A stretch of 64,000 nucleotides of DNA from Alphaproteobacteria bacterium (GTDB lineage: Bacteria; Pseudomonadota; Alphaproteobacteria; Acetobacterales; Acetobacteraceae): the NCBI GenBank assembly GCA_016869735.1, contig VGDL01000004.1, positions 1 through 64,000 on the forward strand. Direction: 5' to 3'. How positions within the stretch are numbered: position 1 is the first letter of the stretch; each line of letters opens with the position of its first letter. The notes under the pieces were generated by a model that was not told the DNA's origin, did not search any database, and worked only from the letters and a program-made list of their open reading frames with translations. Made by a program: the position numbers and the translations under genes. Positions 1-64,000 of the stretch are shown piece after piece.

Positions 1-633
1 AGGGAATCGGCCCGGATTCCAGGGCAGGGCGCTGCCTGGGGCCGATTCGCGCGCCCTGGACCAGCCGGGCTGCCCCGGCTTTGGCTATTCAGTGACCCGT
101 CCCGCCTGCCGGACCCGCGCCTGGCCATGGAGGGCCTGCCGCGTGGCGCCGGGGTGGTGGCGCGCGGCCTGGCGCCGGGGCTTTTGGCGCCAGTGGCGCG
201 GCTGGCGCGCCAGGGCGGGCTGAGGCTGCTGCTTGCCGGGGATGGCCGGGCGGCGCTGGCATTGGGGGCCGGGCTGCATCTGCCGGATCGGCGGGAAAGC
301 GCGGGCCTGCTGCCTTTTCTGCTGGCACGCCGGGCTGCGCCAGGGCGCCTTATATTGAGTATGGCCGCGCATGGCGGCCAGCGCAGCGCGGCTCGGGCTA
401 GGCGGCTTCGGGTGGATTGCGTGTTTCTTTCCCCAGTTTTCCCAACACGAAGCCACCCTGGCGCGCCCGCCCTTGGGGTCTTGCGTTGGGCGGGTTTGGC
501 GCGGCGCCTGCCTGCGCCCTGCATGGCTTTGGGGGGCATCACCCCCGGCAGGCTGGCTGCTTTGCCCGCCCCTGTGGCAGGGGTGGCGGCGATTGGGGGG
601 CTGGCACTACCTGTTGCGCGTTTGCCACAGTAA
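1..633 (+). CDS. Thiamine-phosphate-synthase-like protein (ThiE/TenI fold), 5' end outside window
   Basis: The reading frame is open from base 1 with no ATG, GTG or TTG start before the ATG at 127, so the gene almost certainly begins upstream of the window. The stretch before that ATG reads like the first strand of the family (LWLFSDPSRLPDP). The C-terminal half carries the TIM-barrel phosphate-binding signatures of the ThiE/TenI superfamily: VDCVFLSPVFPTRSHPG, then ALGGITPGRLAAL, then a closing GVAAIGG. The full length of at least 210 residues fits the family. Catalytically complete ThiE would join HMP-PP and thiazole phosphate, but the pyrophosphate-binding residues cannot be confirmed here, so a TenI-like paralogue is possible. 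An inverted repeat (GCCACA/TGTGGC, 624-639) spans the stop codon. Confidence 0.75.
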   Translation, partial: RESARIPGQGAAWGRFARPGPAGLPRLWLFSDPSRLPDPRLAMEGLPRGAGVVARGLAPGLLAPVARLARQGGLRLLLAGDGRAALALGAGLHLPDRRESAGLLPFLLARRAAPGRLILSMAAHGGQRSAARARRLRVDCVFLSPVFPTRSHPGAPALGVLRWAGLARRLPAPCMALGGITPGRLAALPAPVAGVAAIGGLALPVARLPQ

Positions 634-776
634 TGTGGCCAAGTCGCGGCAACCCCTGCTGAGAGGTTGCGGCCAGCGGCGTGAAATGATCATAGTCTTT
701 CAAGGTCTGGGGGATTTGGCGCCCATATTGGGGGTTCAGTCTTCCTTCCTGCCGGGGGCAGGGGCCGAGGAACACT

Positions 777-791
777 GCCGGATTTTCCGGC
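777..791 (+). promoter_or_regulatory. Hairpin in the porin 5' leader
   Basis: A perfect 6-bp stem, GCCGGA/TCCGGC with a TTT loop, lies just upstream of the ribosome-binding site (GAGGAG, about 796-801) of the porin gene. The 170-base gap before the porin start contains no gene, so the messenger may have a long leader. The function of the hairpin is unknown; mRNA stability or small-RNA control would be usual for a porin. Confidence 0.3.
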
Positions 792-807
792 TATGAGGAG
801 GACTTGA

Positions 808-2064
808 ATGCGTAAAATTCTTCTGGGAACGACTGCTGTTGTCAGTCTCGCTCTCGCGGCGCCGGCTGCTTTTGCCCAAACTGCGGCGCCTGCGCCCAGC
901 CTCGCCGGCGCTGGCGGTCCGACCATTCGCCTGGGCGGCTACTTCGATTTCAGCTATGGCGTGGTTTCGGATAGTGCTGATAAGGCCGGTGGAACTGGCG
1001 GTCGGGCTGCTGGGTCGCAGTCTCGTGCTACGACCGACTTCCGTAATGATGCGGAAATCTTTCTCTATGTTGACGGCCGAGCAGCCAATGGCCTTCAATA
1101 TGGTGCGGTTTTCGAACTGCAGATGGATAATATGGCTGCTACCGGCTCCGGCCAGGGCGTGGACTTCGACGAAATGTATGGTTTCGTGAAGGGCGCCTGG
1201 GGTGAACTGCGCTTCGGTGCAGAAGATGGCGCAGCGGGACTTATGCAGGTCCGTCCCCCCACCGTGTTGGGGTTGGGCACCTCTGCTGATTGGGACGAGT
1301 TCCTTCCCGCTGGCAACCAAATCATAGCAAGCTTTCAAGACAATGCTGACGCGACCAAGATCATCTACATGTCCCCGCAGTTCAGCGGCTTTGATTTCGG
1401 TTTTTCTTATGCAGCGAATCGTTTTGAAGGTGAACGCGCCGACACTAATACCAGCGCAACTGTGTTTCAGCGCGACAATACTGGCGTGACCAATGAATTG
1501 ACTGCCGCCATTCGCTATCGGGGTACACTCGGCGGTGTTGGCGTGCAGGCGAGCTTGTCGGGCATGTCGGCTGAGTCAGCAAAGCAGTCTGCCGGTGGTG
1601 CGGCGCTCGCCACGCGCGAGCGGAGCATCCGGGCCTATCATGCTGGCTTGGCGTTGAACGGCCTGATGCCCGGGCTTGCCATCGGTATCGACTATCACTG
1701 GGGTAATTACCGGGGCGCTCCGGGCACAACCGCCCTGAATGAGGGAGTGGATGGCAGCACCCAAATCGTGCTGGGTGCAACCTACACCGTTGGTGCACTC
1801 GCCATTGGCGCGCAATATGGCAACGCGGTCCAGTCCAACGGCGGCACGCGTGATGACCGCACCCAGACTTATATTGGTGCGGGTCTTGCCTATACCTTTG
1901 CGCCGGGCATGGCCTTCTTCGCCAGTTATAACGTCCTCAGCGATGAAAATGTGCCGACTGCGGCGCCTACGAACGCTGGGGCGACCCTCACCACCTACGG
2001 CGCTAACCTCGACAACAAGCGCGACATCTCGGTTGCGCTTGCTGGCGTGCGCCTCGCCTTCTGA
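808..2064 (+). CDS. Gram-negative general porin (Porin_4 type)
   Basis: This 418-residue outer-membrane beta-barrel begins with a clear Sec signal peptide (MRKILLGTTAVVSLALAAPAAFAQ, cleavage about residue 23/24). The mature part is rich in Gly, Asp and aromatic residues, alternates in the way of beta strands (IRLGGYFDFSYG near the start, ISVALAGVRLAF at the end), and ends in Phe, the usual barrel-assembly signal. Length and pattern match alphaproteobacterial and betaproteobacterial porins that let small solutes diffuse across the outer membrane. A strong GAGGAG precedes the ATG by 6 bases. The gene stands alone with its own terminator, which fits high expression. Confidence 0.88.
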   Translation: MRKILLGTTAVVSLALAAPAAFAQTAAPAPSLAGAGGPTIRLGGYFDFSYGVVSDSADKAGGTGGRAAGSQSRATTDFRNDAEIFLYVDGRAANGLQYGAVFELQMDNMAATGSGQGVDFDEMYGFVKGAWGELRFGAEDGAAGLMQVRPPTVLGLGTSADWDEFLPAGNQIIASFQDNADATKIIYMSPQFSGFDFGFSYAANRFEGERADTNTSATVFQRDNTGVTNELTAAIRYRGTLGGVGVQASLSGMSAESAKQSAGGAALATRERSIRAYHAGLALNGLMPGLAIGIDYHWGNYRGAPGTTALNEGVDGSTQIVLGATYTVGALAIGAQYGNAVQSNGGTRDDRTQTYIGAGLAYTFAPGMAFFASYNVLSDENVPTAAPTNAGATLTTYGANLDNKRDISVALAGVRLAF

Positions 2065-2087
2065 TCTTCGGATCATTCGGAAAAAAG

Positions 2088-2124
2088 GGGCGGCGAGGGA
2101 AACCTTGCCGCCCTTTCTCTTTTC
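2088..2124 (+). terminator. Rho-independent terminator of the porin gene
   Basis: An 11-bp GC-rich stem (GGGCGGCGAGG / CCTTGCCGCCC, one G-T wobble) with a GAAA tetraloop is followed by the pyrimidine tract TTTCTCTTTTC. It starts 24 bases after the porin stop codon. Confidence 0.85.
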
Positions 2125-2155
2125 AGATGGTGGTGGTTTCGGCTATTAACATTGC

Positions 2156-2722
2156 ATGATTCTGTTCCAAAACCGACGCTCCCCCCCCCTCCGGCTGTTG
2201 TTCAGCCTTCCGCTGCTTGGCCTTGCGGCCTGCAGCGGCGACTCATCGCAGGTCCGCGAAGTGGGTCGGGACGAATACAATACCGACAGCAGGCGCGAAC
2301 GATTGCTGCGCGCCACATCCGGGTCCGGGACAGGCGGTGGTATCACCATGATGGGTGCTGGCACCGAAAAGGGCCAGGAAGAAGGCCGCGGCAGTGGTGG
2401 GCTTGGGGTGAATGCCTTCCTGTGGCGTGCCACGCTGGATACGCTTTCCTTCATGCCGCTGGCATCGGCCGATCCCTTTGGTGGCGTTATCATCACGGAT
2501 TGGCACGCGCCTGGCGGCGTTTCCAATGAACGCTTCAAGGCAACAGCCTATGTGCTTGGACGGCAGCTGCGGTCTGACGGGGTCCGCATTTCCGTCTTTC
2601 GCCAAGTGCGCGGCCCGGGCGGTTGGGTAGATGCGCCAGTCAGCGCCGCGACAGCGGCGGAATTGGAAGACAAGGTCCTGACCCGTGCGCGGGAATTGCG
2701 CAGCCAATCAGCCGGGCGCTAG
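2156..2722 (+). CDS. DUF3576 family lipoprotein
   Basis: The 188-residue product has a short basic N-terminus, a hydrophobic segment and a lipobox (LGLAAC, Cys about residue 26), so it should be an acylated envelope lipoprotein. The remainder matches my recollection of the alphaproteobacterial DUF3576 family: GGLGVNAFLWRATLDTLSFMPL, then PFGGVIITDW, then NERFKATAYVLGRQLRSDG. The function is unknown. In many alphaproteobacteria this family lies just upstream of leuS and lptE; here it is followed by a TPR glycosyltransferase, so that linkage is not kept. The ATG at 2156 places the lipobox correctly. Confidence 0.8.
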   Translation: MILFQNRRSPPLRLLFSLPLLGLAACSGDSSQVREVGRDEYNTDSRRERLLRATSGSGTGGGITMMGAGTEKGQEEGRGSGGLGVNAFLWRATLDTLSFMPLASADPFGGVIITDWHAPGGVSNERFKATAYVLGRQLRSDGVRISVFRQVRGPGGWVDAPVSAATAAELEDKVLTRARELRSQSAGR

Positions 2723-2768
2723 AGCAGATCCCGTTCAGATGGATAAATCTGAACGGGTGAAGATGCTC
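2722..2768. repeat. Long imperfect palindrome downstream of the DUF3576 gene
   Basis: A perfect 11-bp inverted repeat (CCCGTTCAGAT / ATCTGAACGGG, loop GGATAA, 2730-2757) sits inside shorter outer arms (GAGCA 2722-2726 / TGCTC 2764-2768). No T-tract follows. It starts on the last base of the DUF3576 stop codon. Similar GATCCCGTTCAGA palindromes are dispersed in alphaproteobacterial genomes as far as I recall, so it may be a REP-type repeat acting as an mRNA 3' end. Confidence 0.6.
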
Positions 2769-2818
2769 GAAAACAACATGGTTAAGCCATAGGTGTATCC
2801 TCTGGAATCAATGACCTG

Positions 2819-4771
2819 ATGATGCCGCCTGCCGCGCTTTGGGGCCAAGTGCAAATGGCCATGCAGCAGGGGCGGCTGGATGCGGCTGAAGCGGGGGCCG
2901 AGCAAATCCTGCGCGCCGCGCCGCGCCATACCGGTGCCTTGCATATTCTGGGGGTGATCTGCCTGCAACGCCGGCAGATGCCGGAAGCGCTGCGCTGGTT
3001 GAAGAAAGCCACCCAGGCAGACCAGCGCAACGCGATGATCTGGGCGACGCTCGGCTATGCCTGTTTCGAAACCGCTGCCTTTCGTGATGCGGTGGACGCT
3101 TTTCGCAAGGCGTCTTTGATTGATGCGCGCGCGCATCCCGCCTTGCATGGCTTGGGCAAAAGTTTGCAAGCCTTGGGCCGATATCAGGAGGCCGCGGCCG
3201 CGCTCGGCCGCGCGATTGCCCTTGAACCGCGCAATCCGGACTACCTGAATGATCGCGGGGTGGCGCTGATGGAAAGCGGTGTGATCACCGAAGCGTTACG
3301 GGATTTTGATGCCGCGCTTCTGCTGGCACCAGGATTTTTTGGCGCCCTGATGAACAAGGGATTGGCGCTGAAGAAATCCGGTGATGCAGCCAGCGCATGC
3401 ATGGCTTTGGACCAAGCGATCAACCTCAATCCTTCCTATGCGCCCGCGCATAATAATCGCGCCGCGATCCTGTTGGATTTGGGGGATGCTGCACAGGCCT
3501 TGGCAGCAGCAGATCGCGCCATTGCGCTAGCGCCTGATTTTGCGGAAGCCTGGAACAACAAGGGGCTGGCGCTGCTCGATTTGAAAGATCACAGTGCTGC
3601 CCTTGAAAATTTTCGACATGCCGCGCGGCTTGATCCAGCAAATGCGGCAGCACATTACAACGCGGCGGGTATCCATTGGCAGCGCGGCGACTATGCTGCG
3701 GCAGCCGAGGCGCATCGGCATTGCCTGAATGCCGCTCCTAATCATCTTTCAGCGCTGAATGATCTTGGCCTCGCGGAAGCTGCACTTGGCAATCACACCG
3801 CCGCGCTGGCATGCTATGATCGCGCGTTGCGACTGACGCCGGATTTTTCTGAGGCGCAATTCAACAAATCCCTGACCTGCCTTTTGTTTGGCAACCTCAA
3901 GGAAGGTTGGCACCTGTGGGAGGCACGCAAGCGCAAGAAAATCCCAGTCGGCTTTCAGGATTTCGGCCTGCCATTATGGACTGGGGCGCAGGATGTGGCA
4001 GGGCGGCGTATCCTGCTGCATTGGGAACAGGGGTTTGGCGATACGATTCAATTTATTCGTTATGCGCCAATGGTTCAGGCTAAGGGCGCTGATGTTGCGC
4101 TCATGGTGCAGCCTGAATTGGCGCCCCTCATCCGCCGCGTAATGCCGGGCATTCAAATGGTGGAAGCCCCACCCGCCGACGCCACCCTGCAATGCCCCCT
4201 CATGAGCCTGCCGCGTGCCTTGGCGACAGAATTGGGAACGATCCCGCCTGCACCAGTTTGGCGGGCGGATGAAACACGCCGTGCCATGTGGCGCGCGCGG
4301 CTGGGCGCCTCTGACAGGCCCCGCATTGGGTTTGCCTGGCGCGGTAGCGCAGGCCATACCAATGACCGCAACCGGTCGCTGCCCATTCAATCGGGTTTTC
4401 CGATAATGGACGGCAGCGCAGCCTGGTTCGGTATTCAAAAGGGTCTGCCGGCAGCCGACCATGAGGCCCTTTCAGCTACGCCAAAACTCCGCATCTTCGA
4501 CAGCGAGATCAATGATTTTGAAGATACCGCCGCGCTGATCGCCGAGATGGATTTGATCATTACCGTGGATACCAGCCTTGCGCATCTTGCTGGCAGTATG
4601 GGCCGCGATTGTTGGGTCCTGCTGCCCTTCAATCCGGATTGGCGCTGGTTGCTCGATCGGGAAGATAGTCCCTGGTATGCGTCAATCAGGCTTTTCCGGC
4701 AGAAACACCCTGGTGACTGGGCGGGGCCATTGCAAGAAATCCGCAGCGCCTTAGCAGCCCATTTCCGGTGA
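2819..4771 (+). CDS. TPR-repeat protein with C-terminal GT9/OGT-like glycosyltransferase domain
   Basis: The 650-residue protein has about ten tandem tetratricopeptide repeats over residues 1-375, recognisable by recurring units such as AHNNRAAILLDLGDAAQALA and AWNNKGLALLDLKDHSAAL. A C-terminal nucleotide-sugar-transferase-like domain follows (about 390-650). That domain has the start LLHWEQGFGDTIQFIRYAP, then IGFAWRGSAGHTNDRNRSLP, and the terminal motif MDLIITVDTSLAHLAGSMG typical of TPR-linked heptosyltransferase/OGT-like enzymes. It probably glycosylates a surface polymer or protein; acceptor and donor are unknown. The ATG lacks a strong ribosome-binding site. No other glycan genes lie beside it. 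Confidence 0.75.
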   Translation: MMPPAALWGQVQMAMQQGRLDAAEAGAEQILRAAPRHTGALHILGVICLQRRQMPEALRWLKKATQADQRNAMIWATLGYACFETAAFRDAVDAFRKASLIDARAHPALHGLGKSLQALGRYQEAAAALGRAIALEPRNPDYLNDRGVALMESGVITEALRDFDAALLLAPGFFGALMNKGLALKKSGDAASACMALDQAINLNPSYAPAHNNRAAILLDLGDAAQALAAADRAIALAPDFAEAWNNKGLALLDLKDHSAALENFRHAARLDPANAAAHYNAAGIHWQRGDYAAAAEAHRHCLNAAPNHLSALNDLGLAEAALGNHTAALACYDRALRLTPDFSEAQFNKSLTCLLFGNLKEGWHLWEARKRKKIPVGFQDFGLPLWTGAQDVAGRRILLHWEQGFGDTIQFIRYAPMVQAKGADVALMVQPELAPLIRRVMPGIQMVEAPPADATLQCPLMSLPRALATELGTIPPAPVWRADETRRAMWRARLGASDRPRIGFAWRGSAGHTNDRNRSLPIQSGFPIMDGSAAWFGIQKGLPAADHEALSATPKLRIFDSEINDFEDTAALIAEMDLIITVDTSLAHLAGSMGRDCWVLLPFNPDWRWLLDREDSPWYASIRLFRQKHPGDWAGPLQEIRSALAAHFR

Positions 4772-4897
4772 ATGGATGGGGGCGGAAGAAGCGCCATGCA
4801 TGTTTGGCGCGGGTTGCCCTTCAGGGTGGGTGCGGTGATGGCGGCAAATATGCGCCGCCATCGGCGGATCATGCCAGGCAAGCGGCCTGGAACCTGC

Positions 4898-6304
4898 TCA
4901 AGTCACGCGAAAATTGCTGAATTGCCAAGGATCTTCGCGGTCCAATTCCTCCGGGAAAAGTGTGGCGCGGTCCTGCAGCGGGGTCCATTCGGCATAAACC
5001 CCGGCCATTTCGCCCAGATAGGGCAGGCAGATATCAAGCATCCGCGCATGGTCCAGTTCATCGGCTTCCAGCACCCCAAGTTCAGGGTTTTCCATGGCGA
5101 AGACCACGCCCGCCAGCACGGCAGCGCAAACCTGCAGCGAGGTCGCGTTGTTATGTGGCGCAAGGGCGCGTGCTTCTTCAATCGTCAGGCGTGAACCATA
5201 CCAATAGGCGCCCTTCTTGTGCCCCATCAGCAAGACGCCAAGCTCATCCATGCCAGAGGTGATTTCATCCATCATCAAACGCTTGCTGTCCTGGAGTTTC
5301 CAGTTCTGGCCAGCGAATTCATGCAGCGAAAGCACCGCGTCATCGCAGGGATGATAGGCGTAATGGGCGGTTGGCCGATAGATCACGGCGCCCGCCGCAT
5401 CCCGGCGCGTATAGTAATCCGCGATTGAAATGCTTTCATTATGGGTAATCAGAAAGGCCTGCATCGGGCCTTCCAGCGGGGTCCAGCTCCGCACCCGCGT
5501 CGCCGCCCCTGGGCGCATCAGGTAAATCGCCGCATCGCCGCCGAAATCATGGCGCTTCCCATCTGCGGGCAGCGCCTTTTCATGGCTGCCCCAGCCCAGT
5601 TCCGCCGGTTGGCAGCCTTCACCCGTGAAGCCATCAATGGACCAGGTATTGACGAATTCGCCACGGCGCTTGGCCATGCTCTCCGCAACCTGGGTATCGC
5701 GTTCGGCGATATGGATCACCTTGACGCCAAGATCATGCGCCAGCGCCGCCCATGCCGCGCGGGATTGCGGCACACTGACTTCATGGCCTGTGTCGGCGGC
5801 GATATTCAGCAGCGCCTGCTTCACGAAATGCGAAACAAGCCCCGGATTGGCGCCATGCGTCATGACAGCCGTTGGCCCAGCACCATCCTTGAGCGCGAGC
5901 GCGCTTTCACGCAGCGCGTAATTGGACCTGAGTGATGGGGAAAGCGATGTATCCGTATAGCCGCCGACCCATGGTTCCACGCAGGTGTCCAGGTAAAGCA
6001 CACCAATGTCGCGGCACAGCTTGACTAACGCGACCGAGGATATGTCCACGGAAAGGTTGAGCAAGAAATCCCCCGGCGCCAGGCGCGCGCCAAGCTCCGC
6101 CGCGTAGTTTTCGCGCGTGAGGGGCAGGATGGTGTGGCGAATGCCATGCTGGGCGGCAATCGCCTCCCCCCGCGTATCAGAGGTCAGGATTTCAATGCGG
6201 TCCTTCGGCATGTCGATATGCCGCAGGATCAGGGGCAGCACCCCTTGGCCGATGGACCCAAAGCCCAGCATCAGCAGCCGGCCATCAAAAGCAGCGTGTT
6301 TCAT
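4898..6304 (-). CDS. hss: Homospermidine synthase
   Basis: The 468-residue protein matches bacterial homospermidine synthase of the saccharopine-dehydrogenase-like fold, which makes sym-homospermidine from putrescine using NAD as a catalytic hydride carrier. A Rossmann loop occurs at the N-terminus (LMLGFGSIGQG, about residues 8-18). It is followed by NLSVDISSVALVKLC, a VEPWVGGY segment, and MTHGANPGLVSHFVKQAL, all as I know them from this family. I start it at the ATG at 6304 because GAAGGAAG lies just upstream; the frame itself is open 12 codons further. It lies 16 bases downstream of the ornithine decarboxylase remnant, so the two were probably one operon. Confidence 0.9.
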   Translation of the reverse strand: MKHAAFDGRLLMLGFGSIGQGVLPLILRHIDMPKDRIEILTSDTRGEAIAAQHGIRHTILPLTRENYAAELGARLAPGDFLLNLSVDISSVALVKLCRDIGVLYLDTCVEPWVGGYTDTSLSPSLRSNYALRESALALKDGAGPTAVMTHGANPGLVSHFVKQALLNIAADTGHEVSVPQSRAAWAALAHDLGVKVIHIAERDTQVAESMAKRRGEFVNTWSIDGFTGEGCQPAELGWGSHEKALPADGKRHDFGGDAAIYLMRPGAATRVRSWTPLEGPMQAFLITHNESISIADYYTRRDAAGAVIYRPTAHYAYHPCDDAVLSLHEFAGQNWKLQDSKRLMMDEITSGMDELGVLLMGHKKGAYWYGSRLTIEEARALAPHNNATSLQVCAAVLAGVVFAMENPELGVLEADELDHARMLDICLPYLGEMAGVYAEWTPLQDRATLFPEELDREDPWQFSNFRVT

Positions 6305-6320
6305 GTCACTTCCTTCATTG

Positions 6321-6755
6321 TCACGCCGCGCGCGGCGCATTCAGTATGTCATGTGGTGTGACGCGCAGCGGTGCGTCAGCAATTTCGGTCACCAGGGCGC
6401 GGTCAAAGCCATTGAAGGCGGTGCGCAAAGCCGTCCCATAAGCCCAAAGCTGCCCGATTTCGATCCAATCTCCTTGGCCGATATCGCCGGGCAAAGTCCA
6501 TGGACCTTTCATGATATTTGCCGAATCGCAGGTGGGGCCAAACAACACAAATTCCTGGCACGCGGCGCCCAACCCGCTGCCTTCCGCACGGATCAGGCGA
6601 TGCGGAAAGCGAAACCCAGGTGCGCCGGGACGCAGGCAATAGACCGGCTCTTCCGGGCGGAGGAACCGCACCAGACCATCCACGCTGGGGAAAGACGGCA
6701 GGCTGGCCGAACGGCGCAGCGGAGAGACAGCATTACGGCTACGAATATGGCTCAT
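6321..6755 (-). pseudogene. Ornithine decarboxylase (PLP fold type III) remnant, barrel removed by in-frame deletion
   Basis: The 144-codon frame joins what looks like the extreme N-terminus of an acetobacteral ornithine/lysine decarboxylase (SLPSFPSVDGLVRFLRPEE then PVYCLRP) directly to the family's C-terminal barrel (GAPGFRFPHRLIR, FGPTCDSANIM, GDWIEIGQL, TAFNGFD). Complete enzymes have about 380-400 residues. Some 240 residues between the two parts are missing, including the PLP-binding lysine and the whole alpha/beta barrel. The junction is at about 6626/6627 and is in frame. A TGG (Trp) stands where the family usually has Gly in IEIGQLGAYG. A GTG at 6758 and an ATG at 6755 both follow the ribosome-binding site AGAAGGGG. 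PTCDS, which lines the partner subunit's active site, is kept, but the product cannot be an active decarboxylase. Confidence 0.78.
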
Positions 6756-6758
6756 CAC

Positions 6759-7035
6759 AAAGACCCCTTCTGGAAGGGAGGAAAAGGCGCCCCCGCCGCC
6801 ACACCGCAGCCTTTTGGGCTTGGCGCGCAGCGATGCCTTCAGGGCGCTGCGTTCAAAGCGATGAGGAGGTCATCGCAGAGCGGCAGACAGGCGACACAGG
6901 CGGCTCCCTCGAACATTCCGGCCCATCTTTGGCTGGATCGAACAAAGGACGCGTCCCGTCGTTGCTTGTGGCCCTGAGACAGGGCCTCGCGGCACGTGCG
7001 ATGGCGTCAGCGCCCCCATCCCGGGTAGCGCTGAC
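6759..7035 (-). ncRNA. Structured 5' leader upstream of the ornithine decarboxylase remnant (speF-leader-like candidate)
   Basis: This is the gene-free 390-base gap before the remnant. Reading the minus strand it holds four clean hairpins: GTCAGCGC/GCGCTGAC (8 bp, 7035-7006), GGCCCTG/CAGGGCC (7 bp, loop TCT, 6986-6970), CGATGA/TCATCG with a CCTCC anti-Shine-Dalgarno loop (6875-6859), and CCCTT/AAGGG (6778-6765). The last one folds over the decarboxylase ribosome-binding site. A conserved 'speF' leader RNA is described upstream of alphaproteobacterial ornithine decarboxylase genes (Rfam speF). Position and architecture here fit, but I cannot score the covariance model. It should control translation in response to polyamine status. 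Confidence 0.5.
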
Positions 7036-7038
7036 AGG

Positions 7039-7067
7039 GATATATGCGGAAATAAAATCGAATGCAA
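7039..7067 (-). promoter_or_regulatory. Candidate sigma-70-type promoter for the decarboxylase leader
   Basis: On the minus strand TTGCAT (7067-7062), a 17-base spacer and TATATC (7044-7039) resemble -35 and -10 boxes in a locally AT-rich stretch. Transcription would begin near the first hairpin of the leader. Only sequence resemblance supports this. Confidence 0.35.
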
Positions 7068-7146
7068 GATAAAAATCTCGCTCTAAAGCTAATTGGCCGT
7101 TTTTTCGCCCGGATAACCCGGGCTAGGTCGGGAAATTATCCCGCCC

Positions 7147-8043
7147 CTATTTTCCACTGGCAAAAAGGCACAGATACTCCCAGGCGATGGTGGCGGCGGC
7201 CAAGGCGGTGATTTCCGCAACATCATGGGCAGGCGCCACTTCCACAATATCCGCGCCACAAAAATCAACGCCCGCCATGCCGCGCAGGATCGCCTGGGCC
7301 TGCCAGCTTGCCAGGCCGCCAATTTCGGGCGTGCCAGTGCCGGGGGCGAAGGCCGGGTCCAGCCCGTCAATGTCAAAGGAAAGGTAGCAGGGGCCGGCGC
7401 CAAGCACTGCCCGCGCCTCAGCGATGACCGATGCGATGGAGCTTTGGTGGACATCCTGGGCCGAGAGGATGGTCACCCCCTTCCCGCGCGTCCATTCAAA
7501 CATCTCCGGCCAGGCGGGCGCACGGATACCGATCTGCACCATGCGCCGCGGGTCCACCAAGCCTTCCGTAATGGCGTGCCAGAACACGGCCCCATGCGCG
7601 AAAGCCTGCCCGAAATTATCCTTGGACGTATCAAGATGCGCATCTATGTGGAGCAGCCCCACGGGCGCACCAAGCCGCTTGGTCAAGGCCCGCAGCAGGG
7701 CAAGCGTTATGCCGTGCTCCCCGCCAAGCGCCAGCAGATGGGAAAGGCCCGTGGCCTGTTCTTCGATCATCGCCAGGCTTTTGACGATATCCCCAAGGGC
7801 AATATCAAATTCACCAAGATCGGAAAGATCGAGCGCGGCGGGGTCAGCGCCGCTCACCGGATGGCGGCCATCTGTCAGCATGCGGGCGGCGGCGCGAATG
7901 GCGCGCGGCCCATCGCGCGCGCCGGCGCGGTTGGTGGTGCCGATATCAAGCGGCACGCCAGCGATGCAAAACGCAGCGCCCCGGTCCTGCGCACGGGCAC
8001 CAAGAAATGAATGGGGGGCGGCAAAGGTAATGGGCATGGACAT
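7147..8043 (-). CDS. speB: Agmatinase / ureohydrolase family protein
   Basis: The 298-residue protein has the binuclear manganese signatures of the arginase-agmatinase family: GGEHGITL, then DAHLDTSKD (DAHxD), then SFDIDGLDPAFAPGTGTPE (SxDxDxxDPxxxPGxG). Agmatinase splits agmatine to putrescine and urea, which would feed the neighbouring homospermidine synthase. Other guanidino substrates (guanidinobutyrate, guanidinopropionate) cannot be excluded from sequence. I start it at ATG 8043 after GGGAAAGAAG; a second ATG lies two codons further in. It is on the same strand as, and upstream of, the decarboxylase remnant, separated by 390 bases that hold the latter's own leader. Confidence 0.8.
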   Translation of the reverse strand: MSMPITFAAPHSFLGARAQDRGAAFCIAGVPLDIGTTNRAGARDGPRAIRAAARMLTDGRHPVSGADPAALDLSDLGEFDIALGDIVKSLAMIEEQATGLSHLLALGGEHGITLALLRALTKRLGAPVGLLHIDAHLDTSKDNFGQAFAHGAVFWHAITEGLVDPRRMVQIGIRAPAWPEMFEWTRGKGVTILSAQDVHQSSIASVIAEARAVLGAGPCYLSFDIDGLDPAFAPGTGTPEIGGLASWQAQAILRGMAGVDFCGADIVEVAPAHDVAEITALAAATIAWEYLCLFASGK

Positions 8044-8240
8044 GGGCTTCTTTCCCGACACTGCTACGCTTCCCAGCCTGTAGAATATTTTCGCACCAAG
8101 CGGCATTGCCTCGCGTCCCAAGCCACACGGGCGGCCGCGCTTTCAGTGCAGCATCATGAAGCCGCTTTCAGGCGCCGCCGCGGCCAAGATGGCCCGGCGC
8201 GGGTGCAGATAGGCCAGGGCTTAGGTGCTGTTGGTGAGAC

Positions 8241-8270
8241 GCCAAGTGTGACCACTTGGCTTGAAAATGC
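8241..8270 (+). repeat. Partial copy of the 44-bp REP-like element
   Basis: The inner hairpin (GCCAAGTG, loop TGAC, CACTTGGC) and right outer arm (GAAAATGC) are identical to the full copy 15 bases downstream, but the left outer arm is absent. The other bases of the 286-base gap between 8043 and 8329 hold no recognisable gene or RNA. Confidence 0.8.
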
Positions 8271-8284
8271 TTATTGGTCTGATC

Positions 8285-8328
8285 GCATTTTCCGAGTCGC
8301 CAAGTGTGACCACTTGGCTTGAAAATGC
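8285..8328 (+). repeat. 44-bp REP-like double palindrome, full copy
   Basis: Outer arms GCATTTTC/GAAAATGC enclose inner arms GCCAAGTG/CACTTGGC. The left internal loop is CGAGTC, the right one TT, and the tetraloop TGAC. It abuts the stop codon of the minus-strand HNH gene and could serve as its 3' end structure. Confidence 0.88.
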
Positions 8329-8904
8329 TCAGCTCTCCAATTCGCTATCCCAGTAAAGGTAATCCCGCCAGCTTTCGTGCAAATAATTCGGCGGGAAGGA
8401 TCGGCCATTATCCTGTAATTCCCAGCTGGTTGGCTGACGTGGAGTATGGCGTGGAATCATTTGGCATTCGCGCGGCAGGCGGTTGCCCTTTCGCAAATTG
8501 CACGGCCCGCAGGCGGTGACGACATTCTCCCATGATGTGCGCCCGCCCTTGGATCGCGGGATCACATGGTCAAAGGTCAAATCCGGCGTGGGGTAGGACC
8601 CGCCGCAATACTGGCATGCAAAGTGATCGCGCAGGAAAACATTGAAGCGCGTGAAGGCCGGGCGCCGCGCGGCCGGGATGAATTCCTTAAGTGCAATCAC
8701 GCTGGGCAGGCGGAGCGCCAGCGATGGCGAATGCACCTCCACATCATATTCATTCAGCACGGAAACACGATCCAGAAAGACAGCCTTGATGGCGTCCTGC
8801 CAGGACCAGATGGACAGCGGGAAATAGGAAAGCGGGCGGAAATCCGCATTCAGAACAAGCGCGGGATAGGCATGCGCCCCCGCGAAGGTACCGCCATCTG
8901 GCAA
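8329..8904 (-). CDS. HNH endonuclease family protein
   Basis: The 191-residue product contains the HNH zinc-finger nuclease module: CQYCGG, then LTFDHVIPRSKGG, then WENVVTACGPCNLRKGNR. The His of DHV, the Asn of ENV and two Cys pairs are all visible. An N-terminal extension (ALVLNADFRPLSYFPLSIWSWQ) is typical of a widespread, functionally undefined alphaproteobacterial HNH family. No ATG lies at the conserved N-terminus. I choose TTG at 8904, because AAGGAG lies 6 bases upstream; the open frame runs on to 9225 but its sequence there looks non-coding. It may act in DNA repair or defence, with no nearby partner to decide. Confidence 0.82.
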   Translation of the reverse strand: MPDGGTFAGAHAYPALVLNADFRPLSYFPLSIWSWQDAIKAVFLDRVSVLNEYDVEVHSPSLALRLPSVIALKEFIPAARRPAFTRFNVFLRDHFACQYCGGSYPTPDLTFDHVIPRSKGGRTSWENVVTACGPCNLRKGNRLPRECQMIPRHTPRQPTSWELQDNGRSFPPNYLHESWRDYLYWDSELES

Positions 8905-9040
8905 GCCTCGCTCCTTCCAGCGTGGCGCCACAGCATGCGGGGGCTCTATTCTGCGGGAACCCCCAGATGTAGTGGTGCCGCCTCGTCTACTGAAGTCATG
9001 ACATGCGCCGCGCCGTGCCGCAAGCCATCCAAGGCAGGTT

Positions 9041-9709
9041 TCATGCGCCTGAAACACTCGGCAGGCTCTCCGCCAGCAGCGCGGTGCCGGCGGCAAGGCC
9101 AGCATCATCCAACCCATGGGCAAGATCAGGCCGCAACAGCAATTCATGCGGCACGGCTTCGGCCTGCAAAAGCCGCGCTGCCTGGCGGCTGGCCATGGCG
9201 GGCACCACCTCATCCGCTTCGCCATGCACCAGCAGCACGGGCGGGCGGGCAGTGACTTCGGCGGCGAAGCTCTCCGGCCCTAAAAGCGCGCCGGAATAGG
9301 CCAGGATGCAGGCGGGCGCTGGCACCGCGCCACGCAGCCCGGCAAATAGCGCCACCATGGCCCCCTGGCTGAAGCCCATCAGCGCCAGGCGGTCTCCGCC
9401 AAGGCCCAGTTCTGTCAGTTTTGCGCGGGTGAAATCGCCAAGGAGAGTGGCGGCGAGGCGGAGCCCCGCTTCAAGCCGTGCCGGCGTGCGGTCCATGATG
9501 TCGAACCATTGCCGGCCAAAGGGCGCGCCCTGGAAGGGGAAGGGCGCATGGGGCGCGATGAACAGGGTGCAGGGCAGCACTTCCGCCCAGACCGGCGCCA
9601 GGTCAATCAGGTCAAAGCCATCCGCGCCCACGCCATGCAGCAGCAGCATAAGCGAATCGGGCTTGCCGCCCGAAGCGGGGCCGTATTGCGGGCCTTCCAA
9701 TACTGCCAT
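9041..9709 (-). CDS. Phospholipase/carboxylesterase family alpha/beta hydrolase
   Basis: The 222-residue protein fits the PF02230 carboxylesterase family. The nucleophile Ser is in GFSQGAM, the acid in VHGEADEVVP and the His in LAHGLDD; the oxyanion strand is LMLLLHGVGADGFDLI. It has no signal peptide, so it should be cytoplasmic and act on small acyl or aryl esters. The ATG at 9709 follows a purine-rich GGGGAGA. It is divergent from gluQRS, whose start lies only about 60 bases away. Confidence 0.82.
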   Translation of the reverse strand: MAVLEGPQYGPASGGKPDSLMLLLHGVGADGFDLIDLAPVWAEVLPCTLFIAPHAPFPFQGAPFGRQWFDIMDRTPARLEAGLRLAATLLGDFTRAKLTELGLGGDRLALMGFSQGAMVALFAGLRGAVPAPACILAYSGALLGPESFAAEVTARPPVLLVHGEADEVVPAMASRQAARLLQAEAVPHELLLRPDLAHGLDDAGLAAGTALLAESLPSVSGA

Positions 9710-9771
9710 GTGGGAATCTCCCCTTGCTTGCGATGCGCTTCGCCCGCTACCCGGCGGAAGCCATGGATGCA

Positions 9772-10620
9772 ATGCCTGAAATCACGCGCTTCGCGCCAAG
9801 CCCGACGGGGCTTTTGCATCTGGGCCATGCGCGCGCCGCGCTATTCGCCTGGCGCCGCGCGCGCGCAACCGGTGGGCGCTTTCTGCTGCGGATTGAGGAT
9901 ATAGATACCACGCGCTGCCGCCCGGAATATGAGGCAGCGATTTTGGAAGATTTGCACTGGCTGGGCCTTGATTGGGACGGCACCCCCCGCAAGCAATCCG
10001 AGCATTTTGCGGAATATCGCAAGGTTTTGGATGAGCTGGCGGTGCGTGGCCTGACCTATCCCTGTTTTTGCACGCGTGCCGATATTGCGCGCGAAGTGGC
10101 CGATGCCGGTGCTGCACCGCAAGGCCCGGATGGGCCGCTTTATCCGGGGCTTTGCCGTGATTTGCCGGACGCGGAAGCCACACGCCGCATCGCCGCTGGC
10201 CAGCCCTATGCGCTGCGCCTTCACATGGCGCGCGCTTGTGAGGCTGTGACAGTGCCATTGCAGGCGCATGAGGAAGGGGAAGGCTGGCATATGTGCCGCC
10301 CCGAAGTTTTCGGTGATGTCGTGCTGGGGCGGAAGGTCGTGCCGGCATCCTATCATCTCTGCGTCACGCATGATGATGCGCTGCAAGGTGTTACCTTGGT
10401 GACGCGTGGCGATGATCTGAAGCCTGCGGTGGATGTGCATCGGTTGCTTCAGGCGCTGATGGGCTGGCCCGCGCCGCGCTTTGCGCATCATGCGCTGCTG
10501 CGTGATGCGGCGGGGCGAAGGCTTGCCAAACGCGATGGCGCGGAAAGCCTGCGCGCATTGCGGGAAAAGGGGCTGAGCGCCGCTGAGGTGCGTGCGATGG
10601 CGGAAGCGCCCCAGAGCTAG
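9772..10620 (+). CDS. gluQ: Glutamyl-Q tRNA(Asp) synthetase
   Basis: The protein is a truncated class I glutamyl-tRNA synthetase paralogue that loads glutamate onto queuosine-34 of tRNA-Asp without an anticodon-binding domain; at 282 residues the length fits. It shows RFAPSPTGLLHLGHARAAL (HIGH-like signature), RIEDIDTTRC, the zinc-site pattern CFC...YPGLC, and RLAKRDGAESL in the KMSKS position. I start it at the ATG of MPEITRFAPSP; an ATG three codons upstream is also possible. It is a single gene divergent from the carboxylesterase. Confidence 0.9.
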   Translation: MPEITRFAPSPTGLLHLGHARAALFAWRRARATGGRFLLRIEDIDTTRCRPEYEAAILEDLHWLGLDWDGTPRKQSEHFAEYRKVLDELAVRGLTYPCFCTRADIAREVADAGAAPQGPDGPLYPGLCRDLPDAEATRRIAAGQPYALRLHMARACEAVTVPLQAHEEGEGWHMCRPEVFGDVVLGRKVVPASYHLCVTHDDALQGVTLVTRGDDLKPAVDVHRLLQALMGWPAPRFAHHALLRDAAGRRLAKRDGAESLRALREKGLSAAEVRAMAEAPQS

Positions 10621-10643
10621 GCCTTGGCGGCCGGTAACCTGCG

Positions 10644-11408
10644 CTAATCCGCGGTCCAGCCGCCATCCACCAGCAGGGCGGAACCCGTCATCAGGGCGCC
10701 GGCATCGCTTGCCAGCAGCAAAATGGCGCCCATCAGATCTTCCACCTGGCCAACGCGGCCAAGCTTGATCTTGGCTTCCACCTGTTCACGAAAACCAGGC
10801 GCGGCCAGGAAGGGTTTTGTGAGTGGCGTTTCGATGAAGGTGGGGCAGAGCGTATTCACGCGAATGCCATGCGGCGCCAATTCCACCGCCATGGCCTTGG
10901 TCAGCCCCTCAATCGCCCATTTGGAAGCGCAATAAATGCTCCGATTTGGCGCGCCGACATGGCCCATCTGCGATGAGATATTGATGATTGAACCGGGGCG
11001 CTTGGCGGCCAGTAGCCGCTTGGTCACGTGTTGTGCGAGGAAAAACGCGGCGCGCACATTAAGCCCCATCACCGCATCGAAATCATCCGGCGTGACATCG
11101 GTAAAGGGCTTCGGGCGATTGGTGCCGGCGTTGTTCACCAGAATATCGAAGGGCGCAGCCTCCATGATGGCGGCTTCCGTCGCTGCCAGATCGGCCACAT
11201 CTAAGGCAAGCGCCTCCGCCGCACCGCCCGTGGCGCGAATGGCCACCGCCGCGGCTTCAATCTCATTCGCGCTACGGGCAAGCAGCGTGACATGCGCGCC
11301 CTGATCAGCGAGGGCGGCGGCGGCGGCAAGGCCAATGCCTCGACCAGCGCCCGTTACCAGCGCGCGGCGGCCATCAAGCCGGAAGGAAGGGGTGCGGGGC
11401 AATTCCAT
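10644..11408 (-). CDS. SDR family NAD(P)-dependent oxidoreductase
   Basis: This 254-residue classical short-chain dehydrogenase has the cofactor loop TGAGRGIG (about residues 20-27), NNAG, the catalytic Ser in NISSQMG and Tyr/Lys in YCASK. The C-terminal SALLVDGGWTAD is typical of sugar-acid or 3-oxoacyl reductase-like members. The substrate is unknown. It lies downstream of the formyltransferase and HisD-like genes on the same strand with gaps of 33 and 18 bases, suggesting one transcript and a shared catabolic role. Confidence 0.85.
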   Translation of the reverse strand: MELPRTPSFRLDGRRALVTGAGRGIGLAAAAALADQGAHVTLLARSANEIEAAAVAIRATGGAAEALALDVADLAATEAAIMEAAPFDILVNNAGTNRPKPFTDVTPDDFDAVMGLNVRAAFFLAQHVTKRLLAAKRPGSIINISSQMGHVGAPNRSIYCASKWAIEGLTKAMAVELAPHGIRVNTLCPTFIETPLTKPFLAAPGFREQVEAKIKLGRVGQVEDLMGAILLLASDAGALMTGSALLVDGGWTAD

Positions 11409-11441
11409 CGTGCAATTCCTGAAGCGTTGTTTTCGCTGGTA

Positions 11442-12251
11442 TCACAAGCCAAGCGCGGCGCGCCAATCCGCGAAGCGGACCAGCCGCACACCCTGCCGGC
11501 GCGCTTTGCCAATCTCGGCAGCGCTCGGAAAGCCGCAATAGGGCAGGGGCGGCGCTGAAACACCGTCAGCCTTGGCCGCCGCCAGCGCGCGCAAGACATC
11601 GCTGATTATCGGCAAGGCTGCGTCATGCAGCAGTCGCGCGGCGGTGGAGGCGGAAACGCCCGGTGGCAAAGCGTGCGCACATTGTGCCAGCCCCTCCCCT
11701 GCATCAATGCGCGCCGCGATGCGGTGGATGCAGATGCCCGTCGCCGTCAGCCCTTCCTGCATGGCCCAAAAGGCGGGCATGGGGCCGCGATGCCGCGGCA
11801 GCAATGATGGGTGGATATTCACGCCCCCCAGCGGCGCCAAAGCGAGGGTTTCCAGCGTGAAAATCTGATCGAAATGAAAGGAAAGGATCACATCAGGTCG
11901 CGCTGCCTTCAACGCGGCGTGACAGATCGGGCCATTCACATCCTGAACCTCAAACAGCGCAATGCCGCGCGCGCGTGCCAGATCCGCCAGGCCCTGTCGC
12001 CTGCGCAAGCGCGCAACCAAGGACGGCAGAGCGAAATTGACGAAAAGATAAGGCAGAAACCGCAGACCGGAACGCCGCATATGCTGCCAGAATTGCCCCA
12101 AGGCGCCACCCGCCGCAGCGCGATAGGGTGCAGAACGGCCAATCAGCATAAGCTCTGCCGCATGGGCCTTGGCGAAGGCCAGCACGGCAGCGCTGCTCGC
12201 CAGGCTTTCCAGCGTGAATAGCGCAATGCGGAGCGGCGGTGTTTCGCTCAC
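11442..12251 (-). CDS. Formyltransferase-domain protein, not canonical Fmt
   Basis: The 269-residue protein has the formyl-THF transferase core: LSFHFDQIF, then VNIHPSLLPRHRGPMPAFWAM carrying the catalytic Asn and His, and IDAGEGLAQ for the Asp loop. It lacks the C-terminal tRNA-binding domain of methionyl-tRNA formyltransferase and has an unusual basic insert around residues 60-90. It probably transfers a formyl group to, or hydrolyses it from, a small amine or sugar. Its place between an SDR and a HisD-like dehydrogenase suggests a pathway role rather than translation initiation. Confidence 0.7.
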   Translation of the reverse strand: MSETPPLRIALFTLESLASSAAVLAFAKAHAAELMLIGRSAPYRAAAGGALGQFWQHMRRSGLRFLPYLFVNFALPSLVARLRRRQGLADLARARGIALFEVQDVNGPICHAALKAARPDVILSFHFDQIFTLETLALAPLGGVNIHPSLLPRHRGPMPAFWAMQEGLTATGICIHRIAARIDAGEGLAQCAHALPPGVSASTAARLLHDAALPIISDVLRALAAAKADGVSAPPLPYCGFPSAAEIGKARRQGVRLVRFADWRAALGL

Positions 12252-12269
12252 CTGCCGCGCTGCCCGGTC

Positions 12270-13577
12270 TTAATCTGCAGCGCTGGCATAGGGGATATTA
12301 CGCCCGCCATAGCGGCGCACGCGAATATTCGCCTGTTCTGCATGGCCCGCGAAGCCTTCCAGCATGCAAAGTCGCGAACAATATTCGCCGATCATGGTCG
12401 AAGCCCCATCGGTCAGCACGCGCTGATAGGTGCAGGTCTTCATGAATTTGCCGACCCAAAGCCCACCCGTATAGCGCGCGGATTTTTTCGTGGGCAGCGT
12501 ATGGTTGGTGCCGATCACCTTATCGCCATAGGAAACATTGGTGCGCGGCCCCAAAAATAGCGCGCCGTAATTCGTCATGTGCTGCAGGAAATAATCTGGA
12601 TCGCGTGTCATCACCTGCACATGTTCGGACGCGATGCGATCGGCTTCCGCCACCATTTCATCTTCGCTGTCGCAGATGATGACCTCGCCATAATCTTCCC
12701 ACGCCTTCCGCGCGATGGCGGCGGTGGGCAGGATGGTGAGCAGGCGTTCAACTTCCGCCATGGTCTCGCGTGCCAGTTTTTCCGAAGTGGTGAGCAGCAC
12801 CGCCGGCGAGTTTGGCCCGTGTTCTGCCTGCCCCAAAAGATCAGTCGCGCAAATCTCGCCATCCACGGTTTCATCGGCGATGATCAGGGTTTCAGTGGGG
12901 CCGGCGAAAAGATCAATGCCGACACGGCCGTAAAGCTGGCGCTTGGCTTCCGCGACAAAGGCATTGCCGGGGCCGACCAGCATGTCCACCGGCGCGATGC
13001 TTTCCGTGCCCAGCGCCATGGCACCCACCGCCTGAATGCCGCCCAGGCAATAGATCTCATCCGCGCCGGCCAGATGCTGCGCGGCCACAATGGCAGGCGC
13101 CGGCCGGCCTTCAAACGGCGGCGCGCAGGTGATGATGCGCTTGCAGCCCGCGACCTTCGCCGTCACCACCGACATATGGGCCGATGCCAGCAGCGGATAT
13201 TTGCCGCCGGGGACATAGCAACCAACCGAATTGACCGGGATATTGCGATGGCCGAGCACCACACCGGGCAGGGTTTCCACCTCAATATCACGTAGCGCCG
13301 CCTTTTGATGTTCGGCGAAATTGCGCACCTGGGTCTGCGCAAAGCGGATATCTTCCAGGTCGCGCGGCGTGAGCTGATCAAGGCAGGCTTGGATTTCGCC
13401 CTCACTCAGGCGGAAATTCCGCCGGTCCCATTTGTCGAAGCGGATGGAAAGCTCCCGCACTGCGGCATCACCGCGCGCCTTGATATCGGCCAGGATGTTT
13501 TCAACCGTGGCGCGTACCTTGGCGTCATCTTCCGCCACCGCATCCGCATCCCGCCCCCGCTTCAGAAAACGCGCCAT
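12270..13577 (-). CDS. Histidinol-dehydrogenase-family enzyme, HpsN-like clade
   Basis: The 435-residue protein belongs to the zinc, NAD-dependent HisD family but reads like the paralogous clade that includes sulfopropanediol 3-dehydrogenase HpsN. I see [20 protein letters not shown] instead of the usual VYVPGGTAxYPSS of HisD, then [51 protein letters not shown] and [17 protein letters not shown]. These enzymes oxidise an alcohol to an acid in two steps. No histidine-biosynthesis gene is nearby, while FAD oxidase and SDR genes are, so a catabolic role is likelier. The true substrate is not deducible. Confidence 0.78.
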
Positions 13578-13639
13578 GTCCTATCCCTTTCCGGCTTCTG
13601 CCCTGTGCTTGAAGCGCCCAGGGCGGGCAGTCAAGCGGA

Positions 13640-13683
13640 GCATTTTCAAGCCAAGCGGGATCACTTGGCGACTCGGAAAATGC
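13640..13683 (-). repeat. 44-bp REP-like double palindrome between divergent genes
   Basis: This is the same element as at 8285 in opposite orientation: GCATTTTC, AA, GCCAAGCG, GGAT, CACTTGGC, GACTCG, GAAAATGC. One pair of the inner stem is disrupted. It is the only copy lying between divergent starts (HisD-like and FAD oxidase) and so is in a promoter region. Confidence 0.85.
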
Positions 13684-13705
13684 GACCAAACAAAAGCGTG
13701 TTTGA

Positions 13706-13740
13706 CCCCGACGCTCATCGGGGGAAGTATTCCCCCATGA
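13706..13740 (+). promoter_or_regulatory. Two mutually exclusive hairpins over the start of the FAD oxidase gene
   Basis: Hairpin A pairs CCCCGA (13706-13711) with TCGGGG (13718-13723). Hairpin B pairs GGGGGA (13720-13725) with TCCCCC (13731-13736), and can extend through TCAT (13715-13718) with the start region ATGA (13737-13740). The two share bases 13715-13723, so only one can form. Hairpin B buries both GGGGAA, the only plausible ribosome-binding site, and the ATG. That is the layout of a translational switch, though no ligand is known and a chance arrangement remains possible. Confidence 0.4.
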
Positions 13741-15146
13741 ACGCAGCCGAATTGCTCGCCCCTATCGTGGGGCCGAAGAATTGCCTCATTGAGGATGCCG
13801 ATATCGCCCCCTACGCGGTGGATTGGCGCGGAACCTATCGCGGTACGCCGCGCGCCGTGTTGCGCCCGGGCTCGGTGGAGGAGGTTGCGGCTTCTGTCCG
13901 CGCCTGTGCCGCGGCTGGGCTCGCGATTGTGCCGGCCGGCGGGCGCACTGGGCTTTGTGGCGGGGCGGTGGTGCAGGATAACGGCCCGCCCGCAGTGGTC
14001 ATGAGCTTGGAACGCCTGAACCGAATCCGTGATGTGGATGCGAAGGATTTCTCGTTGGTCGCGGAAGCGGGCTGCATCATCCAGAATGTGCAGGAAGCGG
14101 CAGCGGCGGCAGGGCGGCTGTTTCCGCTTTCCTGGGGCGCGCAGGGCTCGGCCATGGTGGGTGGGGCGCTTTCCACCAATGCGGGCGGCATTCGCACCAT
14201 TCGCTGGGGCAATGCGCGCGATCTGGTATTGGGCCTGGAAGTGGTGCTGCCGGATGGGCGCGTGCTGAATGATCTGCGCCGGGTGCGCAAGGACAATAGC
14301 GGCTATGCGTTGCGCCATTTGTTCCTGGGTGGGGAAGGCACGCTTGGCATCATCACCGCTGCCGCCTTGCGGCTGGTGCCGGCGCTCAAACGCGTTGAAA
14401 CTGCTTTTGTCGCCGTGCCATCGCCCGATGCGGCGCTATCGCTTTTGTCGCGCATGTTGGAATCAGGCGCGGATGTGATTGCCTTTGAATTGATCCGCAA
14501 GGAATGCATGCAGGTGGTGGAACGCCATGGGCTGCGCACACGCATGCCCATGGCCTTGGAAAGCCCCTGGTATGTCATGGTGGAAATCGCCGCCGCGCAT
14601 TCGGCCGTGCCACTCAAGGAAATGCTGGAAGACACTTTGGCGGAAGCGGCTGAGGCCGGTGATTGCACCGATGCCGTGCTGGCGGCGAATGAGGATCAGC
14701 GCGCCGGCTTTTGGCGCATTCGGGAAGACTACCCGGATTGCCAGCGCCGCAACGGGCCTTATGTCGGCACCGATACCGCCGTGCCGGTTTCATCCGTGCC
14801 GCGCTTCCTCGCGCGCGTTGAAAAGGAATTGGTGGCCAATTGGCCGGAAGGCGAGCTGTTCATGATCGGTCATGCCGGGGATGGGAATATCCATCTCGGC
14901 ATGGGCGCGCCCAAGGGCATGGACTACAAGGATTGGGTATCCCGTGCGGCGGGGCTTGAGGCGCTGGTGAATAGCATCGCGGTTGAGATGGGCGGCAGCT
15001 TCAGCGCCGAACATGGCATTGGCCAGTCCAAGCGCCACGCCATGGCATCGCTGAAGGACCCGGTGGCGCTGGATGTGATGCGCGCGATCAAGGGCGCGAT
15101 TGACCCCGATAGCCTGATGAACCCCGGCAAGATGTTGCCGGGGTAG
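13737..15146 (+). CDS. FAD-linked oxidase (GlcD / D-2-hydroxyacid dehydrogenase type)
   Basis: The 469-residue flavoprotein has the PCMH FAD-binding domain (residues about 40-220: VPAGGRTGLCGGA, GAQGSAMVGGALSTNAGG, VRKDNSGYALRHLFLGGEGTLG) and the FAD-oxidase C domain. The C domain ends in GHAGDGNIHLGMG and FSAEHGIGQSKR, which hold the metal and active-site His residues. Such enzymes oxidise D-2-hydroxyacids (lactate, glycolate, 2-hydroxyglutarate) and pass electrons to quinone or ETF. The first ATG consistent with the family N-terminus is 13737. It is divergent from the HisD-like gene. Confidence 0.85.
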   Translation: MNAAELLAPIVGPKNCLIEDADIAPYAVDWRGTYRGTPRAVLRPGSVEEVAASVRACAAAGLAIVPAGGRTGLCGGAVVQDNGPPAVVMSLERLNRIRDVDAKDFSLVAEAGCIIQNVQEAAAAAGRLFPLSWGAQGSAMVGGALSTNAGGIRTIRWGNARDLVLGLEVVLPDGRVLNDLRRVRKDNSGYALRHLFLGGEGTLGIITAAALRLVPALKRVETAFVAVPSPDAALSLLSRMLESGADVIAFELIRKECMQVVERHGLRTRMPMALESPWYVMVEIAAAHSAVPLKEMLEDTLAEAAEAGDCTDAVLAANEDQRAGFWRIREDYPDCQRRNGPYVGTDTAVPVSSVPRFLARVEKELVANWPEGELFMIGHAGDGNIHLGMGAPKGMDYKDWVSRAAGLEALVNSIAVEMGGSFSAEHGIGQSKRHAMASLKDPVALDVMRAIKGAIDPDSLMNPGKMLPG

Positions 15147-15157
15147 ATCGCCCCGTT

Positions 15158-15910
15158 TCAGGTCAGGAAAGCCCCGCCATTCACGTGAATGGTCTGGCCG
15201 GTGATGTAACCACCCTCTGGCCCCGCCAGCAGGCGCACCACATCGGCGATTTCGGCAACACTCGCGCGGCGACGCATGGGAATGCCGTTATCCGCGAGCG
15301 TGCTCGGCATGGACCCGGCCGAGGCACCGCGCACCGTATCCACCGCGCCAGGGGCGACGCTATTGGCGCGAATGCCTTTGGGCGCCAATTCCACCGCCAG
15401 GGCGCGCATCAAGCCCTCAAGCCCCGACTTTGAAGCCGAAACATGCGCCCGATTGGGCGTGCCGACATGGGTGGAAATGCCCGATAGCCCAATGATCGAA
15501 CCACCCCCGCGCGCGATCATCTGCGGTGCGAAAGCCTGCGTGACAATAAAGGCGCCATCCAGCGCGACCGAGAGAATTTCCCGCCATTCAGCGAAGGACA
15601 TCTCCAGAAAGCTGGTCTGGCGGCGCAGCCCCGCATTCGTCACCAGAATATCCACGCCACCGAATTGGGCGGCAACGGCAGCCGCCATGCTGGCCACTTC
15701 CTCGGGCTTCGAGATATCGGCGCGATAGGGCATGGCGCGGCCGCCCGCGGCCGCGATTTCATCGGCCACGGCCTTGATGGCGGCTTCATCCGAACGGCCA
15801 TTCACCACAATGGTGGCGCCATCGGCGGCGAGCCGCATCGCAATGGCGCGACCGATATTTTTGCCGGCGCCAGTGACCAGCGCGACCTTGCCCGTGAGCG
15901 ATGCATTCAT
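15158..15910 (-). CDS. SDR-fold oxidoreductase lacking the catalytic Tyr
   Basis: The 250-residue protein has the NAD(P) loop TGAGKNIG, NAG and the catalytic-Ser region GLSGIS. At the usual YxxxK position it reads HVSASK: the Lys is kept, Tyr is replaced by Val, and a His lies one place earlier. The C-terminus GYITGQTIHVNGGAFLT is normal. It could use an altered mechanism or belong to a divergent SDR clade in which HVxAxK is the norm. GGAGAA precedes the ATG at 15910. It runs convergent with the FAD oxidase, 11 bases apart. Confidence 0.8.
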   Translation of the reverse strand: MNASLTGKVALVTGAGKNIGRAIAMRLAADGATIVVNGRSDEAAIKAVADEIAAAGGRAMPYRADISKPEEVASMAAAVAAQFGGVDILVTNAGLRRQTSFLEMSFAEWREILSVALDGAFIVTQAFAPQMIARGGGSIIGLSGISTHVGTPNRAHVSASKSGLEGLMRALAVELAPKGIRANSVAPGAVDTVRGASAGSMPSTLADNGIPMRRRASVAEIADVVRLLAGPEGGYITGQTIHVNGGAFLT

Positions 15911-16061
15911 GAGCGTTTCTCCGTTCTCGCCCAGCAGGATAGGCGCATTCGCCCCAGGATGAAATCCACCATGGGGCCGGGTTTGCGGCGGCGCGGTTAC
16001 GGGCTTAGGATCAACGCGGAAAAGCGCCGGTTTGGGTGCGTTGGATTGAGGGCGGAAGCAA

Positions 16062-17828
16062 ATGTTGGTGATTTCAGAACAAGGTATCGGCCATATCATC
16101 GAAGCCTGGCTCAAGCGCTTCAATGCGGCGCTGGCGGCGGGCGACAAGTCAGCCCTTGGCGCGCTTTTCCGCACCGATAGCCATTGGCGCGATATTGTGG
16201 CGCTGGGTCGCCGCATCCGCACCGTGAGCGGTCAGGGCAAGCTTGTGGATGCCTTACTGACCGCAGTTCTGGATACCGGCGCGCGGGATTTCGCCATTGA
16301 TGAGGAACGCGCCGCGCCGCGCTTTGTGGAGCGCGCCGGCGAGGACACGATCGAAGCGATTTTGCGGTTCGAGACGAAAATCGGCACCGGCGCGGCGCTG
16401 CTGCGTCTGAAACGCGCCGAAGCGTCAGGCGATGCGCCGGTGGCCTGGGTGCTGACCACCGCACTTGATAGCCTGCGCGGTTTTGACGTGGATACCATGC
16501 GCGAAGCGCGTGAAGAACCCGCCTTTGAACGCGAATTCAACGGGCCGAATTGGTTGGATAAGCGCCGCGAAACGGCGCGTTTTGCAGGCCAAGATCCGGC
16601 GGTGCTGATTGTGGGTGGCGGGCATGCCGGTATCACCGCTGCGGCCTGGCTTGGTGCGCTGAATATTGAAACGCTCATCGTGGATCGCATGGCGCGGATC
16701 GGCGATAATTGGCGGCTGCGCTACCATGGCCTGAAGTTGCACAACCAGGTGCATAGCAACCACCTGCCCTTCCTGTCCTTTCCGAAGACCTGGCCGAAAT
16801 ATATCCCGAAGGACAAGATTGCCAATTGGCTCGAATCCTATGCCGAGACGATGGAAATCAATTTCTGGACCAAAACGAGTTTTGAGGGCGCGACCTATGA
16901 CGCGGCGGCCAAGTGCTGGGTGGCGCGGCTGAAGCAGGCGGATGGCAGCGAACGCATCATGCGCCCGCGCCATATCATCATGGCAACCAGCGTCAGCGGC
17001 ACGCCGAGCCTGCCGGATATTCCAACCCTTGATCGCTTCAAGGGGAAGGTTGTGCATTCATCGGGCTTCAAGAATGGAGCGGAATGGAAGGGCAAGCCGG
17101 TTTATGTTTTCGGCACCGGCACCAGCGCGCATGACATTACGCAGGATTTGCACGGCAATGGCGCCAAGGTGACGATGGTGCAGCGCAGCCCGACGCTGAT
17201 CGTGAATGTGGAACCCAGCGCGCAGCTTTATGATGGCGTTTATTACGGCAAGGGGCCAACGCTGGAAGACCGCGATCTGATCAATGTGTCCTTCCCGCTG
17301 GACGTGATGAAGCAGGCGCACAAAATCCTGACCGATAAGACACGCGAATTGGACAAGCCTTTGCTGGATGGGCTTGAGAAGATCGGCTTCCGGCTGGAAT
17401 TCGGTGACAATGGCACGGGTTGGCCGCTGAAATATCGTTCCCGTGGTGGTGGGTATTACTTCAATGTTGGCTGTTCGGATTTGCTCGTGCGGCGCGAAGT
17501 GGGGCTGATCCAGTATCACGACATCGCCGAATTCAACGCGACTGGTATGCAGATGAAGGATGGCCGCGAATTGCCGGCGGAGCTTTTGGTGCTCGCTACC
17601 GGCTATAAGGGCCAGGATCATCTGGTGCGCGGCTTCTTTGGCGATGCGGTGGCGGATCGTGTCGGCAAGGTCTGGGGCTTTGACGACGCCGATCAGGAAT
17701 TGCGCAATATGTGGATGGAAACGCCTCAGCAGGGCTTGTGGTTCACCGGTGGTTCCTTCGCGCAATGCCGGATGTATTCCAAATACCTGGCCATGCAGAT
17801 CAAGGCGCGCGAAGAAGGTTTGGTCTGA
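16062..17828 (+). CDS. Flavin-dependent monooxygenase with N-terminal NTF2/SnoaL-like domain
   Basis: The 588-residue protein has an N-terminal cone-fold (NTF2-like) region of about 150 residues (GDKSALGALFRTDSHWRDIVAL). A class B flavoprotein monooxygenase module follows: FAD loop VLIVGGGHAGITAAAWLGAL (about 180-200), a second Rossmann loop VYVFGTGTSAHDI, and ELLVLATGYKGQ near the C-terminus. The family resembles YUCCA/FMO-type and Baeyer-Villiger-like enzymes that hydroxylate small organics using NADPH and oxygen. The downstream MFS exporter, convergent with it, and the flanking dehydrogenases suggest a catabolic locus. The substrate is unknown. Confidence 0.8.
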   Translation: MLVISEQGIGHIIEAWLKRFNAALAAGDKSALGALFRTDSHWRDIVALGRRIRTVSGQGKLVDALLTAVLDTGARDFAIDEERAAPRFVERAGEDTIEAILRFETKIGTGAALLRLKRAEASGDAPVAWVLTTALDSLRGFDVDTMREAREEPAFEREFNGPNWLDKRRETARFAGQDPAVLIVGGGHAGITAAAWLGALNIETLIVDRMARIGDNWRLRYHGLKLHNQVHSNHLPFLSFPKTWPKYIPKDKIANWLESYAETMEINFWTKTSFEGATYDAAAKCWVARLKQADGSERIMRPRHIIMATSVSGTPSLPDIPTLDRFKGKVVHSSGFKNGAEWKGKPVYVFGTGTSAHDITQDLHGNGAKVTMVQRSPTLIVNVEPSAQLYDGVYYGKGPTLEDRDLINVSFPLDVMKQAHKILTDKTRELDKPLLDGLEKIGFRLEFGDNGTGWPLKYRSRGGGYYFNVGCSDLLVRREVGLIQYHDIAEFNATGMQMKDGRELPAELLVLATGYKGQDHLVRGFFGDAVADRVGKVWGFDDADQELRNMWMETPQQGLWFTGGSFAQCRMYSKYLAMQIKAREEGLV

Positions 17829-17837
17829 TTAGTTTGC

Positions 17838-18971
17838 TTAGCGGGTTTCGCGCAGCGCCCAGACAAGGCTTGCCGCGAACCCCGCCAGCAATAACCAAAA
17901 CACCGTCAACGTCGCGCCGGCGCCGAACGCATCCATCGCAAATCCCGCCATCAGCGGCGGGATGCAAAAGCCGATATGCGCCACCAGGAAAACGCCCGCT
18001 GCCGCGCGGGCGCGGTCCAGCCCGGCTTTTTCGGAAACGCCGGCCAGCCCGCCAATATACAAAAACCCATAAGCTGCGCTGCCCACCAGCGCGCCGCCCA
18101 GCAGCAGCGCGGGCAAGGCGGCATTCAGCGTGCCCCACATCACCAGGCCCGCGCCCAGCACCAGCACCGGCAGGCCAAGCACCACCAGGCGCCGCGCGGC
18201 GATGCGCGCCATCAATTGCTGCACCAAAGCGCCGACCAGGATCATGAAGCACACCGCAAGCGGCCCCATGCGTGGATAGCCGGCTTCGGTCAGCGCGGTC
18301 GGCACTGCCGTGATCACCGTGCCCGTCACTGCCCAGGCCGCCAACATACTGAGTGAAAGCGGCAGCGTGCCGCGCGGAAAACTTGGCATGCGCAGCCATG
18401 CCACGCGCGCCGGGGTTTTGGTTTCTGGCAGGAAAAACACCAGCAGAAAAATCATCGCGAGTGCCGTCATATGCAGCCAAAAGGTCAGCGGTGGTTCACG
18501 GCCACCGAAGATTTCAATGGCGATCATGGTGGCTATGCCGCCGGCAGCAAAGCCACTCGCGCTGGCAAGCGTGGTGACTTGCGCGGCGCGGCGCCCGGCT
18601 TCAGGGCCCTCGGCCAATTCCGCGGCCCAGGCGGTGGCGCCGCCCGCCAGCAAGCCCACCGCCAGGCCCTGCATGCCGCGCGCAAAGGCCAGCGCGGCAA
18701 GCCCCGGCGCCGTGATCAGCGCAATCGTGCCGCAAATGGTCAACGCCAGCGCCGCCAGAATGCAGGGCTTCCGCCCAATGCGGTCCGACATGCCGCCGAG
18801 TAGGGGCGCTGAGATGATCGCACTCGCCGCATAGGCAATGAAGGCGGCGGAAAGCCCGCCCGCACCCTGGCCATCCCGCGCCGCATAGGTGGTGAACAAG
18901 GGCATGGCGAGGGTGGTGGAAAAGCCAATGGTGAAGACTGCGGCGCCAATCACCCAAATACCACGAGACAT
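17838..18971 (-). CDS. MFS transporter
   Basis: The 377-residue hydrophobic protein has about 12 membrane segments and the MFS signature loop between TM2 and TM3 (GGMSDRIGRKP). Acidic and basic motifs lie in TM4-TM5 (FARGMQGLAVG). It is probably a proton-coupled drug or metabolite exporter of the YfcJ/Bcr-like kind. I start it at the ATG at 18971, where the first membrane segment begins, rather than 67 codons upstream in the same open frame. Confidence 0.8.
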   Translation of the reverse strand: MSRGIWVIGAAVFTIGFSTTLAMPLFTTYAARDGQGAGGLSAAFIAYAASAIISAPLLGGMSDRIGRKPCILAALALTICGTIALITAPGLAALAFARGMQGLAVGLLAGGATAWAAELAEGPEAGRRAAQVTTLASASGFAAGGIATMIAIEIFGGREPPLTFWLHMTALAMIFLLVFFLPETKTPARVAWLRMPSFPRGTLPLSLSMLAAWAVTGTVITAVPTALTEAGYPRMGPLAVCFMILVGALVQQLMARIAARRLVVLGLPVLVLGAGLVMWGTLNAALPALLLGGALVGSAAYGFLYIGGLAGVSEKAGLDRARAAAGVFLVAHIGFCIPPLMAGFAMDAFGAGATLTVFWLLLAGFAASLVWALRETR

Positions 18972-19072
18972 TGCCAAGCCTGGCGCTCCTGAAATCGCGC
19001 TGATGTTCCGGGGCTTGCCCTGCCGCGTCAATCGCTGTTTCGCCGCAGGGGCCGGCGTGATATGGAGACCCC

Positions 19073-20947
19073 ATGGCCCGATCACCGGCCAAACCCTCAG
19101 AAGGTCGCGGCAAGCCCCCCCGCAGCCCGGCCAGAGAGGCTCTCGGCACGCGTCTTTCCGCCCCCCCCTCACGTCCTGCGGCGCGTCCGCGGCGGCGCTT
19201 CGGGCTTGTGCGCTTTGGTTTCCTGGCGATGATTTGGGGGCTTATCGCTGCCTCGATTGTTTTGCTGGCCCTGGCTTGGGATTTGCCGCGCCCAGAGGCA
19301 GCCCTTGCTGCCACACGCCGGCCATCCACCACCTTGCTTGCATCAGATGGGAAATTGCTGGCGACGAATGGCGATTTATATGGCGAAACGCTCCGGCTGC
19401 GCGATATGCCGGCGCATCTGCCCGCCGCCTTCATCGCCATTGAAGATCGGCGCTTTCGCGACCATTGGGGCGTTGACCCGATTGGTCTGGCGCGCGCTGT
19501 TTATGCCAATTTCACGTCGGGTCGCGTGGTACAGGGCGGTTCCACCCTGACGCAGCAATTGGCAAAAAACCTGTTCCTGAGCCCGGAACGCAGCCTGAAG
19601 CGCAAGGCGCAGGAAGCCATGCTGGCCTTCTGGCTGGAACGGCGCTTCAGCAAGGATGAATTGCTTGAGGTCTATCTGAACCGCGTTTACCTCGGCGCTG
19701 GCACTTACGGCGTGGATGCGGCGGCGCGGCTTTACTTTGGTGTCTCGGCAAGGCGGCTGACACCGGGGCAGGCGGCGGTGCTGGCGGGGCTGCCCAAGGC
19801 GCCATCGCGGATCAATCCCCGCGCCAATCAGGGGGCCGCGCTGGCGCGTGCCTTGGAAGTGCTGACCGCCATGACTGAAACCGGCGCGCTGACAGCAACC
19901 CAGGCCCTGCAAGCGGCCGAGGCTATTCGTTTCATTCAGGCACCATCGCGCGATGCCGGCTGGTTTGCCGATTGGGTGCAGGATGGCATGGCGGGCCGCG
20001 CGCCAGGTAGCGCTGATTTGGTGCTACGCACCACGCTCGACCCCGTTCTGCAAGCGGCTGCGGAAGCGCGGATTGATGCTATTTTGGCCGGGCCGGGTGC
20101 GCGCGCCGGGGTGTTTCAAGGTGCCGTAGTGGCCATGGATGCCGCAACCGGCGCGGTGCGCGCCATGGCGGGTGGCAAGGATTACCGCAATAGCCCCTTC
20201 AACCGCGCGACGCAGGCACGGCGCCAGCCCGGCAGCGCCTTCAAGCCTTTCATTTTCCTGGCCGCCCTGGAAGCGGGGATCGGGCCGCAGGATATGGTGG
20301 CCGATACCGCGCTTAATCTTGGTGGCTGGTCACCCAGCAATGGTCCATGGCGCGCGCGCGGCGAAATCACGGTGGAAGAAGCGCTGGCCCATAGCGTGAA
20401 TACGCCCGCCGTGCGGTTGATGCAGCGCGCGGGGGGCTTTCGCAAAGTGGCGGAAGCCGCGCGGCGCGCCGGGCTGGATGGTCCCTTTCCGCGTGATGCC
20501 ACAATTGCGCTTGGCACCGGGGAAGTGACTTTGCTTGACTTGGTCGCGGCCTATGCGCCCTTTGCCAATGGTGGCTTTCGTGTGGAGCCCTTTGGCGTGG
20601 CGCGGGTGCAGGCCGAAGGCCGCCCTTGGCCCTTGCCGCGCCCCGACCCGCAACGCGCCTTTGCGCCCGAGCATATGGAAGCAATGCGTAGCATGATGGC
20701 AGCGGTGGTGGCGCGCGGGACGGGCCGCGCCGCTGCTATTCCGGGGCGCACGATCATCGGCAAAACGGGCACCACACAGGAATACCGCGATGCCTGGTTC
20801 ATTGGCATCGCCGGCGGCTTGGTGATGGGCGTTTGGCTTGGCAATGATGATGGGGTGCCGATGGATAATGTCGCGGGCGGCGGGCTGCCGGCGCGGCTTT
20901 TCCGCGACATCCTAGAGGGCGCCGCCGCCGCCAGCCCGCGCGGGTAA
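19073..20947 (+). CDS. Penicillin-binding protein 1A family (bifunctional transglycosylase/transpeptidase)
   Basis: The 624-residue protein has a basic Pro-rich cytoplasmic tail, one membrane anchor (about residues 48-68), and a GT51 domain with EDRRFRDHWGVDP, GGSTLTQQLAKNLFL and RKAQEAMLAFWLE. The transpeptidase domain has SAFK as SxxK (GSAFKPF), SVN as SxN and KTGTT as KTG. It polymerises and cross-links peptidoglycan in the periplasm. It is shorter than enteric PBP1A and lacks the OB-like insert. It is divergent from the MFS gene with a 101-base gap that must hold its promoter. Confidence 0.92.
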   Translation: MARSPAKPSEGRGKPPRSPAREALGTRLSAPPSRPAARPRRRFGLVRFGFLAMIWGLIAASIVLLALAWDLPRPEAALAATRRPSTTLLASDGKLLATNGDLYGETLRLRDMPAHLPAAFIAIEDRRFRDHWGVDPIGLARAVYANFTSGRVVQGGSTLTQQLAKNLFLSPERSLKRKAQEAMLAFWLERRFSKDELLEVYLNRVYLGAGTYGVDAAARLYFGVSARRLTPGQAAVLAGLPKAPSRINPRANQGAALARALEVLTAMTETGALTATQALQAAEAIRFIQAPSRDAGWFADWVQDGMAGRAPGSADLVLRTTLDPVLQAAAEARIDAILAGPGARAGVFQGAVVAMDAATGAVRAMAGGKDYRNSPFNRATQARRQPGSAFKPFIFLAALEAGIGPQDMVADTALNLGGWSPSNGPWRARGEITVEEALAHSVNTPAVRLMQRAGGFRKVAEAARRAGLDGPFPRDATIALGTGEVTLLDLVAAYAPFANGGFRVEPFGVARVQAEGRPWPLPRPDPQRAFAPEHMEAMRSMMAAVVARGTGRAAAIPGRTIIGKTGTTQEYRDAWFIGIAGGLVMGVWLGNDDGVPMDNVAGGGLPARLFRDILEGAAAASPRG

Positions 20948-20954
20948 AGGGGCC

Positions 20955-22028
20955 CTACCGCAACAGGATTTCGACGCGCCGGTTTTGTGGTTCACGCACA
21001 CCATCGGCGGTGGGCACCAGGGGATTTGCTTCGCCGAAGCCGCGCGTGACAATTTCATTGCGTGGCACGCCACGGCGCAGCAATTCCGCTGCCACAGCCT
21101 CTGCCCGGCGGAGGGAAATGACCTCATTGTATTGGGCGGAACCGGAACGATCCGCAAAGCCATTCACTTCAATGCGCGTGACCTGCTGGCTCATGCGTGA
21201 TTGCGCGGCCTCAGCGATGATCTGGCGCGCGCGATCCGTGAGATCTGAGCGGTTCCAGTCAAAGAATACCAGATAGCTCCGCATTGCGGCGGGTGCGGGT
21301 GCTGCAGCAGCAACCGGCGCAGGTGCCGCATTGAAGGCGTAGCGGAGGCCGATCAGCAGCGAATGGTTGAAATTATCGACATCCAGCTTGAGGTTCGCGG
21401 CATCCGCTTCGCCCGGCAGGGTCGCGCGGCCTGTGCCTGTCACGGACTGGCTGGCGGCACCCAGGAAGCGGTATTCAGCGGTAACAGATAACCCAGGCAC
21501 CTGCCGGATCGGATAGGCCGCGCCCAGAATCGCCTGATAGGCAAAGGCTCCGCCATCACCGTTGAAATCAACCGTATTGCCGCCAACCCTCACGCCGATT
21601 TTGTCGTATTCGTGCCAGATATAGCCCAGGCCCGCACCAACATAAGGCGTGACACCCCAAAGCGCATTGCCCAGATCAATATCGTAAAGCACATTCGCCA
21701 TGGCACCCCAGCTGCGCGCCGTGCCCTTTTCGGTGAAGTTGGAAAGGCCGGGGAAGCTGATATCGCTCACCTCATTCTGGCGGTAGCTGCCTTCAATTTC
21801 AGCGCGCAGGCCATTGCCGAAACCCCAACCCAGGCTCAGCACACCAGCCCAGCCCCAATGAAAATCAACCGAGCTATTGGCATCGCCGAAATCCGAGCCC
21901 TTGATATCGGTGCTTTGCAGGTAATTCCCGCCAATGCCGCCACCAAGATAGAGGCCCTGAATGGGTTGTGCCTGTGCGGCGATTGGCAGGCCAAAGACCA
22001 GGACCATCAGTGATTTGCGCAGTGTCAT
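20955..22028 (-). CDS. OmpA family outer-membrane protein (paralogue 1)
   Basis: The 357-residue protein has a signal peptide (LMVLVFGLPIAAQAQ), an N-terminal beta-barrel of about 200 residues (LYLGGGIGGNYLQ, LSLGWGFGNGLRAEIEGSYR), and an Ala/Pro hinge. The C-terminal OmpA domain binds peptidoglycan (VNGFADRSGSAQYNEVISLRR then NRRVEILLR). The Asp and Arg that clamp diaminopimelate are present. It anchors the outer membrane to the wall. A close paralogue lies at 41508-42632. The 273-base gap upstream contains an inverted repeat (GTGAGG 22119-22124 / CCTCAC 22143-22148). Confidence 0.88.
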   Translation of the reverse strand: MTLRKSLMVLVFGLPIAAQAQPIQGLYLGGGIGGNYLQSTDIKGSDFGDANSSVDFHWGWAGVLSLGWGFGNGLRAEIEGSYRQNEVSDISFPGLSNFTEKGTARSWGAMANVLYDIDLGNALWGVTPYVGAGLGYIWHEYDKIGVRVGGNTVDFNGDGGAFAYQAILGAAYPIRQVPGLSVTAEYRFLGAASQSVTGTGRATLPGEADAANLKLDVDNFNHSLLIGLRYAFNAAPAPVAAAAPAPAAMRSYLVFFDWNRSDLTDRARQIIAEAAQSRMSQQVTRIEVNGFADRSGSAQYNEVISLRRAEAVAAELLRRGVPRNEIVTRGFGEANPLVPTADGVREPQNRRVEILLR

Positions 22029-22300
22029 CGTTCTTCCTCGTCATGGACTGGCATCTTCGCGTAGACGCCGGGATGCTTCGGATAGCAGGAGGCTGATGCG
22101 CTTGGTCCTGAAATGCCCGTGAGGCTGGCGGCGTTTGCGCGCCCTCACGCCCAAGTGATGGAATTGGGGAAGGGGTATGGGGGTGCAGCGTCGCGGCAAG
22201 GCGGAAATCACGCTGCCCGGCTGTCTTTGGCCTTGAAGGGCGGGCTGGCAGGCGCTTCAATGACATCAGCGCTTTCCCGCATGAAACAGGAGCCTTGCCC

Positions 22301-24010
22301 ATGACCGATATCGTGATCCGTGGCGGTGTTGTGGTGGATGGTACAGGGGCTGCGCCGCGGGAAGCGGATGTGGCCATGGCTGGCGGGCGCATTACCGCCA
22401 TTGGCCATATCCCAGAACGTGGCGCCACGGAAATTGACGCACGCGGCAAGCTGGTGACGCCCGGCTTTGTTGATATCCACACGCATTATGACGGGCAGGC
22501 GGTTTGGGATTCGCATTTGGCGCCTTCCGCCTGGCATGGCGTGACGACAGCGGTGATGGGCAATTGCGGTGTTGGCTTCGCACCCTGCCGTGCGGCGGAT
22601 CGCGACAAGCTGATTGAATTGATGGAAGGCGTGGAAGACATCCCAGGGCCCATTTTGCATGAGGGGCTGAATTGGGCCTGGGAAAGCTTCCCCGAATATC
22701 TGGATGCTTTGGCCGCGCGCCCGCGCGATATGGATATTTGCGCCCTGCTGCCGCATGGCGCGGTGCGTGTGCATGTCATGGGTGAACGCGCGCTGAATTT
22801 GGAGAACGCCAATCAGGCGGATATCGCTGCCATGCGCGCGATTACTGCCGATGCGGTGCGCGCTGGTGCCTTTGGTGTTTCCACATCACGCACCATCAGC
22901 CACAAGACGCTGAAGGGCGACCCAACGCCGACTTTGCGCGCGCAGGAAGATGAACTGCGCGGGCTGGCGCAAGGCTTGCGCGATGGCGGCGGCGGTTTGC
23001 TGGAATTGGTTTCCGATTGGAATACGCCCGACCCCGCGACTGAATTCGCCATGGTGCGCCGCGTGGTGGAAGCCACCGGACAGCCGGTGGTGTTTTCGCT
23101 CACCGCGCGGCATGACCGTACGGAAGCCTGGAAGGAATTGCTCTCCCTTTCCGATGGCGCCGCTGCGGCGGGGCTGCCGATCCGCCCGGTGTTTCCGCCG
23201 CGCCCGATTGGCATTCTGCTAGGCTTGGAAGGCAGCCAAAATCCATTCTCGGGCTGCGCGAGCTATAAGGAAATCGCGCATCTGCCGGCGCCTGAGCGTG
23301 CCGCCGCCATGGCCGAGCCGGACTGGCGCGCACGTATCCTGGGCGAGGACCGCATTTCGGGCAGCAATTTCCCGCTGATCTCGCGCCTTGCCTTTGAACG
23401 CATGTTCCCCTTTGGCGATCCGCCGGATTACGCGCCGCCGGCTTCGGCATCCATCGCCGCCATGGCCGCGCGGGAAGGGCGCCGCGCGGAAGAAGTCGCT
23501 TATGATTTGCTGGTTGCCGATAGCGGGCGCGGCTTTATCTTCGCGCCACTCACGAATTTCGCCGATTACACGCTTTCGGCGAGTGCGGAGTGTCTGCGCC
23601 ACCCCAATGCCATTGCCGGGCTTTCCGATGGTGGCGCGCATGTCGGTTTCATCTCTGACGGGTCCTTCCCGACCTTCCTGCTGACCTATTGGGCGCGCGA
23701 TGCGAAGGAAGCGGTATTCCCCGTGGAGGACATGATCCGCCGCCTGACATCGGACACGGCACGCGCTGCCGGCCTGCATGATCGCGGCATTTTGCGCGCG
23801 GGCATGAAGGCGGATGTGAACGTGATTGATTTCGCCGCGCTGAAACTACAAGCGCCGCGCATGGTGCGCGATTTGCCGGCGGGTGGTCGGCGCTTGCTGC
23901 AAAAGGCCGAAGGCTATGCAGCGACCATTGTGAATGGTGCGGTGACCTATCGCGATGGTGTGGCGACTGGCGCGCTGCCGGGGCGGCTGTTGCGGGCGGG
24001 GCGCGCCTAA
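22301..24010 (+). CDS. N-acyl-D-amino-acid deacylase family amidohydrolase
   Basis: The 569-residue metal-dependent amidohydrolase has the first metal-ligand strand FVDIHTHYDGQ (HxH), GVTTAVMGNCGVGFAPC (Cys/His region of D-aminoacylases) and GLSDGGAHVGF with the late Asp. A C-terminal composite sheet (GMKADVNVIDF) is also present. Such enzymes remove acyl groups from N-acyl-D-amino acids, but many are misannotated, so the substrate is open. AGGAG 8 bases upstream fixes the ATG at 22301. It overlaps the convergent dehydrogenase by 4 bases at the 3' end. Confidence 0.82.
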   Translation: MTDIVIRGGVVVDGTGAAPREADVAMAGGRITAIGHIPERGATEIDARGKLVTPGFVDIHTHYDGQAVWDSHLAPSAWHGVTTAVMGNCGVGFAPCRAADRDKLIELMEGVEDIPGPILHEGLNWAWESFPEYLDALAARPRDMDICALLPHGAVRVHVMGERALNLENANQADIAAMRAITADAVRAGAFGVSTSRTISHKTLKGDPTPTLRAQEDELRGLAQGLRDGGGGLLELVSDWNTPDPATEFAMVRRVVEATGQPVVFSLTARHDRTEAWKELLSLSDGAAAAGLPIRPVFPPRPIGILLGLEGSQNPFSGCASYKEIAHLPAPERAAAMAEPDWRARILGEDRISGSNFPLISRLAFERMFPFGDPPDYAPPASASIAAMAAREGRRAEEVAYDLLVADSGRGFIFAPLTNFADYTLSASAECLRHPNAIAGLSDGGAHVGFISDGSFPTFLLTYWARDAKEAVFPVEDMIRRLTSDTARAAGLHDRGILRAGMKADVNVIDFAALKLQAPRMVRDLPAGGRRLLQKAEGYAATIVNGAVTYRDGVATGALPGRLLRAGRA

Positions 24011-24942
24011 CCGTCACCCTTCGCCCGCGCTTCCAGCAAGCGCACCAAGGCCGCATCACGCCAGGCCGCAAGATCACGCGTGGAGGCACCCTTGGTGCCT
24101 TCCGCGACACCTTCGGCCAGTACGCGCTGCAAATCCTGATCAACGCTGGGATGGCCCAGATCATCCCACCAGCTTGTCACCGCCGGCAGCAAATGGTGCA
24201 GGAAATGCGCCATGCCGCCTTCTCCGCCCGCCAGATGGAAGGTTGTATGCGGGCCCATCAAAGCCCAGCGCAGCCCAGGGCCTTCGCTGATGGCGGCATC
24301 AACATCCGCAACGCTTGCCACCCCTTCCGCCACCAGATGCACCGCTTCGCGCCATAGCGCTGCCTGCAAGCGGTTCGCCAAATGGCCCGGCACTTCCTTC
24401 TTGATTTCAATCGGGTACTTCCCGATGGCGCGGTAGAACGCCATCGCGGCTTGCACGGCTTCCGGGCTGCCCTTGGCGCCGCCCACAACCTCCACCAAGG
24501 GGATCAAATGCGGCGGGTTGAAGGGGTGGCCGATCACCACGCGTTCGGGATGCGCGCAATGTTGCGACAGGCGGCTGGCGAGCAGCCCGGAAGTGGAAGA
24601 AGCAATCACCACATCCGCCGGCAGCGCGGCATCAAGGCGCGCAAGCAAGGGCTGTTTCACATCCAGCCGCTCAGGCGCGCTTTCCTGCACAAAATCTGCC
24701 CCGGCCACGGCTGCCACGGGGTCCGCTTCAAAGCGCCAGGCATTGGGGTTGGCATCCGCCTTGCCGCCAAGGCGCATCAGGATCGGCCAGGCAGCCTCCA
24801 CCATGCGGCGGATCAAATCGGGCGCGCCGGGGGACGGATCGCTTGCCGTGACGCTCAAGCCACGGCTCAGGAAATAGGCCGCCCAGGAAGCGCCAATGGT
24901 GCCCGCGCCAATCACCGCGACATGCTTGATGTCTTGCCTCAT
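24007..24942 (-). CDS. 3-hydroxyacyl-CoA dehydrogenase family (NAD-binding; carnitine/gulonate dehydrogenase-like)
   Basis: The 311-residue protein has the Rossmann loop VAVIGAGTIGASWAAYF, QESAPERLDVK, ASSTSGLLAS and the catalytic His strand VIGHPFNPPHLIPLVEVVGG. The C-terminal helical domain has VPGHLANRLQAALWREA. Single-domain members of this length include L-carnitine dehydrogenase and L-gulonate 3-dehydrogenase (lambda-crystallin type), oxidising a hydroxyacid with NAD. GGAGGA precedes the ATG at 24942. Confidence 0.82.
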   Translation of the reverse strand: MRQDIKHVAVIGAGTIGASWAAYFLSRGLSVTASDPSPGAPDLIRRMVEAAWPILMRLGGKADANPNAWRFEADPVAAVAGADFVQESAPERLDVKQPLLARLDAALPADVVIASSTSGLLASRLSQHCAHPERVVIGHPFNPPHLIPLVEVVGGAKGSPEAVQAAMAFYRAIGKYPIEIKKEVPGHLANRLQAALWREAVHLVAEGVASVADVDAAISEGPGLRWALMGPHTTFHLAGGEGGMAHFLHHLLPAVTSWWDDLGHPSVDQDLQRVLAEGVAEGTKGASTRDLAAWRDAALVRLLEARAKGDG

Positions 24943-25042
24943 GCTTCGATCCTCCGTTGCTTGGCGCAAGCCTAACCGGAAAAGCCGCGCCCTGGCCATG
25001 CCGCCCGCACAAGGTTAGCGTTGCGGGATAAGGAGAACGCCC

Positions 25043-25885
25043 ATGCAGGAATTGATCGCGCGCATGAATGCGCTTTGTGACGCGCAGCCTTTCACCACAA
25101 GCTGGTATGTGAAGGATCTGGTGACCGGCCAGGAAGCGGATCGCGCTGGCGATATGGTACTGCCTTCCGCCAGCACACGCAAAACCTCGATCCTCATGCA
25201 CGCATTGTCGCGCGTTCATGCGGGCGCGCTGAGGCTGGATGAGCCCTGCACCATTGAAGCGCGGCTGCAGGAAGGGGTTGATAGCGGCACCTATCAATAC
25301 ATGACGCCAGGATGCGTGATCCCGTTGCGCGATGCTTTCGTGAATATGATCATCACCAGCGATAATGTCTGCACGCAGCTTGTGCTTGAAAGGCTGGATC
25401 GTGATGCGCTGAATGCCTGGTGCGCCCGCATCGGCATGAAGGGCACAACGCATCGTGTGAACTTCCCGCCACCGGGTCTTGCCTGGGATCATCCAATTGA
25501 AGCGGTCGCCAGCACCACGGTGCGCGATCAGGGCATTCTGCTGGACAGGATGCTGCAGGGTGCTGCGGATGCCAATGCTGCGGCGGAGCTTGGTGCCAGC
25601 AGGGAACTTTGCCAATTGGGGCTTGATATCCTGTCCTGGCAGAGGCTGCGTAACCTGATCCCGTCCATGCTGCCGGCCAAGACCAAGGTTGCGCATAAAA
25701 CCGGGCGCGGGCCGCGTGGGCGGATGGATGCCGGCGTGGTGTATCGCGGCAATACGCCACGCTTCATCATCAGTGTATTCACGGATCGGGTGCCAGAGAC
25801 CTTGCCGGATGGTATGCCGGGCTTTACCGCTGCCTTCGCCACCGCTGGGCGGCTCACGCGACTGTGTTGGGATGCAATGCCATGA
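25043..25885 (+). CDS. Serine hydrolase of the class A beta-lactamase fold, cytoplasmic
   Basis: The 280-residue protein has all three active-site motifs of the class A beta-lactamase/DD-peptidase fold: SxxK as STRK (Ser44-Lys47), SDN (106-108) and KTG in VAHKTGRG. It has no signal peptide, unlike true beta-lactamases. Its stop codon overlaps the start of a MaoC-like hydratase (ATGA), so it is co-translated with metabolic enzymes. I therefore infer an intracellular amidase, esterase or peptidase rather than an antibiotic-resistance enzyme. AAGGAG lies upstream of the ATG. Confidence 0.75.
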   Translation: MQELIARMNALCDAQPFTTSWYVKDLVTGQEADRAGDMVLPSASTRKTSILMHALSRVHAGALRLDEPCTIEARLQEGVDSGTYQYMTPGCVIPLRDAFVNMIITSDNVCTQLVLERLDRDALNAWCARIGMKGTTHRVNFPPPGLAWDHPIEAVASTTVRDQGILLDRMLQGAADANAAAELGASRELCQLGLDILSWQRLRNLIPSMLPAKTKVAHKTGRGPRGRMDAGVVYRGNTPRFIISVFTDRVPETLPDGMPGFTAAFATAGRLTRLCWDAMP

Positions 25886-26751
25886 ATGATGCTGAATTTG
25901 AAGCGGCGATTGCCGCGCTTGCCCCTTGGGTGGGGCGTGTCCGAATTGTGGAAGATGAAATCGGCCTATCCTCCGCACGCCGTATTGCCGGCATGCTGGA
26001 TATGGACCCGGCCGGCATTACTCAGGGCATGGCGTTGCCGCCGCATTGGTTCAGCATGTTCTTCCCCGATATCGCCAAGCAATCCGATATCGGCCCGGAT
26101 GGCCACCCGAATAAGGGCGTATTTCTGCCGCCGATTCCGCTGCCGCGCCGGATGGGTGCGGGCCGGCGCGTGAAAATCAACGGCCAGCTTGTGGTGGGTG
26201 AACCCGCGATCAAAAAGGCCGAAGTGGCGGCGATTGTTCCAAAGCATGGCCGCACGGGCCGCATGGCAGTGCTGACCATGCGCCACACGATTGAATGCCG
26301 TGGTCAGGTGATTGCCGTTGAGGAATTTGACGCGATGTATCGCGAAGCAACGCCCCCCGGCCAAAAAACCACCGCGACCCCGCCCGTGCCGGCGCCGGAA
26401 AACGCTGCCTGGGCCGATAAGGTATTGCTGTCCTCGCCTTTGGTGTTTCGCTACTCTTCGGTCACCTGGAATGCGCATCGCATCCATTATGATGCGGATT
26501 ACGCGCGCGATGAGGAAGGCTACCAGGCTACCGTGCAAAATGGCGGCCTGACCATGCAACTGATCCTGGACGCGGCGCTGAAGCGCGCGACAGGTCGGCT
26601 GGTGGGCTTCACCGCGCGGCTCGCGCGGCCGCTTTGGGTGGGAGATACCGTGACACTTTGCGGCGCAACTCAGGCAGATGGCAAAATGGAATGCTGGGCG
26701 GCCGATAAGGATGGCTATCTTTGCGCCAAGCTGGAAGCGGAGTTTGCCTAA
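25882..26751 (+). CDS. MaoC/HTD2-like hydratase (mesaconyl-C4-CoA hydratase type)
   Basis: The 289-residue protein has a double hot-dog architecture with an N-terminal FAS1-like dehydratase half (about 1-150) and a C-terminal MaoC half. The C-terminal half holds the hydratase motif FRYSSVTWNAHRIHYDADYA, with catalytic Asn-Ala-His, then TVQNGGLTMQLILDA. This matches itaconyl/mesaconyl-C4-CoA hydratases. The ATG overlaps the upstream stop (ATGA), and the stop shares a base with the next start (TAATG), so the three genes are translationally coupled. The following CitE-like lyase would cleave the hydrated CoA ester. Confidence 0.82.
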   Translation: MNDAEFEAAIAALAPWVGRVRIVEDEIGLSSARRIAGMLDMDPAGITQGMALPPHWFSMFFPDIAKQSDIGPDGHPNKGVFLPPIPLPRRMGAGRRVKINGQLVVGEPAIKKAEVAAIVPKHGRTGRMAVLTMRHTIECRGQVIAVEEFDAMYREATPPGQKTTATPPVPAPENAAWADKVLLSSPLVFRYSSVTWNAHRIHYDADYARDEEGYQATVQNGGLTMQLILDAALKRATGRLVGFTARLARPLWVGDTVTLCGATQADGKMECWAADKDGYLCAKLEAEFA

Positions 26752-27620
26752 TGGCGGCATCAAACCCAAATAGCTGGCGATCCCTGCTGTTCATCCCAGC
26801 GGTAGCTGAGCGTTTTGTCGCCAAGGCGCATACGCGTGGCGCGGATGTGATCATTCTTGATTTGGAAGATTCCATCCCGCCCAGTGAAAAGGAAGCCGCG
26901 CGCGCCGCACTTCCAGGGGCGGCGAAGACGATTGCTGCCCATGGGCAGGAGATTTGTGTGCGCATCAACCGGCCATTGGAATTGGCGGTGCCGGATATCG
27001 CGGCGGCCATCATGCCGGAAGTGTCATCGCTGATGCTGCCCAAGGTGATGGGGCCGGAACATATCAAGCTTCTGTCGGAAGTGGTGGCGGTGCGCGAAGC
27101 TGCCCTTGGCATGCGGATTGGCCATACGCGCTTCATCGGCGTGGTGGAAACGCCCGATGCACTGCCCGCCTTGCATGCCATCGCCCTGGCCGATCCGCGC
27201 ATGGCAGCCCTTGGCGTTGGTTCGGAAGACCTTTCCACCGAATTGGAATCGGTGCCGGGCGCTGATTCGCTTTATGTCTATGGCATGATGGCAGTGGCAG
27301 CAGCGCGTGCGGCGCGCATCCTGCCGCTTGGGTCCATCGGCGTATTTGCGGATTTCTCCGACCTTGATGCCTATCGCGCGTCACTCCGGCGTTCTCGCGC
27401 GTTGGGCTTCGGCTGCGCGGCCTGCATCCACCCCGCGCAGGTAGCGGTGGTGAATGAGGAATACGGGCCGGCGCCGGCGGAAGTGGAACGCGCGCGCCGG
27501 CTGATCGCTGCCTTTGATGCGGCGCTGGCGGAAGGCAAGGGCGCCGTCGCCTTTGAAGGCGCGATGATTGATCTACCGGTGGTGGAACGCGCGCGGCGTT
27601 TGCTCGCGCGCGCACGGTAA
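26751..27620 (+). CDS. HpcH/HpaI/CitE family CoA-ester lyase
   Basis: The 289-residue TIM-barrel aldolase has the CitE-type segments RSLLFIPAVAERFVAKA, GADVIILDLEDSI (metal-binding Asp/Glu), IGVVETPDALPAL and FGCAACIHPAQVAVVN. Relatives are citramalyl-CoA, malyl-CoA and malyl-thioester lyases. Behind an itaconyl/mesaconyl-CoA-type hydratase, citramalyl-CoA cleavage to acetyl-CoA and pyruvate is the natural guess, but a CoA-transferase for the first step is not in the window. Confidence 0.85.
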   Translation: MAASNPNSWRSLLFIPAVAERFVAKAHTRGADVIILDLEDSIPPSEKEAARAALPGAAKTIAAHGQEICVRINRPLELAVPDIAAAIMPEVSSLMLPKVMGPEHIKLLSEVVAVREAALGMRIGHTRFIGVVETPDALPALHAIALADPRMAALGVGSEDLSTELESVPGADSLYVYGMMAVAAARAARILPLGSIGVFADFSDLDAYRASLRRSRALGFGCAACIHPAQVAVVNEEYGPAPAEVERARRLIAAFDAALAEGKGAVAFEGAMIDLPVVERARRLLARAR

Positions 27621-27626
27621 GCCGCC

Positions 27627-28310
27627 ATGCGCCGCCGAGGCTTGCTCTTTGCGCCGGCGCTGATCAGCGCTACCGCGCAGGCGCAAGCCGCACCCGAAGT
27701 GGATTTGCTGCTGGTGCTGGCAATGGATGCTTCCGGCTCCATTGATGCGGATGAATTTCGCCTGCAACGCGAAGGCATTGCGGAATCCATTACCCATCCC
27801 GCGGTGCTTGATGCCATCGCTGCCAATCCGCGCCGTGCCATTGCGCTGGCGATGACAGAATGGGGCAGCCCTGGTGGCGCTGCCCTAGCGGTGGATTGGC
27901 ATCGCGTGACTGATGCGGCCTCGGCCCAGGTATTCGCCAATGCCGTGCTAGCCGCGCCGCGATCACGGCAAAGCTATAATGCGATTGGGGACGCAATCAC
28001 CCATGCGGCGGCATTGATAACCGCCGCACCTTTCCGCGCGAATGAGCGTGTGATTGATGTGGCAGGGGATGGGCCGGATATGCGCTCCACAATCCTGGCG
28101 CCGGATGCGCGGGATGCTGCGGTGGCGCAGGGTATCACCATCAATGGACTCGCCATTGAAATCGCGCCCGTGACGCGCGGCAATGAACCGCTGCATGTGC
28201 ATTATGAACGCAATATCATGGGTGGGCCTGGCGCTTTTGTGATGGTTGCCGAAACGCGGCGCGACTTCGCCCGCGCCATGCGCGCCAAGATGCTGCGAGA
28301 GATTGCGTAA
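27627..28310 (+). CDS. DUF1194 protein, von Willebrand factor A-like
   Basis: The 227-residue protein begins with a short export signal (LLFAPALISATAQAQA) and then the VWA-like strand VDLLLVLAMDASGSIDADEF, holding the MIDAS DxSGS metal motif. IDVAGDGPDM and VHYERNIMGGPGAF are typical of DUF1194. It is likely periplasmic and binds a partner through a metal ion; its role is unknown. It follows the CitE-like gene by 6 bases and may be on the same transcript. Confidence 0.82.
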   Translation: MRRRGLLFAPALISATAQAQAAPEVDLLLVLAMDASGSIDADEFRLQREGIAESITHPAVLDAIAANPRRAIALAMTEWGSPGGAALAVDWHRVTDAASAQVFANAVLAAPRSRQSYNAIGDAITHAAALITAAPFRANERVIDVAGDGPDMRSTILAPDARDAAVAQGITINGLAIEIAPVTRGNEPLHVHYERNIMGGPGAFVMVAETRRDFARAMRAKMLREIA

Positions 28311-28325
28311 CCCACAGCGCCCAGG

Positions 28326-29144
28326 ATGTCCGCCATGCAGCATTTCAGCATCAAGGGTTACGATATGGCCTTCATCACCGAAGGCGAGGGGCTGCCATTG
28401 CTGCTGATCCATGGCTCGCTTTATGATTATCGATATTGGGCGCCACAGATTGAGGCTCTGGCAGCTGCGGGTTTTCGCGTGATCGCCCCTAGCCTGCGCT
28501 ATTACTGGCCGAATGATGCAAGCGGCGCGGCGTGGCTCTCCATTGAAGAACACATCGAAGACATGGTGGCATTCATCACCGCGCTTGATCTTGGGCCGAT
28601 TGATCTGCTTGGCCATTCGCGCGGTGGCTATATCGCGTTCCGCATCGCGGAACGGCGTCCGGCATTGTTACGCCGACTTGTGCTAGCGGAACCTGCCGGC
28701 GTTTTGGGCGAATGCTTCATCGCGCCTGGCGAAGCCATGCCGAATTATACCGCGCTGATCGCTGATTCGGTTGCCAAGGTCGCCAACGGTGAGATCGAAG
28801 CGGGGCTTGCCAGCTTTTATGACTATGCGCTTGGTCCCGGGTCCTGGGCGAGGCTTGGCGAACCGCGCCAATCCATCTGCCGCGATAACGCACGCACGCT
28901 GATCGGCCAAGGACAGGAAGGCCGCGTGCCTTACACGCGCGCTGCCGCCGAAGCGCTTCGCCCAAGGACTTTGTTGATTGATGGCGCCTTGGCGGAAGCG
29001 CCTTTTCGTTGTGTTGCGTATGGCTTGGCCCGGACCATCCCGCAGGTGACGCGCGTTACCCTGCCAGGCGCCGCGCATTTACTGAACTGGGATGATGCCG
29101 CCGGCTTCAATGCTGCCGTTCTGGAATTTCTCCGCGCGCCCTAA
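28326..29144 (+). CDS. Alpha/beta hydrolase
   Basis: The 272-residue protein has the oxyanion segment LLLIHGSLYDYRYW, the nucleophile elbow GHSRGGY (Ser), a late Asp in LLIDGALAE and a His in LPGAAHLLNWD. It has no signal peptide. The specificity is not recognisable; relatives include haloperoxidase-like and epoxide-hydrolase-like esterases. It ends by overlapping the convergent carboxypeptidase stop by 4 bases. Confidence 0.78.
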   Translation: MSAMQHFSIKGYDMAFITEGEGLPLLLIHGSLYDYRYWAPQIEALAAAGFRVIAPSLRYYWPNDASGAAWLSIEEHIEDMVAFITALDLGPIDLLGHSRGGYIAFRIAERRPALLRRLVLAEPAGVLGECFIAPGEAMPNYTALIADSVAKVANGEIEAGLASFYDYALGPGSWARLGEPRQSICRDNARTLIGQGQEGRVPYTRAAAEALRPRTLLIDGALAEAPFRCVAYGLARTIPQVTRVTLPGAAHLLNWDDAAGFNAAVLEFLRAP

Positions 29145-30628
29145 TCCACCAAATACCGCGCCCGCAAATGATCCATGAAATCATTGGGGTCCAGCGGCTT
29201 ACCTGTTGCCGCGCACAATAAATCCTGAAAGCCAAGCAGCGATCCCTTGCCATGCACATGGGTACGCAGCCAACCAAGTAACGGCGCCATATCGCCTTCC
29301 GCGAGCGCAGCATCCAACCCTGGCTCCGCCACGCGCGCCGCCTTCATCAATTGCGCCGCCGCCATGGCCCCTAGCGTATAGGATGGGAAGTAGCCAAACG
29401 CGCCATCATGCCAATGAATATCCTGCAAGCAGCCCTTGGCATCATTGGGTGGGCGAATACCAAGAAGCGTCTCCAACCCCTCATTCCAGGCGGTGGGCAG
29501 ATCAGCCACGGAAAGCGCGCCTTCGATCATCGCTTTTTCCAGCCGAAAGCGCAGAATGACATGGGCCGGATAGGTGATTTCATCCGCATCCACACGAATG
29601 AAGCCGCGCGAAACGCGGCGCCATAGCCGCGCCAGATTTTCCGGCGCAACCTCTGCCGCATCGCAGCCAAAACGCGCACGCAATTCACCACCCAAAAAGC
29701 GCAAAAACGCATCCGAACGGCAGGCCTGCATTTCCACAATCAGGGATTGGCTTTCATGCGCTGCCATCCCCGCAGCCTCACCCACCGGCTGGCGCGCATA
29801 GGAAGCGGGCAGGCCGCGTTCATAAAGCGCATGCCCCGTTTCATGCAGCACGCCAAGCAATGCCTTTGCTGGATCCGCTTCGTCATAAAAAGTCGTCATG
29901 CGCACATCGGCAGGCGTGCCACCGCAAAAGGGATGCAGCGATTCATCCAGCCGCGCATGATCATATTCCAAGCCAATGCTCGCCGAGAGCGCCTGGCACA
30001 ACGCCTTCTGCGCTGGCACTGGAAACGTGCCCGTCAGCGGCACCGGCGCGCCGCGTTTGGCCTGGATTTCCTCGGCGCGCGGCAAGGCTTCGGCCAAAAA
30101 CGCCTCGTAGGCCGCGAAAACGGGCTCGACATCCGCAGCCGTCACACCGCGCTGATAGCCATCCATCAGCGCATCATAGGGCGCCATGCCAAGTGCTACT
30201 GAAAGCGCCGCTGCCGTTTCGCGTTGCAGCGCGACAACTTCGGTGAGCGCCGGGCGCACCATGGCGAAATCCGCTCGAGCCTTGACGTCCCGCCAGATTT
30301 TCTCACACGCCGAATTGGCGCGTGTGGTGGCTTCAACCAGGCTGGTCGGCAAGGCCGTGGCGCGCGTATGGGTGCGGCGCATCAGGGCGAGGTTCGCACT
30401 TTCCCATTCGCCTTCAGCGTGAGCCTGCGCAAGGTCTTCCGCTACCACCGGCGCGGTCAGCAATTCATGTGCAAGGCCGGCCAGGGTCGCCAATTGCTCG
30501 CCTCGCGCGGCACCGCCACCGGCGGGCATCATGGCACTCGCATCCCAATGCAGCATGGCGGCAGCTTCGTTCAGCGCGGCGATGCGCCCAAAGCGGGATT
30601 GCAGGCTGGCATAGGCGGTATTGGTCAT
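29141..30628 (-). CDS. M32 family metallocarboxypeptidase
   Basis: The 495-residue protein fits the thermostable carboxypeptidase family, which trims C-terminal residues from peptides in the cytoplasm with a zinc or cobalt ion. I see the HExxH site in LGVLHETGHALYERGLP, the second ligand region AAHESQSLIVEMQ, DEITYPAHVILRF and IHWHDGAFGYFPSYTLGAM, in family order and at normal length. Its start is directly adjacent to the SURF1 stop, so it is the last gene of the oxidase operon. Confidence 0.92.
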   Translation of the reverse strand: MTNTAYASLQSRFGRIAALNEAAAMLHWDASAMMPAGGGAARGEQLATLAGLAHELLTAPVVAEDLAQAHAEGEWESANLALMRRTHTRATALPTSLVEATTRANSACEKIWRDVKARADFAMVRPALTEVVALQRETAAALSVALGMAPYDALMDGYQRGVTAADVEPVFAAYEAFLAEALPRAEEIQAKRGAPVPLTGTFPVPAQKALCQALSASIGLEYDHARLDESLHPFCGGTPADVRMTTFYDEADPAKALLGVLHETGHALYERGLPASYARQPVGEAAGMAAHESQSLIVEMQACRSDAFLRFLGGELRARFGCDAAEVAPENLARLWRRVSRGFIRVDADEITYPAHVILRFRLEKAMIEGALSVADLPTAWNEGLETLLGIRPPNDAKGCLQDIHWHDGAFGYFPSYTLGAMAAAQLMKAARVAEPGLDAALAEGDMAPLLGWLRTHVHGKGSLLGFQDLLCAATGKPLDPNDFMDHLRARYLVD

Positions 30629-31300
30629 TCAGGCTTGCTTCCGGTTGCGCCATGCAAAGGCGACGAAAACGCCAATCAGGGATAGCGCCAGGCCATACCA
30701 GGTGATGGCATAGCCAAGATGGTTGTTGCGCGGCTTTGGCAGGGTCTGGGAAGGCTCTGGCAGGCTGCCTGGCGGGCCTAGCATCACCAGGGCGTAGGGC
30801 GGTGTCCCTGGAACGCCCAGCGCCGCACCAATCGCCACGGGATCGAAGTGAAAGAAGCGCCGCCCGGCCACATCATCCTGCGCGGCGAAGCGCCCGGCGG
30901 GCTCGCCAAAGCGCACATAACCCAGGATGCGTTGGGGGCCTTCAGGCCGTGACAGGCCCGCCACCCCATCCAGGGGGATCCAGCCGCGATCCACCAGCAG
31001 GGGCGGGCCGGACTCGCGCAGGAAGGGCACCACAAGCCGCGCCCCCATCCGATTGGCGCGGATTTCAACGCCCAGCAGAGCTTCGCGCGTGTGGTCAAAG
31101 CGCCCAACGGCTTCAAGCTTCGCATAAGGCATCGGCGGGTCGCTGAAGGGCGCTGGCGGCGCGGCCTCGGCCGCTGTAATGCGCGCCAGTAAATCGGTCT
31201 TCCAAGCCAAGCGCTGCGCCTGCCAGGTCCCAAGACCAAGCAGGATGATCAGAACAGGCAGCCCCGCCAAAGCGGGCCAAAGCATGCGGCGCGGAAACAT
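30629..31300 (-). CDS. SURF1 family cytochrome oxidase assembly protein
   Basis: The 223-residue protein has one N-terminal and one C-terminal membrane helix around a periplasmic domain, as in SURF1/Shy1. Visible motifs are LLGLGTWQAQRLAWK at the first helix, LLVDRGWIPLD in the middle, and NNHLGYAITWYGLALSLIGVF at the last helix. It assists heme a insertion into subunit I. I start it at the ATG at 31300, because the open frame upstream overlaps DUF983. Confidence 0.9.
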   Translation of the reverse strand: MFPRRMLWPALAGLPVLIILLGLGTWQAQRLAWKTDLLARITAAEAAPPAPFSDPPMPYAKLEAVGRFDHTREALLGVEIRANRMGARLVVPFLRESGPPLLVDRGWIPLDGVAGLSRPEGPQRILGYVRFGEPAGRFAAQDDVAGRRFFHFDPVAIGAALGVPGTPPYALVMLGPPGSLPEPSQTLPKPRNNHLGYAITWYGLALSLIGVFVAFAWRNRKQA

Positions 31301-31307
31301 TGCTGAT

Positions 31308-31658
31308 CTAGCTTGTGCTACGGTGCCGCCATTGCAAGCCAAGCAGCATGGCCTTGGCAAAGCGCATCACCAGCAGCGATAGCGGCAGCACCACAGCGGG
31401 CCAGATCAGCGCATGCACCCAAAGGTCAGGTTCAAACCGCCGATCCACCCAAAGCGCCAGAACAATTGCAATGGCGCCGATCAGGAAAATCCCTGCCATG
31501 GCCGGACCATCCCCTGCGTCATGCGCGGTGAAATCAAGCCCACATTCGGTGCAGGCTGGGCGGATATCCAACAGCCCCAAAAAAATTTGGCCGCGCCCGC
31601 ATCGCGGGCAACGGCCAAGCAAGGCTGATGTCAGCACGCCGGAAATGCCCGGCGCCAA
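31308..31658 (-). CDS. DUF983 family membrane protein
   Basis: The 116-residue protein has two CxxC knuckles (CPRCGRG and CTECGLD), probably binding a metal, followed by two membrane helices (IFLIGAIAIVLALWV and ALIWPAVVLPLSLLVM). DUF983 genes commonly sit beside ctaE in alphaproteobacterial oxidase operons, and the same is true here. It may help metal or cofactor delivery to the oxidase; this is an inference from position only. Confidence 0.88.
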   Translation of the reverse strand: MAPGISGVLTSALLGRCPRCGRGQIFLGLLDIRPACTECGLDFTAHDAGDGPAMAGIFLIGAIAIVLALWVDRRFEPDLWVHALIWPAVVLPLSLLVMRFAKAMLLGLQWRHRSTS

Positions 31659-32522
31659 TCAGTGATGCGCGATTTCGCCCGCGCCCCACCAATAGATACA
31701 GACAAATAGGAACAGCCACACCACGTCGACGAAGTGCCAATACCAGGCCGCCGCTTCAAAGCCGAAATGGCGTTGCGGCGTGAAATGCCCCTTCATGGCG
31801 CGGATCAGGCAGACAAACAGGAAGGTGGTTCCAACGACGACATGGAAGCCATGAAAGCCGGTGGCGAGAAAGAAGGTCGAAGAATAAACGCCGCCACCAT
31901 TAAACTTGAACGGCGCCAGGCTATATTCCCAGGCCTGCAAGCCGGTGAAAATCACGCCCAGCAGAACGGTCAGGGTCAAACCCTTGATCAAGCCCTTCTG
32001 ATCATTATTCAGCAGTGCATGATGCGCCCAGGTGACGGTGCAGCCCGACAGCAGCAGGATCATTGTGTTCAGGAAGGGCAGATCGAAGGGATCAAAGGTG
32101 AGCGTGCCCTTCGGCGGCCACATCGCCACTTCGGCGCCCGAAACATGTTCCGGGAATAGTGCGAAGTGGAAATAGGCCCAGAAGAAGGCCACGAAGAACA
32201 TGACTTCCGATGCGATGAACAGCGTCATCCCGTAGCGAAGCCCGATACGCACGATTGGCGTATGCAGCCCGGGCGTCCGGCTTTCCTTCACCACATCGCG
32301 CCACCACAAGAACATGAGCGCCAAAACACCAGCCAGACCCAGCAGCATAACAAGCTTATTCCCATAATGCGCCCAAAGAATGATGCCCAGCACCATGGCG
32401 CCCGCCGCGAAAGACATAAGAAGCGGCCAGGGTGACGGATCAACCAAATGATAGGGGTGCTTATGAAGCGGCGGCGCTTCGCCCTCAGCCGTGGTTGCCT
32501 GCGCGTGAGATGTGCTTGCCAT
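31659..32522 (-). CDS. ctaE: Cytochrome c oxidase subunit III
   Basis: The 287-residue protein has the seven-helix subunit III pattern: HPYHLVDPSPWPL at the start, SEVMFFVAFFWAYFH with the conserved Glu of helix III, GCTVTWAHHALL, and the end FGFEAAAWYWHFVDVVWLFLF. It stabilises the catalytic core and proton uptake in the aa3 oxidase. It lies between ctaG and DUF983 in the operon. Confidence 0.95.
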   Translation of the reverse strand: MASTSHAQATTAEGEAPPLHKHPYHLVDPSPWPLLMSFAAGAMVLGIILWAHYGNKLVMLLGLAGVLALMFLWWRDVVKESRTPGLHTPIVRIGLRYGMTLFIASEVMFFVAFFWAYFHFALFPEHVSGAEVAMWPPKGTLTFDPFDLPFLNTMILLLSGCTVTWAHHALLNNDQKGLIKGLTLTVLLGVIFTGLQAWEYSLAPFKFNGGGVYSSTFFLATGFHGFHVVVGTTFLFVCLIRAMKGHFTPQRHFGFEAAAWYWHFVDVVWLFLFVCIYWWGAGEIAHH

Positions 32523-32641
32523 TGTCAGTCCTGGTGCCTTCCTCGGTCACGGGTCTATGCCCGAACCGGACGATCGCATCAATCCTGAAACCGCCCCCAA
32601 AATCAAGCCCGTTACGGGTGAAAACCAGGATAACCCAGCAA

Positions 32642-33271
32642 TCAGTTCTGCCTTGTGCCAGCGCGCCCCACATGCGGCCCGGCATTGGCCAAGGCGCCTG
32701 CCTTTTTCGCATCTTCGATGGTGCGGAAGAAGCTGTAGGACAGGGTGATGGTGGTCACATCCCGCGTGCTGGGATCCTCGGTGATTTTGGGGTCGACCCA
32801 GAAGGTGACTGGCATATCCACGCGTTCGCCAGGCGTTAGGGTCTGTTCATCGAAACAGAAACAGGCGATCTTGTGGAAATAGCGCCCGACTTTCTCGGGC
32901 GTCACATTATAGGTTGAAACCCCCGTGACCGGGGCCTCAGAGCGATTCGTGGCGGAATAGAAGGCCAGCCCTTCCTCACCAAGACGCAGCGTGACACTTG
33001 GTTGTTCCGGCATGAAGCGCCAGGGCAGGTTGGGATGTGTGGTGGCGTTAAAGCGGATGGTGATTTGTCGATCCCCCATCGCGCCGGGCGCTGCCGCGCT
33101 TCGTTGCGTGGTGCCACCGAAGCCAGTGACACGGCAGAAAAGATCGTAAAGCGGCACGGCAGCGAAAGAAAGCCCGACCATGAAGGTAACAAGGCCTGCC
33201 GACGCAAGCCCGGTGCGCTTGTTCCGCCTTGCAAGGTCTGCCTTGCGCTGTTCCTGATCCATGCCCGTCAT
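32642..33271 (-). CDS. ctaG: Cytochrome c oxidase assembly protein CtaG (Cox11)
   Basis: The 209-residue copper chaperone delivers copper to the CuB site of subunit I. It has one N-terminal membrane helix, LYDLFCRVTGFGGTTQ, the copper site KIACFCFDEQTL (CFCF), and MPVTFWVDP, all diagnostic of Cox11. An in-frame ATG three codons in is an alternative start. It is followed by a 119-base gap before ctaE. Confidence 0.95.
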   Translation of the reverse strand: MTGMDQEQRKADLARRNKRTGLASAGLVTFMVGLSFAAVPLYDLFCRVTGFGGTTQRSAAAPGAMGDRQITIRFNATTHPNLPWRFMPEQPSVTLRLGEEGLAFYSATNRSEAPVTGVSTYNVTPEKVGRYFHKIACFCFDEQTLTPGERVDMPVTFWVDPKITEDPSTRDVTTITLSYSFFRTIEDAKKAGALANAGPHVGRAGTRQN

Positions 33272-33293
33272 TTGGGGAGCAACGCGCCCTGGC

Positions 33294-33422
33294 TCAAGCC
33301 CGGATCAGCCGCGCAACGCCAATGAAATAGAACAGCACCGAAAGCCCAACCAGCACCAGCAGCAGCGCGATATTGCGCCCGCGCCGACGCTTTTCAAAAA
33401 TCGCGCGTTCTTCCGGGGTCAT
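33294..33422 (-). CDS. 42-residue single-pass membrane protein of the cta operon
   Basis: A 43-codon frame (MTPEERAIFEKRRRGRN, then one hydrophobic helix ALLLVLVGLSVLFYFIGVA, then RLIRA) lies between ctaB and ctaG. Its ATG overlaps the ctaB stop as ATGA, a strong sign of translation. Acidic N-terminus, basic patch and single helix match the small CoxF-like or cytochrome-oxidase-associated peptides seen at this position in other alphaproteobacteria. It may assist assembly; no function is proven. Confidence 0.8.
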   Translation of the reverse strand: MTPEERAIFEKRRRGRNIALLLVLVGLSVLFYFIGVARLIRA

Positions 33423-34372
33423 GGCGACAGGATCAGCTTTTCAGCTGCCAGCACGGCGAAAAGTGCGAAAAGATAGGTGAGCGAAAAGCGGAAGCATTTC
33501 TTGGCCGGCTTGTCGCCGGCAAGGCTGCGGCCTTCGGCGTCCTGCGCCTCCCGTAACACAGCGACCGCGTGGCGAATGAAGTTAAGGCCAAGCAGCGCAG
33601 CAATCGCGCCATAAACCGGGCCGGAAAAGCCGATCAGCCACGGCGCCAGGCCAAGCGGTGCCAGCGCCAGTGTGTAGTAAAGAATTTGCCTGCGGGTTTC
33701 GCGCGCGCCGGCGGTCACGGGCAGCATGGGCACGCCGGCCTTGGCGTAATCCTCATGCGCCCAAAGCGACAACGCCCAGAAATGCGGCGGCGTCCAGATG
33801 AAAATGATGGCGAACAGAATGACGGGCACAAGGGTGATGTCGCCTGTCACCGCCGCCCAACCAATCAGCGGTGGAAAGGCGCCAGCGGCCCCACCAATGA
33901 CGATGTTTTGCGGCGTGCGGCGCTTCAGCCACATGGTATAGACCACCACGTAAAACAGGATGGAAAAGGCAAGCACGGCAGCGGCCAGATAATTGGTCGC
34001 GAAAGCCATCATCACCACAGACCCGACACCCAACAAAATGCCAAAGGCAAGCGCGGCATCAGGCGCGATGCGCCCGGCGGGAATGGGCCGACGCGCTGTG
34101 CGGCGCATCACCGCGTCAATGTCGCGATCATACCACATATTGATTGCGCCCGAGGCACCGGCTGCCACCGCGATGCAGAGAATGGCAATCACCGCCAGCA
34201 CCGGATGCAAATGCCCAGGTGCCACCAAAAGCCCGGCGACCGCGCTGAACACTACCAGCGACATGACACGCGGCTTCAGCAGCGCGATCCAATCGCGCAC
34301 TTCCGAGTTATTGTAGGAAACAGGAAGGGGGGCCGCGCCCCCCTTGCCGTTTTCGATGACTGAATCGCTCAT
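33419..34372 (-). CDS. ctaB: Heme o synthase (protoheme IX farnesyltransferase)
   Basis: The 317-residue UbiA-family membrane enzyme attaches farnesyl to heme b to give heme o, the precursor of heme a. It shows the two Asp-rich motifs: NMWYDRDIDAVMRRTARRP and the second loop HEDYAKAGVPMLPVTAG. A GTG two codons upstream of the chosen ATG is also in frame. It sits directly downstream of ctaD. Confidence 0.95.
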   Translation of the reverse strand: MSDSVIENGKGGAAPLPVSYNNSEVRDWIALLKPRVMSLVVFSAVAGLLVAPGHLHPVLAVIAILCIAVAAGASGAINMWYDRDIDAVMRRTARRPIPAGRIAPDAALAFGILLGVGSVVMMAFATNYLAAAVLAFSILFYVVVYTMWLKRRTPQNIVIGGAAGAFPPLIGWAAVTGDITLVPVILFAIIFIWTPPHFWALSLWAHEDYAKAGVPMLPVTAGARETRRQILYYTLALAPLGLAPWLIGFSGPVYGAIAALLGLNFIRHAVAVLREAQDAEGRSLAGDKPAKKCFRFSLTYLFALFAVLAAEKLILSP

Positions 34373-34396
34373 CGTCACCCCATAGGCTTCGCGGCC

Positions 34397-35992
34397 TTAA
34401 CGCAGGCGCGGAAGCTCCTCAAAAGTGTGGAAGGGCGGCGGGGACGCCACTTGCCATTCCAGCGTCGTTGCACCTTCACCCCAAGGATTGGCCGCGGCTT
34501 TCACGCCTGAACGCATCGTTACCCAGACGATGTAGAAGAAGAACACGAAGGACGCGACCGAAATGAAAGACCCGATGGAAGCAATGAAATTCCACCCCCA
34601 GAAGGCTTCCGGATAATCCGGGTAGCGGCGCGGCATACCCTGATTGCCCGAGAAATGCATCGGGAAGAAGGTCAGGTTCACGCCGACAAAGGTCATCCAG
34701 AAATGGATCTTGCCCAGCGTCTCAGGATATTGCCGCCCGCACATCTTGCCGATCCAGTAATAGAAGCCGGCATAGATCGAAAAGACAGCACCAAGCGACA
34801 GCACGTAATGGAAATGCGCAACAACGTAGTAGGTGTTGTGCAGCACCTGATCGATGCCCGCATTGGCCAGCACCACACCGGTCACACCGCCCACGGTGAA
34901 CAGGAAGATGAAGCCAACAGCGAACAGCATTGGCGTATCCATCTTGATCGAACCGCCCCACATGGTCGCGATCCAGGAGAAGATCTTCACCCCCGTCGGC
35001 ACCGCAATCACCATGGTTGCCGCCATGAAGTAGGCGCGTGTGTCCACATCCATGCCCGATGTGTACATGTGGTGCGCCCAGACGATGAAGCCAACAAAGC
35101 CAATCGCCACCATCGCGTAAGCCATGCCAAGGTAGCCAAACACCGGCTTCCGGCTGAAGGTGGAAATGATGTGGCTGATGATGCCGAAGCCCGGCAGGAT
35201 CATGATGTAGACTTCCGGGTGGCCGAAGAACCAGAACAGATGCTGGAACAGCACCGGGTCCCCGCCACCTTCCGGCTTGAAGAAGGCCGTGCCGAAATTG
35301 CGGTCCGTGATCAGCATGGTGATCGCACCCGCCAGCACCGGCACCGCGAGCAGCAGCAGGAAGGCCGTGACCAACATGGACCAAACAAACAGCGGCATCC
35401 GATGCAAAGTCATGCCGGGGGCGCGCATATTGAAGATGGTAGTGATGAAGTTGGCCGCACCCATGATGGATGAAGCACCCGCCAGGTGCAGTGAAAACAG
35501 AGCCAAATCCATCGCTGGGCTGGAATGGAATTGGTTGTCAGACAGCGGCGTATAGATCGTCCAACCCGCGCCAGGGCCTTCGCCCACGAAAAGGCTCGCG
35601 GCCAGCAGCATGAAGGCCGGCACCAGCAACCAGAAGGAAATATTGTTCATGCGCGGGAAGGCCATATCCGGCGCGCCAATCATGATCGGCACGAACCAAT
35701 TGCCGAAGCCGCCAATCAGTGCGGGCATGACCACGAAGAACACCATGATCAGACCATGGGCCGAGATATAGGCATTCCACATCTGGCCATCGGCAAAAAT
35801 CTGCATGCCGGGATACATCAGTTCAAGACGCATCAGCAGCGAAATGCCAATCCCCACCACCGCCGCAACCAGCGAGAAGATGATGTAGAGCGTGCCGATA
35901 TCCTTGTGGTTCGTCGAAAAGAACCAGCGGGACACGAAGCCCGGCGTGTGATCGTGATGATCGTCGTGATGGGCGTGCGAAGAGGTTGCCAT
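34397..35992 (-). CDS. ctaD: Cytochrome c oxidase subunit I
   Basis: The 531-residue, 12-helix catalytic subunit has [20 protein letters not shown] with the D-channel Glu and the His-Tyr cross-link pair. It also has [10 protein letters not shown] with the two CuB His residues, and [20 protein letters not shown] with the heme-ligand His residues. The pattern is that of a type A (aa3) proton-pumping heme-copper oxidase. A His-rich N-terminal tail ([11 protein letters not shown]) is present. It is the second gene of the operon. Confidence 0.97.
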
Positions 35993-36015
35993 GTCTGTCT
36001 TCCTTGAGCCGCGCC

Positions 36016-36924
36016 TTACCGGCGGGCCTCCGCGATCTGAAGTGAATCCTGAACCACTGGCGCGGCAGCGATCACCGGCGCGCTACCATCAGCCTGGGCG
36101 AAGCGCTTCTGCGCATCCGCGACCCAGGCATCGAATTCGGCGCGCGGCAGGGCGCGCACGGCAATCGGCATGAACCAGTGATTCGTGCCGCAAATCTGAT
36201 TGCACTGCCCGTAGAAGATGCCGGGGCGATCAGCACGCATCCAGGTTTCCAGCGTGCGGCCAGGGATGGTGTATTTCTGGATGCCAAGCGCCGGCACAAA
36301 GAAGGAATGGATCACATCATGGCCCGTGGTCAGGATGCGGATATTGGCGCCGACCGGAATCACCAGTTGATTATCGACATCAAGCTTGAAGATTTGCCCC
36401 GGCTGCAGATCAGCTTCCTGCAGCGGATAGCTGTCAAAGGTGAAGTTCCCTTGATCCACATAGGTGTAATTCCAATACCACTGACGCCCCTGCACCGAGA
36501 TCGTCATATCCGCATCCACTGCGCGATCCTGAAAATACAGCAGGCGGAAGGATGGGATCGCGATGACAACCAGGATCAGCACCGGGATCACCGTCCAGGC
36601 AATTTCAAGCCCGGTGTGATGGCTGGTGGTGGACGGTGTCGGGTTGCGGCTGGCGCTGAAGCGCCACACGCAATAGGCCAGCAGGATCAGCACGAAAATC
36701 GTGATCACCGTAATGATGGCGAAGACCATTGTGTTGAAGGAGGAGATGCGTTCCTTGATGACCCCGCCTGAAGGCTGCAAGCCCATGCCCCAGGGGGCGG
36801 GCGCGCCAACCATGCTCTCTGCCAGGGCTGGCACTGTCAGCACCAAACCCATCGCCAACGCAGCCAAGCCGGCAAGAACCCGACCCATGCCGAATGCGCG
36901 GCACTTTGCCTTGAAAACCTTCAT
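36016..36924 (-). CDS. ctaC: Cytochrome c oxidase subunit II
   Basis: The 302-residue protein has a signal peptide, two membrane helices and a cupredoxin domain that takes electrons from cytochrome c at CuA. The CuA ligands are recognisable in [12 protein letters not shown] and [16 protein letters not shown]. The loop has Gln where most subunits II have Glu (CxExCGxxH), a residue that binds CuA through its carbonyl and also touches the Mg site. The aromatic patch [10 protein letters not shown] is present. It is the first gene of the operon. TTG at 36927 is a weaker alternative start. Confidence 0.95.
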
Positions 36925-37092
36925 CAACCCATCCCTTATCGGTCACGAAAAACGCGCCGTTTCAAGATTTTAACCTTCGATTCAGCAGGGGTCTAGCCCC
37001 AGAGTTCCGAACTTGGCCGGACCATAATCGCGCCTCCCGCACCGCACAAGGGCGGGGAAGCACAAAACCGGCATAATCCGCGCCACCCTGTT

Positions 37093-37416
37093 TTAGGCCT
37101 CACCCTCCGTCGCTTCTTCTTCACTGATGTGATCAACCATATCGGCCAGCATGGACCGAATATGTTCATCACCCACCACATAAAACACCTGCCGCCCGCG
37201 CCGATCCGCCTGTAACAGTCGCGCTGCCCGCAGAAGACGTAAATGGTGTGACACGAGCGAGGCGGAAAGGCCCAGCTTCTCAGCCATTTCATTCACCGCC
37301 GCCGGCGCATCCCGGCAGGCCAGAATGATCTTAAGGCGCGTCGGGTCGCTCATCAGCCGAAAGGTTTCGGCCAATTCCACCACCAAATCATCACCAATCC
37401 GAAAACGCGCACGCAT
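37093..37416 (-). CDS. ArsR/SmtB family metal-responsive repressor
   Basis: The 107-residue winged-helix protein has the recognition helix KLGLSASLVSHHLRLLRAARL and wing DRRGRQVFYVV. The last helix DEHIRSMLADMVDHISEEE carries Asp-x-His...His-x-x-Glu, the alpha-5 zinc site of SmtB/CzrA. It should release DNA when zinc (or cobalt) binds. It is divergent from the metal ABC importer, the likely target. I choose ATG 37416; GTG 37440 is also in frame. Confidence 0.85.
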   Translation of the reverse strand: MRARFRIGDDLVVELAETFRLMSDPTRLKIILACRDAPAAVNEMAEKLGLSASLVSHHLRLLRAARLLQADRRGRQVFYVVGDEHIRSMLADMVDHISEEEATEGEA

Positions 37417-37522
37417 GGGATCATCGCCCCTGTTACGCACTCAGCATGGTGCCGACCGCTTCGCTTGCGCAAGGCCAGACCCTGTGGGGGGCTTGACGAG
37501 GGGGCCAAGAAGGCCAAGGTAA

Positions 37523-37543
37523 TTCACAGGATAAAACTCTGAA
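37523..37543. promoter_or_regulatory. Imperfect inverted repeat in the regulator/importer promoter region
   Basis: TTCACAG and CTCTGAA (6 of 7 complementary) are separated by 7 bases in the AT-rich divergent promoter. The TTCA/TGAA ends resemble ArsR/SmtB operators. It is a weak candidate. Confidence 0.3.
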
Positions 37544-37564
37544 AAACAAAAGATATATGCAGAA

Positions 37565-38536
37565 ATGAATAGTTGTTCAGCCATTGGCCGGCGCGGCTTT
37601 GGTCTTGCGTTGCTGGCCCTGACACCGGCCTCTGCGCCGGCGCAGAACCGCGCCCAGCCCCGCGCGCTGGCGACCGTTGCCATGGTTGGCGATCTGGTGC
37701 GCGATATCGGCGGGGATCGCCTGCGCGCCGAAACCCTGATCGGTGAAGGTGTTGACCCGCACCTGTTCCGCCCCACCCGCGCGGATACGGCGCGGCTATT
37801 GGCCGCTGATATCCTTTTCGCCAATGGTCACCGCCTGGAAGGGCGCATGGGCGATGTGCTGGCCCGTGCTGCCGCCAATGGCAAGCCCGTGGTGATGGTG
37901 GCGGAAAGCCTGCCGCGGGCAAGCCTGCGCGCCAATCCGGACTACCCCGACGCCGCTGACCCGCATGTTTGGATGGACCCGGTTTTGTGGGCCGAAGCCG
38001 CGGGCAGCATCGCCGCCGCGCTTGGCCGGTTGCTGCCCGATCAGGCCAGCGTTTTTGCGGCCAACCTTGCCGCGCTGCGCGCCCGCTTGGCCGCCCTGCA
38101 TGATTATGGCGCGCGGGTGCTGGGCAGCATCCCGCCGCGCCAGCGCCTGCTGGTCACGGCGCATGATGCCTTCAGCTATTTCGCTGCGCGTTATGGGCTG
38201 GAAGTGGATAGCATCCAGGGGCTTTCCACCGAATCGGAAGCAAACCTTGCGCGTATCGAAGCCTTGGTCCGCAGCCTGGTGGAAAGGCGCATCCCGGCGG
38301 TATTCGCCGAAAGCTCGGTCCCTGATCGCGCCGTGCGGGCGCTGATTGAAGGGGCCGGGGCGCGCGGGCAGCGCGTGGCTTTGGGCGGCACGCTGTTTTC
38401 CGATTCCATGGGCAAGCCCGGCACCTATGAAGGCACCTATCAGGGCATGTTGGATCATAACTTCACCACCATCGCCCGCGCTTTGGGTGGGGAAGCGCCG
38501 GCACGCGGTATGCTGGGCAGGCTCAGCACAACATGA
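37565..38536 (+). CDS. Metal ABC transporter substrate-binding protein (Zn/Mn, cluster A-I)
   Basis: The 323-residue protein starts with a twin-arginine-like signal (GRRGFGLALLALTPASAPAQ). Metal ligands are recognisable: His in GEGVDPHLFRPT, His in DPHVWMDPVLW, Glu in FAESSVPDRAV and Asp in LFSDSMGKPG. His-His-Glu-Asp is the manganese-type set (MntC/TroA/PsaA), and no His-rich loop of ZnuA type is present. That contrasts with the zinc-type regulator next door. It heads a four-gene operon with 4-base overlaps. Confidence 0.88.
   Translation: MNSCSAIGRRGFGLALLALTPASAPAQNRAQPRALATVAMVGDLVRDIGGDRLRAETLIGEGVDPHLFRPTRADTARLLAADILFANGHRLEGRMGDVLARAAANGKPVVMVAESLPRASLRANPDYPDAADPHVWMDPVLWAEAAGSIAAALGRLLPDQASVFAANLAALRARLAALHDYGARVLGSIPPRQRLLVTAHDAFSYFAARYGLEVDSIQGLSTESEANLARIEALVRSLVERRIPAVFAESSVPDRAVRALIEGAGARGQRVALGGTLFSDSMGKPGTYEGTYQGMLDHNFTTIARALGGEAPARGMLGRLSTT
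37566..37579. promoter_or_regulatory. SmtB-type operator candidate overlapping the binding-protein start codon
   Basis: TGAATA-GT-TGTTCA is close to the ideal TGAACA-nn-TGTTCA half-site pair of SmtB/ArsR regulators, with one mismatch. It begins on the second base of the predicted ATG of the binding protein. A regulator bound here would block transcription start or early elongation. Confidence 0.45.
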
Positions 38537-39300
38537 ACCAAAATCCAACACCGCCTGCCCCGCTTGCGATCACGCATCTGACTGTCGCTTACGGTGACAA
38601 AACCGTGCTGTGGGACATTACCTGGCAGGCGGCACCGGGGCTGACGGCGATTGTCGGGCCGAATGGCGCGGGGAAATCCACGCTGCTCCGCGCTGCACTT
38701 GGCCTGATCCCGAGCATCGCGGGTGAGCCGCGGTTTTTCGGCCGCAAGCTGGGCGAGGTGCGCAATCGCGTTGGTTACCTGCCACAACGTGCCTCGGTGG
38801 ATTGGGACTTTCCGGCAACCGCGCTCGATGTCGTGTGCATGTCGCGCTATCCGCGCATGCGCTGGTGGGGGCGCGTGCCGAAGACGGAACGGGATGCCGC
38901 TTACGCTGCCTTGGATCAGGTGGGGTTGGCGGATCTGGCGGATCGGCAAATTGGCCGGCTTTCAGGGGGGCAGCAGCAGCGCGTTTTTCTGGCGCGTGCG
39001 CTGGCGCAGGATGCTGACCTGTACCTGATGGATGAACCCTTCGCCGCGGTGGATGCGGCAACGGAACAGGCAATTATCGCCGTGCTGCGCCGCGTGGTGG
39101 CAACGGGCCGCAGCGTGATTGCCGTGCATCATGATCTTTCAACCGTGCCAAGCTATTTCGATCAGGTGTTGCTGCTGAATGGCCGCGCAGTTGCGGCGGG
39201 TGATGTGAAATCCGCCTTCACGCCGGATGCGATTGCGCGCGCCTATGGCGGGCGGCTGAATGTGCTGGAACAGGCCGTGGCCGAAGGCGGGCTCAGGTGA
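38533..39300 (+). CDS. Metal ABC transporter ATP-binding protein
   Basis: The 255-residue ABC ATPase has Walker A GPNGAGKST, Q-loop VGYLPQRA, signature LSGGQQQR, Walker B LYLMDEPF and switch His in AVHHDLS. It energises the Zn/Mn importer. The ATG overlaps the previous stop, and the stop overlaps the next GTG start. Confidence 0.94.
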   Translation: MNQNPTPPAPLAITHLTVAYGDKTVLWDITWQAAPGLTAIVGPNGAGKSTLLRAALGLIPSIAGEPRFFGRKLGEVRNRVGYLPQRASVDWDFPATALDVVCMSRYPRMRWWGRVPKTERDAAYAALDQVGLADLADRQIGRLSGGQQQRVFLARALAQDADLYLMDEPFAAVDAATEQAIIAVLRRVVATGRSVIAVHHDLSTVPSYFDQVLLLNGRAVAAGDVKSAFTPDAIARAYGGRLNVLEQAVAEGGLR

Positions 39301-40589
39301 GTTTTGGCTACAACACGCTGGTGGTGTTGGCGGGTTGTGCCCTGCTGGGGCTTGCCTGCGGCACGGTCGGCGCTTTCGCGCTGCTGCGTGGCCGCGCGTT
39401 GATGGCCGATGCGGTGGGCCATGCCGCTTTGCCTGGCGTAGTTTTGGCGGCGATGCTGGTTGCGAGTTTTGGCGGCAATCCACGCGCTTTGCCGCCCTTG
39501 TTGGCGGGCGCGCTGGTCGCGGGCGTCTTGGGTGTGCTGGCGGTGCAGGCGCTCACGCGCGGGCGGCGCATTCGCGAAGACGCGGCCATCGCCATTGTGC
39601 TTTCAAGTTTTTACGCGCTGGGCGTTGCGCTGCTGTCCTATGTGCAGACCATGCCGCAAGCGGCGCAGGCGGGGCTTGGCAAATTCATTCTTGGTCAGGC
39701 GGCGGGGATGCGGGCAGAAGATGCGCTTTGGGCCGGCGGCATTGCGGCCTTCTGCGTACTGATCTGTCTGGCGTTGTTTCAGCGGTTGCGTGCAGCGTGT
39801 TTTGACCCTGACTATGCGCGCGTCATGGGGCTTTCCGTGGCGCGCACTGATCTTGCCTTGCTTGGTCTGATTGTGATTGTCGCGGTGGCGGGCTTGCAGG
39901 CGGTTGGGCTGGTGCTGGTGGTGGCCTTGCTCATTCTGCCGTCGGCAACGGCGCGGCTGCTCACGCATCGTCTGCCGGTCCTGCTGCTGGTATCGGCATC
40001 ACTTGGCGCGCTGGCGGGGGCCTTGGGCGCGGCGGCTTCTGCCTTCCAGCCAGAATGGCCAACGGGCGCGGCGGTGGTGCTGGTGGGCGCGATTTTCTTC
40101 ACCCTGGCGCTGCTATTGGCACCTGAACGAGGCCTGCTGCCGGAAGCCTGGCGCCGCACGCGCCGACGCATCGCCGCCACCGAATCGCATTTTCTGCGCG
40201 CCGCTTGGGAAGCGCAGGAAGCCGCCGGCGCCGGCCCCGGTACGGCAGGGGATCGCTGGACGCCGATTGCCGCCTTGGCCGCCGCGCGCGGCTGGTCTGA
40301 GCCTCATGCCGCGCGCTTGGCCCTTTGGCTCGGGCTGCGCGGGCTGGTGGCACGGGCGGATGGTGAAATTCATCTGACGCCCCGTGGCGCTGCCGCCGCG
40401 CGGCGTGCCGTGCGCGCGCATCGTGCGGTGGAACATCACCTGCTCGGCCTGGGTGCCACGGATATCGCGGGCGCGGATCGGTTGGCGGATTTGGTCGAAC
40501 ATGGGCTGCCGGCGGAAATGGCAACGCGGTTATTGGCGGAGCCTTCATCCTTGCCCGCATCGCCGCACGCCTTGGGTCCACGGCCATGA
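39297..40589 (+). CDS. Metal ABC transporter permease fused to a C-terminal DtxR/MntR-like regulatory domain
   Basis: Residues 1 to about 270 form an ABC-3 type permease with about 8 membrane helices (MADAVGHAALPGVVLAAML, then ALLILPSATARLLTHRL). Residues about 285-430 are soluble and read as a winged helix followed by a DtxR/MntR metal-domain helix: WTPIAALAAARGWSEPHAAR, LTPRGAAAARRAVRAHRAVE, DRLADLVEHGLP, ending ASPHALG. Ordinary permeases of this family stop near 280 residues. The same order occurs in chlamydial YtgC-R, where the regulator is released by proteolysis. The His-x3-Glu of the metal site seems kept. The start is GTG in a GTGA overlap. Confidence 0.82.
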   Translation: MSFGYNTLVVLAGCALLGLACGTVGAFALLRGRALMADAVGHAALPGVVLAAMLVASFGGNPRALPPLLAGALVAGVLGVLAVQALTRGRRIREDAAIAIVLSSFYALGVALLSYVQTMPQAAQAGLGKFILGQAAGMRAEDALWAGGIAAFCVLICLALFQRLRAACFDPDYARVMGLSVARTDLALLGLIVIVAVAGLQAVGLVLVVALLILPSATARLLTHRLPVLLLVSASLGALAGALGAAASAFQPEWPTGAAVVLVGAIFFTLALLLAPERGLLPEAWRRTRRRIAATESHFLRAAWEAQEAAGAGPGTAGDRWTPIAALAAARGWSEPHAARLALWLGLRGLVARADGEIHLTPRGAAAARRAVRAHRAVEHHLLGLGATDIAGADRLADLVEHGLPAEMATRLLAEPSSLPASPHALGPRP

Positions 40590-41521
40590 CGGCGGTAGAT
40601 TTTCTGCGGCTTGATCTGCCGGCGATGCTTGCAGCGATTCTCGCTTGCGGCTTGTGCGGTTTGCTTGGGTCCTTCCTGGTGCTGCGGCGTGATAGCCTGC
40701 TGGGTGATGCGCTATCCCATGCCGTGCTGCCCGGCATTATTGCGGGCTTTGCGATCACCGGCGCGCGGGCGGGGCTGCCCATGCTGCTGGGCGCCTTGGC
40801 GGCGGCTTTGGCGGGGGTGTTTCTGATTAGCCTGGTGCGGCGTGTCGCGAGGCTGGAATCGGGTGCTGCCGCGGGTGCCGTTTTCACCAGCTTCTTCGCG
40901 CTTGGCCTCATGCTGATTGAAGCGACCGGCGCGCGCAGCGTTGATTTGGACCTTGATTGCGTGCTGTTCGGCCAATTGGAGAGCCTAGTTTGGCTGGAAG
41001 CGCAGGGTTTTGCCTCATTGCTTGATCCTGCCGCGCTTGCTGCCCTGCCGCGCCAGATATTCCTGCTCGCGGCGGTGAGCATTGTTCTGGCAGGGGTTGT
41101 CGCGCTGCTTTGGCGGCCCTTGCATCTGCTCTGTTTTGATCCGGATTACGCCGCTGCCATCGGCCTGCCGGCGCGCGGTTTGGAATTGGCGCTGAATTTG
41201 ATGGTGGCGGCAGCGGCGGTCGCGGCTTTTGAAGCGGTGGGCAGCATTCTGGTGGTGGCGATGCTGGTCTGCCCGGCGGCGGCAATACGGCTGCTGACGG
41301 ATTCCTATCGCGCACAGGTATTGGGTGGTGCGGCTTTTGGTGCAGCGCTTGGTGCAGTGGGTTATGCGCTTGCCGGGCCTTTGCCGGCGGCTTTTGGGCA
41401 GGCCTTTGCCCTGAATGCGGCGGGCGTCATCGGCACGCTTGGCGGGTTTACGGTGGCGGGTGCGATGCTGCTGCGCCAATGGCGGAGCGCTGCGCCAAAA
41501 CCAGTGGCTATTTCAGGATAA
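40586..41521 (+). CDS. Metal ABC transporter permease (second subunit)
   Basis: The 311-residue ABC-3 permease has LGDALSHAVLPGIIAGF and VVAMLVCPAAAIRLLTD. It starts in an ATGA overlap with the fused permease. Together they form a heterodimeric channel of the TroCD/MntBC type. Its end overlaps the convergent OmpA gene by 14 bases. Confidence 0.92.
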   Translation: MTAVDFLRLDLPAMLAAILACGLCGLLGSFLVLRRDSLLGDALSHAVLPGIIAGFAITGARAGLPMLLGALAAALAGVFLISLVRRVARLESGAAAGAVFTSFFALGLMLIEATGARSVDLDLDCVLFGQLESLVWLEAQGFASLLDPAALAALPRQIFLLAAVSIVLAGVVALLWRPLHLLCFDPDYAAAIGLPARGLELALNLMVAAAAVAAFEAVGSILVVAMLVCPAAAIRLLTDSYRAQVLGGAAFGAALGAVGYALAGPLPAAFGQAFALNAAGVIGTLGGFTVAGAMLLRQWRSAAPKPVAISG

Positions 41522-42632
41522 TTTCCACTCGGCGGTTTTGCGGCTCACGCACGCCTTCGGCAGTTGCGACCAAGGGCTGAGTTTCACCCAAGGCTGTGAT
41601 GCTGATATCCTGACGCGCAATGCCGCGACGGACGAGTTCTTCCGCCACTGCTTCAGCGCGGCGGCGCGACAGCGCTTGATTATATTGTGGCGTGCCGGTG
41701 CGATCCGCATGGCCCGATACTTCAAGGCGCGTGGGCTGGGCGCGGGCGGCTTCGGCGGCTTCACCGACGATCTGGCGCGCACGCGCGGTCAGGTCAGCGC
41801 GATTCCAATCAAAAAACACCAGAAAGCTCCGCACCGCGACGGGCGCTGCGACAGCGGCGGGCGTCGCCGCAGGTGCATTGAAGGCATAGCGCAGCCCAAG
41901 CAGGAAGGATTGATTGCGGCTTTCCGTATCCGCCTTGCCCGACAGCACCGTGGCGCCGGCGGCATTCACGTAAGTCACGGGGATGCTTGGCCCCAGGCTT
42001 TCCAGATACCGATACTCGGCTGTCAGCGTCAGGCCGGGCACCTGGTCAATCACAAAGCCAAGCCCGGCAATCCCCTGCACGGCAAAAGCACCGCCCGTAT
42101 CATCACCGCGCAGCCGCAAGCTGCCATTGCCGGGGCGCCCGTTCAGATCATTAAAGCTGGAAACAAGATACCCCGCGCCAATCCCGACATAAGGCAGGAA
42201 GGGACCGATCCGCACCAAATCCACCAGCGCATTGCCCATCAGGCCATAGCTATCCTGCCGCCCGCCATGCCCGCCCGGGCCGGCGAGGCCGGCAGCGCCA
42301 TTGGCGCTATCAACCTCATTGCTGCGGTAGCTGCCTTCAAGTTCAAGGCGAATACCGTTGCTGAACCCCCATCCCAGGCTGAGCAGGCCAACCCCGCCAT
42401 AATCAAAGCCAAGCTGGCCACCATTGGGCTGGCCAAGCGCCGTCATGCCCTGGTTCAGGCTGTTATCCAGGCGGAATTTGGCATCATCCAGGTAATTCAT
42501 GCCAATCGCGCCAGCGATGTAAGGCCCTTCAATGAATTGGGCGCGCACCGGCTGAACCACGCCAAGCCCGAGCGTCAGGGCGGCGGCTGAAAGGATGCCA
42601 GAGGTGTAAAAACCAGACTTCATGCGCCGCAA
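41508..42632 (-). CDS. OmpA family outer-membrane protein (paralogue 2)
   Basis: The 374-residue protein has a signal peptide, an N-terminal beta-barrel (YIAGAIGMNYLDDAKF, LSLGWGFSNGIRLELEGSYR), an Ala-rich hinge and the OmpA peptidoglycan-binding domain (VSGHADRTGTPQYNQALSRRR, then REPQNRRVEIILK). It shares domain order and many motifs with the protein at 20955-22028, so the two are paralogues. Its 3' end overlaps the metal permease gene on the other strand. Confidence 0.88.
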   Translation of the reverse strand: MRRMKSGFYTSGILSAAALTLGLGVVQPVRAQFIEGPYIAGAIGMNYLDDAKFRLDNSLNQGMTALGQPNGGQLGFDYGGVGLLSLGWGFSNGIRLELEGSYRSNEVDSANGAAGLAGPGGHGGRQDSYGLMGNALVDLVRIGPFLPYVGIGAGYLVSSFNDLNGRPGNGSLRLRGDDTGGAFAVQGIAGLGFVIDQVPGLTLTAEYRYLESLGPSIPVTYVNAAGATVLSGKADTESRNQSFLLGLRYAFNAPAATPAAVAAPVAVRSFLVFFDWNRADLTARARQIVGEAAEAARAQPTRLEVSGHADRTGTPQYNQALSRRRAEAVAEELVRRGIARQDISITALGETQPLVATAEGVREPQNRRVEIILK

Positions 42633-42678
42633 CCTACCGGCAGTTTCTCAACAAAAGAAGACCAAAGCGCCCCGGCGC

Positions 42679-43821
42679 TCATGATTTTTGCGCCGCAATG
42701 GCCGCGAGTGGGCCAAGCGCCGCCCCATCATCCATCGCCGCCAGCGCGCCCAAGGGCAAAAGCCGGTTCGCATGGCCCATTTTGCGCCCTGCCCGCGCTT
42801 CCGCCTTGCCATAAAGATGCGGCGCAATCCCGCGCTGCCCTTGCAGCCCCGGCCAGGCGGCCATGCCTTCCGGCCCGATCAGATTGCGCATCACCGCATC
42901 ATGGTGGCGATCCCCGGCGCCCAAAGGCAGCCCAACCACGGCGCGGATATGCTGTTCGAATTGTGAAGCGGTGCAGGCATCCATGGTCCAATGCCCGGAA
43001 TTATGCGGGCGCGGGGCGATTTCATTGCCGATCAGCCGGCCATCGGGCAGCAGGAACATCTCCAGCGCCACAAGCCCGACCAGATCAAGCCCGCGCGCCA
43101 CGGCGGCCACATGGCCCTGCGCGGCAGCAGCAATTTCGGGTGCCACGCGCGCCGGCGCATAGCTGATATCCAGGATATGGTGCCGATGCGCGTTTTCGGT
43201 CGCGTCGAATACTGCGAGCGCACCATCCACGCCGCGTGCCGCAATCGCTGAAAGCTCCAGCGTGAAAGGCACAAAGCCTTCCAGGATCAATGGCCGAGGC
43301 GCCAATCTTGCCCAGGCGGAAGCCAGATCATCCGGGTGGCGCAATACTGCTTGGCCGCGCCCATCATAGCCAAGGCGGGTTGTCTTCAGCACGGCAGGCA
43401 GGCCAAGTTCGGCCACCGCCGCCTGCAATTCGGCTTCCGTCCGCACCGCGCGCCAGGGGGCAACGGGCACACCGATCCCTTCCAGAAACGCCTTTTCCTG
43501 CAAGCGATCCTGGCAGATCCCAAGCGCCCTTTCCCCTGGCCGGCAGGGCACGCGGCGGGCCAGGATTTCCACTGTCTCCGCCGGGACATTTTCAAATTCG
43601 AAGGTGACGACATCCACCTGGTCTGCGAAGCGCGCCAAAGCCTCATGGTCGTCATAGGCAGCGACGGTGCGGGCGGCGGCCACCTGCATGCCGGGTTCAT
43701 CCGCGCCAGGGGCATAGATATGGCAGCGATAGCCAAGCCGCGCCGCTGCCATGGCCGACATGCGCCCAAGCTGCCCACCGCCCAGAATGCCAATCACCGC
43801 GTTGGATGGCGGGTTGGTCAC
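42679..43821 (-). CDS. purK: 5-(carboxyamino)imidazole ribonucleotide synthase
   Basis: The 380-residue ATP-grasp enzyme of purine synthesis carboxylates AIR on nitrogen. It has the N-terminal loop [27 protein letters not shown] for ATP binding, [18 protein letters not shown] with the metal and substrate site, and [12 protein letters not shown] at 43821 is the natural start: it overlaps the purE stop as GTGA, whereas the frame itself stays open further upstream inside purE. Confidence 0.94.
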
Positions 43822-44303
43822 ACTGGGCTCTCCGGCACATTCTCCGTCTGGGCGGCGCGCCAAGCGATCAGGCGTGTGGCCAGCGCGGCATCTTCCAAGG
43901 CAAGGATGGAGGCCGCGAGCAAAGCCGCATTCACCGCCCCAGCCCGCCCGATGGCAAGGGTGCCAACCGGCACGCCGGCCGGCATTTGCACAATGGACAA
44001 CAGGCTATCCACGCCCGCCAAGGCTGCGCTTTGCACCGGCACGCCAAGCACGGGCAGATGCGTCATGGAAGCGGCCATGCCTGGCAGATGCGCCGCCCCG
44101 CCAGCGCCCGCGATGATGACGCGAAGCCCCCGCCCTGCCGCTTGCTTCGCGTAGTCAAACAGGCGTTCGGGCGTACGGTGCGCGGAAACCACGCGGGTTT
44201 CATGCGCAATGCCCAGCTTTTCCAGGGTTTCGGCGGTATGGCGCAGCGTTTCCCAATCCGAACGGCTGCCCATGATCACGCCCACCAGCGTTGTTCCGGC
44301 CAT
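43818..44303 (-). CDS. purE: N5-carboxyaminoimidazole ribonucleotide mutase
   Basis: The 161-residue protein has the class I PurE signature: [23 protein letters not shown] with the active-site His, [11 protein letters not shown] and [18 protein letters not shown]. It moves the carboxyl group made by PurK. purE and purK are translationally coupled, the normal bacterial arrangement. A TTG two codons upstream is a poorer start. Confidence 0.95.
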
Positions 44304-44314
44304 ATCCAACCCCC

Positions 44315-44515
44315 TCAGGCGATGATATCAGGCAAAAGCTGACTATCGAGCCAGGCGATTTCGTCCTTCAGTTTCAGCTTGCGCTTTTTCAGCCGCTGCA
44401 ACTGCAATTGATCCACTGTGCCGGCTTCCATCCGCGCGATCACGGTATCCAAATCCCGATGCTCGGTGCGGAGTTCATGCAGGCGGCGGAGCAGGGCGTC
44501 TCGGTCAGCGATCAT
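44315..44515 (-). CDS. DUF465 / YdcH family small protein
   Basis: The 66-residue protein is a predicted two-helix coiled coil of the DUF465 family, with [19 protein letters not shown] and the hallmark [19 protein letters not shown], ending PDIIA. I start it at the ATG of MIADRDALL because the upstream part of the open frame is not family-like. It lies 11 bases upstream of purE on the same strand. Confidence 0.85.
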
Positions 44516-44634
44516 CGCGGGGCCAGGTTCGAAAACAGTTGATGCATCTTTAGCGTAGAATGGGTTAGCATGTCCTTGCTGCCCGGGACAGGGCCAACCC
44601 ACCGGGCTGCATCACAGCATAAGGATGCTTCGGT

Positions 44635-44811
44635 ATGCGCTTGGATGCCCGGATCGCTTCCCTCAATACCCGTCATGCTGCGCTTGAGGCGCAGATTTTT
44701 GAGGAAGACCAGCGACCGAGGCCAGATGCCGAAACCCTGGCGCGATTGAAGCGGGAAAAACTTAAACTGAAGGAGGAGATGGCGCGGCTCCGTTCAGGGA
44801 AGCCGCACTAG
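44635..44811 (+). CDS. Second DUF465 / YdcH family small protein
   Basis: A 58-residue frame (start MRLDARIASLNTRHAALEAQ) shares the DUF465 ending LARLKREKLKLKEEMARL with the gene 120 bases away on the other strand, from which it is divergent. AAGGA lies 9 bases before the ATG. The protein is highly charged and helical; its function is unknown. Confidence 0.8.
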   Translation: MRLDARIASLNTRHAALEAQIFEEDQRPRPDAETLARLKREKLKLKEEMARLRSGKPH

Positions 44812-44825
44812 ACACTTGCCTGGTC

Positions 44826-44869
44826 GCATTTTCCGAGCCGCCAAGCGTTTCCACTTGGCTTGAAAATGC
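44826..44869 (+). repeat. 44-bp REP-like double palindrome between convergent genes
   Basis: GCATTTTC, CGAGCC, GCCAAGCG, TTTC, CACTTGGC, TT, GAAAATGC. It fills most of the 64 bases between the stop codons of the second DUF465 gene and trcR, where a bidirectional 3' end would be expected. Confidence 0.87.
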
Positions 44870-44875
44870 TCCGCC

Positions 44876-45427
44876 TCAGGCCGCAGCACCTTCTGCGGCC
44901 TGTGCTTCAACCGCGGCTAGTGCGCCGACGGCGGCATTAAGTTCGCCCTGCGTGCAAAGCCCCAGGATCACAGGATCACGCGGCTTGATGTTCGCGCTGT
45001 TCCAATGGGTCCTGTCGCGCACCTTGGCGATGGTTTCCTTCGTGGTGCCAAGCAGCTTCACAATGGTAGCTTCCGGCACCTGAGGGAAATTCCGCAGCAG
45101 CCAGGCAATCGCATCTGGCCGGTCATTGCGCTTGGAAACGGGAGTATAGCGCCCGCCCTTGGCCTTGGATTTCGGCAAATGGCTGACCTGCCGGGCCATT
45201 TGCAGCCGCGCTTCGCTATCTGCTTCACAGCGCTGGATTTCTTCCCGCGTCAATTGACCATTGGTGATCGGATCATAGCCGATGATCCCCTGCGCCACTT
45301 CGCCATCCGCGATGGCCTGAATTTCAAGCGGGTGCATGCCGACAAAATCGGCAATCTGGTCAAAGGTAAGGGCGGTCTTGTCAATCAGCCACACGGCGGT
45401 GGCCTTGGGCATCAATGGCTGGTTCAT
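44876..45427 (-). CDS. trcR: Cell-cycle transcriptional regulator TrcR family (DUF1013)
   Basis: The 183-residue protein matches DUF1013: AVWLIDKTALTFDQIADFVG, MHPLEIQAIADGEVAQGI, then RPDAIAWLLRNFPQVPEATI and IAKVRDRTHWNSANIKPRDP. The second half contains a helix-turn-helix-like segment. In Caulobacter the family member TrcR binds promoters in a cell-cycle-linked manner; I assume the same class of role here. Confidence 0.87.
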   Translation of the reverse strand: MNQPLMPKATAVWLIDKTALTFDQIADFVGMHPLEIQAIADGEVAQGIIGYDPITNGQLTREEIQRCEADSEARLQMARQVSHLPKSKAKGGRYTPVSKRNDRPDAIAWLLRNFPQVPEATIVKLLGTTKETIAKVRDRTHWNSANIKPRDPVILGLCTQGELNAAVGALAAVEAQAAEGAAA

Positions 45428-45534
45428 GGCATAACCTCAAGGGGCGGGCGGGCGAGAGAAACCCCCGCCTTGTTGCGGTTCCTATAGAGAGAGGCGCGGC
45501 CAGGGTCAAAACCCGCCCGCGAGAGGAGAGAGAT

Positions 45535-45729
45535 ATGGCCCCGATCGAGGAAGAAGAAAGACCGCGCCGCGCGCCGCGGTTTCAGCCGATGGTGTTTGAC
45601 GGCTGGGATGTGGCGCAGCTGCGCGAATATATCGAGGCTTTGCAGGCCGAAATCAGCCGCGCCGAGGCCGCTATTGGCGCACGCGACGCCCAGCGCTTGG
45701 CGGCGGAGGCGTTTTTCAAGAAGGGGTGA
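45535..45729 (+). CDS. DUF1192 family small protein
   Basis: The 64-residue protein has an acidic/basic N-terminus and the DUF1192 core WDVAQLREYIEALQAEISRAE, followed by a helical tail. It is small, cytoplasmic and of unknown function, largely alphaproteobacterial. GGAGAG just upstream supports the ATG. It is divergent from trcR. Confidence 0.85.
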   Translation: MAPIEEEERPRRAPRFQPMVFDGWDVAQLREYIEALQAEISRAEAAIGARDAQRLAAEAFFKKG

Positions 45730-45765
45730 ACCCCCACCCATAACTGGATGGGGGTCATTATTTTT
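45729..45765 (+). terminator. Rho-independent terminator after the DUF1192 gene
   Basis: ACCCCCA pairs with TGGGGGT, with an inner CCA/TGG extension, followed by CATTATTTTT. It separates the DUF1192 gene from the convergent hsp20. Confidence 0.75.
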
Positions 45766-45770
45766 GGGGT

Positions 45771-46235
45771 TCAAGCCGCCTGAGGCGCCGCTTCGGTCAG
45801 TGCCGCCGGTCGGCTGCCCTGCACCGGGATTTGCCGCGGCTTCAGCGCTTCCGGCACTTCATGACGCAGCGCGATATGCAGCAGGCCATTTTCAAGCCTC
45901 GCACCACTCACCACGATATGATCGGCCAGCACGAAGCGGCGTTCAAAACCCCGCCCGGCGATGCCGCGATGCAGGAAACGGCGGGTTTCTTCCGGCGCTG
46001 CCTGGGCGCGGCCCGTCACGGTCAGCGTGTTCTGATGGGCGGTGATGTCCAAATCCGCTTCCGCGAAACCGGCCACCGCCATGGTCAGCACATAGCTGTC
46101 ATCGCTGGTCTTTTCGATATTGTAGGGCGGGTAGGCCCCGGCATCGGCGCTGCCGCGCGCCGTATCCATCAACCGCGCCAGGCGATCAAAGCCAATGGCG
46201 GTGCGGAAAAGGGGGGAGAAATCAATAGCATTCAT
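45771..46235 (-). CDS. Small heat shock protein (Hsp20 / alpha-crystallin, IbpA-like)
   Basis: The 154-residue ATP-independent holdase has the alpha-crystallin domain: YPPYNIEKTSDDSYVLTMAV, LTVTGRAQ, RRFLHRGIAGRGFERRFVLAD and ARLENGLLHIAL. The C-terminal anchor reads PRQIPVQ (a QIP variant of I-x-I). An AAGGAG 10 bases upstream fixes the ATG at 46235 and lies within a ROSE-like hairpin, so translation is probably temperature-controlled. Confidence 0.93.
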   Translation of the reverse strand: MNAIDFSPLFRTAIGFDRLARLMDTARGSADAGAYPPYNIEKTSDDSYVLTMAVAGFAEADLDITAHQNTLTVTGRAQAAPEETRRFLHRGIAGRGFERRFVLADHIVVSGARLENGLLHIALRHEVPEALKPRQIPVQGSRPAALTEAAPQAA

Positions 46236-46262
46236 AGCAGGGACACTCCTTCGCAAAGCAAG
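46236..46262 (-). promoter_or_regulatory. ROSE-like RNA thermometer at the hsp20 ribosome-binding site
   Basis: On the minus strand TTGCT (46261-46257), loop TTGCGA (46256-46251) and AGGAG (46250-46246) form the short hairpin in which U(U/C)GCU faces the Shine-Dalgarno sequence with a central G-G mismatch. That is the hallmark of ROSE elements upstream of rhizobial hsp20 genes. The longer 5' leader folds were not modelled. Confidence 0.55.
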
Positions 46263-46419
46263 GTCCGTTGAGGCCAGCGAACTGCACCCGATATGCCCCC
46301 ATCTGGGCGGCAAGAGGTTTTGTCCGCACCAGGGGCCCGAATGGCGCCCCTGATGGAGCAGAAATGGACATAACCCCGCCGCCAATCAAGGGGCTGCGGG
46401 GCGAAAAACCTGTCGTGTC

Positions 46420-46443
46420 AAGAAAGGCCGAAACTTACGGCCC
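46420..46443 (-). terminator. Rho-independent terminator of rpmE
   Basis: On the minus strand GGCCG, loop TAAGTTT and CGGCC are followed by TTTCTT, 15 bases after the rpmE stop codon. The stem is short but GC-rich. Confidence 0.65.
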
Positions 46444-46457
46444 GGCGCTTGGAAGTC

Positions 46458-46682
46458 CTACTTGCGCGCGCCAATACCGGCGAAGCGCTTGTTGAACTTC
46501 GCGATCTGGCCGCCCGTATCAATGATGCGCTGTTGGCCGGTCCAGGCCGGGTGCGACTTCGGGTCAATATCCAGGCGGATGGTATCGCCCGGCTTGCCGT
46601 AGCAGGAACGGGTCTTGTACTCGGTCCCATCGGTCATGATGATGTTGATCTCATGATAGGCGGGATGGATATCGGACTTCAT
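46458..46682 (-). CDS. rpmE: Ribosomal protein bL31
   Basis: The 74-residue protein matches bL31: [38 protein letters not shown] and FNKRFAGIG. The four Cys of the zinc-binding form are not all present (one Cys, in SCYGK), so it is of the zinc-independent C- type. It has its own terminator. Confidence 0.95.
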
Positions 46683-46837
46683 GGCGCATGCTCACAAAAA
46701 ACAGGCCGCCGATGCCGACCGGCTGCCTTGGGAGTGGGGGCTATAAGGGATCGGCCCCGCCCATGCAAGCGCGTGATTGACCCAAGCCGCGCATCGGGCG
46801 ACAGGGATCACCCTGCCATCGCAAAGGTCCGGCGCGC

Positions 46838-47692
46838 GTGAGCCTCAATATCCTGTCTATCCAATCCTGGGTCGCTTATGGCCATGTCGGCAATGCCAGC
46901 GCCATCTTCCCCTTGCAGCGCCTGGGGGCAGAGGTCTGGGGCGTGCATACGGTGCAATTTTCCAACCACACCGGCTATGGCGCCTGGCGCGGCCAGGTGT
47001 TTGGCGCCGATCTGATCCGGGAATGCGTGGCCGGCATTGAAGATCGCGGCGTGCTGCCCCGCTGTGATGCGGTGCTGTCGGGTTATTTGGGCTCGGCCGA
47101 GATCGGGGCGGCGGTGCGCGATGCCGCGCTCAAGGTCAAGGCGGCCAATCCAAAGGCGCTTTGGTGCTGCGATCCGGTGATTGGCGATACGGGGCGCGGC
47201 GTTTTCGTGCGCGCGGGCATTCCGGAATTCCTGCGCGATCAGGCGCTGCCGGTGGCGGATATCGCAACGCCCAATCAATTCGAATTGGAATGGCTGACCG
47301 GGCAGGCCATCACCAGCCTGGAGGCTGCCAAGGCCGCCATGACCGCGCTGCAGGCCAAGGGGCCGCGCATTGTGCTGCTGACATCGCTCCGCACCGAAGG
47401 GACTGCGGTGGATGAGATTGAATTGCTCGCGGCTGAAGGCGGCGGGTTTTGGCGGTTACGCACGCCCATGCTGCCCCTGTCCGTCAATGGCGCGGGCGAT
47501 GCGATTGCCGCGCTGTTCCTGTTTCATCGCCTGCAAAGCGGCGCGGCGGCGCCAGCGCTGGAAGCGGCGGCTTCCAGCATTTTCGGCCTGTTGAGCCAAA
47601 CCCTGGCCGCCGGCGCGCGGGAATTGCAGGTGGTGGCGGCGCAGGCGGAAATTACCGCGCCCACGCGGCGTTTCAGGGCGGAGGCGTGCTGA
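46838..47692 (+). CDS. pdxY: Pyridoxal kinase
   Basis: The 284-residue ribokinase-fold enzyme phosphorylates pyridoxal with ATP. Motifs are ILSIQSWVAYGHVGNASAIF, TVQFSNHTGYGAW, LSGYLGSAE, CDPVIGDTGRGVFV, TPNQFELEWL and LSVNGAGDAIAALFLF. The last motif carries the catalytic Asp of the GAGD anion hole. The start is GTG at 46838. Confidence 0.93.
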   Translation: MSLNILSIQSWVAYGHVGNASAIFPLQRLGAEVWGVHTVQFSNHTGYGAWRGQVFGADLIRECVAGIEDRGVLPRCDAVLSGYLGSAEIGAAVRDAALKVKAANPKALWCCDPVIGDTGRGVFVRAGIPEFLRDQALPVADIATPNQFELEWLTGQAITSLEAAKAAMTALQAKGPRIVLLTSLRTEGTAVDEIELLAAEGGGFWRLRTPMLPLSVNGAGDAIAALFLFHRLQSGAAAPALEAAASSIFGLLSQTLAAGARELQVVAAQAEITAPTRRFRAEAC

Positions 47693-47707
47693 AACGCTCG
47701 CCTTACT

Positions 47708-48151
47708 TCAGTGCATGAAGCTCCGCGTCACATAGGCCTTAAGCGCTTCAACATCGTGGTCCTGCTTGGCGAAGCGGAACTTCACCAGGTCACGGATGCT
47801 CACAATGCCAAGCAGGGACCCATCGGTGTCGCAGACTGGCAAATGGCGGAAATAGCCTTGGTCCATGATTTCAAGCGCTGCTTCCACGGGCGTATCGGCG
47901 CCTACCATGACCACTTCGCGCGTCATGATTTCCTCAGCTGCCAGGCAGCGCACACCATTCCGCCGATCAGCGACTGATTTGACGATATCACGCTCACTCA
48001 AAATGCCGGCAACTTGCCCGGTGCTCGTCACGATCAGCACAGCGCCGATGCGCCGCGCCGCCATGATGCGGGCGATTTCCACGACCGGCGTCTCGGGAGT
48101 CACGGAAATGGCGGCGTTACCTTTCTGCCGCAGAACTGCTGCTATCGTCAT
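47708..48151 (-). CDS. CBS domain protein
   Basis: The 147-residue protein is a tandem pair of CBS domains: VVEIARIMAARRIGAVLIV with GILSERDIVKS, and AALEIMDQGYFRHLPVCD with GIVSIRDLVKF. Such stand-alone pairs bind adenosine nucleotides or NADH and modulate a partner. The partner is not evident here. It is convergent with pdxY, 15 bases apart. Confidence 0.9.
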   Translation of the reverse strand: MTIAAVLRQKGNAAISVTPETPVVEIARIMAARRIGAVLIVTSTGQVAGILSERDIVKSVADRRNGVRCLAAEEIMTREVVMVGADTPVEAALEIMDQGYFRHLPVCDTDGSLLGIVSIRDLVKFRFAKQDHDVEALKAYVTRSFMH

Positions 48152-48385
48152 GGCCGGAGGCCTCCTGTTACGAAGCTCTGCCAGCCTACCTCATCCTTCA
48201 CGCGCCTATTTCGTTGCTTTGCGCTGAAACGCAAGGCCCCCGGCACCTCGATGCCCAGGAATCCGCCGCAAGTGACCACTGCCGGGCCGGAATCAGCGCT
48301 TGCCTAGCCCCGCGCCACCATGCAAGCCTTGGTCCGGAGCGCCGGAGACGGCCCACTTGCGCCTCGCAACAGGGAGAAATCATCA

Positions 48386-49375
48386 ATGAGCCTTCAAACA
48401 ACGCGCCGCATTTTGCTGGGCGCCGGGCTTGCCGCCCCCTTCATTCGCACCGCTTCGGCGCAAACCACGTTGGAATGGGTGGCGGGGTCCGTCGGCGGCG
48501 GCTGGTACACCATGGCTGCGGGGCTTTCTTCCCTGATCCGCGAAGAAAACCCTGATCTGCAAATCCGCGTTGTGCCGGGTGGTGGCCTCGCCAATTCCAC
48601 GCGCATCAATAACGGGCAATCCCAGATCGGCTGGGGGATTGATGCCTTTGCGGCATCCGCCGTGCAGGGGATTGAGCCCTATAGCGCCAAGCACGATAAG
48701 CTCCGCTGCCTTGGCACCGGCTATTCGCCGACGGAACACCATTTCCTGCGCCATAAGGGCGCGGGGCCTGAGGATATGCGCGCCATCCTGACGCAGCGTG
48801 GCCTGAAAATCGCAGCACCCCAGCGCAGCAGCACGGATGAAATGACGCTGCAGCGCATCCTGAAATTCCTGGGCACCAGTCCGGACAAGATCAGGGCTGA
48901 AGGCGGGCGCTATTTGAACGGGTCCTACGCCGATATCGCAGCCGCCTATAATGATGGGCAGGTGGATTATCTTTACGCCGCACTTGCGCGCCCGGCGGCG
49001 ATTTTCACGGAAATCGCCCAAGGCCGCCGCGGCGGGCATATGGTCGCCTTCCCGCAGGATGTGCGCGACCATCTGCAAAAGGAATATGCCTATGCGCAGG
49101 GCATCCTGCCGGGTGCGACCTATCCTGCGCTCATGACCGGCGATGTGCCGGTGACCATGATGGATAGCGTGATCCTGGTGCATGAAAGCGTGCCGGATGA
49201 TGTGACCTACAAGATCACCCGCACACTTATCCGCAACCGGGGGCAGAGGCTCATTTCCATCCATGCCAGCATGGGTGCCTGGAACCCAACCGCATCCGTT
49301 GCCTATCGCGGTGTGCCGCTAGCGGGTGGTGCGGTGCGCGCCTTCCGCGAAGCCGGCGCCAATCCGCCGGCCTGA
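48386..49375 (+). CDS. TAXI family TRAP transporter solute-binding protein
   Basis: The 329-residue periplasmic protein has a signal peptide (TTRRILLGAGLAAPFIRTASA) and the TAXI fold signatures VAGSVGGGWYTMAAGLSSLI, NSTRINNGQSQIGWG and AAYNDGQVDYLYAAL. The partner permease is the next gene, 36 bases on. The substrate of TAXI systems is seldom known (glutamate-like acids in some). AGGGAG precedes the ATG. The 234 bases upstream of the start, back to the CBS gene, show no gene. Confidence 0.88.
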   Translation: MSLQTTRRILLGAGLAAPFIRTASAQTTLEWVAGSVGGGWYTMAAGLSSLIREENPDLQIRVVPGGGLANSTRINNGQSQIGWGIDAFAASAVQGIEPYSAKHDKLRCLGTGYSPTEHHFLRHKGAGPEDMRAILTQRGLKIAAPQRSSTDEMTLQRILKFLGTSPDKIRAEGGRYLNGSYADIAAAYNDGQVDYLYAALARPAAIFTEIAQGRRGGHMVAFPQDVRDHLQKEYAYAQGILPGATYPALMTGDVPVTMMDSVILVHESVPDDVTYKITRTLIRNRGQRLISIHASMGAWNPTASVAYRGVPLAGGAVRAFREAGANPPA

Positions 49376-49411
49376 TCGCACTATTGCGCGTGCAGATAAG
49401 AAAGCTACGCC

Positions 49412-51304
49412 ATGCGCGCGCTTGATGGGTGGCTGAAGACGGCCATCGCGCTTTGGATGGCGGGATGGGCGGCGCTGCATCTTTATTTTGGCGGCTTCGG
49501 ATTTCCGGAGCCGATCGAAATGCGGAGCCTCCATCTGCTGGTCTTCACGCCGCCGCTTTTTTTGCTTTACCCGGCGTTTCAGAAACACTCGCCACAAAAT
49601 CGGCCAAGCCTGTTTGATTGGCTTTGGACCATCGCCGCCGCCGCGCCGCATCTATGGGTTTTTGTGAATGCGGGCGCCGTCAATGACCGCATGGAATATG
49701 TGGATCCCTTCACGCCGCTGATGCTGACGCTTGGCATCATCTGCATGGTGACAATGCTGGAAGCGATCCGCCGCGCGGTGGAACCGGGGCTTGCCTGGAT
49801 GGTGGCGGGCTGCCTGCTTTACATGTTCATCGGGCATCATCTGCCGGGCGTGCTGAACACGCGTAACTTCAAGCTGAATGAGATCATTGAAGCCGCCTGG
49901 CTGGTGCCAACCGCGGGCGGGGTTTATGGCCCGCTGACCGGGATTGTCGCCACCACCATCGCGGTCTTCATCCTGTTTGGTGCCTTCATGCAGGGCAGCG
50001 GTACAGGGCGGTTGTTTTCGAATCTGGGTGCTGCTGTCGCTGGGCGCTATACCGGCGGGCCGGCCAAGGTTGCTGTTGTCACCTCAGGTCTTTTCGGCAC
50101 CATGAGCGGGTCTTCCGTTTCCAACGTCATCACCACAGGCGCGATGACCATTCCGTTGATGATGCGCGTGGGTTACCGCCCGGCGGTCGCGGCTGGGATT
50201 GAAAGTGCCGCTTCCGTGGGTGGCGCGCTGATGCCGCCCGTGATGGGCGCCGCGGCTTTTGTAATGGCCGAGATCACCAATATTCCCTACGGCGACATTC
50301 TGGTGGCCGCCGCGATTGGCGCGGTGATGTACTACTTCGCGATCCTTGCCGCTGTGCATTTTGAAGCAAAAAAACTTGGCATTGCGCCGATGGCGCTGAA
50401 GGATATTCCCGCCTGGCGCGAAGTGCTGGCCGATGCGCATCTGGTGCTGCCTATTGGTTTGCTGGTCTTCCTGATGACGGAACGCTGGAGCGGCAATTTC
50501 GCGGCCTTCTGTTCCACGCTTGCCATGGTCGGCGTTTCGCTGCTGCGCGCGCGTACGCGCATGGGCTGGCGCGCTGTGCTGAATAGCCTGGCCGATGCGG
50601 GCTTCACCATGGCGCCGCTTGCGGTTTCGATCGCGGGGGCGGGCGTTGTGGTCTCGGCACTTACGGCGACCGGTATGGTGGTGGCATTTGGCGGTATCAT
50701 CAAGGATTTGTCGGCGGGCAATCTGGCGCTTTTGCTGATTATGCTTTGCATCACCGTGCTGGTGCTGGGCCTGGGTATCCCGACCACGCCTTCCTATATC
50801 ATAGCCGCGGCGATTGGCGTGCCGCAGGTGCTGGAATTGGGCCGCCCGCTTGGCATTGATGTTTTGCAGGCGCATCTATTCGTCTTCTATTTCGCGGTGA
50901 TTGCGGATGCGACACCACCTGTGGCCGCTGCTGCTTTCGCTGCGGCGGCCATCGCCAAGGCAAGCCCCACCATTGCGAGTGTGCATGCCTCACGCTTTGG
51001 CATTGCCGGTTTCACCGTGGGCTTTGCCTTTATTTATGATCCTGGGATCATGCTGCGCGGTAGCCTGTTTGATATCGCGACGGCCACGCTCATTCAGGTC
51101 GCGGCGCTGACGTTGATCACCGCATCCTATGCCGGGTATTTGCTGCGGCCCATGGGCGTGATCCTGCGCTGGGCGATGGGGCTTGCCGGTTTGGCGGCGG
51201 CCTTCTTGCATCTGCTGCCTGATACGCAGCGCCTATTGCTAGCGCTTGGCGTGCTTTGTGGTGTTGCCCTGTGGCAGCGCCTCAGCAAGTCAGCGCCCGC
51301 ATGA
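49412..51304 (+). CDS. TRAP transporter fused permease (DctQM type)
   Basis: The 630-residue membrane protein joins a small four-helix DctQ-like part to a large DctM domain, the usual form for TAXI systems. DctM motifs visible are GGPAKVAVVTSGLFGTMSGSS, SAASVGGALMPPVMGAAAFV, ILGLGIP-type LGLGIPTTPSYIIAAAIG and ADATPPVAAAAFAAAAIAK. It drives sodium-coupled uptake using the preceding binding protein. Confidence 0.93.
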   Translation: MRALDGWLKTAIALWMAGWAALHLYFGGFGFPEPIEMRSLHLLVFTPPLFLLYPAFQKHSPQNRPSLFDWLWTIAAAAPHLWVFVNAGAVNDRMEYVDPFTPLMLTLGIICMVTMLEAIRRAVEPGLAWMVAGCLLYMFIGHHLPGVLNTRNFKLNEIIEAAWLVPTAGGVYGPLTGIVATTIAVFILFGAFMQGSGTGRLFSNLGAAVAGRYTGGPAKVAVVTSGLFGTMSGSSVSNVITTGAMTIPLMMRVGYRPAVAAGIESAASVGGALMPPVMGAAAFVMAEITNIPYGDILVAAAIGAVMYYFAILAAVHFEAKKLGIAPMALKDIPAWREVLADAHLVLPIGLLVFLMTERWSGNFAAFCSTLAMVGVSLLRARTRMGWRAVLNSLADAGFTMAPLAVSIAGAGVVVSALTATGMVVAFGGIIKDLSAGNLALLLIMLCITVLVLGLGIPTTPSYIIAAAIGVPQVLELGRPLGIDVLQAHLFVFYFAVIADATPPVAAAAFAAAAIAKASPTIASVHASRFGIAGFTVGFAFIYDPGIMLRGSLFDIATATLIQVAALTLITASYAGYLLRPMGVILRWAMGLAGLAAAFLHLLPDTQRLLLALGVLCGVALWQRLSKSAPA

Positions 51305-51331
51305 ATTTCACCATTCCCAGGAGGAAAAAAC

Positions 51332-52354
51332 ATGAAAGTCAAATTCCTGCTCGCCGCCGGCCTGCTCGCCGCGCTGCCCGCCTTTGCGCAACCGGTACAA
51401 CAAGGCCCAACCGTTGCAGCCATCCGCGCGCGTGATGCGCTGATTTGCGGCGCGCATCCGGGCGCGCCTGGCTTTGGTGTTGTTGATAGCCAAGGCGTCA
51501 ATCGCGGGCTGGATGCCGATACCTGCCGTGCGGTCGCCGCTGCGATCCTGGGTGATGCGAATAAGGTGCGCTGGGTGGTGCTGTCTTCCCAGGCGCGCTT
51601 GCCGGCCCTGCAATCGGGGCAGGTGGATATGTTGTCCCGCACCACCACCTGGTCCCATTCACGCGATACGGCCAATGGGCTCAATTTCACCGCCGTCAAT
51701 TTCTATGATGGTCAGGGCTTCCTGGTGCGGGTCGCCACCGGCGCAAAGCGCGCGGCGGATTTGGCGGGGGCGACTATTTGCGTCACAGCCGGCACGACCA
51801 ATGAATTGAACCTTGCGGATTGGGCGCGCAGCACGAATACGCGCATCCAGCCCTTGGTGTTCGAACAGAATGAGGAAACGCGCAACGCCTACAACAATGG
51901 CCGCTGCGATGCGTTTTCCACCGATGCGTCGCAGCTTGCGGGCATCCGCAGCGCGCTCCGCAACCCGGCGGAACATGTGGTTTTGCCTGATATCATCTCA
52001 AAGGAACCACTCGCCCCAGCGGTGCGCCATGGCGATGACCAGTTCTTCGATATTGTGCGCTGGACGGTTTTTGCGCTGATCGAGGCCGAGGAGCTGGGCG
52101 TCACGCAAGCAAATGTGGATGAAATGCTGAACAACCCCAACCCGGCCATTCGTCGCTTGCTGGGTGTTTCGGGCGATCACGGGCCGCTGATGGGGATTGA
52201 TCGGCGCTGGGCCTATAACGCCATCAAGGCTGTCGGCAATTATGGTGAAATATTCGACCGTAACCTCGGCAAGAATTCACCGATCAACCTGCCGCGTGGG
52301 GTGAATGATTTATGGACGCGCGGCGGCTTGATGTACGCGCCGCCGATTAGGTGA
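51332..52354 (+). CDS. General L-amino-acid ABC transporter binding protein (AapJ/BztA-like)
   Basis: The 340-residue protein has a signal peptide (FLLAAGLLAALPAFAQ) and the AapJ pattern: VDSQGVNRGLDADTCRAVAA, VLSSQARLPALQSGQVDMLS, CVTAGTTNELNLADW, CDAFSTDASQLAGIR and RWTVFALIEAEELGV. Normally it works with AapQ, AapM and AapP permease and ATPase subunits, but none lies here. Only 27 bases separate it from the TRAP permease, and AGGAGG precedes the ATG, so it is probably co-transcribed and may serve an ABC system elsewhere. Confidence 0.88.
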   Translation: MKVKFLLAAGLLAALPAFAQPVQQGPTVAAIRARDALICGAHPGAPGFGVVDSQGVNRGLDADTCRAVAAAILGDANKVRWVVLSSQARLPALQSGQVDMLSRTTTWSHSRDTANGLNFTAVNFYDGQGFLVRVATGAKRAADLAGATICVTAGTTNELNLADWARSTNTRIQPLVFEQNEETRNAYNNGRCDAFSTDASQLAGIRSALRNPAEHVVLPDIISKEPLAPAVRHGDDQFFDIVRWTVFALIEAEELGVTQANVDEMLNNPNPAIRRLLGVSGDHGPLMGIDRRWAYNAIKAVGNYGEIFDRNLGKNSPINLPRGVNDLWTRGGLMYAPPIR

Positions 52355-52360
52355 GGTGAT

Positions 52361-52397
52361 ATGGCGCGGCGCCCATAACCGCCGCGCCATTTTTTTT
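52361..52397 (+). terminator. Strong rho-independent terminator after the TRAP/AapJ operon
   Basis: An 11-bp perfect stem, ATGGCGCGGCG and CGCCGCGCCAT with loop CCCATAAC, runs into eight T residues. It starts 7 bases after the AapJ-like stop. Confidence 0.93.
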
Positions 52398-52401
52398 GGT
52401 C

Positions 52402-52445
52402 CCGTTTTCCGAGCCGCCAAGTGAAGCCACTTGGCTTGAAAATGC
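52402..52445 (+). repeat. 44-bp REP-like element, degenerate left arm
   Basis: CCGTTTTC, CGAGCC, GCCAAGTG, AAGC, CACTTGGC, TT, GAAAATGC. The outer left arm has two changes. It is the first of two tandem copies between convergent stop codons and lies directly behind the terminator. Confidence 0.82.
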
Positions 52446-52459
52446 ACCTGTCTTTGGTC

Positions 52460-52503
52460 GCATTTTCCGAGTCGCCAAGTGAACCCACTTGGCTTGAAAA
52501 TGC
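52460..52503 (+). repeat. 44-bp REP-like element, second tandem copy
   Basis: GCATTTTC, CGAGTC, GCCAAGTG, AACC, CACTTGGC, TT, GAAAATGC, a perfect double palindrome. It is preceded by TTTGGTC, as are most other copies, and ends one base before the DUF4159 gene's stop codon. Confidence 0.87.
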
Positions 52504-52504
52504 T

Positions 52505-55228
52505 CTAATTCCCCAACCGCTCCAATATTGCCGGCACATGCACCTGATCGCCCTTATAGTTCCCGGTCAGCGCATACATCACCAGATTAGTCCCGAAACG
52601 ATACGCCAATATGCGCTGGCGCGCCCCGCCGGGGATCGTCGCATGCGGGTGCTGGCCATTGCGGTCCATCGCCCAGGCTGCGGCCCAATCATGCCCGCCC
52701 AGGATCACCGGGCTCACGCTGTCATTGGCGCGGTCCTGATCGCGCGCCACCCAAACCTGCCCACCGGCGAAACGCCCCGGCAATTCATTCAGCAAATAAA
52801 AGGCGCGGTTCAGCACATGGTCTTCCGGCACCGGGATCAGCGGCGGTATCGCCAAATCCCGCGTCACGCGCCGAAGTGCGGCGCGCGCGCCTGGCGACAT
52901 GCCCTCGCCCGAGCCCTGATCACGCGTATCCATCAGGATAATGCCGCCCTGGCGCATGAAATCATTCAGCGCCGCCACCGCTGTTGCATTCGGCGCAGGC
53001 GCATCGGGCAGGATCGGCCAATAAAGCAGCGGGTAGAAGGAAAGATCATCCTGCCCCGGCGTCACGCCATGGGGTTCGGCCAGCGCCGCTGCCGTGCGCC
53101 GATTGACGAAATCAGCAAGCCCCGCAAGCCCGCTGCGAGAGGACTCGTCCACCGCTGCATCGCCGGTTTGGATATAGGCTAGGCGTGTTGCCAGCGCCGC
53201 GCTGCCATCGGCGCCTTGCGCGTTCACCTGCCACGGCGCCAGCGCCAGCAGCAAAAGCACAGGCAGCGCAAAACGCCGTGGCCGCCATAGCCCGCGCAGG
53301 CCAAGGGCCGCGATCAGCTCCACCAAAAACAGCGCGAAGGCAGCGGCCAAAAGCCACGGCCCCAAATCACGCTCCGCCGCTTCACCGCCCAGCGTTTCCA
53401 CACGGGCCGAAGCCGGCGGCGCCGCCATCAATTGCGGTGCGGGCAGATGGGATGAAAGGTTCAAGGCGCGGCGATAGGCGGCCTCACCAGCCGCGCCGGC
53501 GGGCCCATACCAGCCGGGCGGATGGCGCGGCGATGCGCGGGTTTCATCCAAGGCGCGCGCGGAAACGGGCGCAGCACCGGCGGGCGGCGCGCCAAGCCGG
53601 CCAAAACCATCGAGGGTTTCCAGTGGTGCGAGGGGCTGATCAGCCTCCCCCGCCGCAACGCCTGCGGAAAGGGAAACCAGCCTGCGCAGCATATCCACAA
53701 AAAGCCCGGAAAGCGGCAGGTTCGACCATTCCGCCTGCGCCGTCACATGAAACAGCACAATCCGCCCGGCGCCGCGGGTTTCTGTCGTGACCAGAGGCGT
53801 ACCATCGGCCAGCCGCGCCCAGCTACGTTCGGCCAAACGGGGCGATGGCTCCGCCAGCACTTGGCGTTCCACCGTCACCTCAGCGGGTGGGGTCAGCCCG
53901 GCAAAGGGCGAATGACCGGGGAAGGGGGCGAGGGTTTGCGGCTTTTCCCAAGTTAGCATGCCGCCCAATTGGCGTTCCCCGGCGCGCAAAGGGACCGGCA
54001 GCAGCGCATCCTGCTTCGCCGCCAGCCGAGGCCCGGCAAAGCGGATCAACGTGCCGCCCTGGCGCACCCAGGCATCGAGTGCTTCGCGTTCCTTCGGGTC
54101 CGCCAATTCACGATCCGCCAGGATCAGCACGGAAAGCCGGCGCGCCAGCAGCGCTTCCGGCGTGCCGCGACGCAATTCCGCGAATGGATCAAGTGCCCGC
54201 AGCAGATAGAAAAGCGGGCCGATGAGCGGCGCATCCGCCCCGGTATCCTCACCCGCCGCGAGACCGACCGGGCGGCGGCGGAAGCTTTCATCCAGCAGGA
54301 AAACCCCGGCCGCGCCGGCTTCCGGTTCCAATTCCAGCCGCACCATCTGGTTGCGGATTTCGCTGGGGAGTTGCAGCACGGCCTCGGCGCTGTTCGCACC
54401 GGGTGCCAAAGCTAAATCCACCCGCGCAAGGCTGGCGCCATCCCCGCCACGCGCCAGGACGGCGGCTTGCCCGGGCAGCGCCACCGGCGCTTGCAGTAGT
54501 TTTATCCGCAGCCGATCCCCTTCCAGCATGGGCGGGGCCAAAAGGCGCCTTGGCTCCGCGGGCACTTCGATCAGCGTGAGCGGCCCGGCGGCAGCCAGCG
54601 CGGCCAGAAATGCCTGAGCGTCCTGAGCCGCGCCATGATCCAACCCATCAGTCAGGAAAATGCTTTCCAAGCCGGCGTGGTTGGCGGCGCGCAGCGCAGT
54701 GAAGGCGGCCAAAGCTGCGGCGCGATCCGGCGCCCAGGGTTTGGGGCGCACCACCGCCAAGCGCGCAGCGGCTTCCTCGGCGGGCAGGAAGGCAAGCGGA
54801 TCGGCTTCGCCCTGGTTCGGTGCTGTGGTCAGCAGCGCAACCGGGCGGGCTTCGCGCATGGCGGCTTCCAGGATGCGCTGCGCCTGGCTCATCCGCCGCG
54901 CCCAATCCGGGGCGGCGGCCCAGCCATCATCCAGCACCAGCAATAACGGGCCGGATTGGCCGGTACCCGCGCTTGGCTGCCAGATGGGCCGCGCCAGGCC
55001 CAGAATAATCAAGCCCGCCACGATCAGGCGCAGTAATAACAGCCACCAGGGCGTGCGCGCCGGTGTTGCCTCGGCCGGCTGTAACTCACGCAAAATGCGC
55101 GTGGGCGGGAAGATTTGGCGCTTCGGCGCGGGCGGCGTGACCCTCAGCAGCCACCACAGCACCGGCAGCGCCGGCAATGCCAGCAACAGCCAAGGGGCGG
55201 CGAAGCCGATGGGGCCGAGTGTCAACAT
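52505..55228 (-). CDS. BatA-like / DUF4159 membrane protein
   Basis: The 907-residue protein starts with the BatA N-terminal (aerotolerance) membrane domain (PWLLLALPALPVLWWLLRVTPP, then FPPTRIL and a second helix). A long extracytoplasmic region with a VWA-like part follows (LLLVLDDGWAAAPDWARRM), then a helix near residue 640-670. It ends in a DUF4159 domain (FYPLLYWPILPD, MRQGGIILMDTRDQGSG, LNELPGRFAGGQVWV). With DUF58 and MoxR it forms a chaperone-like operon of unsettled role in envelope stress. The ATG shares a base with the DUF58 stop. Confidence 0.85.
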   Translation of the reverse strand: MLTLGPIGFAAPWLLLALPALPVLWWLLRVTPPAPKRQIFPPTRILRELQPAEATPARTPWWLLLLRLIVAGLIILGLARPIWQPSAGTGQSGPLLLVLDDGWAAAPDWARRMSQAQRILEAAMREARPVALLTTAPNQGEADPLAFLPAEEAAARLAVVRPKPWAPDRAAALAAFTALRAANHAGLESIFLTDGLDHGAAQDAQAFLAALAAAGPLTLIEVPAEPRRLLAPPMLEGDRLRIKLLQAPVALPGQAAVLARGGDGASLARVDLALAPGANSAEAVLQLPSEIRNQMVRLELEPEAGAAGVFLLDESFRRRPVGLAAGEDTGADAPLIGPLFYLLRALDPFAELRRGTPEALLARRLSVLILADRELADPKEREALDAWVRQGGTLIRFAGPRLAAKQDALLPVPLRAGERQLGGMLTWEKPQTLAPFPGHSPFAGLTPPAEVTVERQVLAEPSPRLAERSWARLADGTPLVTTETRGAGRIVLFHVTAQAEWSNLPLSGLFVDMLRRLVSLSAGVAAGEADQPLAPLETLDGFGRLGAPPAGAAPVSARALDETRASPRHPPGWYGPAGAAGEAAYRRALNLSSHLPAPQLMAAPPASARVETLGGEAAERDLGPWLLAAAFALFLVELIAALGLRGLWRPRRFALPVLLLLALAPWQVNAQGADGSAALATRLAYIQTGDAAVDESSRSGLAGLADFVNRRTAAALAEPHGVTPGQDDLSFYPLLYWPILPDAPAPNATAVAALNDFMRQGGIILMDTRDQGSGEGMSPGARAALRRVTRDLAIPPLIPVPEDHVLNRAFYLLNELPGRFAGGQVWVARDQDRANDSVSPVILGGHDWAAAWAMDRNGQHPHATIPGGARQRILAYRFGTNLVMYALTGNYKGDQVHVPAILERLGN

Positions 55229-56088
55229 CAGCCGGCCTCCAGCCGCTGAAATAGCGCCAGCAAGGCAAGCTCTGGCGGCTGATCCGTGCGATGGGTGGCG
55301 AAGCTGAAGCCAAGGGACAGTGCCAGCGCGGCCAAGCCTTCCCTGTGGCGAGTCAGCGCCGCCTGATAGGCGCCGCGCAGCGCTTCCGTGCGCGGAATGG
55401 GCGCGGGCGCGCCGCCCGAGGGGTCTTCAAAGCGGATATGGCCCGCGAAGGGCAGGGTTTCCTCGGCTGGGTCAAGGATTTGCAGCAGATGCCCGCGCAG
55501 GCCCTGCGCGGCCAAGGCGGCAAGTGCCACGCGGGTTTCCTCGAGCGGGGCCAGGAAATCACTGAACAGCACCGCACGCGCATGGCGCGGCAGGCGGGGA
55601 TCAACGGGCCCGGTGGGTTGTTCCGGCAGAAACCGCGCCAGGGGGGGCAGGGCTGCGCGCCCGATAAAGGCGCGCGGGGCGCCAAAGCCGCGCAGCCTTT
55701 CGCCCCCGCGCAGCAGCAGCGCGCCAAGCGCCAGCAGCAGCAGTTCCGCGCGTTCCTGTTTGGTGGGCAGCGTATCGCGGCTGCGCCAGGCCATGCCCGG
55801 CCCATGCGCGGACCAAAGGGCCACGGTTTGCGCGGCTTCCCATTCGGTTTCACGGATGAACACGCGGTCAGACCGCGCCGATTGCCGCCAATCCACGCGC
55901 GATGCCGCGTCGCCCGGCAGATAGGGGCGAAATTGCCAAAACGCATCGCCCTGGCCAGCACGGCGCCTTCCATGCACGCCTTGCATCACTGTCGCCGCGA
56001 TGCGTTCCGCCCGCACCAGCAGCGGGGGAAGGCGGGCGCCAAGCGCCTCCGCCCGCGCCGTCGCCGCGTGATGCGCGGCCTCAGCCAA
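55228..56088 (-). CDS. DUF58 family protein
   Basis: The 286-residue protein has the DUF58 core: GVHGRRRAGQGDAFWQFRPY, GDAASRVDWRQSARSDRVFI and TEWEAAQTVALWSA, then a VWA-like half (RAVLFSDFLAPLEETR). It is paired with MoxR AAA ATPases in many bacteria. It overlaps moxR by 8 bases. Confidence 0.92.
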   Translation of the reverse strand: MAEAAHHAATARAEALGARLPPLLVRAERIAATVMQGVHGRRRAGQGDAFWQFRPYLPGDAASRVDWRQSARSDRVFIRETEWEAAQTVALWSAHGPGMAWRSRDTLPTKQERAELLLLALGALLLRGGERLRGFGAPRAFIGRAALPPLARFLPEQPTGPVDPRLPRHARAVLFSDFLAPLEETRVALAALAAQGLRGHLLQILDPAEETLPFAGHIRFEDPSGGAPAPIPRTEALRGAYQAALTRHREGLAALALSLGFSFATHRTDQPPELALLALFQRLEAG

Positions 56089-57085
56089 GATCGGCCTTGA
56101 GCGCGGCGATCACATCGGCAAGCTTGGCCCCTTCCGCCCGCGCGGCGAAATTGAGCGCCATGCGGTGCCGCAGCACAGGTTCGGCCAGGGCCAGCACATC
56201 ACCAAGCGAAGGCGAAAGCCGCCCATCCAGAACAGCGCGGGCGCGGCTGGCGAGCATGAGCGCCTGAGCAGCGCGCGGGCCGGGGCCCCAGGCGAGGCTT
56301 TCGCGCACAATCGGCAGGTTGGCCGTTTCAGGCCGGGCGCCGCGCACCAGGCGCAGGATTGCTTCCAGCACCTTCTCCCCCACCGGCATGCGGCGGATCA
56401 GCGCTTGCGCGGCCAGCAATTCATCCGCCGTCAGAGCCTGGGGTGGCGGGGCTTCTGGTGCACCGGTAGTCGCCAGCAGCATGGCGCGTTCTGCGGCCTC
56501 ATCCGGGTAGCTTATCGCGATTTCCAGCAGGAAGCGGTCAAGCTGCGCTTCCGGCAGGGGGTAGGTGCCTTCCTGTTCGATCGGGTTTTGCGTGGCCAGC
56601 ACATGAAAGGGCCGCGGCAAGGGGTGGATCTCCCCGGCAATCGCCACACGCTGTTCCTGCATGGCCTGCAGCAGCGCCGATTGCGTGCGGGGGGAGGCGC
56701 GGTTGATTTCATCCGCCATCAGCAATTGGCAGAAGATCGGCCCCTTCAGGAAGCGAAAGCCGCGCCGGCCATCGGCCTGATCTTCCAGCACCTCACTGCC
56801 CAGGATATCGGCCGGCATCAGATCTGGCGTGAATTGCACCCGCCTGGCATCCAGCCCCATCACCTGACCGAGCGTTTCCACCAGCCGGGTCTTGCCCAGG
56901 CCCGGCACGCCCACCAGCAGCACATGCCCGCCCGAGAGCAGCCCGATCAGGCTTTGTTCCACCACATCGCCCTGGCCATAGATGGCGGCGCCGATGGCAG
57001 CCCTGACGCCGGCCAGCTTTTGGCCCAGTTTTTCAACTTCCTGCACCAGGAATGTCGCTTCCTTGGCTTCAGCACCTTCACGCAT
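56081..57085 (-). CDS. MoxR family AAA+ ATPase
   Basis: The 334-residue AAA+ protein has Walker A GVPGLGKTR, Walker B with the sensor segment LLMADEINRASPRTQSALLQAM, ATQNPIEQEGTYPLPEAQLDRF, and the C-terminal lid. MoxR proteins are thought to act as chaperones for VWA-domain partners such as the two genes downstream. I start it at the ATG at 57085; the frame is open 19 codons further. Confidence 0.94.
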   Translation of the reverse strand: MREGAEAKEATFLVQEVEKLGQKLAGVRAAIGAAIYGQGDVVEQSLIGLLSGGHVLLVGVPGLGKTRLVETLGQVMGLDARRVQFTPDLMPADILGSEVLEDQADGRRGFRFLKGPIFCQLLMADEINRASPRTQSALLQAMQEQRVAIAGEIHPLPRPFHVLATQNPIEQEGTYPLPEAQLDRFLLEIAISYPDEAAERAMLLATTGAPEAPPPQALTADELLAAQALIRRMPVGEKVLEAILRLVRGARPETANLPIVRESLAWGPGPRAAQALMLASRARAVLDGRLSPSLGDVLALAEPVLRHRMALNFAARAEGAKLADVIAALKADLG

Positions 57086-57189
57086 GCGGGATAGGCTCCC
57101 TATATTGCAGGAATCGTTTTCGGGACTCGCCCCCGCCTGCAATCAGGTTGGGTGGCAAGGGGTCACACGGCAAGGGTCGAGCAAAGATT

Positions 57190-57783
57190 ATGGCGTTTCA
57201 GGATGCGGCGAAAGAAAGAAATCACGCGCATGCCGATGTAATGGAAGGGCGCGCGCCCCGCCAGCGCCATGATGCCGGGGACCTTGCCATCCGAATCGCC
57301 CGCGACGGCACCTGGTATTATCGCGGTAGCCCAATCGCCCGGAAGGAAATGGTCTGCCTGTTCGGTTCGGTGCTGAAGCGGGGTGCGGATGGGTCCTATA
57401 TCCTGGAAACCCCGGTGGAGCGCGGGCGGATTGAAGTTGAGGACGCGCCCTTCATCGCCGTTGAATTGTTCTGGCGCGATTGTGATTGCGGCGATGGCGC
57501 GCCGCGCCAATGCCTCAGCTTCCGCACCAATCTGGATGAAATGGTGACCGCCGATGCGGAACACCCCATCCGCGTGCATCTGGACCCCATCAGCCGCGAA
57601 CCGCGCCCCTATATCACTGTCCGCCCAGGGCTGGAGGCGCGGATCAATCGCGCGGTGTTTTACGAATTGGTGGCGCTGGCGCAGCCTGAGACTGTGAATG
57701 GCCGCCAGGTGCTTGGCGTTTGGAGTGAGGGGATGTTCTTCCCCATAGATGAAGCGCCCATCCTGGATCTGCCGGAAGCGTGA
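57190..57783 (+). CDS. DUF1285 protein
   Basis: The 197-residue protein has the DUF1285 pattern IRIARDGTWYYRGSPIARKEM, LFGSVLKRGADGSYILETPVE, VEDAPFIAVELF and the C-terminal VFYELVALA with GVWSEGMFFPI. Its function is unknown. Its stop overlaps the NUDIX GTG start (GTGA), and four genes run on together to cca. Confidence 0.88.
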   Translation: MAFQDAAKERNHAHADVMEGRAPRQRHDAGDLAIRIARDGTWYYRGSPIARKEMVCLFGSVLKRGADGSYILETPVERGRIEVEDAPFIAVELFWRDCDCGDGAPRQCLSFRTNLDEMVTADAEHPIRVHLDPISREPRPYITVRPGLEARINRAVFYELVALAQPETVNGRQVLGVWSEGMFFPIDEAPILDLPEA

Positions 57784-58400
57784 GCGGGCAGTTCGCGTTT
57801 CCGCTGACAGTTGCAGCGCTGCAGGCGCGCATAGCTGACCCCTTAAGGCTACGCGCGGATCGGCCCGCGCCGCCGGAAGATGTGGAACGCGCCGCGCGCG
57901 CGGGTGGGCGCATGACGCCGGCGGCAGTGCTGGTGCCGCTGGTGCTGCACCCGGAACCGACCGTGCTGCTGACCTTGCGCTCGGCTGATTTGAAGGCGCA
58001 TGCGGGGCAGGTTTCCTTCCCCGGTGGCCGGCTTGAAGGAGGCGAAGACCCCATCACCGCCGCGCTGCGAGAGACTGAGGAAGAAATCGGCATCCATGCT
58101 GGCCTGCCGGAGATTGTCGGCGAATTGCCGCCCTTGCTGACCGGGACGGGATTTATCATCACGCCGGTGGTGGCGCTGCTGCGCCCGCCTTTTGCGTTGA
58201 AGCCTGATCCGGGGGAGGTGGCGGAGACGTTTGAATATCCTCTGGCCCATGTGACAGATCCCGCCAAGCCGGAACGCCGGTCACGTGAATTTCGTGGTGA
58301 GACGCGGGAATTCTGGGTCTGGCCGCATGAACGCCATTACATCTGGGGTGCCACCGCTTCCGTGCTGGTGACGCTTGCTTCCGTGCTCCGCCAAGATTGA
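57780..58400 (+). CDS. NUDIX hydrolase, CoA pyrophosphatase type
   Basis: The 206-residue protein has the CoA-specific upstream motif LLTLRSADLKAHAGQVSFPGG joined to the Nudix box GGEDPITAALRETEEEIGI (GX5EX7REUXEEXGU). It should cleave CoA or acyl-CoA to phosphopantetheine and 3',5'-ADP. The start is GTG in overlap with the previous stop. Confidence 0.88.
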   Translation: MSGQFAFPLTVAALQARIADPLRLRADRPAPPEDVERAARAGGRMTPAAVLVPLVLHPEPTVLLTLRSADLKAHAGQVSFPGGRLEGGEDPITAALRETEEEIGIHAGLPEIVGELPPLLTGTGFIITPVVALLRPPFALKPDPGEVAETFEYPLAHVTDPAKPERRSREFRGETREFWVWPHERHYIWGATASVLVTLASVLRQD

Positions 58401-58431
58401 GCGCTTATGATTGCGGCGAGACAATAAGCCC

Positions 58432-58680
58432 GTGCCCTATCTGATCGAAGCCTTGCTGTTCCTGGCGCCCTTTGCGGCGTTTTTCGTCTGGCGCCGGCTC
58501 AATCCGGGACGCGAGCCAGGTACCGTATTGCTGGTGCTGGCCGGTTGCGGTGCGGCTTTGATGCTGGCCGGCGCCCTTTGGTATGGGCTGTCACGCGCCA
58601 GCGCGCCGGGTTCGAAATATATCCCCGCCCGGATTGATGGCACCGAAATCACGCCAGGTCATATGGAGCCGCGCCGATGA
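58432..58680 (+). CDS. DUF6111 family small membrane protein
   Basis: The 82-residue protein has two membrane helices (ALLFLAPFAAFFVWR and VLLVLAGCGAALMLAGALWY) and the tail YIPARIDGTEITPGHMEPRR, as in DUF6111. GTG at 58432 is the likely start because helix one follows at once; a TTG seven codons upstream is possible. The stop overlaps the cca start (ATGA), and the same pairing is common in relatives as I recall. Confidence 0.75.
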   Translation: MPYLIEALLFLAPFAAFFVWRRLNPGREPGTVLLVLAGCGAALMLAGALWYGLSRASAPGSKYIPARIDGTEITPGHMEPRR

Positions 58681-59888
58681 GCGCGACGGAACAGCGCCTG
58701 GCAGCCTTGCCCGCATTTCTGACCGCGCCCGCCACCGCTAAGGTTTTGGCCGCATTGCCTGGCAGCCGCGCGGTGGGTGGCGCGGTGCGTGATGCTTTGG
58801 CGGGCTTGCCGGTTGCGGATGTGGATATCGCGGCACCACTGCCGCCGGAGGACATCATCGCGCGATTAAGCGCTGCCGGCTGCAAGGTGTTTGAAACCGG
58901 CTTGGCGCATGGCACGGTGACCGCTGTTTGGGACCATCATCCGATTGAAGTGACGGCGCTAAGGCGCGATGTGCTGACCGATGGCCGCCATGCTGAAGTG
59001 GCCTGGACGACAGATTGGCGTGAAGACGCGGCGCGGCGCGACTTCACCATCAATGCCATGTCGCTTGGCGCGGATGGTGTGCTGCATGATTACTTCGGCG
59101 GGCGTGAGGATTTGACGCGCGGCGTGGTGCGGTTTGTTGGTGATCCTGCAACGCGTTTGGCCGAGGATTATCTCAGGCTGCTGCGCTTCTTTCGCTTTCA
59201 GGCGCGCTACGGCAAGGGCGCGCCGGATGCAGTGGCGTTACGCGCCATTCGCGCAGCCATTCCTGGCCTCGCGCGGCTTTCGGTTGAGCGCATCTGGATG
59301 GAAATCAAGCGCATCCTGATGGTGGCGGAACCCGTGCCGGCGCTACGCCTGATGGCAGAGCTTGGCGTATTGCCCGCGATCCTGCCGGAAATTGCTGCAC
59401 CGGATATTGAATGTGTTGCGCGGTTGGTGGTGCTTTGGGCGCCGGCAGAAGCCTTGCTTCGCCTTGCGGCTTTGGGCGGTGCCGCGCCAGGGCTTGCTGC
59501 GCGGTTGAAGTTTTCATTGGCTGAGACACGCGCGCTGCGTTTCCTGCAAGAAGCCGAAAAACCAGGCGCGGCGGTTGACGCAGCAGAATTTCGCCGTTGG
59601 CGCGCACGGCATGACGCGGTGGCGTTGGAAACTCAGGAAGCCGCGCTGTGGTTGGCGGATGCGCGCGAAGGTGCCACGCCACTGCGCGCTACGCTGCGCG
59701 CAACCTTGCACACCGAAGCCGCGCCGGTTTTTCCCCTACAGGGGCGTGATCTTTTGGCAGCGGGTGCCACCCCCGGCCCGGCACTCGGTGCGCTATTGGC
59801 GCGGGTTGAGACGTTTTGGATCGCGGGGGGGTGCGTTGCGGATCACGCCGCCTGCCTTGCGGAAGCAAAACGGTTGATGGCGGCGTAA
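58677..59888 (+). CDS. cca: CCA tRNA nucleotidyltransferase (class II polynucleotide polymerase)
   Basis: The 403-residue protein has the nucleotidyltransferase head with AVGGAVRDALAGLPVADVDIA (GGxxRD and DxD metal site), and ARRDFTINAMSLGADGVLHD. The neck has RFVGDPATRLAEDYLRLLRFFRFQARY. It adds or repairs the 3' CCA of tRNA. The C-terminal body is weakly conserved, as usual. Confidence 0.92.
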   Translation: MSATEQRLAALPAFLTAPATAKVLAALPGSRAVGGAVRDALAGLPVADVDIAAPLPPEDIIARLSAAGCKVFETGLAHGTVTAVWDHHPIEVTALRRDVLTDGRHAEVAWTTDWREDAARRDFTINAMSLGADGVLHDYFGGREDLTRGVVRFVGDPATRLAEDYLRLLRFFRFQARYGKGAPDAVALRAIRAAIPGLARLSVERIWMEIKRILMVAEPVPALRLMAELGVLPAILPEIAAPDIECVARLVVLWAPAEALLRLAALGGAAPGLAARLKFSLAETRALRFLQEAEKPGAAVDAAEFRRWRARHDAVALETQEAALWLADAREGATPLRATLRATLHTEAAPVFPLQGRDLLAAGATPGPALGALLARVETFWIAGGCVADHAACLAEAKRLMAA

Positions 59889-59909
59889 ACTTCGCCACAA
59901 CCGTATGGG

Positions 59910-60422
59910 TTACTCAGGATTCGGGCGTGGTCTTGCCAGGCGCTGTTCCAAGACTTCCTTGCCCCATTGATCGCCAGCATATTCTTCAAGGCACATAAAC
60001 CCTGCCCTTTCATATAAATGCCGCGCCGCTTCCAGGCCCTTGAAGGTCCATAAATGGGTTTCCCTGAATTCCATCTGATCCGCGAAACGCAAGGCTGTGG
60101 CCAATAAGGCTTGGCCAAGACCCATGCCGCGAAAGGCATCATCCATGATGAACCAGCGCAAATGCGCGCGGCCTTCGCCCAAATCCTCACCATCAATGGC
60201 GATTGAACCGATGATGCGGTCATCCTGCATGGCAACCCAGATGCCATTCCGGGGATGGTTCAGCCGGGCACAAAAGGATGCCAAACCGCGCGCGACAACA
60301 GCTTCAAAATGCTGCCCGAAACCGGCATTGGCCGCGTAGTACAGGGCGTGCATTTCCGTCACGCGTCCAATCAGGCCAGGGCGATAGCCGGCCAGGATGC
60401 AGTTGCTGGCGTGATTGGTCAT
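59910..60422 (-). CDS. GNAT family N-acetyltransferase
   Basis: The 170-residue protein has the acetyl-CoA loop AFRGMGLGQALLATAL (R/QxxGxG/A) preceded by RIIGSIAIDG and LRWFIMDD, and the late ARHLYERAGFMC strand. The substrate is unknown. Members of this subgroup are sometimes fused to MarR regulators, but no such domain is present here. Confidence 0.85.
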   Translation of the reverse strand: MTNHASNCILAGYRPGLIGRVTEMHALYYAANAGFGQHFEAVVARGLASFCARLNHPRNGIWVAMQDDRIIGSIAIDGEDLGEGRAHLRWFIMDDAFRGMGLGQALLATALRFADQMEFRETHLWTFKGLEAARHLYERAGFMCLEEYAGDQWGKEVLEQRLARPRPNPE

Positions 60423-60491
60423 AGCCGGTTCACTTCATTCCTGAAGCATCGCAGTTTTATGGATGATGTCGCCTAGCTGCGAAGGTTGCGG

Positions 60492-62105
60492 CTATTTCGG
60501 CAGCACCGCCTGCAAGGAAGTCCGCACATGCACCGCCGCCGGGCCGGGTGCCGCCAAGACTTCCGCCAGCTTCGGCATATCCGCATCCGTTTCAATCCGC
60601 GTCACGGGCACATTGAAGGCCGCGCACCAGGTCGCGAAATCCGGATTTTCCAGGCTGGTGCCGCTGACGCGCCCCGGATGGACGCGTTCCTGATGGATGC
60701 GGATGGACGCATAGGAAGCATTGTCAGACAGGATCATCTTAAGCGGCACACCACGCGCCACCGCCACCGCGAATTCTCCGCCTGTCATGAGCGCGCCGCC
60801 ATCACCGACCAGCGCAATCACCTGCCGGCCAGGGTAGCGCAACGCCGCGGCCACGCCAGCGGGCACACCAAAACCCATGGCACCCGAAACCGGCGCCAGT
60901 AGCCGGCGCGGCGAAACCCAGGCGATCTTGCGATAGAAGGGCGCGCCGAAAGTGCCGGCATCAAGCGCGATCATCGCATCCGGCGCGGCGATTTCACCAA
61001 TCAGCTTCGCAATGCGCGCGAAGGCAACGCCATCATTATGCGTGGTGGGTGCCACTTGGCTGTCCGCGGTTTGTAAATCGCGTAGTTTTTTTGCCCAGGC
61101 GCTGCGCGCGGTGGGTGCCGCCGGTCTCTCGGCGCCAAGCGCGGCCAGTACGGCGCGGGCATCGGCGGCGACCGCAAGCTCGGTGGGAAAATGCCAGCCC
61201 AGGAAGCGCGGTTCGGCACAGATATGCGCCAAACGCTGGCCGGGCGAGGGCCAAATCCAACCCTGCGTGGTGATATCGGTCAACCGCGTGCCAAGCGCCA
61301 CCACCAAATCCGCATCGGCAAAGGCAGCGCGCTGAGCATCCGGGTTACGCAGCCCAAGATCACCCGCGTAAAGCGCGTGATCATTCGGGAAAAGATCCTG
61401 CCGGCGGAAGGAAACCGCGACCGGGGTCTGCCAAGCCTCGGCAAAGGCGAGCAAGGCTTCGCGCCCGCCTGGCGTGTCAATCGCATGGCCCGCAAGGATG
61501 ATGGGGCGTTCCGCGCCACGCAGCATGGCGGCAAGCCGCGCAACATCATCGGGCGCGGGCTGCGCCGCTGCGGCGATGGTGGCGGGCGGGATCGGCGCGG
61601 CGCAGGGTTCGGCCAGCACATCTTCCGGCAGGCTGAGCACCACCGGCCCCGGCACGCCCTGCATCGCCATGGCATAGGCGCGCGCGATCAATTCCGGCAC
61701 TTGGTCTGCGCTGGTGGCTTCCCCCACCCATTTCGCAATGCCGCCGAACATGCGGGCATAGTCAATTTCCTGGAAGGCATTGCGGCGCAAATCGCGCTTT
61801 TCCACCTGCCCGATCAGCAGGATCATCGGCACCGCATCCTGTTCCGCCGTATGCAGCGCGATGGAGGCATTGCAGGCGCCGGGGCCCCGTGAGACCAGCA
61901 CCACGCCGGGCTTGCCGGTCATTTTGCCATCGGCCACCGCCATGAAGCCCGCGCCGCCTTCGCTGCGGCAGGTAACAAGATCCATGCGCGGATGGGCATG
62001 CAGCGCATCCAGCAGCGCAATGTAACTTTCGCCGGGGACACAAAAGGCGCGGTCAATGCCTTGCGCGGCGAGGAATTCAATCAGGGCTTCGGCAGCAGTT
62101 TTCAT
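60492..62105 (-). CDS. Thiamine-pyrophosphate-dependent enzyme, acetolactate-synthase-like
   Basis: The 537-residue protein has the three domains of the ALS/benzoylformate-decarboxylase family. The N-terminal Pyr domain has the catalytic Glu in CRSEGGAGFMA, then the central domain, and the PP domain has the TPP site ALVGDGGALMTGGEFAVAVA and SDNASYASI. It is shorter than IlvB and has no IlvN partner nearby. Likely reactions are decarboxylation or carboligation of a 2-keto acid. It is divergent from a Bug-type binding protein. Confidence 0.85.
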   Translation of the reverse strand: MKTAAEALIEFLAAQGIDRAFCVPGESYIALLDALHAHPRMDLVTCRSEGGAGFMAVADGKMTGKPGVVLVSRGPGACNASIALHTAEQDAVPMILLIGQVEKRDLRRNAFQEIDYARMFGGIAKWVGEATSADQVPELIARAYAMAMQGVPGPVVLSLPEDVLAEPCAAPIPPATIAAAAQPAPDDVARLAAMLRGAERPIILAGHAIDTPGGREALLAFAEAWQTPVAVSFRRQDLFPNDHALYAGDLGLRNPDAQRAAFADADLVVALGTRLTDITTQGWIWPSPGQRLAHICAEPRFLGWHFPTELAVAADARAVLAALGAERPAAPTARSAWAKKLRDLQTADSQVAPTTHNDGVAFARIAKLIGEIAAPDAMIALDAGTFGAPFYRKIAWVSPRRLLAPVSGAMGFGVPAGVAAALRYPGRQVIALVGDGGALMTGGEFAVAVARGVPLKMILSDNASYASIRIHQERVHPGRVSGTSLENPDFATWCAAFNVPVTRIETDADMPKLAEVLAAPGPAAVHVRTSLQAVLPK

Positions 62106-62228
62106 GGTAGCGATCCTTCCTGCTCAAAGGGATAGCTCAGCCGTGCCCTATGATCCATGGCGCGCCCGCGGAAATTCTGTATAAGCCGCTGATCAGGGAA
62201 AAGCTTCAATAGGGAGGAAATCCATTCC

Positions 62229-63209
62229 ATGCTGATCACGCGTCGCGCGGCCTTGGCGCTTACACTTGCCACCCCCGCCTTTGCATCCGCACGCGCCCAG
62301 GGTTCCTGGCGTCCGGACCGGCCCATGCGAATCATTGTCCCCTTCGCCCCAGGGGGGGCCACCGATGTGGTGGCGCGTTTGGTGGCGGATGCCGCCGGGC
62401 AGATGCTCGGCCAGAATATGGTGATCGAAAATCGCGCCGGTGGCGCGGCGGGGCTGATTGGTTCTGAAGCGGCGGCCAAATCCGCAGCGGATGGCTATAC
62501 GATCATGATCCATTCCAACGCGCATGTGATTGCACCCAGCCTGGTGGCGCGGATGCCTTTTGACCCGATTGCGGATTTCGCCGCGGTTGCGCATTTGGGC
62601 CGCATTCCGCAGGTGCTGGTGATCAATCGCAGTATTCCTGCGACGGATATGCAATCCTTGCTGGTATGGCTGCGCGCGAATTCGGGGAAGATCAATTTTG
62701 CTTCCGCCGGCATCGGTAGCGCCAATCACCTGACATCCGAAGTGTTTCGCGCCGCGGTGCCGGGCGTTGAAATACAGATGGTGCAGTATCGCGGCGGCGG
62801 CCCTGCCATGGCGGCGGTGATTTCGGGGGAAGCGCATATGGCAGTGGACCCGACCGCGTCTGCCACTTCGCATATCCGCGCTGGCACGGTGCGCCCGATT
62901 GCCATTTCAGGCGCGAAGCGCGTGGCGAGCTTGCCTGAAATTCCCGCCGCGACCGAAGCCGGCCTGCCCGCCTGGGCTGGTGCCGCCTGGATTGGCGCCT
63001 TTGTGCCTGCGCAGACGCCGCGCGGCATTGTGGAAACGCTGAACGCGACCTTCAATGCGGCGATGGAACGCATCAAGCCGCGCTTGGCGGATATTGGGAT
63101 TGAAATTGAACCCCAATACGCGACGACAGCTTCCTTCAACACCTATGTGCGAGAGGAATTGGCGCGCAGTGCCGGCGTGCTGCGCGCGGCGGGTGTGAAA
63201 GCGGAATAG
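62229..63209 (+). CDS. Bug family (TctC) tripartite tricarboxylate transporter binding protein
   Basis: The 326-residue protein has a signal peptide (LALTLATPAFASARAQ) and the Bug fold: RIIVPFAPGGATDVVARLVA, VIENRAGGAAGLIGSEAAAK, INFASAGIGSANHLTSEVF and IAISGAKRVASLPEIPA. Such proteins capture carboxylated or aromatic compounds. No TctA/TctB membrane genes are in the window, as is common for orphan Bug proteins. It lies beside a TPP enzyme that might use the imported acid. Confidence 0.92.
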   Translation: MLITRRAALALTLATPAFASARAQGSWRPDRPMRIIVPFAPGGATDVVARLVADAAGQMLGQNMVIENRAGGAAGLIGSEAAAKSAADGYTIMIHSNAHVIAPSLVARMPFDPIADFAAVAHLGRIPQVLVINRSIPATDMQSLLVWLRANSGKINFASAGIGSANHLTSEVFRAAVPGVEIQMVQYRGGGPAMAAVISGEAHMAVDPTASATSHIRAGTVRPIAISGAKRVASLPEIPAATEAGLPAWAGAAWIGAFVPAQTPRGIVETLNATFNAAMERIKPRLADIGIEIEPQYATTASFNTYVREELARSAGVLRAAGVKAE

Positions 63210-63213
63210 GCTT

Positions 63214-64000
63214 TCAGCCGCCTTGCTGCAGTAGCGCCACTACGGCGCGCTGCCAGGCTTCAAAGGCGCGGCTTGATGCTGCGCCTTTCGCCTCTGCCTC
63301 TCGGCTGGCGGCATTCAGCCGCTGACGCGCGGTCTGTTGTTCCCCGCCGGTGCGATCTTCTACCGCTTGGCGGGCGCGCAGCAGTGCCTGATCGGCGGAA
63401 CGTGCTTCGCGCGCTGCAAGCCGCGCGCTGTCTAATAGGACGCGGATTTGCTGAAGAGCGGTGATGGTGCTGGCGAGTATGTCGCGCCCCGGCACATCAG
63501 CGCCAGTGCGCGCCAGGATTTCCTGCAATCTTTCAACCGAACCCGGCGCGCCGGGAAGGCGGCGGAACGACGCTTCCAAATCAAATTGCGCTGACTGCAA
63601 CAGGGCGGGATCGCCCAGCGCCTGATCCCAGAGTGAAACATCTCGGCGTTGGTCGCGTTCAAAGCTAAGCCTGACGGTCTTGGGCTGCGCTTCCAGGCGC
63701 GTTTCATGACGGAGGCCGAATTCCCCTTCCGCCGCTACCGGGAACCGCGGTGTGGCGCCGGGGCGGCGCGGCAGGTCAATCACCATCAGGCCATTGGCGC
63801 CGCGCGGATCAATCGCGATTGCGGTTTCTTCAATGTTTTTGGCTTCGATACTGATGAAGCCACGCCGTGGCGCGCTGCGCGTGATTTCTTCGCGGTTACT
63901 GTTTTGGCTGGAAAGCCGCAGATCGCGGTCCCGCGCGAAGGCGATCAGCCGTTGATCACCTGGCGACAGGGCGCGCAATTCCGCATCACCCAAAAAATTC
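63214..64000 (-). CDS. DUF4139-like protein, C-terminal part only
   Basis: The frame is open to the window edge with no stop, so the N-terminal part lies outside; a TTG at 63993 is unlikely to be the real start. The visible 262 residues hold a beta-rich segment (ALSPGDQRLIAFARDRDLRL, GFISIEAKNIEETAIAIDPR, RFPVAAEGEFGLRHET) like the end of DUF4139 proteins. A long Ala/Arg-rich helical coiled-coil tail follows (LLDSARLAAREARSADQALL). The function is unknown. It is convergent with the Bug gene, 4 bases apart. Confidence 0.6.
   Translation of the reverse strand, partial: NFLGDAELRALSPGDQRLIAFARDRDLRLSSQNSNREEITRSAPRRGFISIEAKNIEETAIAIDPRGANGLMVIDLPRRPGATPRFPVAAEGEFGLRHETRLEAQPKTVRLSFERDQRRDVSLWDQALGDPALLQSAQFDLEASFRRLPGAPGSVERLQEILARTGADVPGRDILASTITALQQIRVLLDSARLAAREARSADQALLRARQAVEDRTGGEQQTARQRLNAASREAEAKGAASSRAFEAWQRAVVALLQQGG

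Follow-up and report, generated by a model that had tools for sequence, protein, structure and literature searches.

The minus-strand open reading frame at 6321-6758 of the window (the whole 64,000-nt stretch of an Acetobacteraceae genome analysed here) is very probably a decaying relic of a second, redundant ornithine decarboxylase gene, ODC2, in a conserved agm-ODC2-hss cluster, with putrescine supplied by another decarboxylase, ODC1. The frame opens with GTG at 6758; the start common to the relatives is the ATG at 6755, which gives a product of 144 aa. The genes of the cluster and the landmarks within the relic are as follows.

7147..8040, minus strand: agm, agmatinase/guanidinobutyrase-family ureohydrolase, 297 aa, intact, the upstream neighbour
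6321..6755, minus strand: mini-ODC2, the 144 aa left of a fold-type III decarboxylase of 407 aa; stop codon at 6321-6323
6626..6627, minus strand: ODC2 deletion junction, codon 43 CCC / codon 44 GGC (counted from the ATG at 6755)
6444..6446, minus strand: codon 104 TGG (Trp), which is Gly in 19 aligned full-length relatives (counted from the ATG at 6755)
4898..6304, minus strand: hss, homospermidine synthase, 468 aa, intact, matching solved homospermidine synthases at E 4e-164

Both ends of the relic have their homologue in a single gene, which relatives carry undamaged at the corresponding position, the arrangement expected of a pseudogene formed by internal deletion. In the 145-aa frame, residues 1-46 and residues 44-145 separately match the two ends of one protein of the same genus, and the alignment breaks cleanly between CLRP and GAPGF. 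Among 59 genomes searched, identity to the nearest six is 74-76% in the N-terminal part and 81-84% in the C-terminal part (in one of the six, G008, the ODC2 gene is split over two contigs). The first-pass annotation had taken residues 1-44 to be homologous to decarboxylase N-termini, which is borne out by this match to the N-terminal end of a same-genus ODC2. Full-length ODC2 has 407 aa in G028, of which residues 1-43 and the last 101 are kept in the relic. Compared with four of five near relatives (G028, G015, G009 and G013) 789 nt are missing, and compared with the fifth, G023, whose own sequence has a 6-nt gap, 783 nt are missing; both lengths are multiples of three, in agreement with the in-frame removal of the barrel that had been proposed. 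The loss itself was thus correctly recognized, and its size, first put at about 240 residues, is corrected to 263 codons (residues 44-306 of ODC2; 407 vs 144 aa). Inside the gap lie the YAVKCN lysine motif (from residue 63), HVGSQ (194), GGG (230), EPGR (269) and NDG (294), so that the PLP-binding barrel with the active-site lysine is absent, and, with the domain limits of ODC2 that we assume, the loss reaches about 30 residues past the barrel into the C-terminal sheet domain (EPGR stands at 269, the last missing residue at 306). GPTCDS and FNGF are kept. What is left of the sheet domain contains GPTCDS, has Trp in place of Gly in GAYG, and is devoid of the first part of the domain; PF00278 matches the relic at E 0.00067 with 20.3 bits, below the cut-off of 23, and a profile search with PF02784 gives no match on the window's contig. 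Among the fold-type III ODC and L/ODC enzymes, 2plj, the L/ODC of Vibrio vulnificus, is matched by the full-length ODC2 of G028 (E 2.6e-43) in an alignment that takes in the Lys, HVGSQ, GGG, EPGR, DG and GPTCDS stretches, and the relic's best matches to solved ODCs span their last 50-65 residues. Unlike fold-type III decarboxylases, the relic has neither the barrel nor the PLP lysine, and it cannot be a decarboxylase.

The gene order agm-ODC2-hss is retained in near relatives. The match to homospermidine synthases covers residues 5-466 of the 468 in the window's Hss, which is thus full-length, and the gene, whose retention as operon partner had been pointed out in the annotation, starts 16 nt beyond the relic stop with its own AAGGAAG-type Shine-Dalgarno sequence; this short distance makes translational coupling possible. 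The solved structure nearest to agm is a guanidinobutyrase, and the protein passes one agmatinase equivalog model; a second agm copy is present in G013, G015 and G023. In the available text of one report, odc is listed beside hss for Azospirillum, Granulibacter and Labrenzia, and agmatinase near hss is mentioned for Sagittula (PMC13293326); the odc-hss clusters described there have the same neighbours, but they contain a decarboxylase gene where the window contains a relic. The window's genome has two PF02784 genes, LysA and ODC1, and the PF02784 search finds no second or full-length ODC2 in it. ODC1 (G000:C3:82072-83199) is full length (376 aa) with GPTCDS and FNGF, is nearest to lysine/ornithine decarboxylases, and shares 30-33% identity with the relatives' ODC2; the full-length decarboxylase that had been envisaged elsewhere in the genome is thus ODC1 and not another ODC2 copy. 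ODC1 matches 32 of the 35 genus genomes (only partially in G008; the three without a match are 78%, 85% and 89% complete), which makes ODC2 look redundant, and hss matches 23 of the 35, in G013 and G009 only as far as the contig end. In the ODC1 gene tree the window groups with G015, G023 and G028 (bootstrap 97), and this clade falls inside a small-genome group that also holds genomes without ODC2; in a four-gene tree the window is sister to G028, G023, G015, G008, G009 and G013 together.

Codon models on a fixed tree for the 144 retained ODC2 codons of 11 genomes point to a change of selection on the window branch. The joint fit (at most 60 iterations) gives an omega of 0.39 on this branch vs 0.13 elsewhere (P 0.02), and omega = 1 on the window branch is consistent with the data (P 0.22); a second fit, in which most branches are held fixed, gives 0.345 vs 0.130 (P 0.015) and rejects omega = 1 (P 0.024). 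The window-branch omega in the joint fit is 0.07 for hss, 0.07 for agm and 0.05 for ODC1, near the background of each gene. When 13 ODC2 tips are tested, the window alone rises at P < 0.05 (P uncorrected, the window tip having been chosen beforehand); the ratio of G015 is larger (4.3) without reaching significance (P 0.08), and G009 falls (P 0.036). Among 12 tips of the hss control, the window ratio is 1.01, G010 is up 1.6-fold (P 0.03), and G008 and G015 are down (P 0.04 and 0.004); since three of the 12 control tips reach P < 0.05, a single P near 0.02 should not be overread. Branch-specific codon changes, at which the relatives agree and the window differs (five relatives for ODC2, four for hss and six for agm), are nonsynonymous in 16 of 35 cases for ODC2, 24 of 106 for hss and 13 of 55 for agm (Fisher, P 0.016 vs hss and P 0.038 vs agm). 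Across 19 full-length copies 70 positions are invariant, and the relic departs from them at four (D80N, E94Q, G104W and V125I), G104W being the Trp for Gly already noticed in the annotation, which is real; when other tips are left out in turn, 0 to 3 such positions are altered. The relaxed selection on the retained codons that had been suspected is thus supported at moderate significance (omega 0.35-0.39 vs 0.13 at P of about 0.02; P 0.015-0.04 over the tests, uncorrected). About 2% of random single changes in the relic codons create a stop, so that an open frame is expected after modest divergence; less than one stop would be expected if roughly a quarter of the branch has been unconstrained, and the open frame is for this reason weak evidence for function.

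ODC2 matches at E <= 1e-45 are found in 91 of 299 genomes of the family, and 86 of them begin no later than residue 22 and end no earlier than residue 383. The five partial matches are those of the window, G420, G542, G432 and G534, with those of G420 and G542 beginning 6 and 13 bases from a contig end. Among the 91 family genomes with a match, both ends of ODC2 without the middle are seen in the window only, the N-terminal end of which came from the 59-genome search and not from the 299-genome family search. One in-frame stop is listed in eight of the 91 rows (G479, G551, G623, G683, G466, G694, G668 and G495), which could be due to end effects or to further decay. At the genus level, 12 of 35 genomes have no ODC2 match and 11 of these 12 have no hss match either; in the remaining one, G026, hss is present only as a 158-codon end with a stop inside. 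This stretch (L062:4777-5241) holds the last 158 hss codons at the matching site, beside a second porin-like stretch, and is an independent remnant of the same operon. G004 has kept ODC2 and is missing hss; directly after its ODC2, in the place of hss, stands a frame named by eye as acyl-CoA dehydrogenase-like (L061). The agm-ODC2-hss operon decays elsewhere in the genus too. A related-locus search with the window region yielded four distant, uninformative loci, and no paper on a truncated ODC was found in the literature search.

The leader sequence upstream of the relic is far better conserved than the genes. It comprises the following features, the last of which lies between the leader and ODC2.

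7039..7067, minus strand: possible promoter TTGCAT-17-TATATC ahead of the leader, noticed by eye
6893..7008, minus strand: core of the conserved leader RNA, which appears to be divergent from, but related to, the speF/ar45 element
6898..6910, minus strand: Shine-Dalgarno stretch of the leader ORF, GAGGGAGCCGCCT
6853..6897, minus strand: predicted leader ORF, GTG start, 14 codons, TGA stop
6810..6828, minus strand: surroundings of the second deletion junction (about 96 nt), between the leader ORF and the ODC2 start

A consensus promoter scan did not return TTGCAT-17-TATATC and gave TTGCCA-17-GATAAT at 7163-7135 on the same strand instead. As DNA, the leader is found in 73 of 299 family genomes and in 31 of 102 genera; ODC2 is present in every one of the 73, and the other 18 of the 91 ODC2 genomes have no leader match. 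ODC2 adjoins the leader in 29 of 30 loci fetched, the window's included, and the remaining locus, L152, ends before the gene. In 43 of 45 leaders a script finds a Shine-Dalgarno sequence followed by an ORF of 14 to 25 codons that starts with ATG or GTG (not counted among the 45 are L162, in which the motif search was led astray, L148, which is the G015 locus, and G006, where the contig starts within the gene), and in the other two, L150 and L166, which lie outside the limits of the script, both elements are visible by eye. The protein of the window's leader ORF is identical to that of the six nearest relatives, and in the window genome the leader core is nearly unchanged and the leader ORF fully so. 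An earlier reading of the leader ORF as MGRNVRGSRL..., an open frame through the long hairpin, was replaced by the ORF behind the Shine-Dalgarno sequence on comparison of distant leaders. An alternative structure in which the 5' CATCGC would pair with a GCGATG of the leader ORF shows no covariation by eye in L150-L153 and was not supported. Predicted pairs are changed on both sides in 5 of 62 cases in 14 genus leaders (a subset of 21 aligned) and in 6 of 28 cases in 29 wider leaders, a modest and thin covariation support for the base pairs. With up to 3 mismatches allowed, a hairpin repeat, CCAAGTG..CCACTTGGCTTGAAAATGC, has six copies in the window and none in 100 shuffles; the ODC2 leaders of G015 and G009 carry it in their variable loop as well, and hence it looks mobile.

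8242-8270, 8300-8328, 13640-13668 (minus strand), 44841-44869, 52417-52445 and 52475-52503: copies of the hairpin repeat

With E <= 0.01 as the limit, a covariance model built from 29 leaders, R1, has matches in 28 of the 289 class genomes, that of the window among them. Eleven further R1 loci were fetched, in which the leader lies before an ODC1-type gene (four), before ODC2 (four) or directly before hss (two), one locus (L175) being too short. The two hss loci, L173 and L176, have no decarboxylase between the leader and hss, which ties the leader to polyamine synthesis rather than to one enzyme. In four of five ODC1 loci of the genus, that of the window's genome included, a weak R1 match (E 0.02-0.08) lies at a common position upstream of the gene, and the remaining matches of this search are noise-like, with E of 0.19 or more. 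Among seven class loci with ODC-like C-termini (L026-L032), six give no R1 match, and that of L032 is at noise level and far from the gene end. A strict 25-base leader pattern is found in the window only, among 385 class genomes, and the further reach is by the covariance model alone.

The leader is probably a divergent relative of the speF element, because R1 matches at speF loci, the order of motifs is common to both, and the plan agrees with that given in the available part of PMC1273637. The speF element extended with ar45 (RF00518, RF02347) is described there as a conserved 5' block, an insert-bearing stem and a bulged stem-loop of about 80 nt (PMC1273637); these three parts are recognized, with thin covariation, in the present leader, which like speF is positioned upstream of an ODC-like frame. 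At the speF loci L130 and L132, CGCACGTGCC, a stem with a variable insert, GCAACGACG and a T-rich stretch follow each other in the same order as in this leader. R1 reaches three loci whose RF00518 matches exceed the Rfam cut-off, at the same place and with E 0.006-0.04; its alignment to L132 stops short of the CGCACGTGCC block. On the other hand, Rfam speF has no credible match in the leaders of the window or its relatives (below the gathering score, at a chance-level E of 5-6.5), which rules out that the leader is speF as modelled in Rfam, and the leader differs from speF by its Shine-Dalgarno sequence with an ORF of 14-25 codons and by fronting ODC2 and hss as well. In L130 and L132, within the speF match, the Shine-Dalgarno-like GAAGAGG is followed by ATC CTT GCC where many Acetobacteraceae leaders have ATG TTG GCT, and the frame after GAAGAGG in L130 runs 13 codons to a stop as judged by eye; at these two loci a leader ORF might conceivably start with AUC. 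The odc1 motif (uORF-25-1) is another alphaproteobacterial RNA structure with a short ORF upstream of an ornithine decarboxylase; according to the accessible text, its ORF always has 11 codons and begins with a UUG two bases ahead of the UUG that starts the main frame (PMC8632094), whereas the leader ORF here has 14-25 codons and an AUG or GUG start and lies well upstream, so that the leader falls outside odc1 as described there. In Salmonella, translation of the speF leader ORF, orf34, prevents Rho-dependent termination, as stated in the available portion of PMC6386406. The window is similar in having a leader ORF upstream of an ODC, and control by ribosome position would be plausible by analogy, although orf34 has 34 codons vs 14 in the window and the likeness is one of plan. 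The literature searched, which included few subscription journals, contained no account of this leader in Acetobacteraceae or upstream of hss.

The spacer behind the leader ORF has suffered a deletion of its own. In eight relatives, 171-194 nt separate the stop of the leader ORF from the ODC2 start and fold at -96 to -116 kcal/mol into long GC-rich hairpins, usually two. These hairpins are missing in the window, where the spacer is 97 nt long, about 96 shorter than in three near relatives of the eight, and folds at -44 kcal/mol. Both deletions presumably strike the same transcript, one in a control region and one in an enzyme.

In the proposed course of events, a 789-bp in-frame deletion has removed the barrel and the PLP site of ODC2 and a deletion of about 96 nt has taken the larger part of the sequence that forms hairpins between the leader ORF and the start of ODC2, both being observed, as is the intactness and constraint of hss, agm and the unlinked ODC1. 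ODC1 would now make putrescine, which Hss would condense to homospermidine, and the ODC2 relic would be decaying without enzymatic function. Transcription would begin ahead of the leader, and the leader ORF, the relic and hss would be translated in turn, probably from one transcript; the open relic frame may then be tolerated, and perhaps favoured, with ribosomes that translate the relic keeping the transcript running to hss. We read the open frame as kept by chance or because hss follows. A relic should be viewed against the facts that no stop or frameshift is present and that omega = 1 is rejected in one of the two fits (P 0.024 vs 0.22), with a window branch that mixes the time before and after the deletion. 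Compatible with a relic is the possible, less probable case that the frame has been selected as a cis-acting translated bridge to hss, such that only in-frame losses of ODC2 are tolerated. Tentatively, such a bridge might exclude Rho, deliver ribosomes to the hss start and couple the leader-controlled transcript to hss, and it would accord with the start of hss 16 nt past the relic stop behind its own Shine-Dalgarno sequence, with a leader core and leader ORF nearly and fully unchanged, with the strong constraint on hss (omega about 0.065 in the second fit), and, by analogy, with the protection of the Salmonella speF transcript from Rho by leader ORF translation (PMC6386406, in its available portion). 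However, a single deletion is in frame by chance in one of three cases, and G004 and the hss-less genomes show simple loss of parts of the unit.

The annotation had left open two fates of the product, a dead remnant and a small dimer-interface protein. The relaxed selection, G104W and the redundancy with ODC1 favour the dead remnant. In ODCs, the GPTCDS stretch and the AYG tyrosine contribute to the active site of the partner subunit. Both are kept in the relic, and its frame is open, as would suit a functional 144-aa protein that binds another decarboxylase subunit and lends or blocks interface residues; this is considered extremely improbable because the sheet domain is incomplete and no ODC2 partner is encoded in the genome, ODC1 being just 30-33% identical to the relatives' ODC2, and exactly these retained codons evolve faster. 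Moreover, the Trp at codon 104 aligns with Gly387 of human and mouse ODC (the number being counted along the alignment). For Gly387 of mouse ODC, the available text names alanine as the sole tolerated substitute, and a bulky residue at the equivalent position makes the amoebal enzyme inactive and partly destabilises its dimer (PMC3289617), which speaks against a dimer partner. Single-sequence AlphaFold2 on the 144-aa relic gives a mean pLDDT of 34.8, too poor for structural inference. It is also very unlikely that the deletion is an assembly error and that the genome has the complete gene: the genome is in 131 contigs, but the junction is clean and lies inside a contig of 96.6 kb, a second deletion is found in the same transcript, and the excess of amino-acid changes, including Gly to Trp, is not a product of misassembly.

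A decaying ODC2 is in itself nothing out of the ordinary: it shows clearly how an operon sheds a redundant enzyme while its last gene continues to be required. Its surroundings matter more, namely a leader RNA with a conserved ORF, unmatched by Rfam, which is found before ODC1, ODC2 or hss in Alphaproteobacteria and of which the window genome is a natural deletion mutant. It may be suggested, as a rather doubtful extension, that the deletions have made the structural gene part of the leader, with the leader RNA, its ORF, the short spacer and the 144-codon bridge setting the expression of hss, that the decarboxylase step has moved to ODC1, and that the leader represents a leader-peptide branch of the speF class controlling ODC1, ODC2 and hss across Alphaproteobacteria. 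Ornithine, putrescine and other metabolites tested show no measurable binding to speF RNA in the available part of that study (Corbino 2005; PMC1273637). If true, a leader-peptide branch of speF would explain the lack of a ligand that binds the RNA directly, and a translated leader ORF is a testable alternative to metabolite binding for the speF element.
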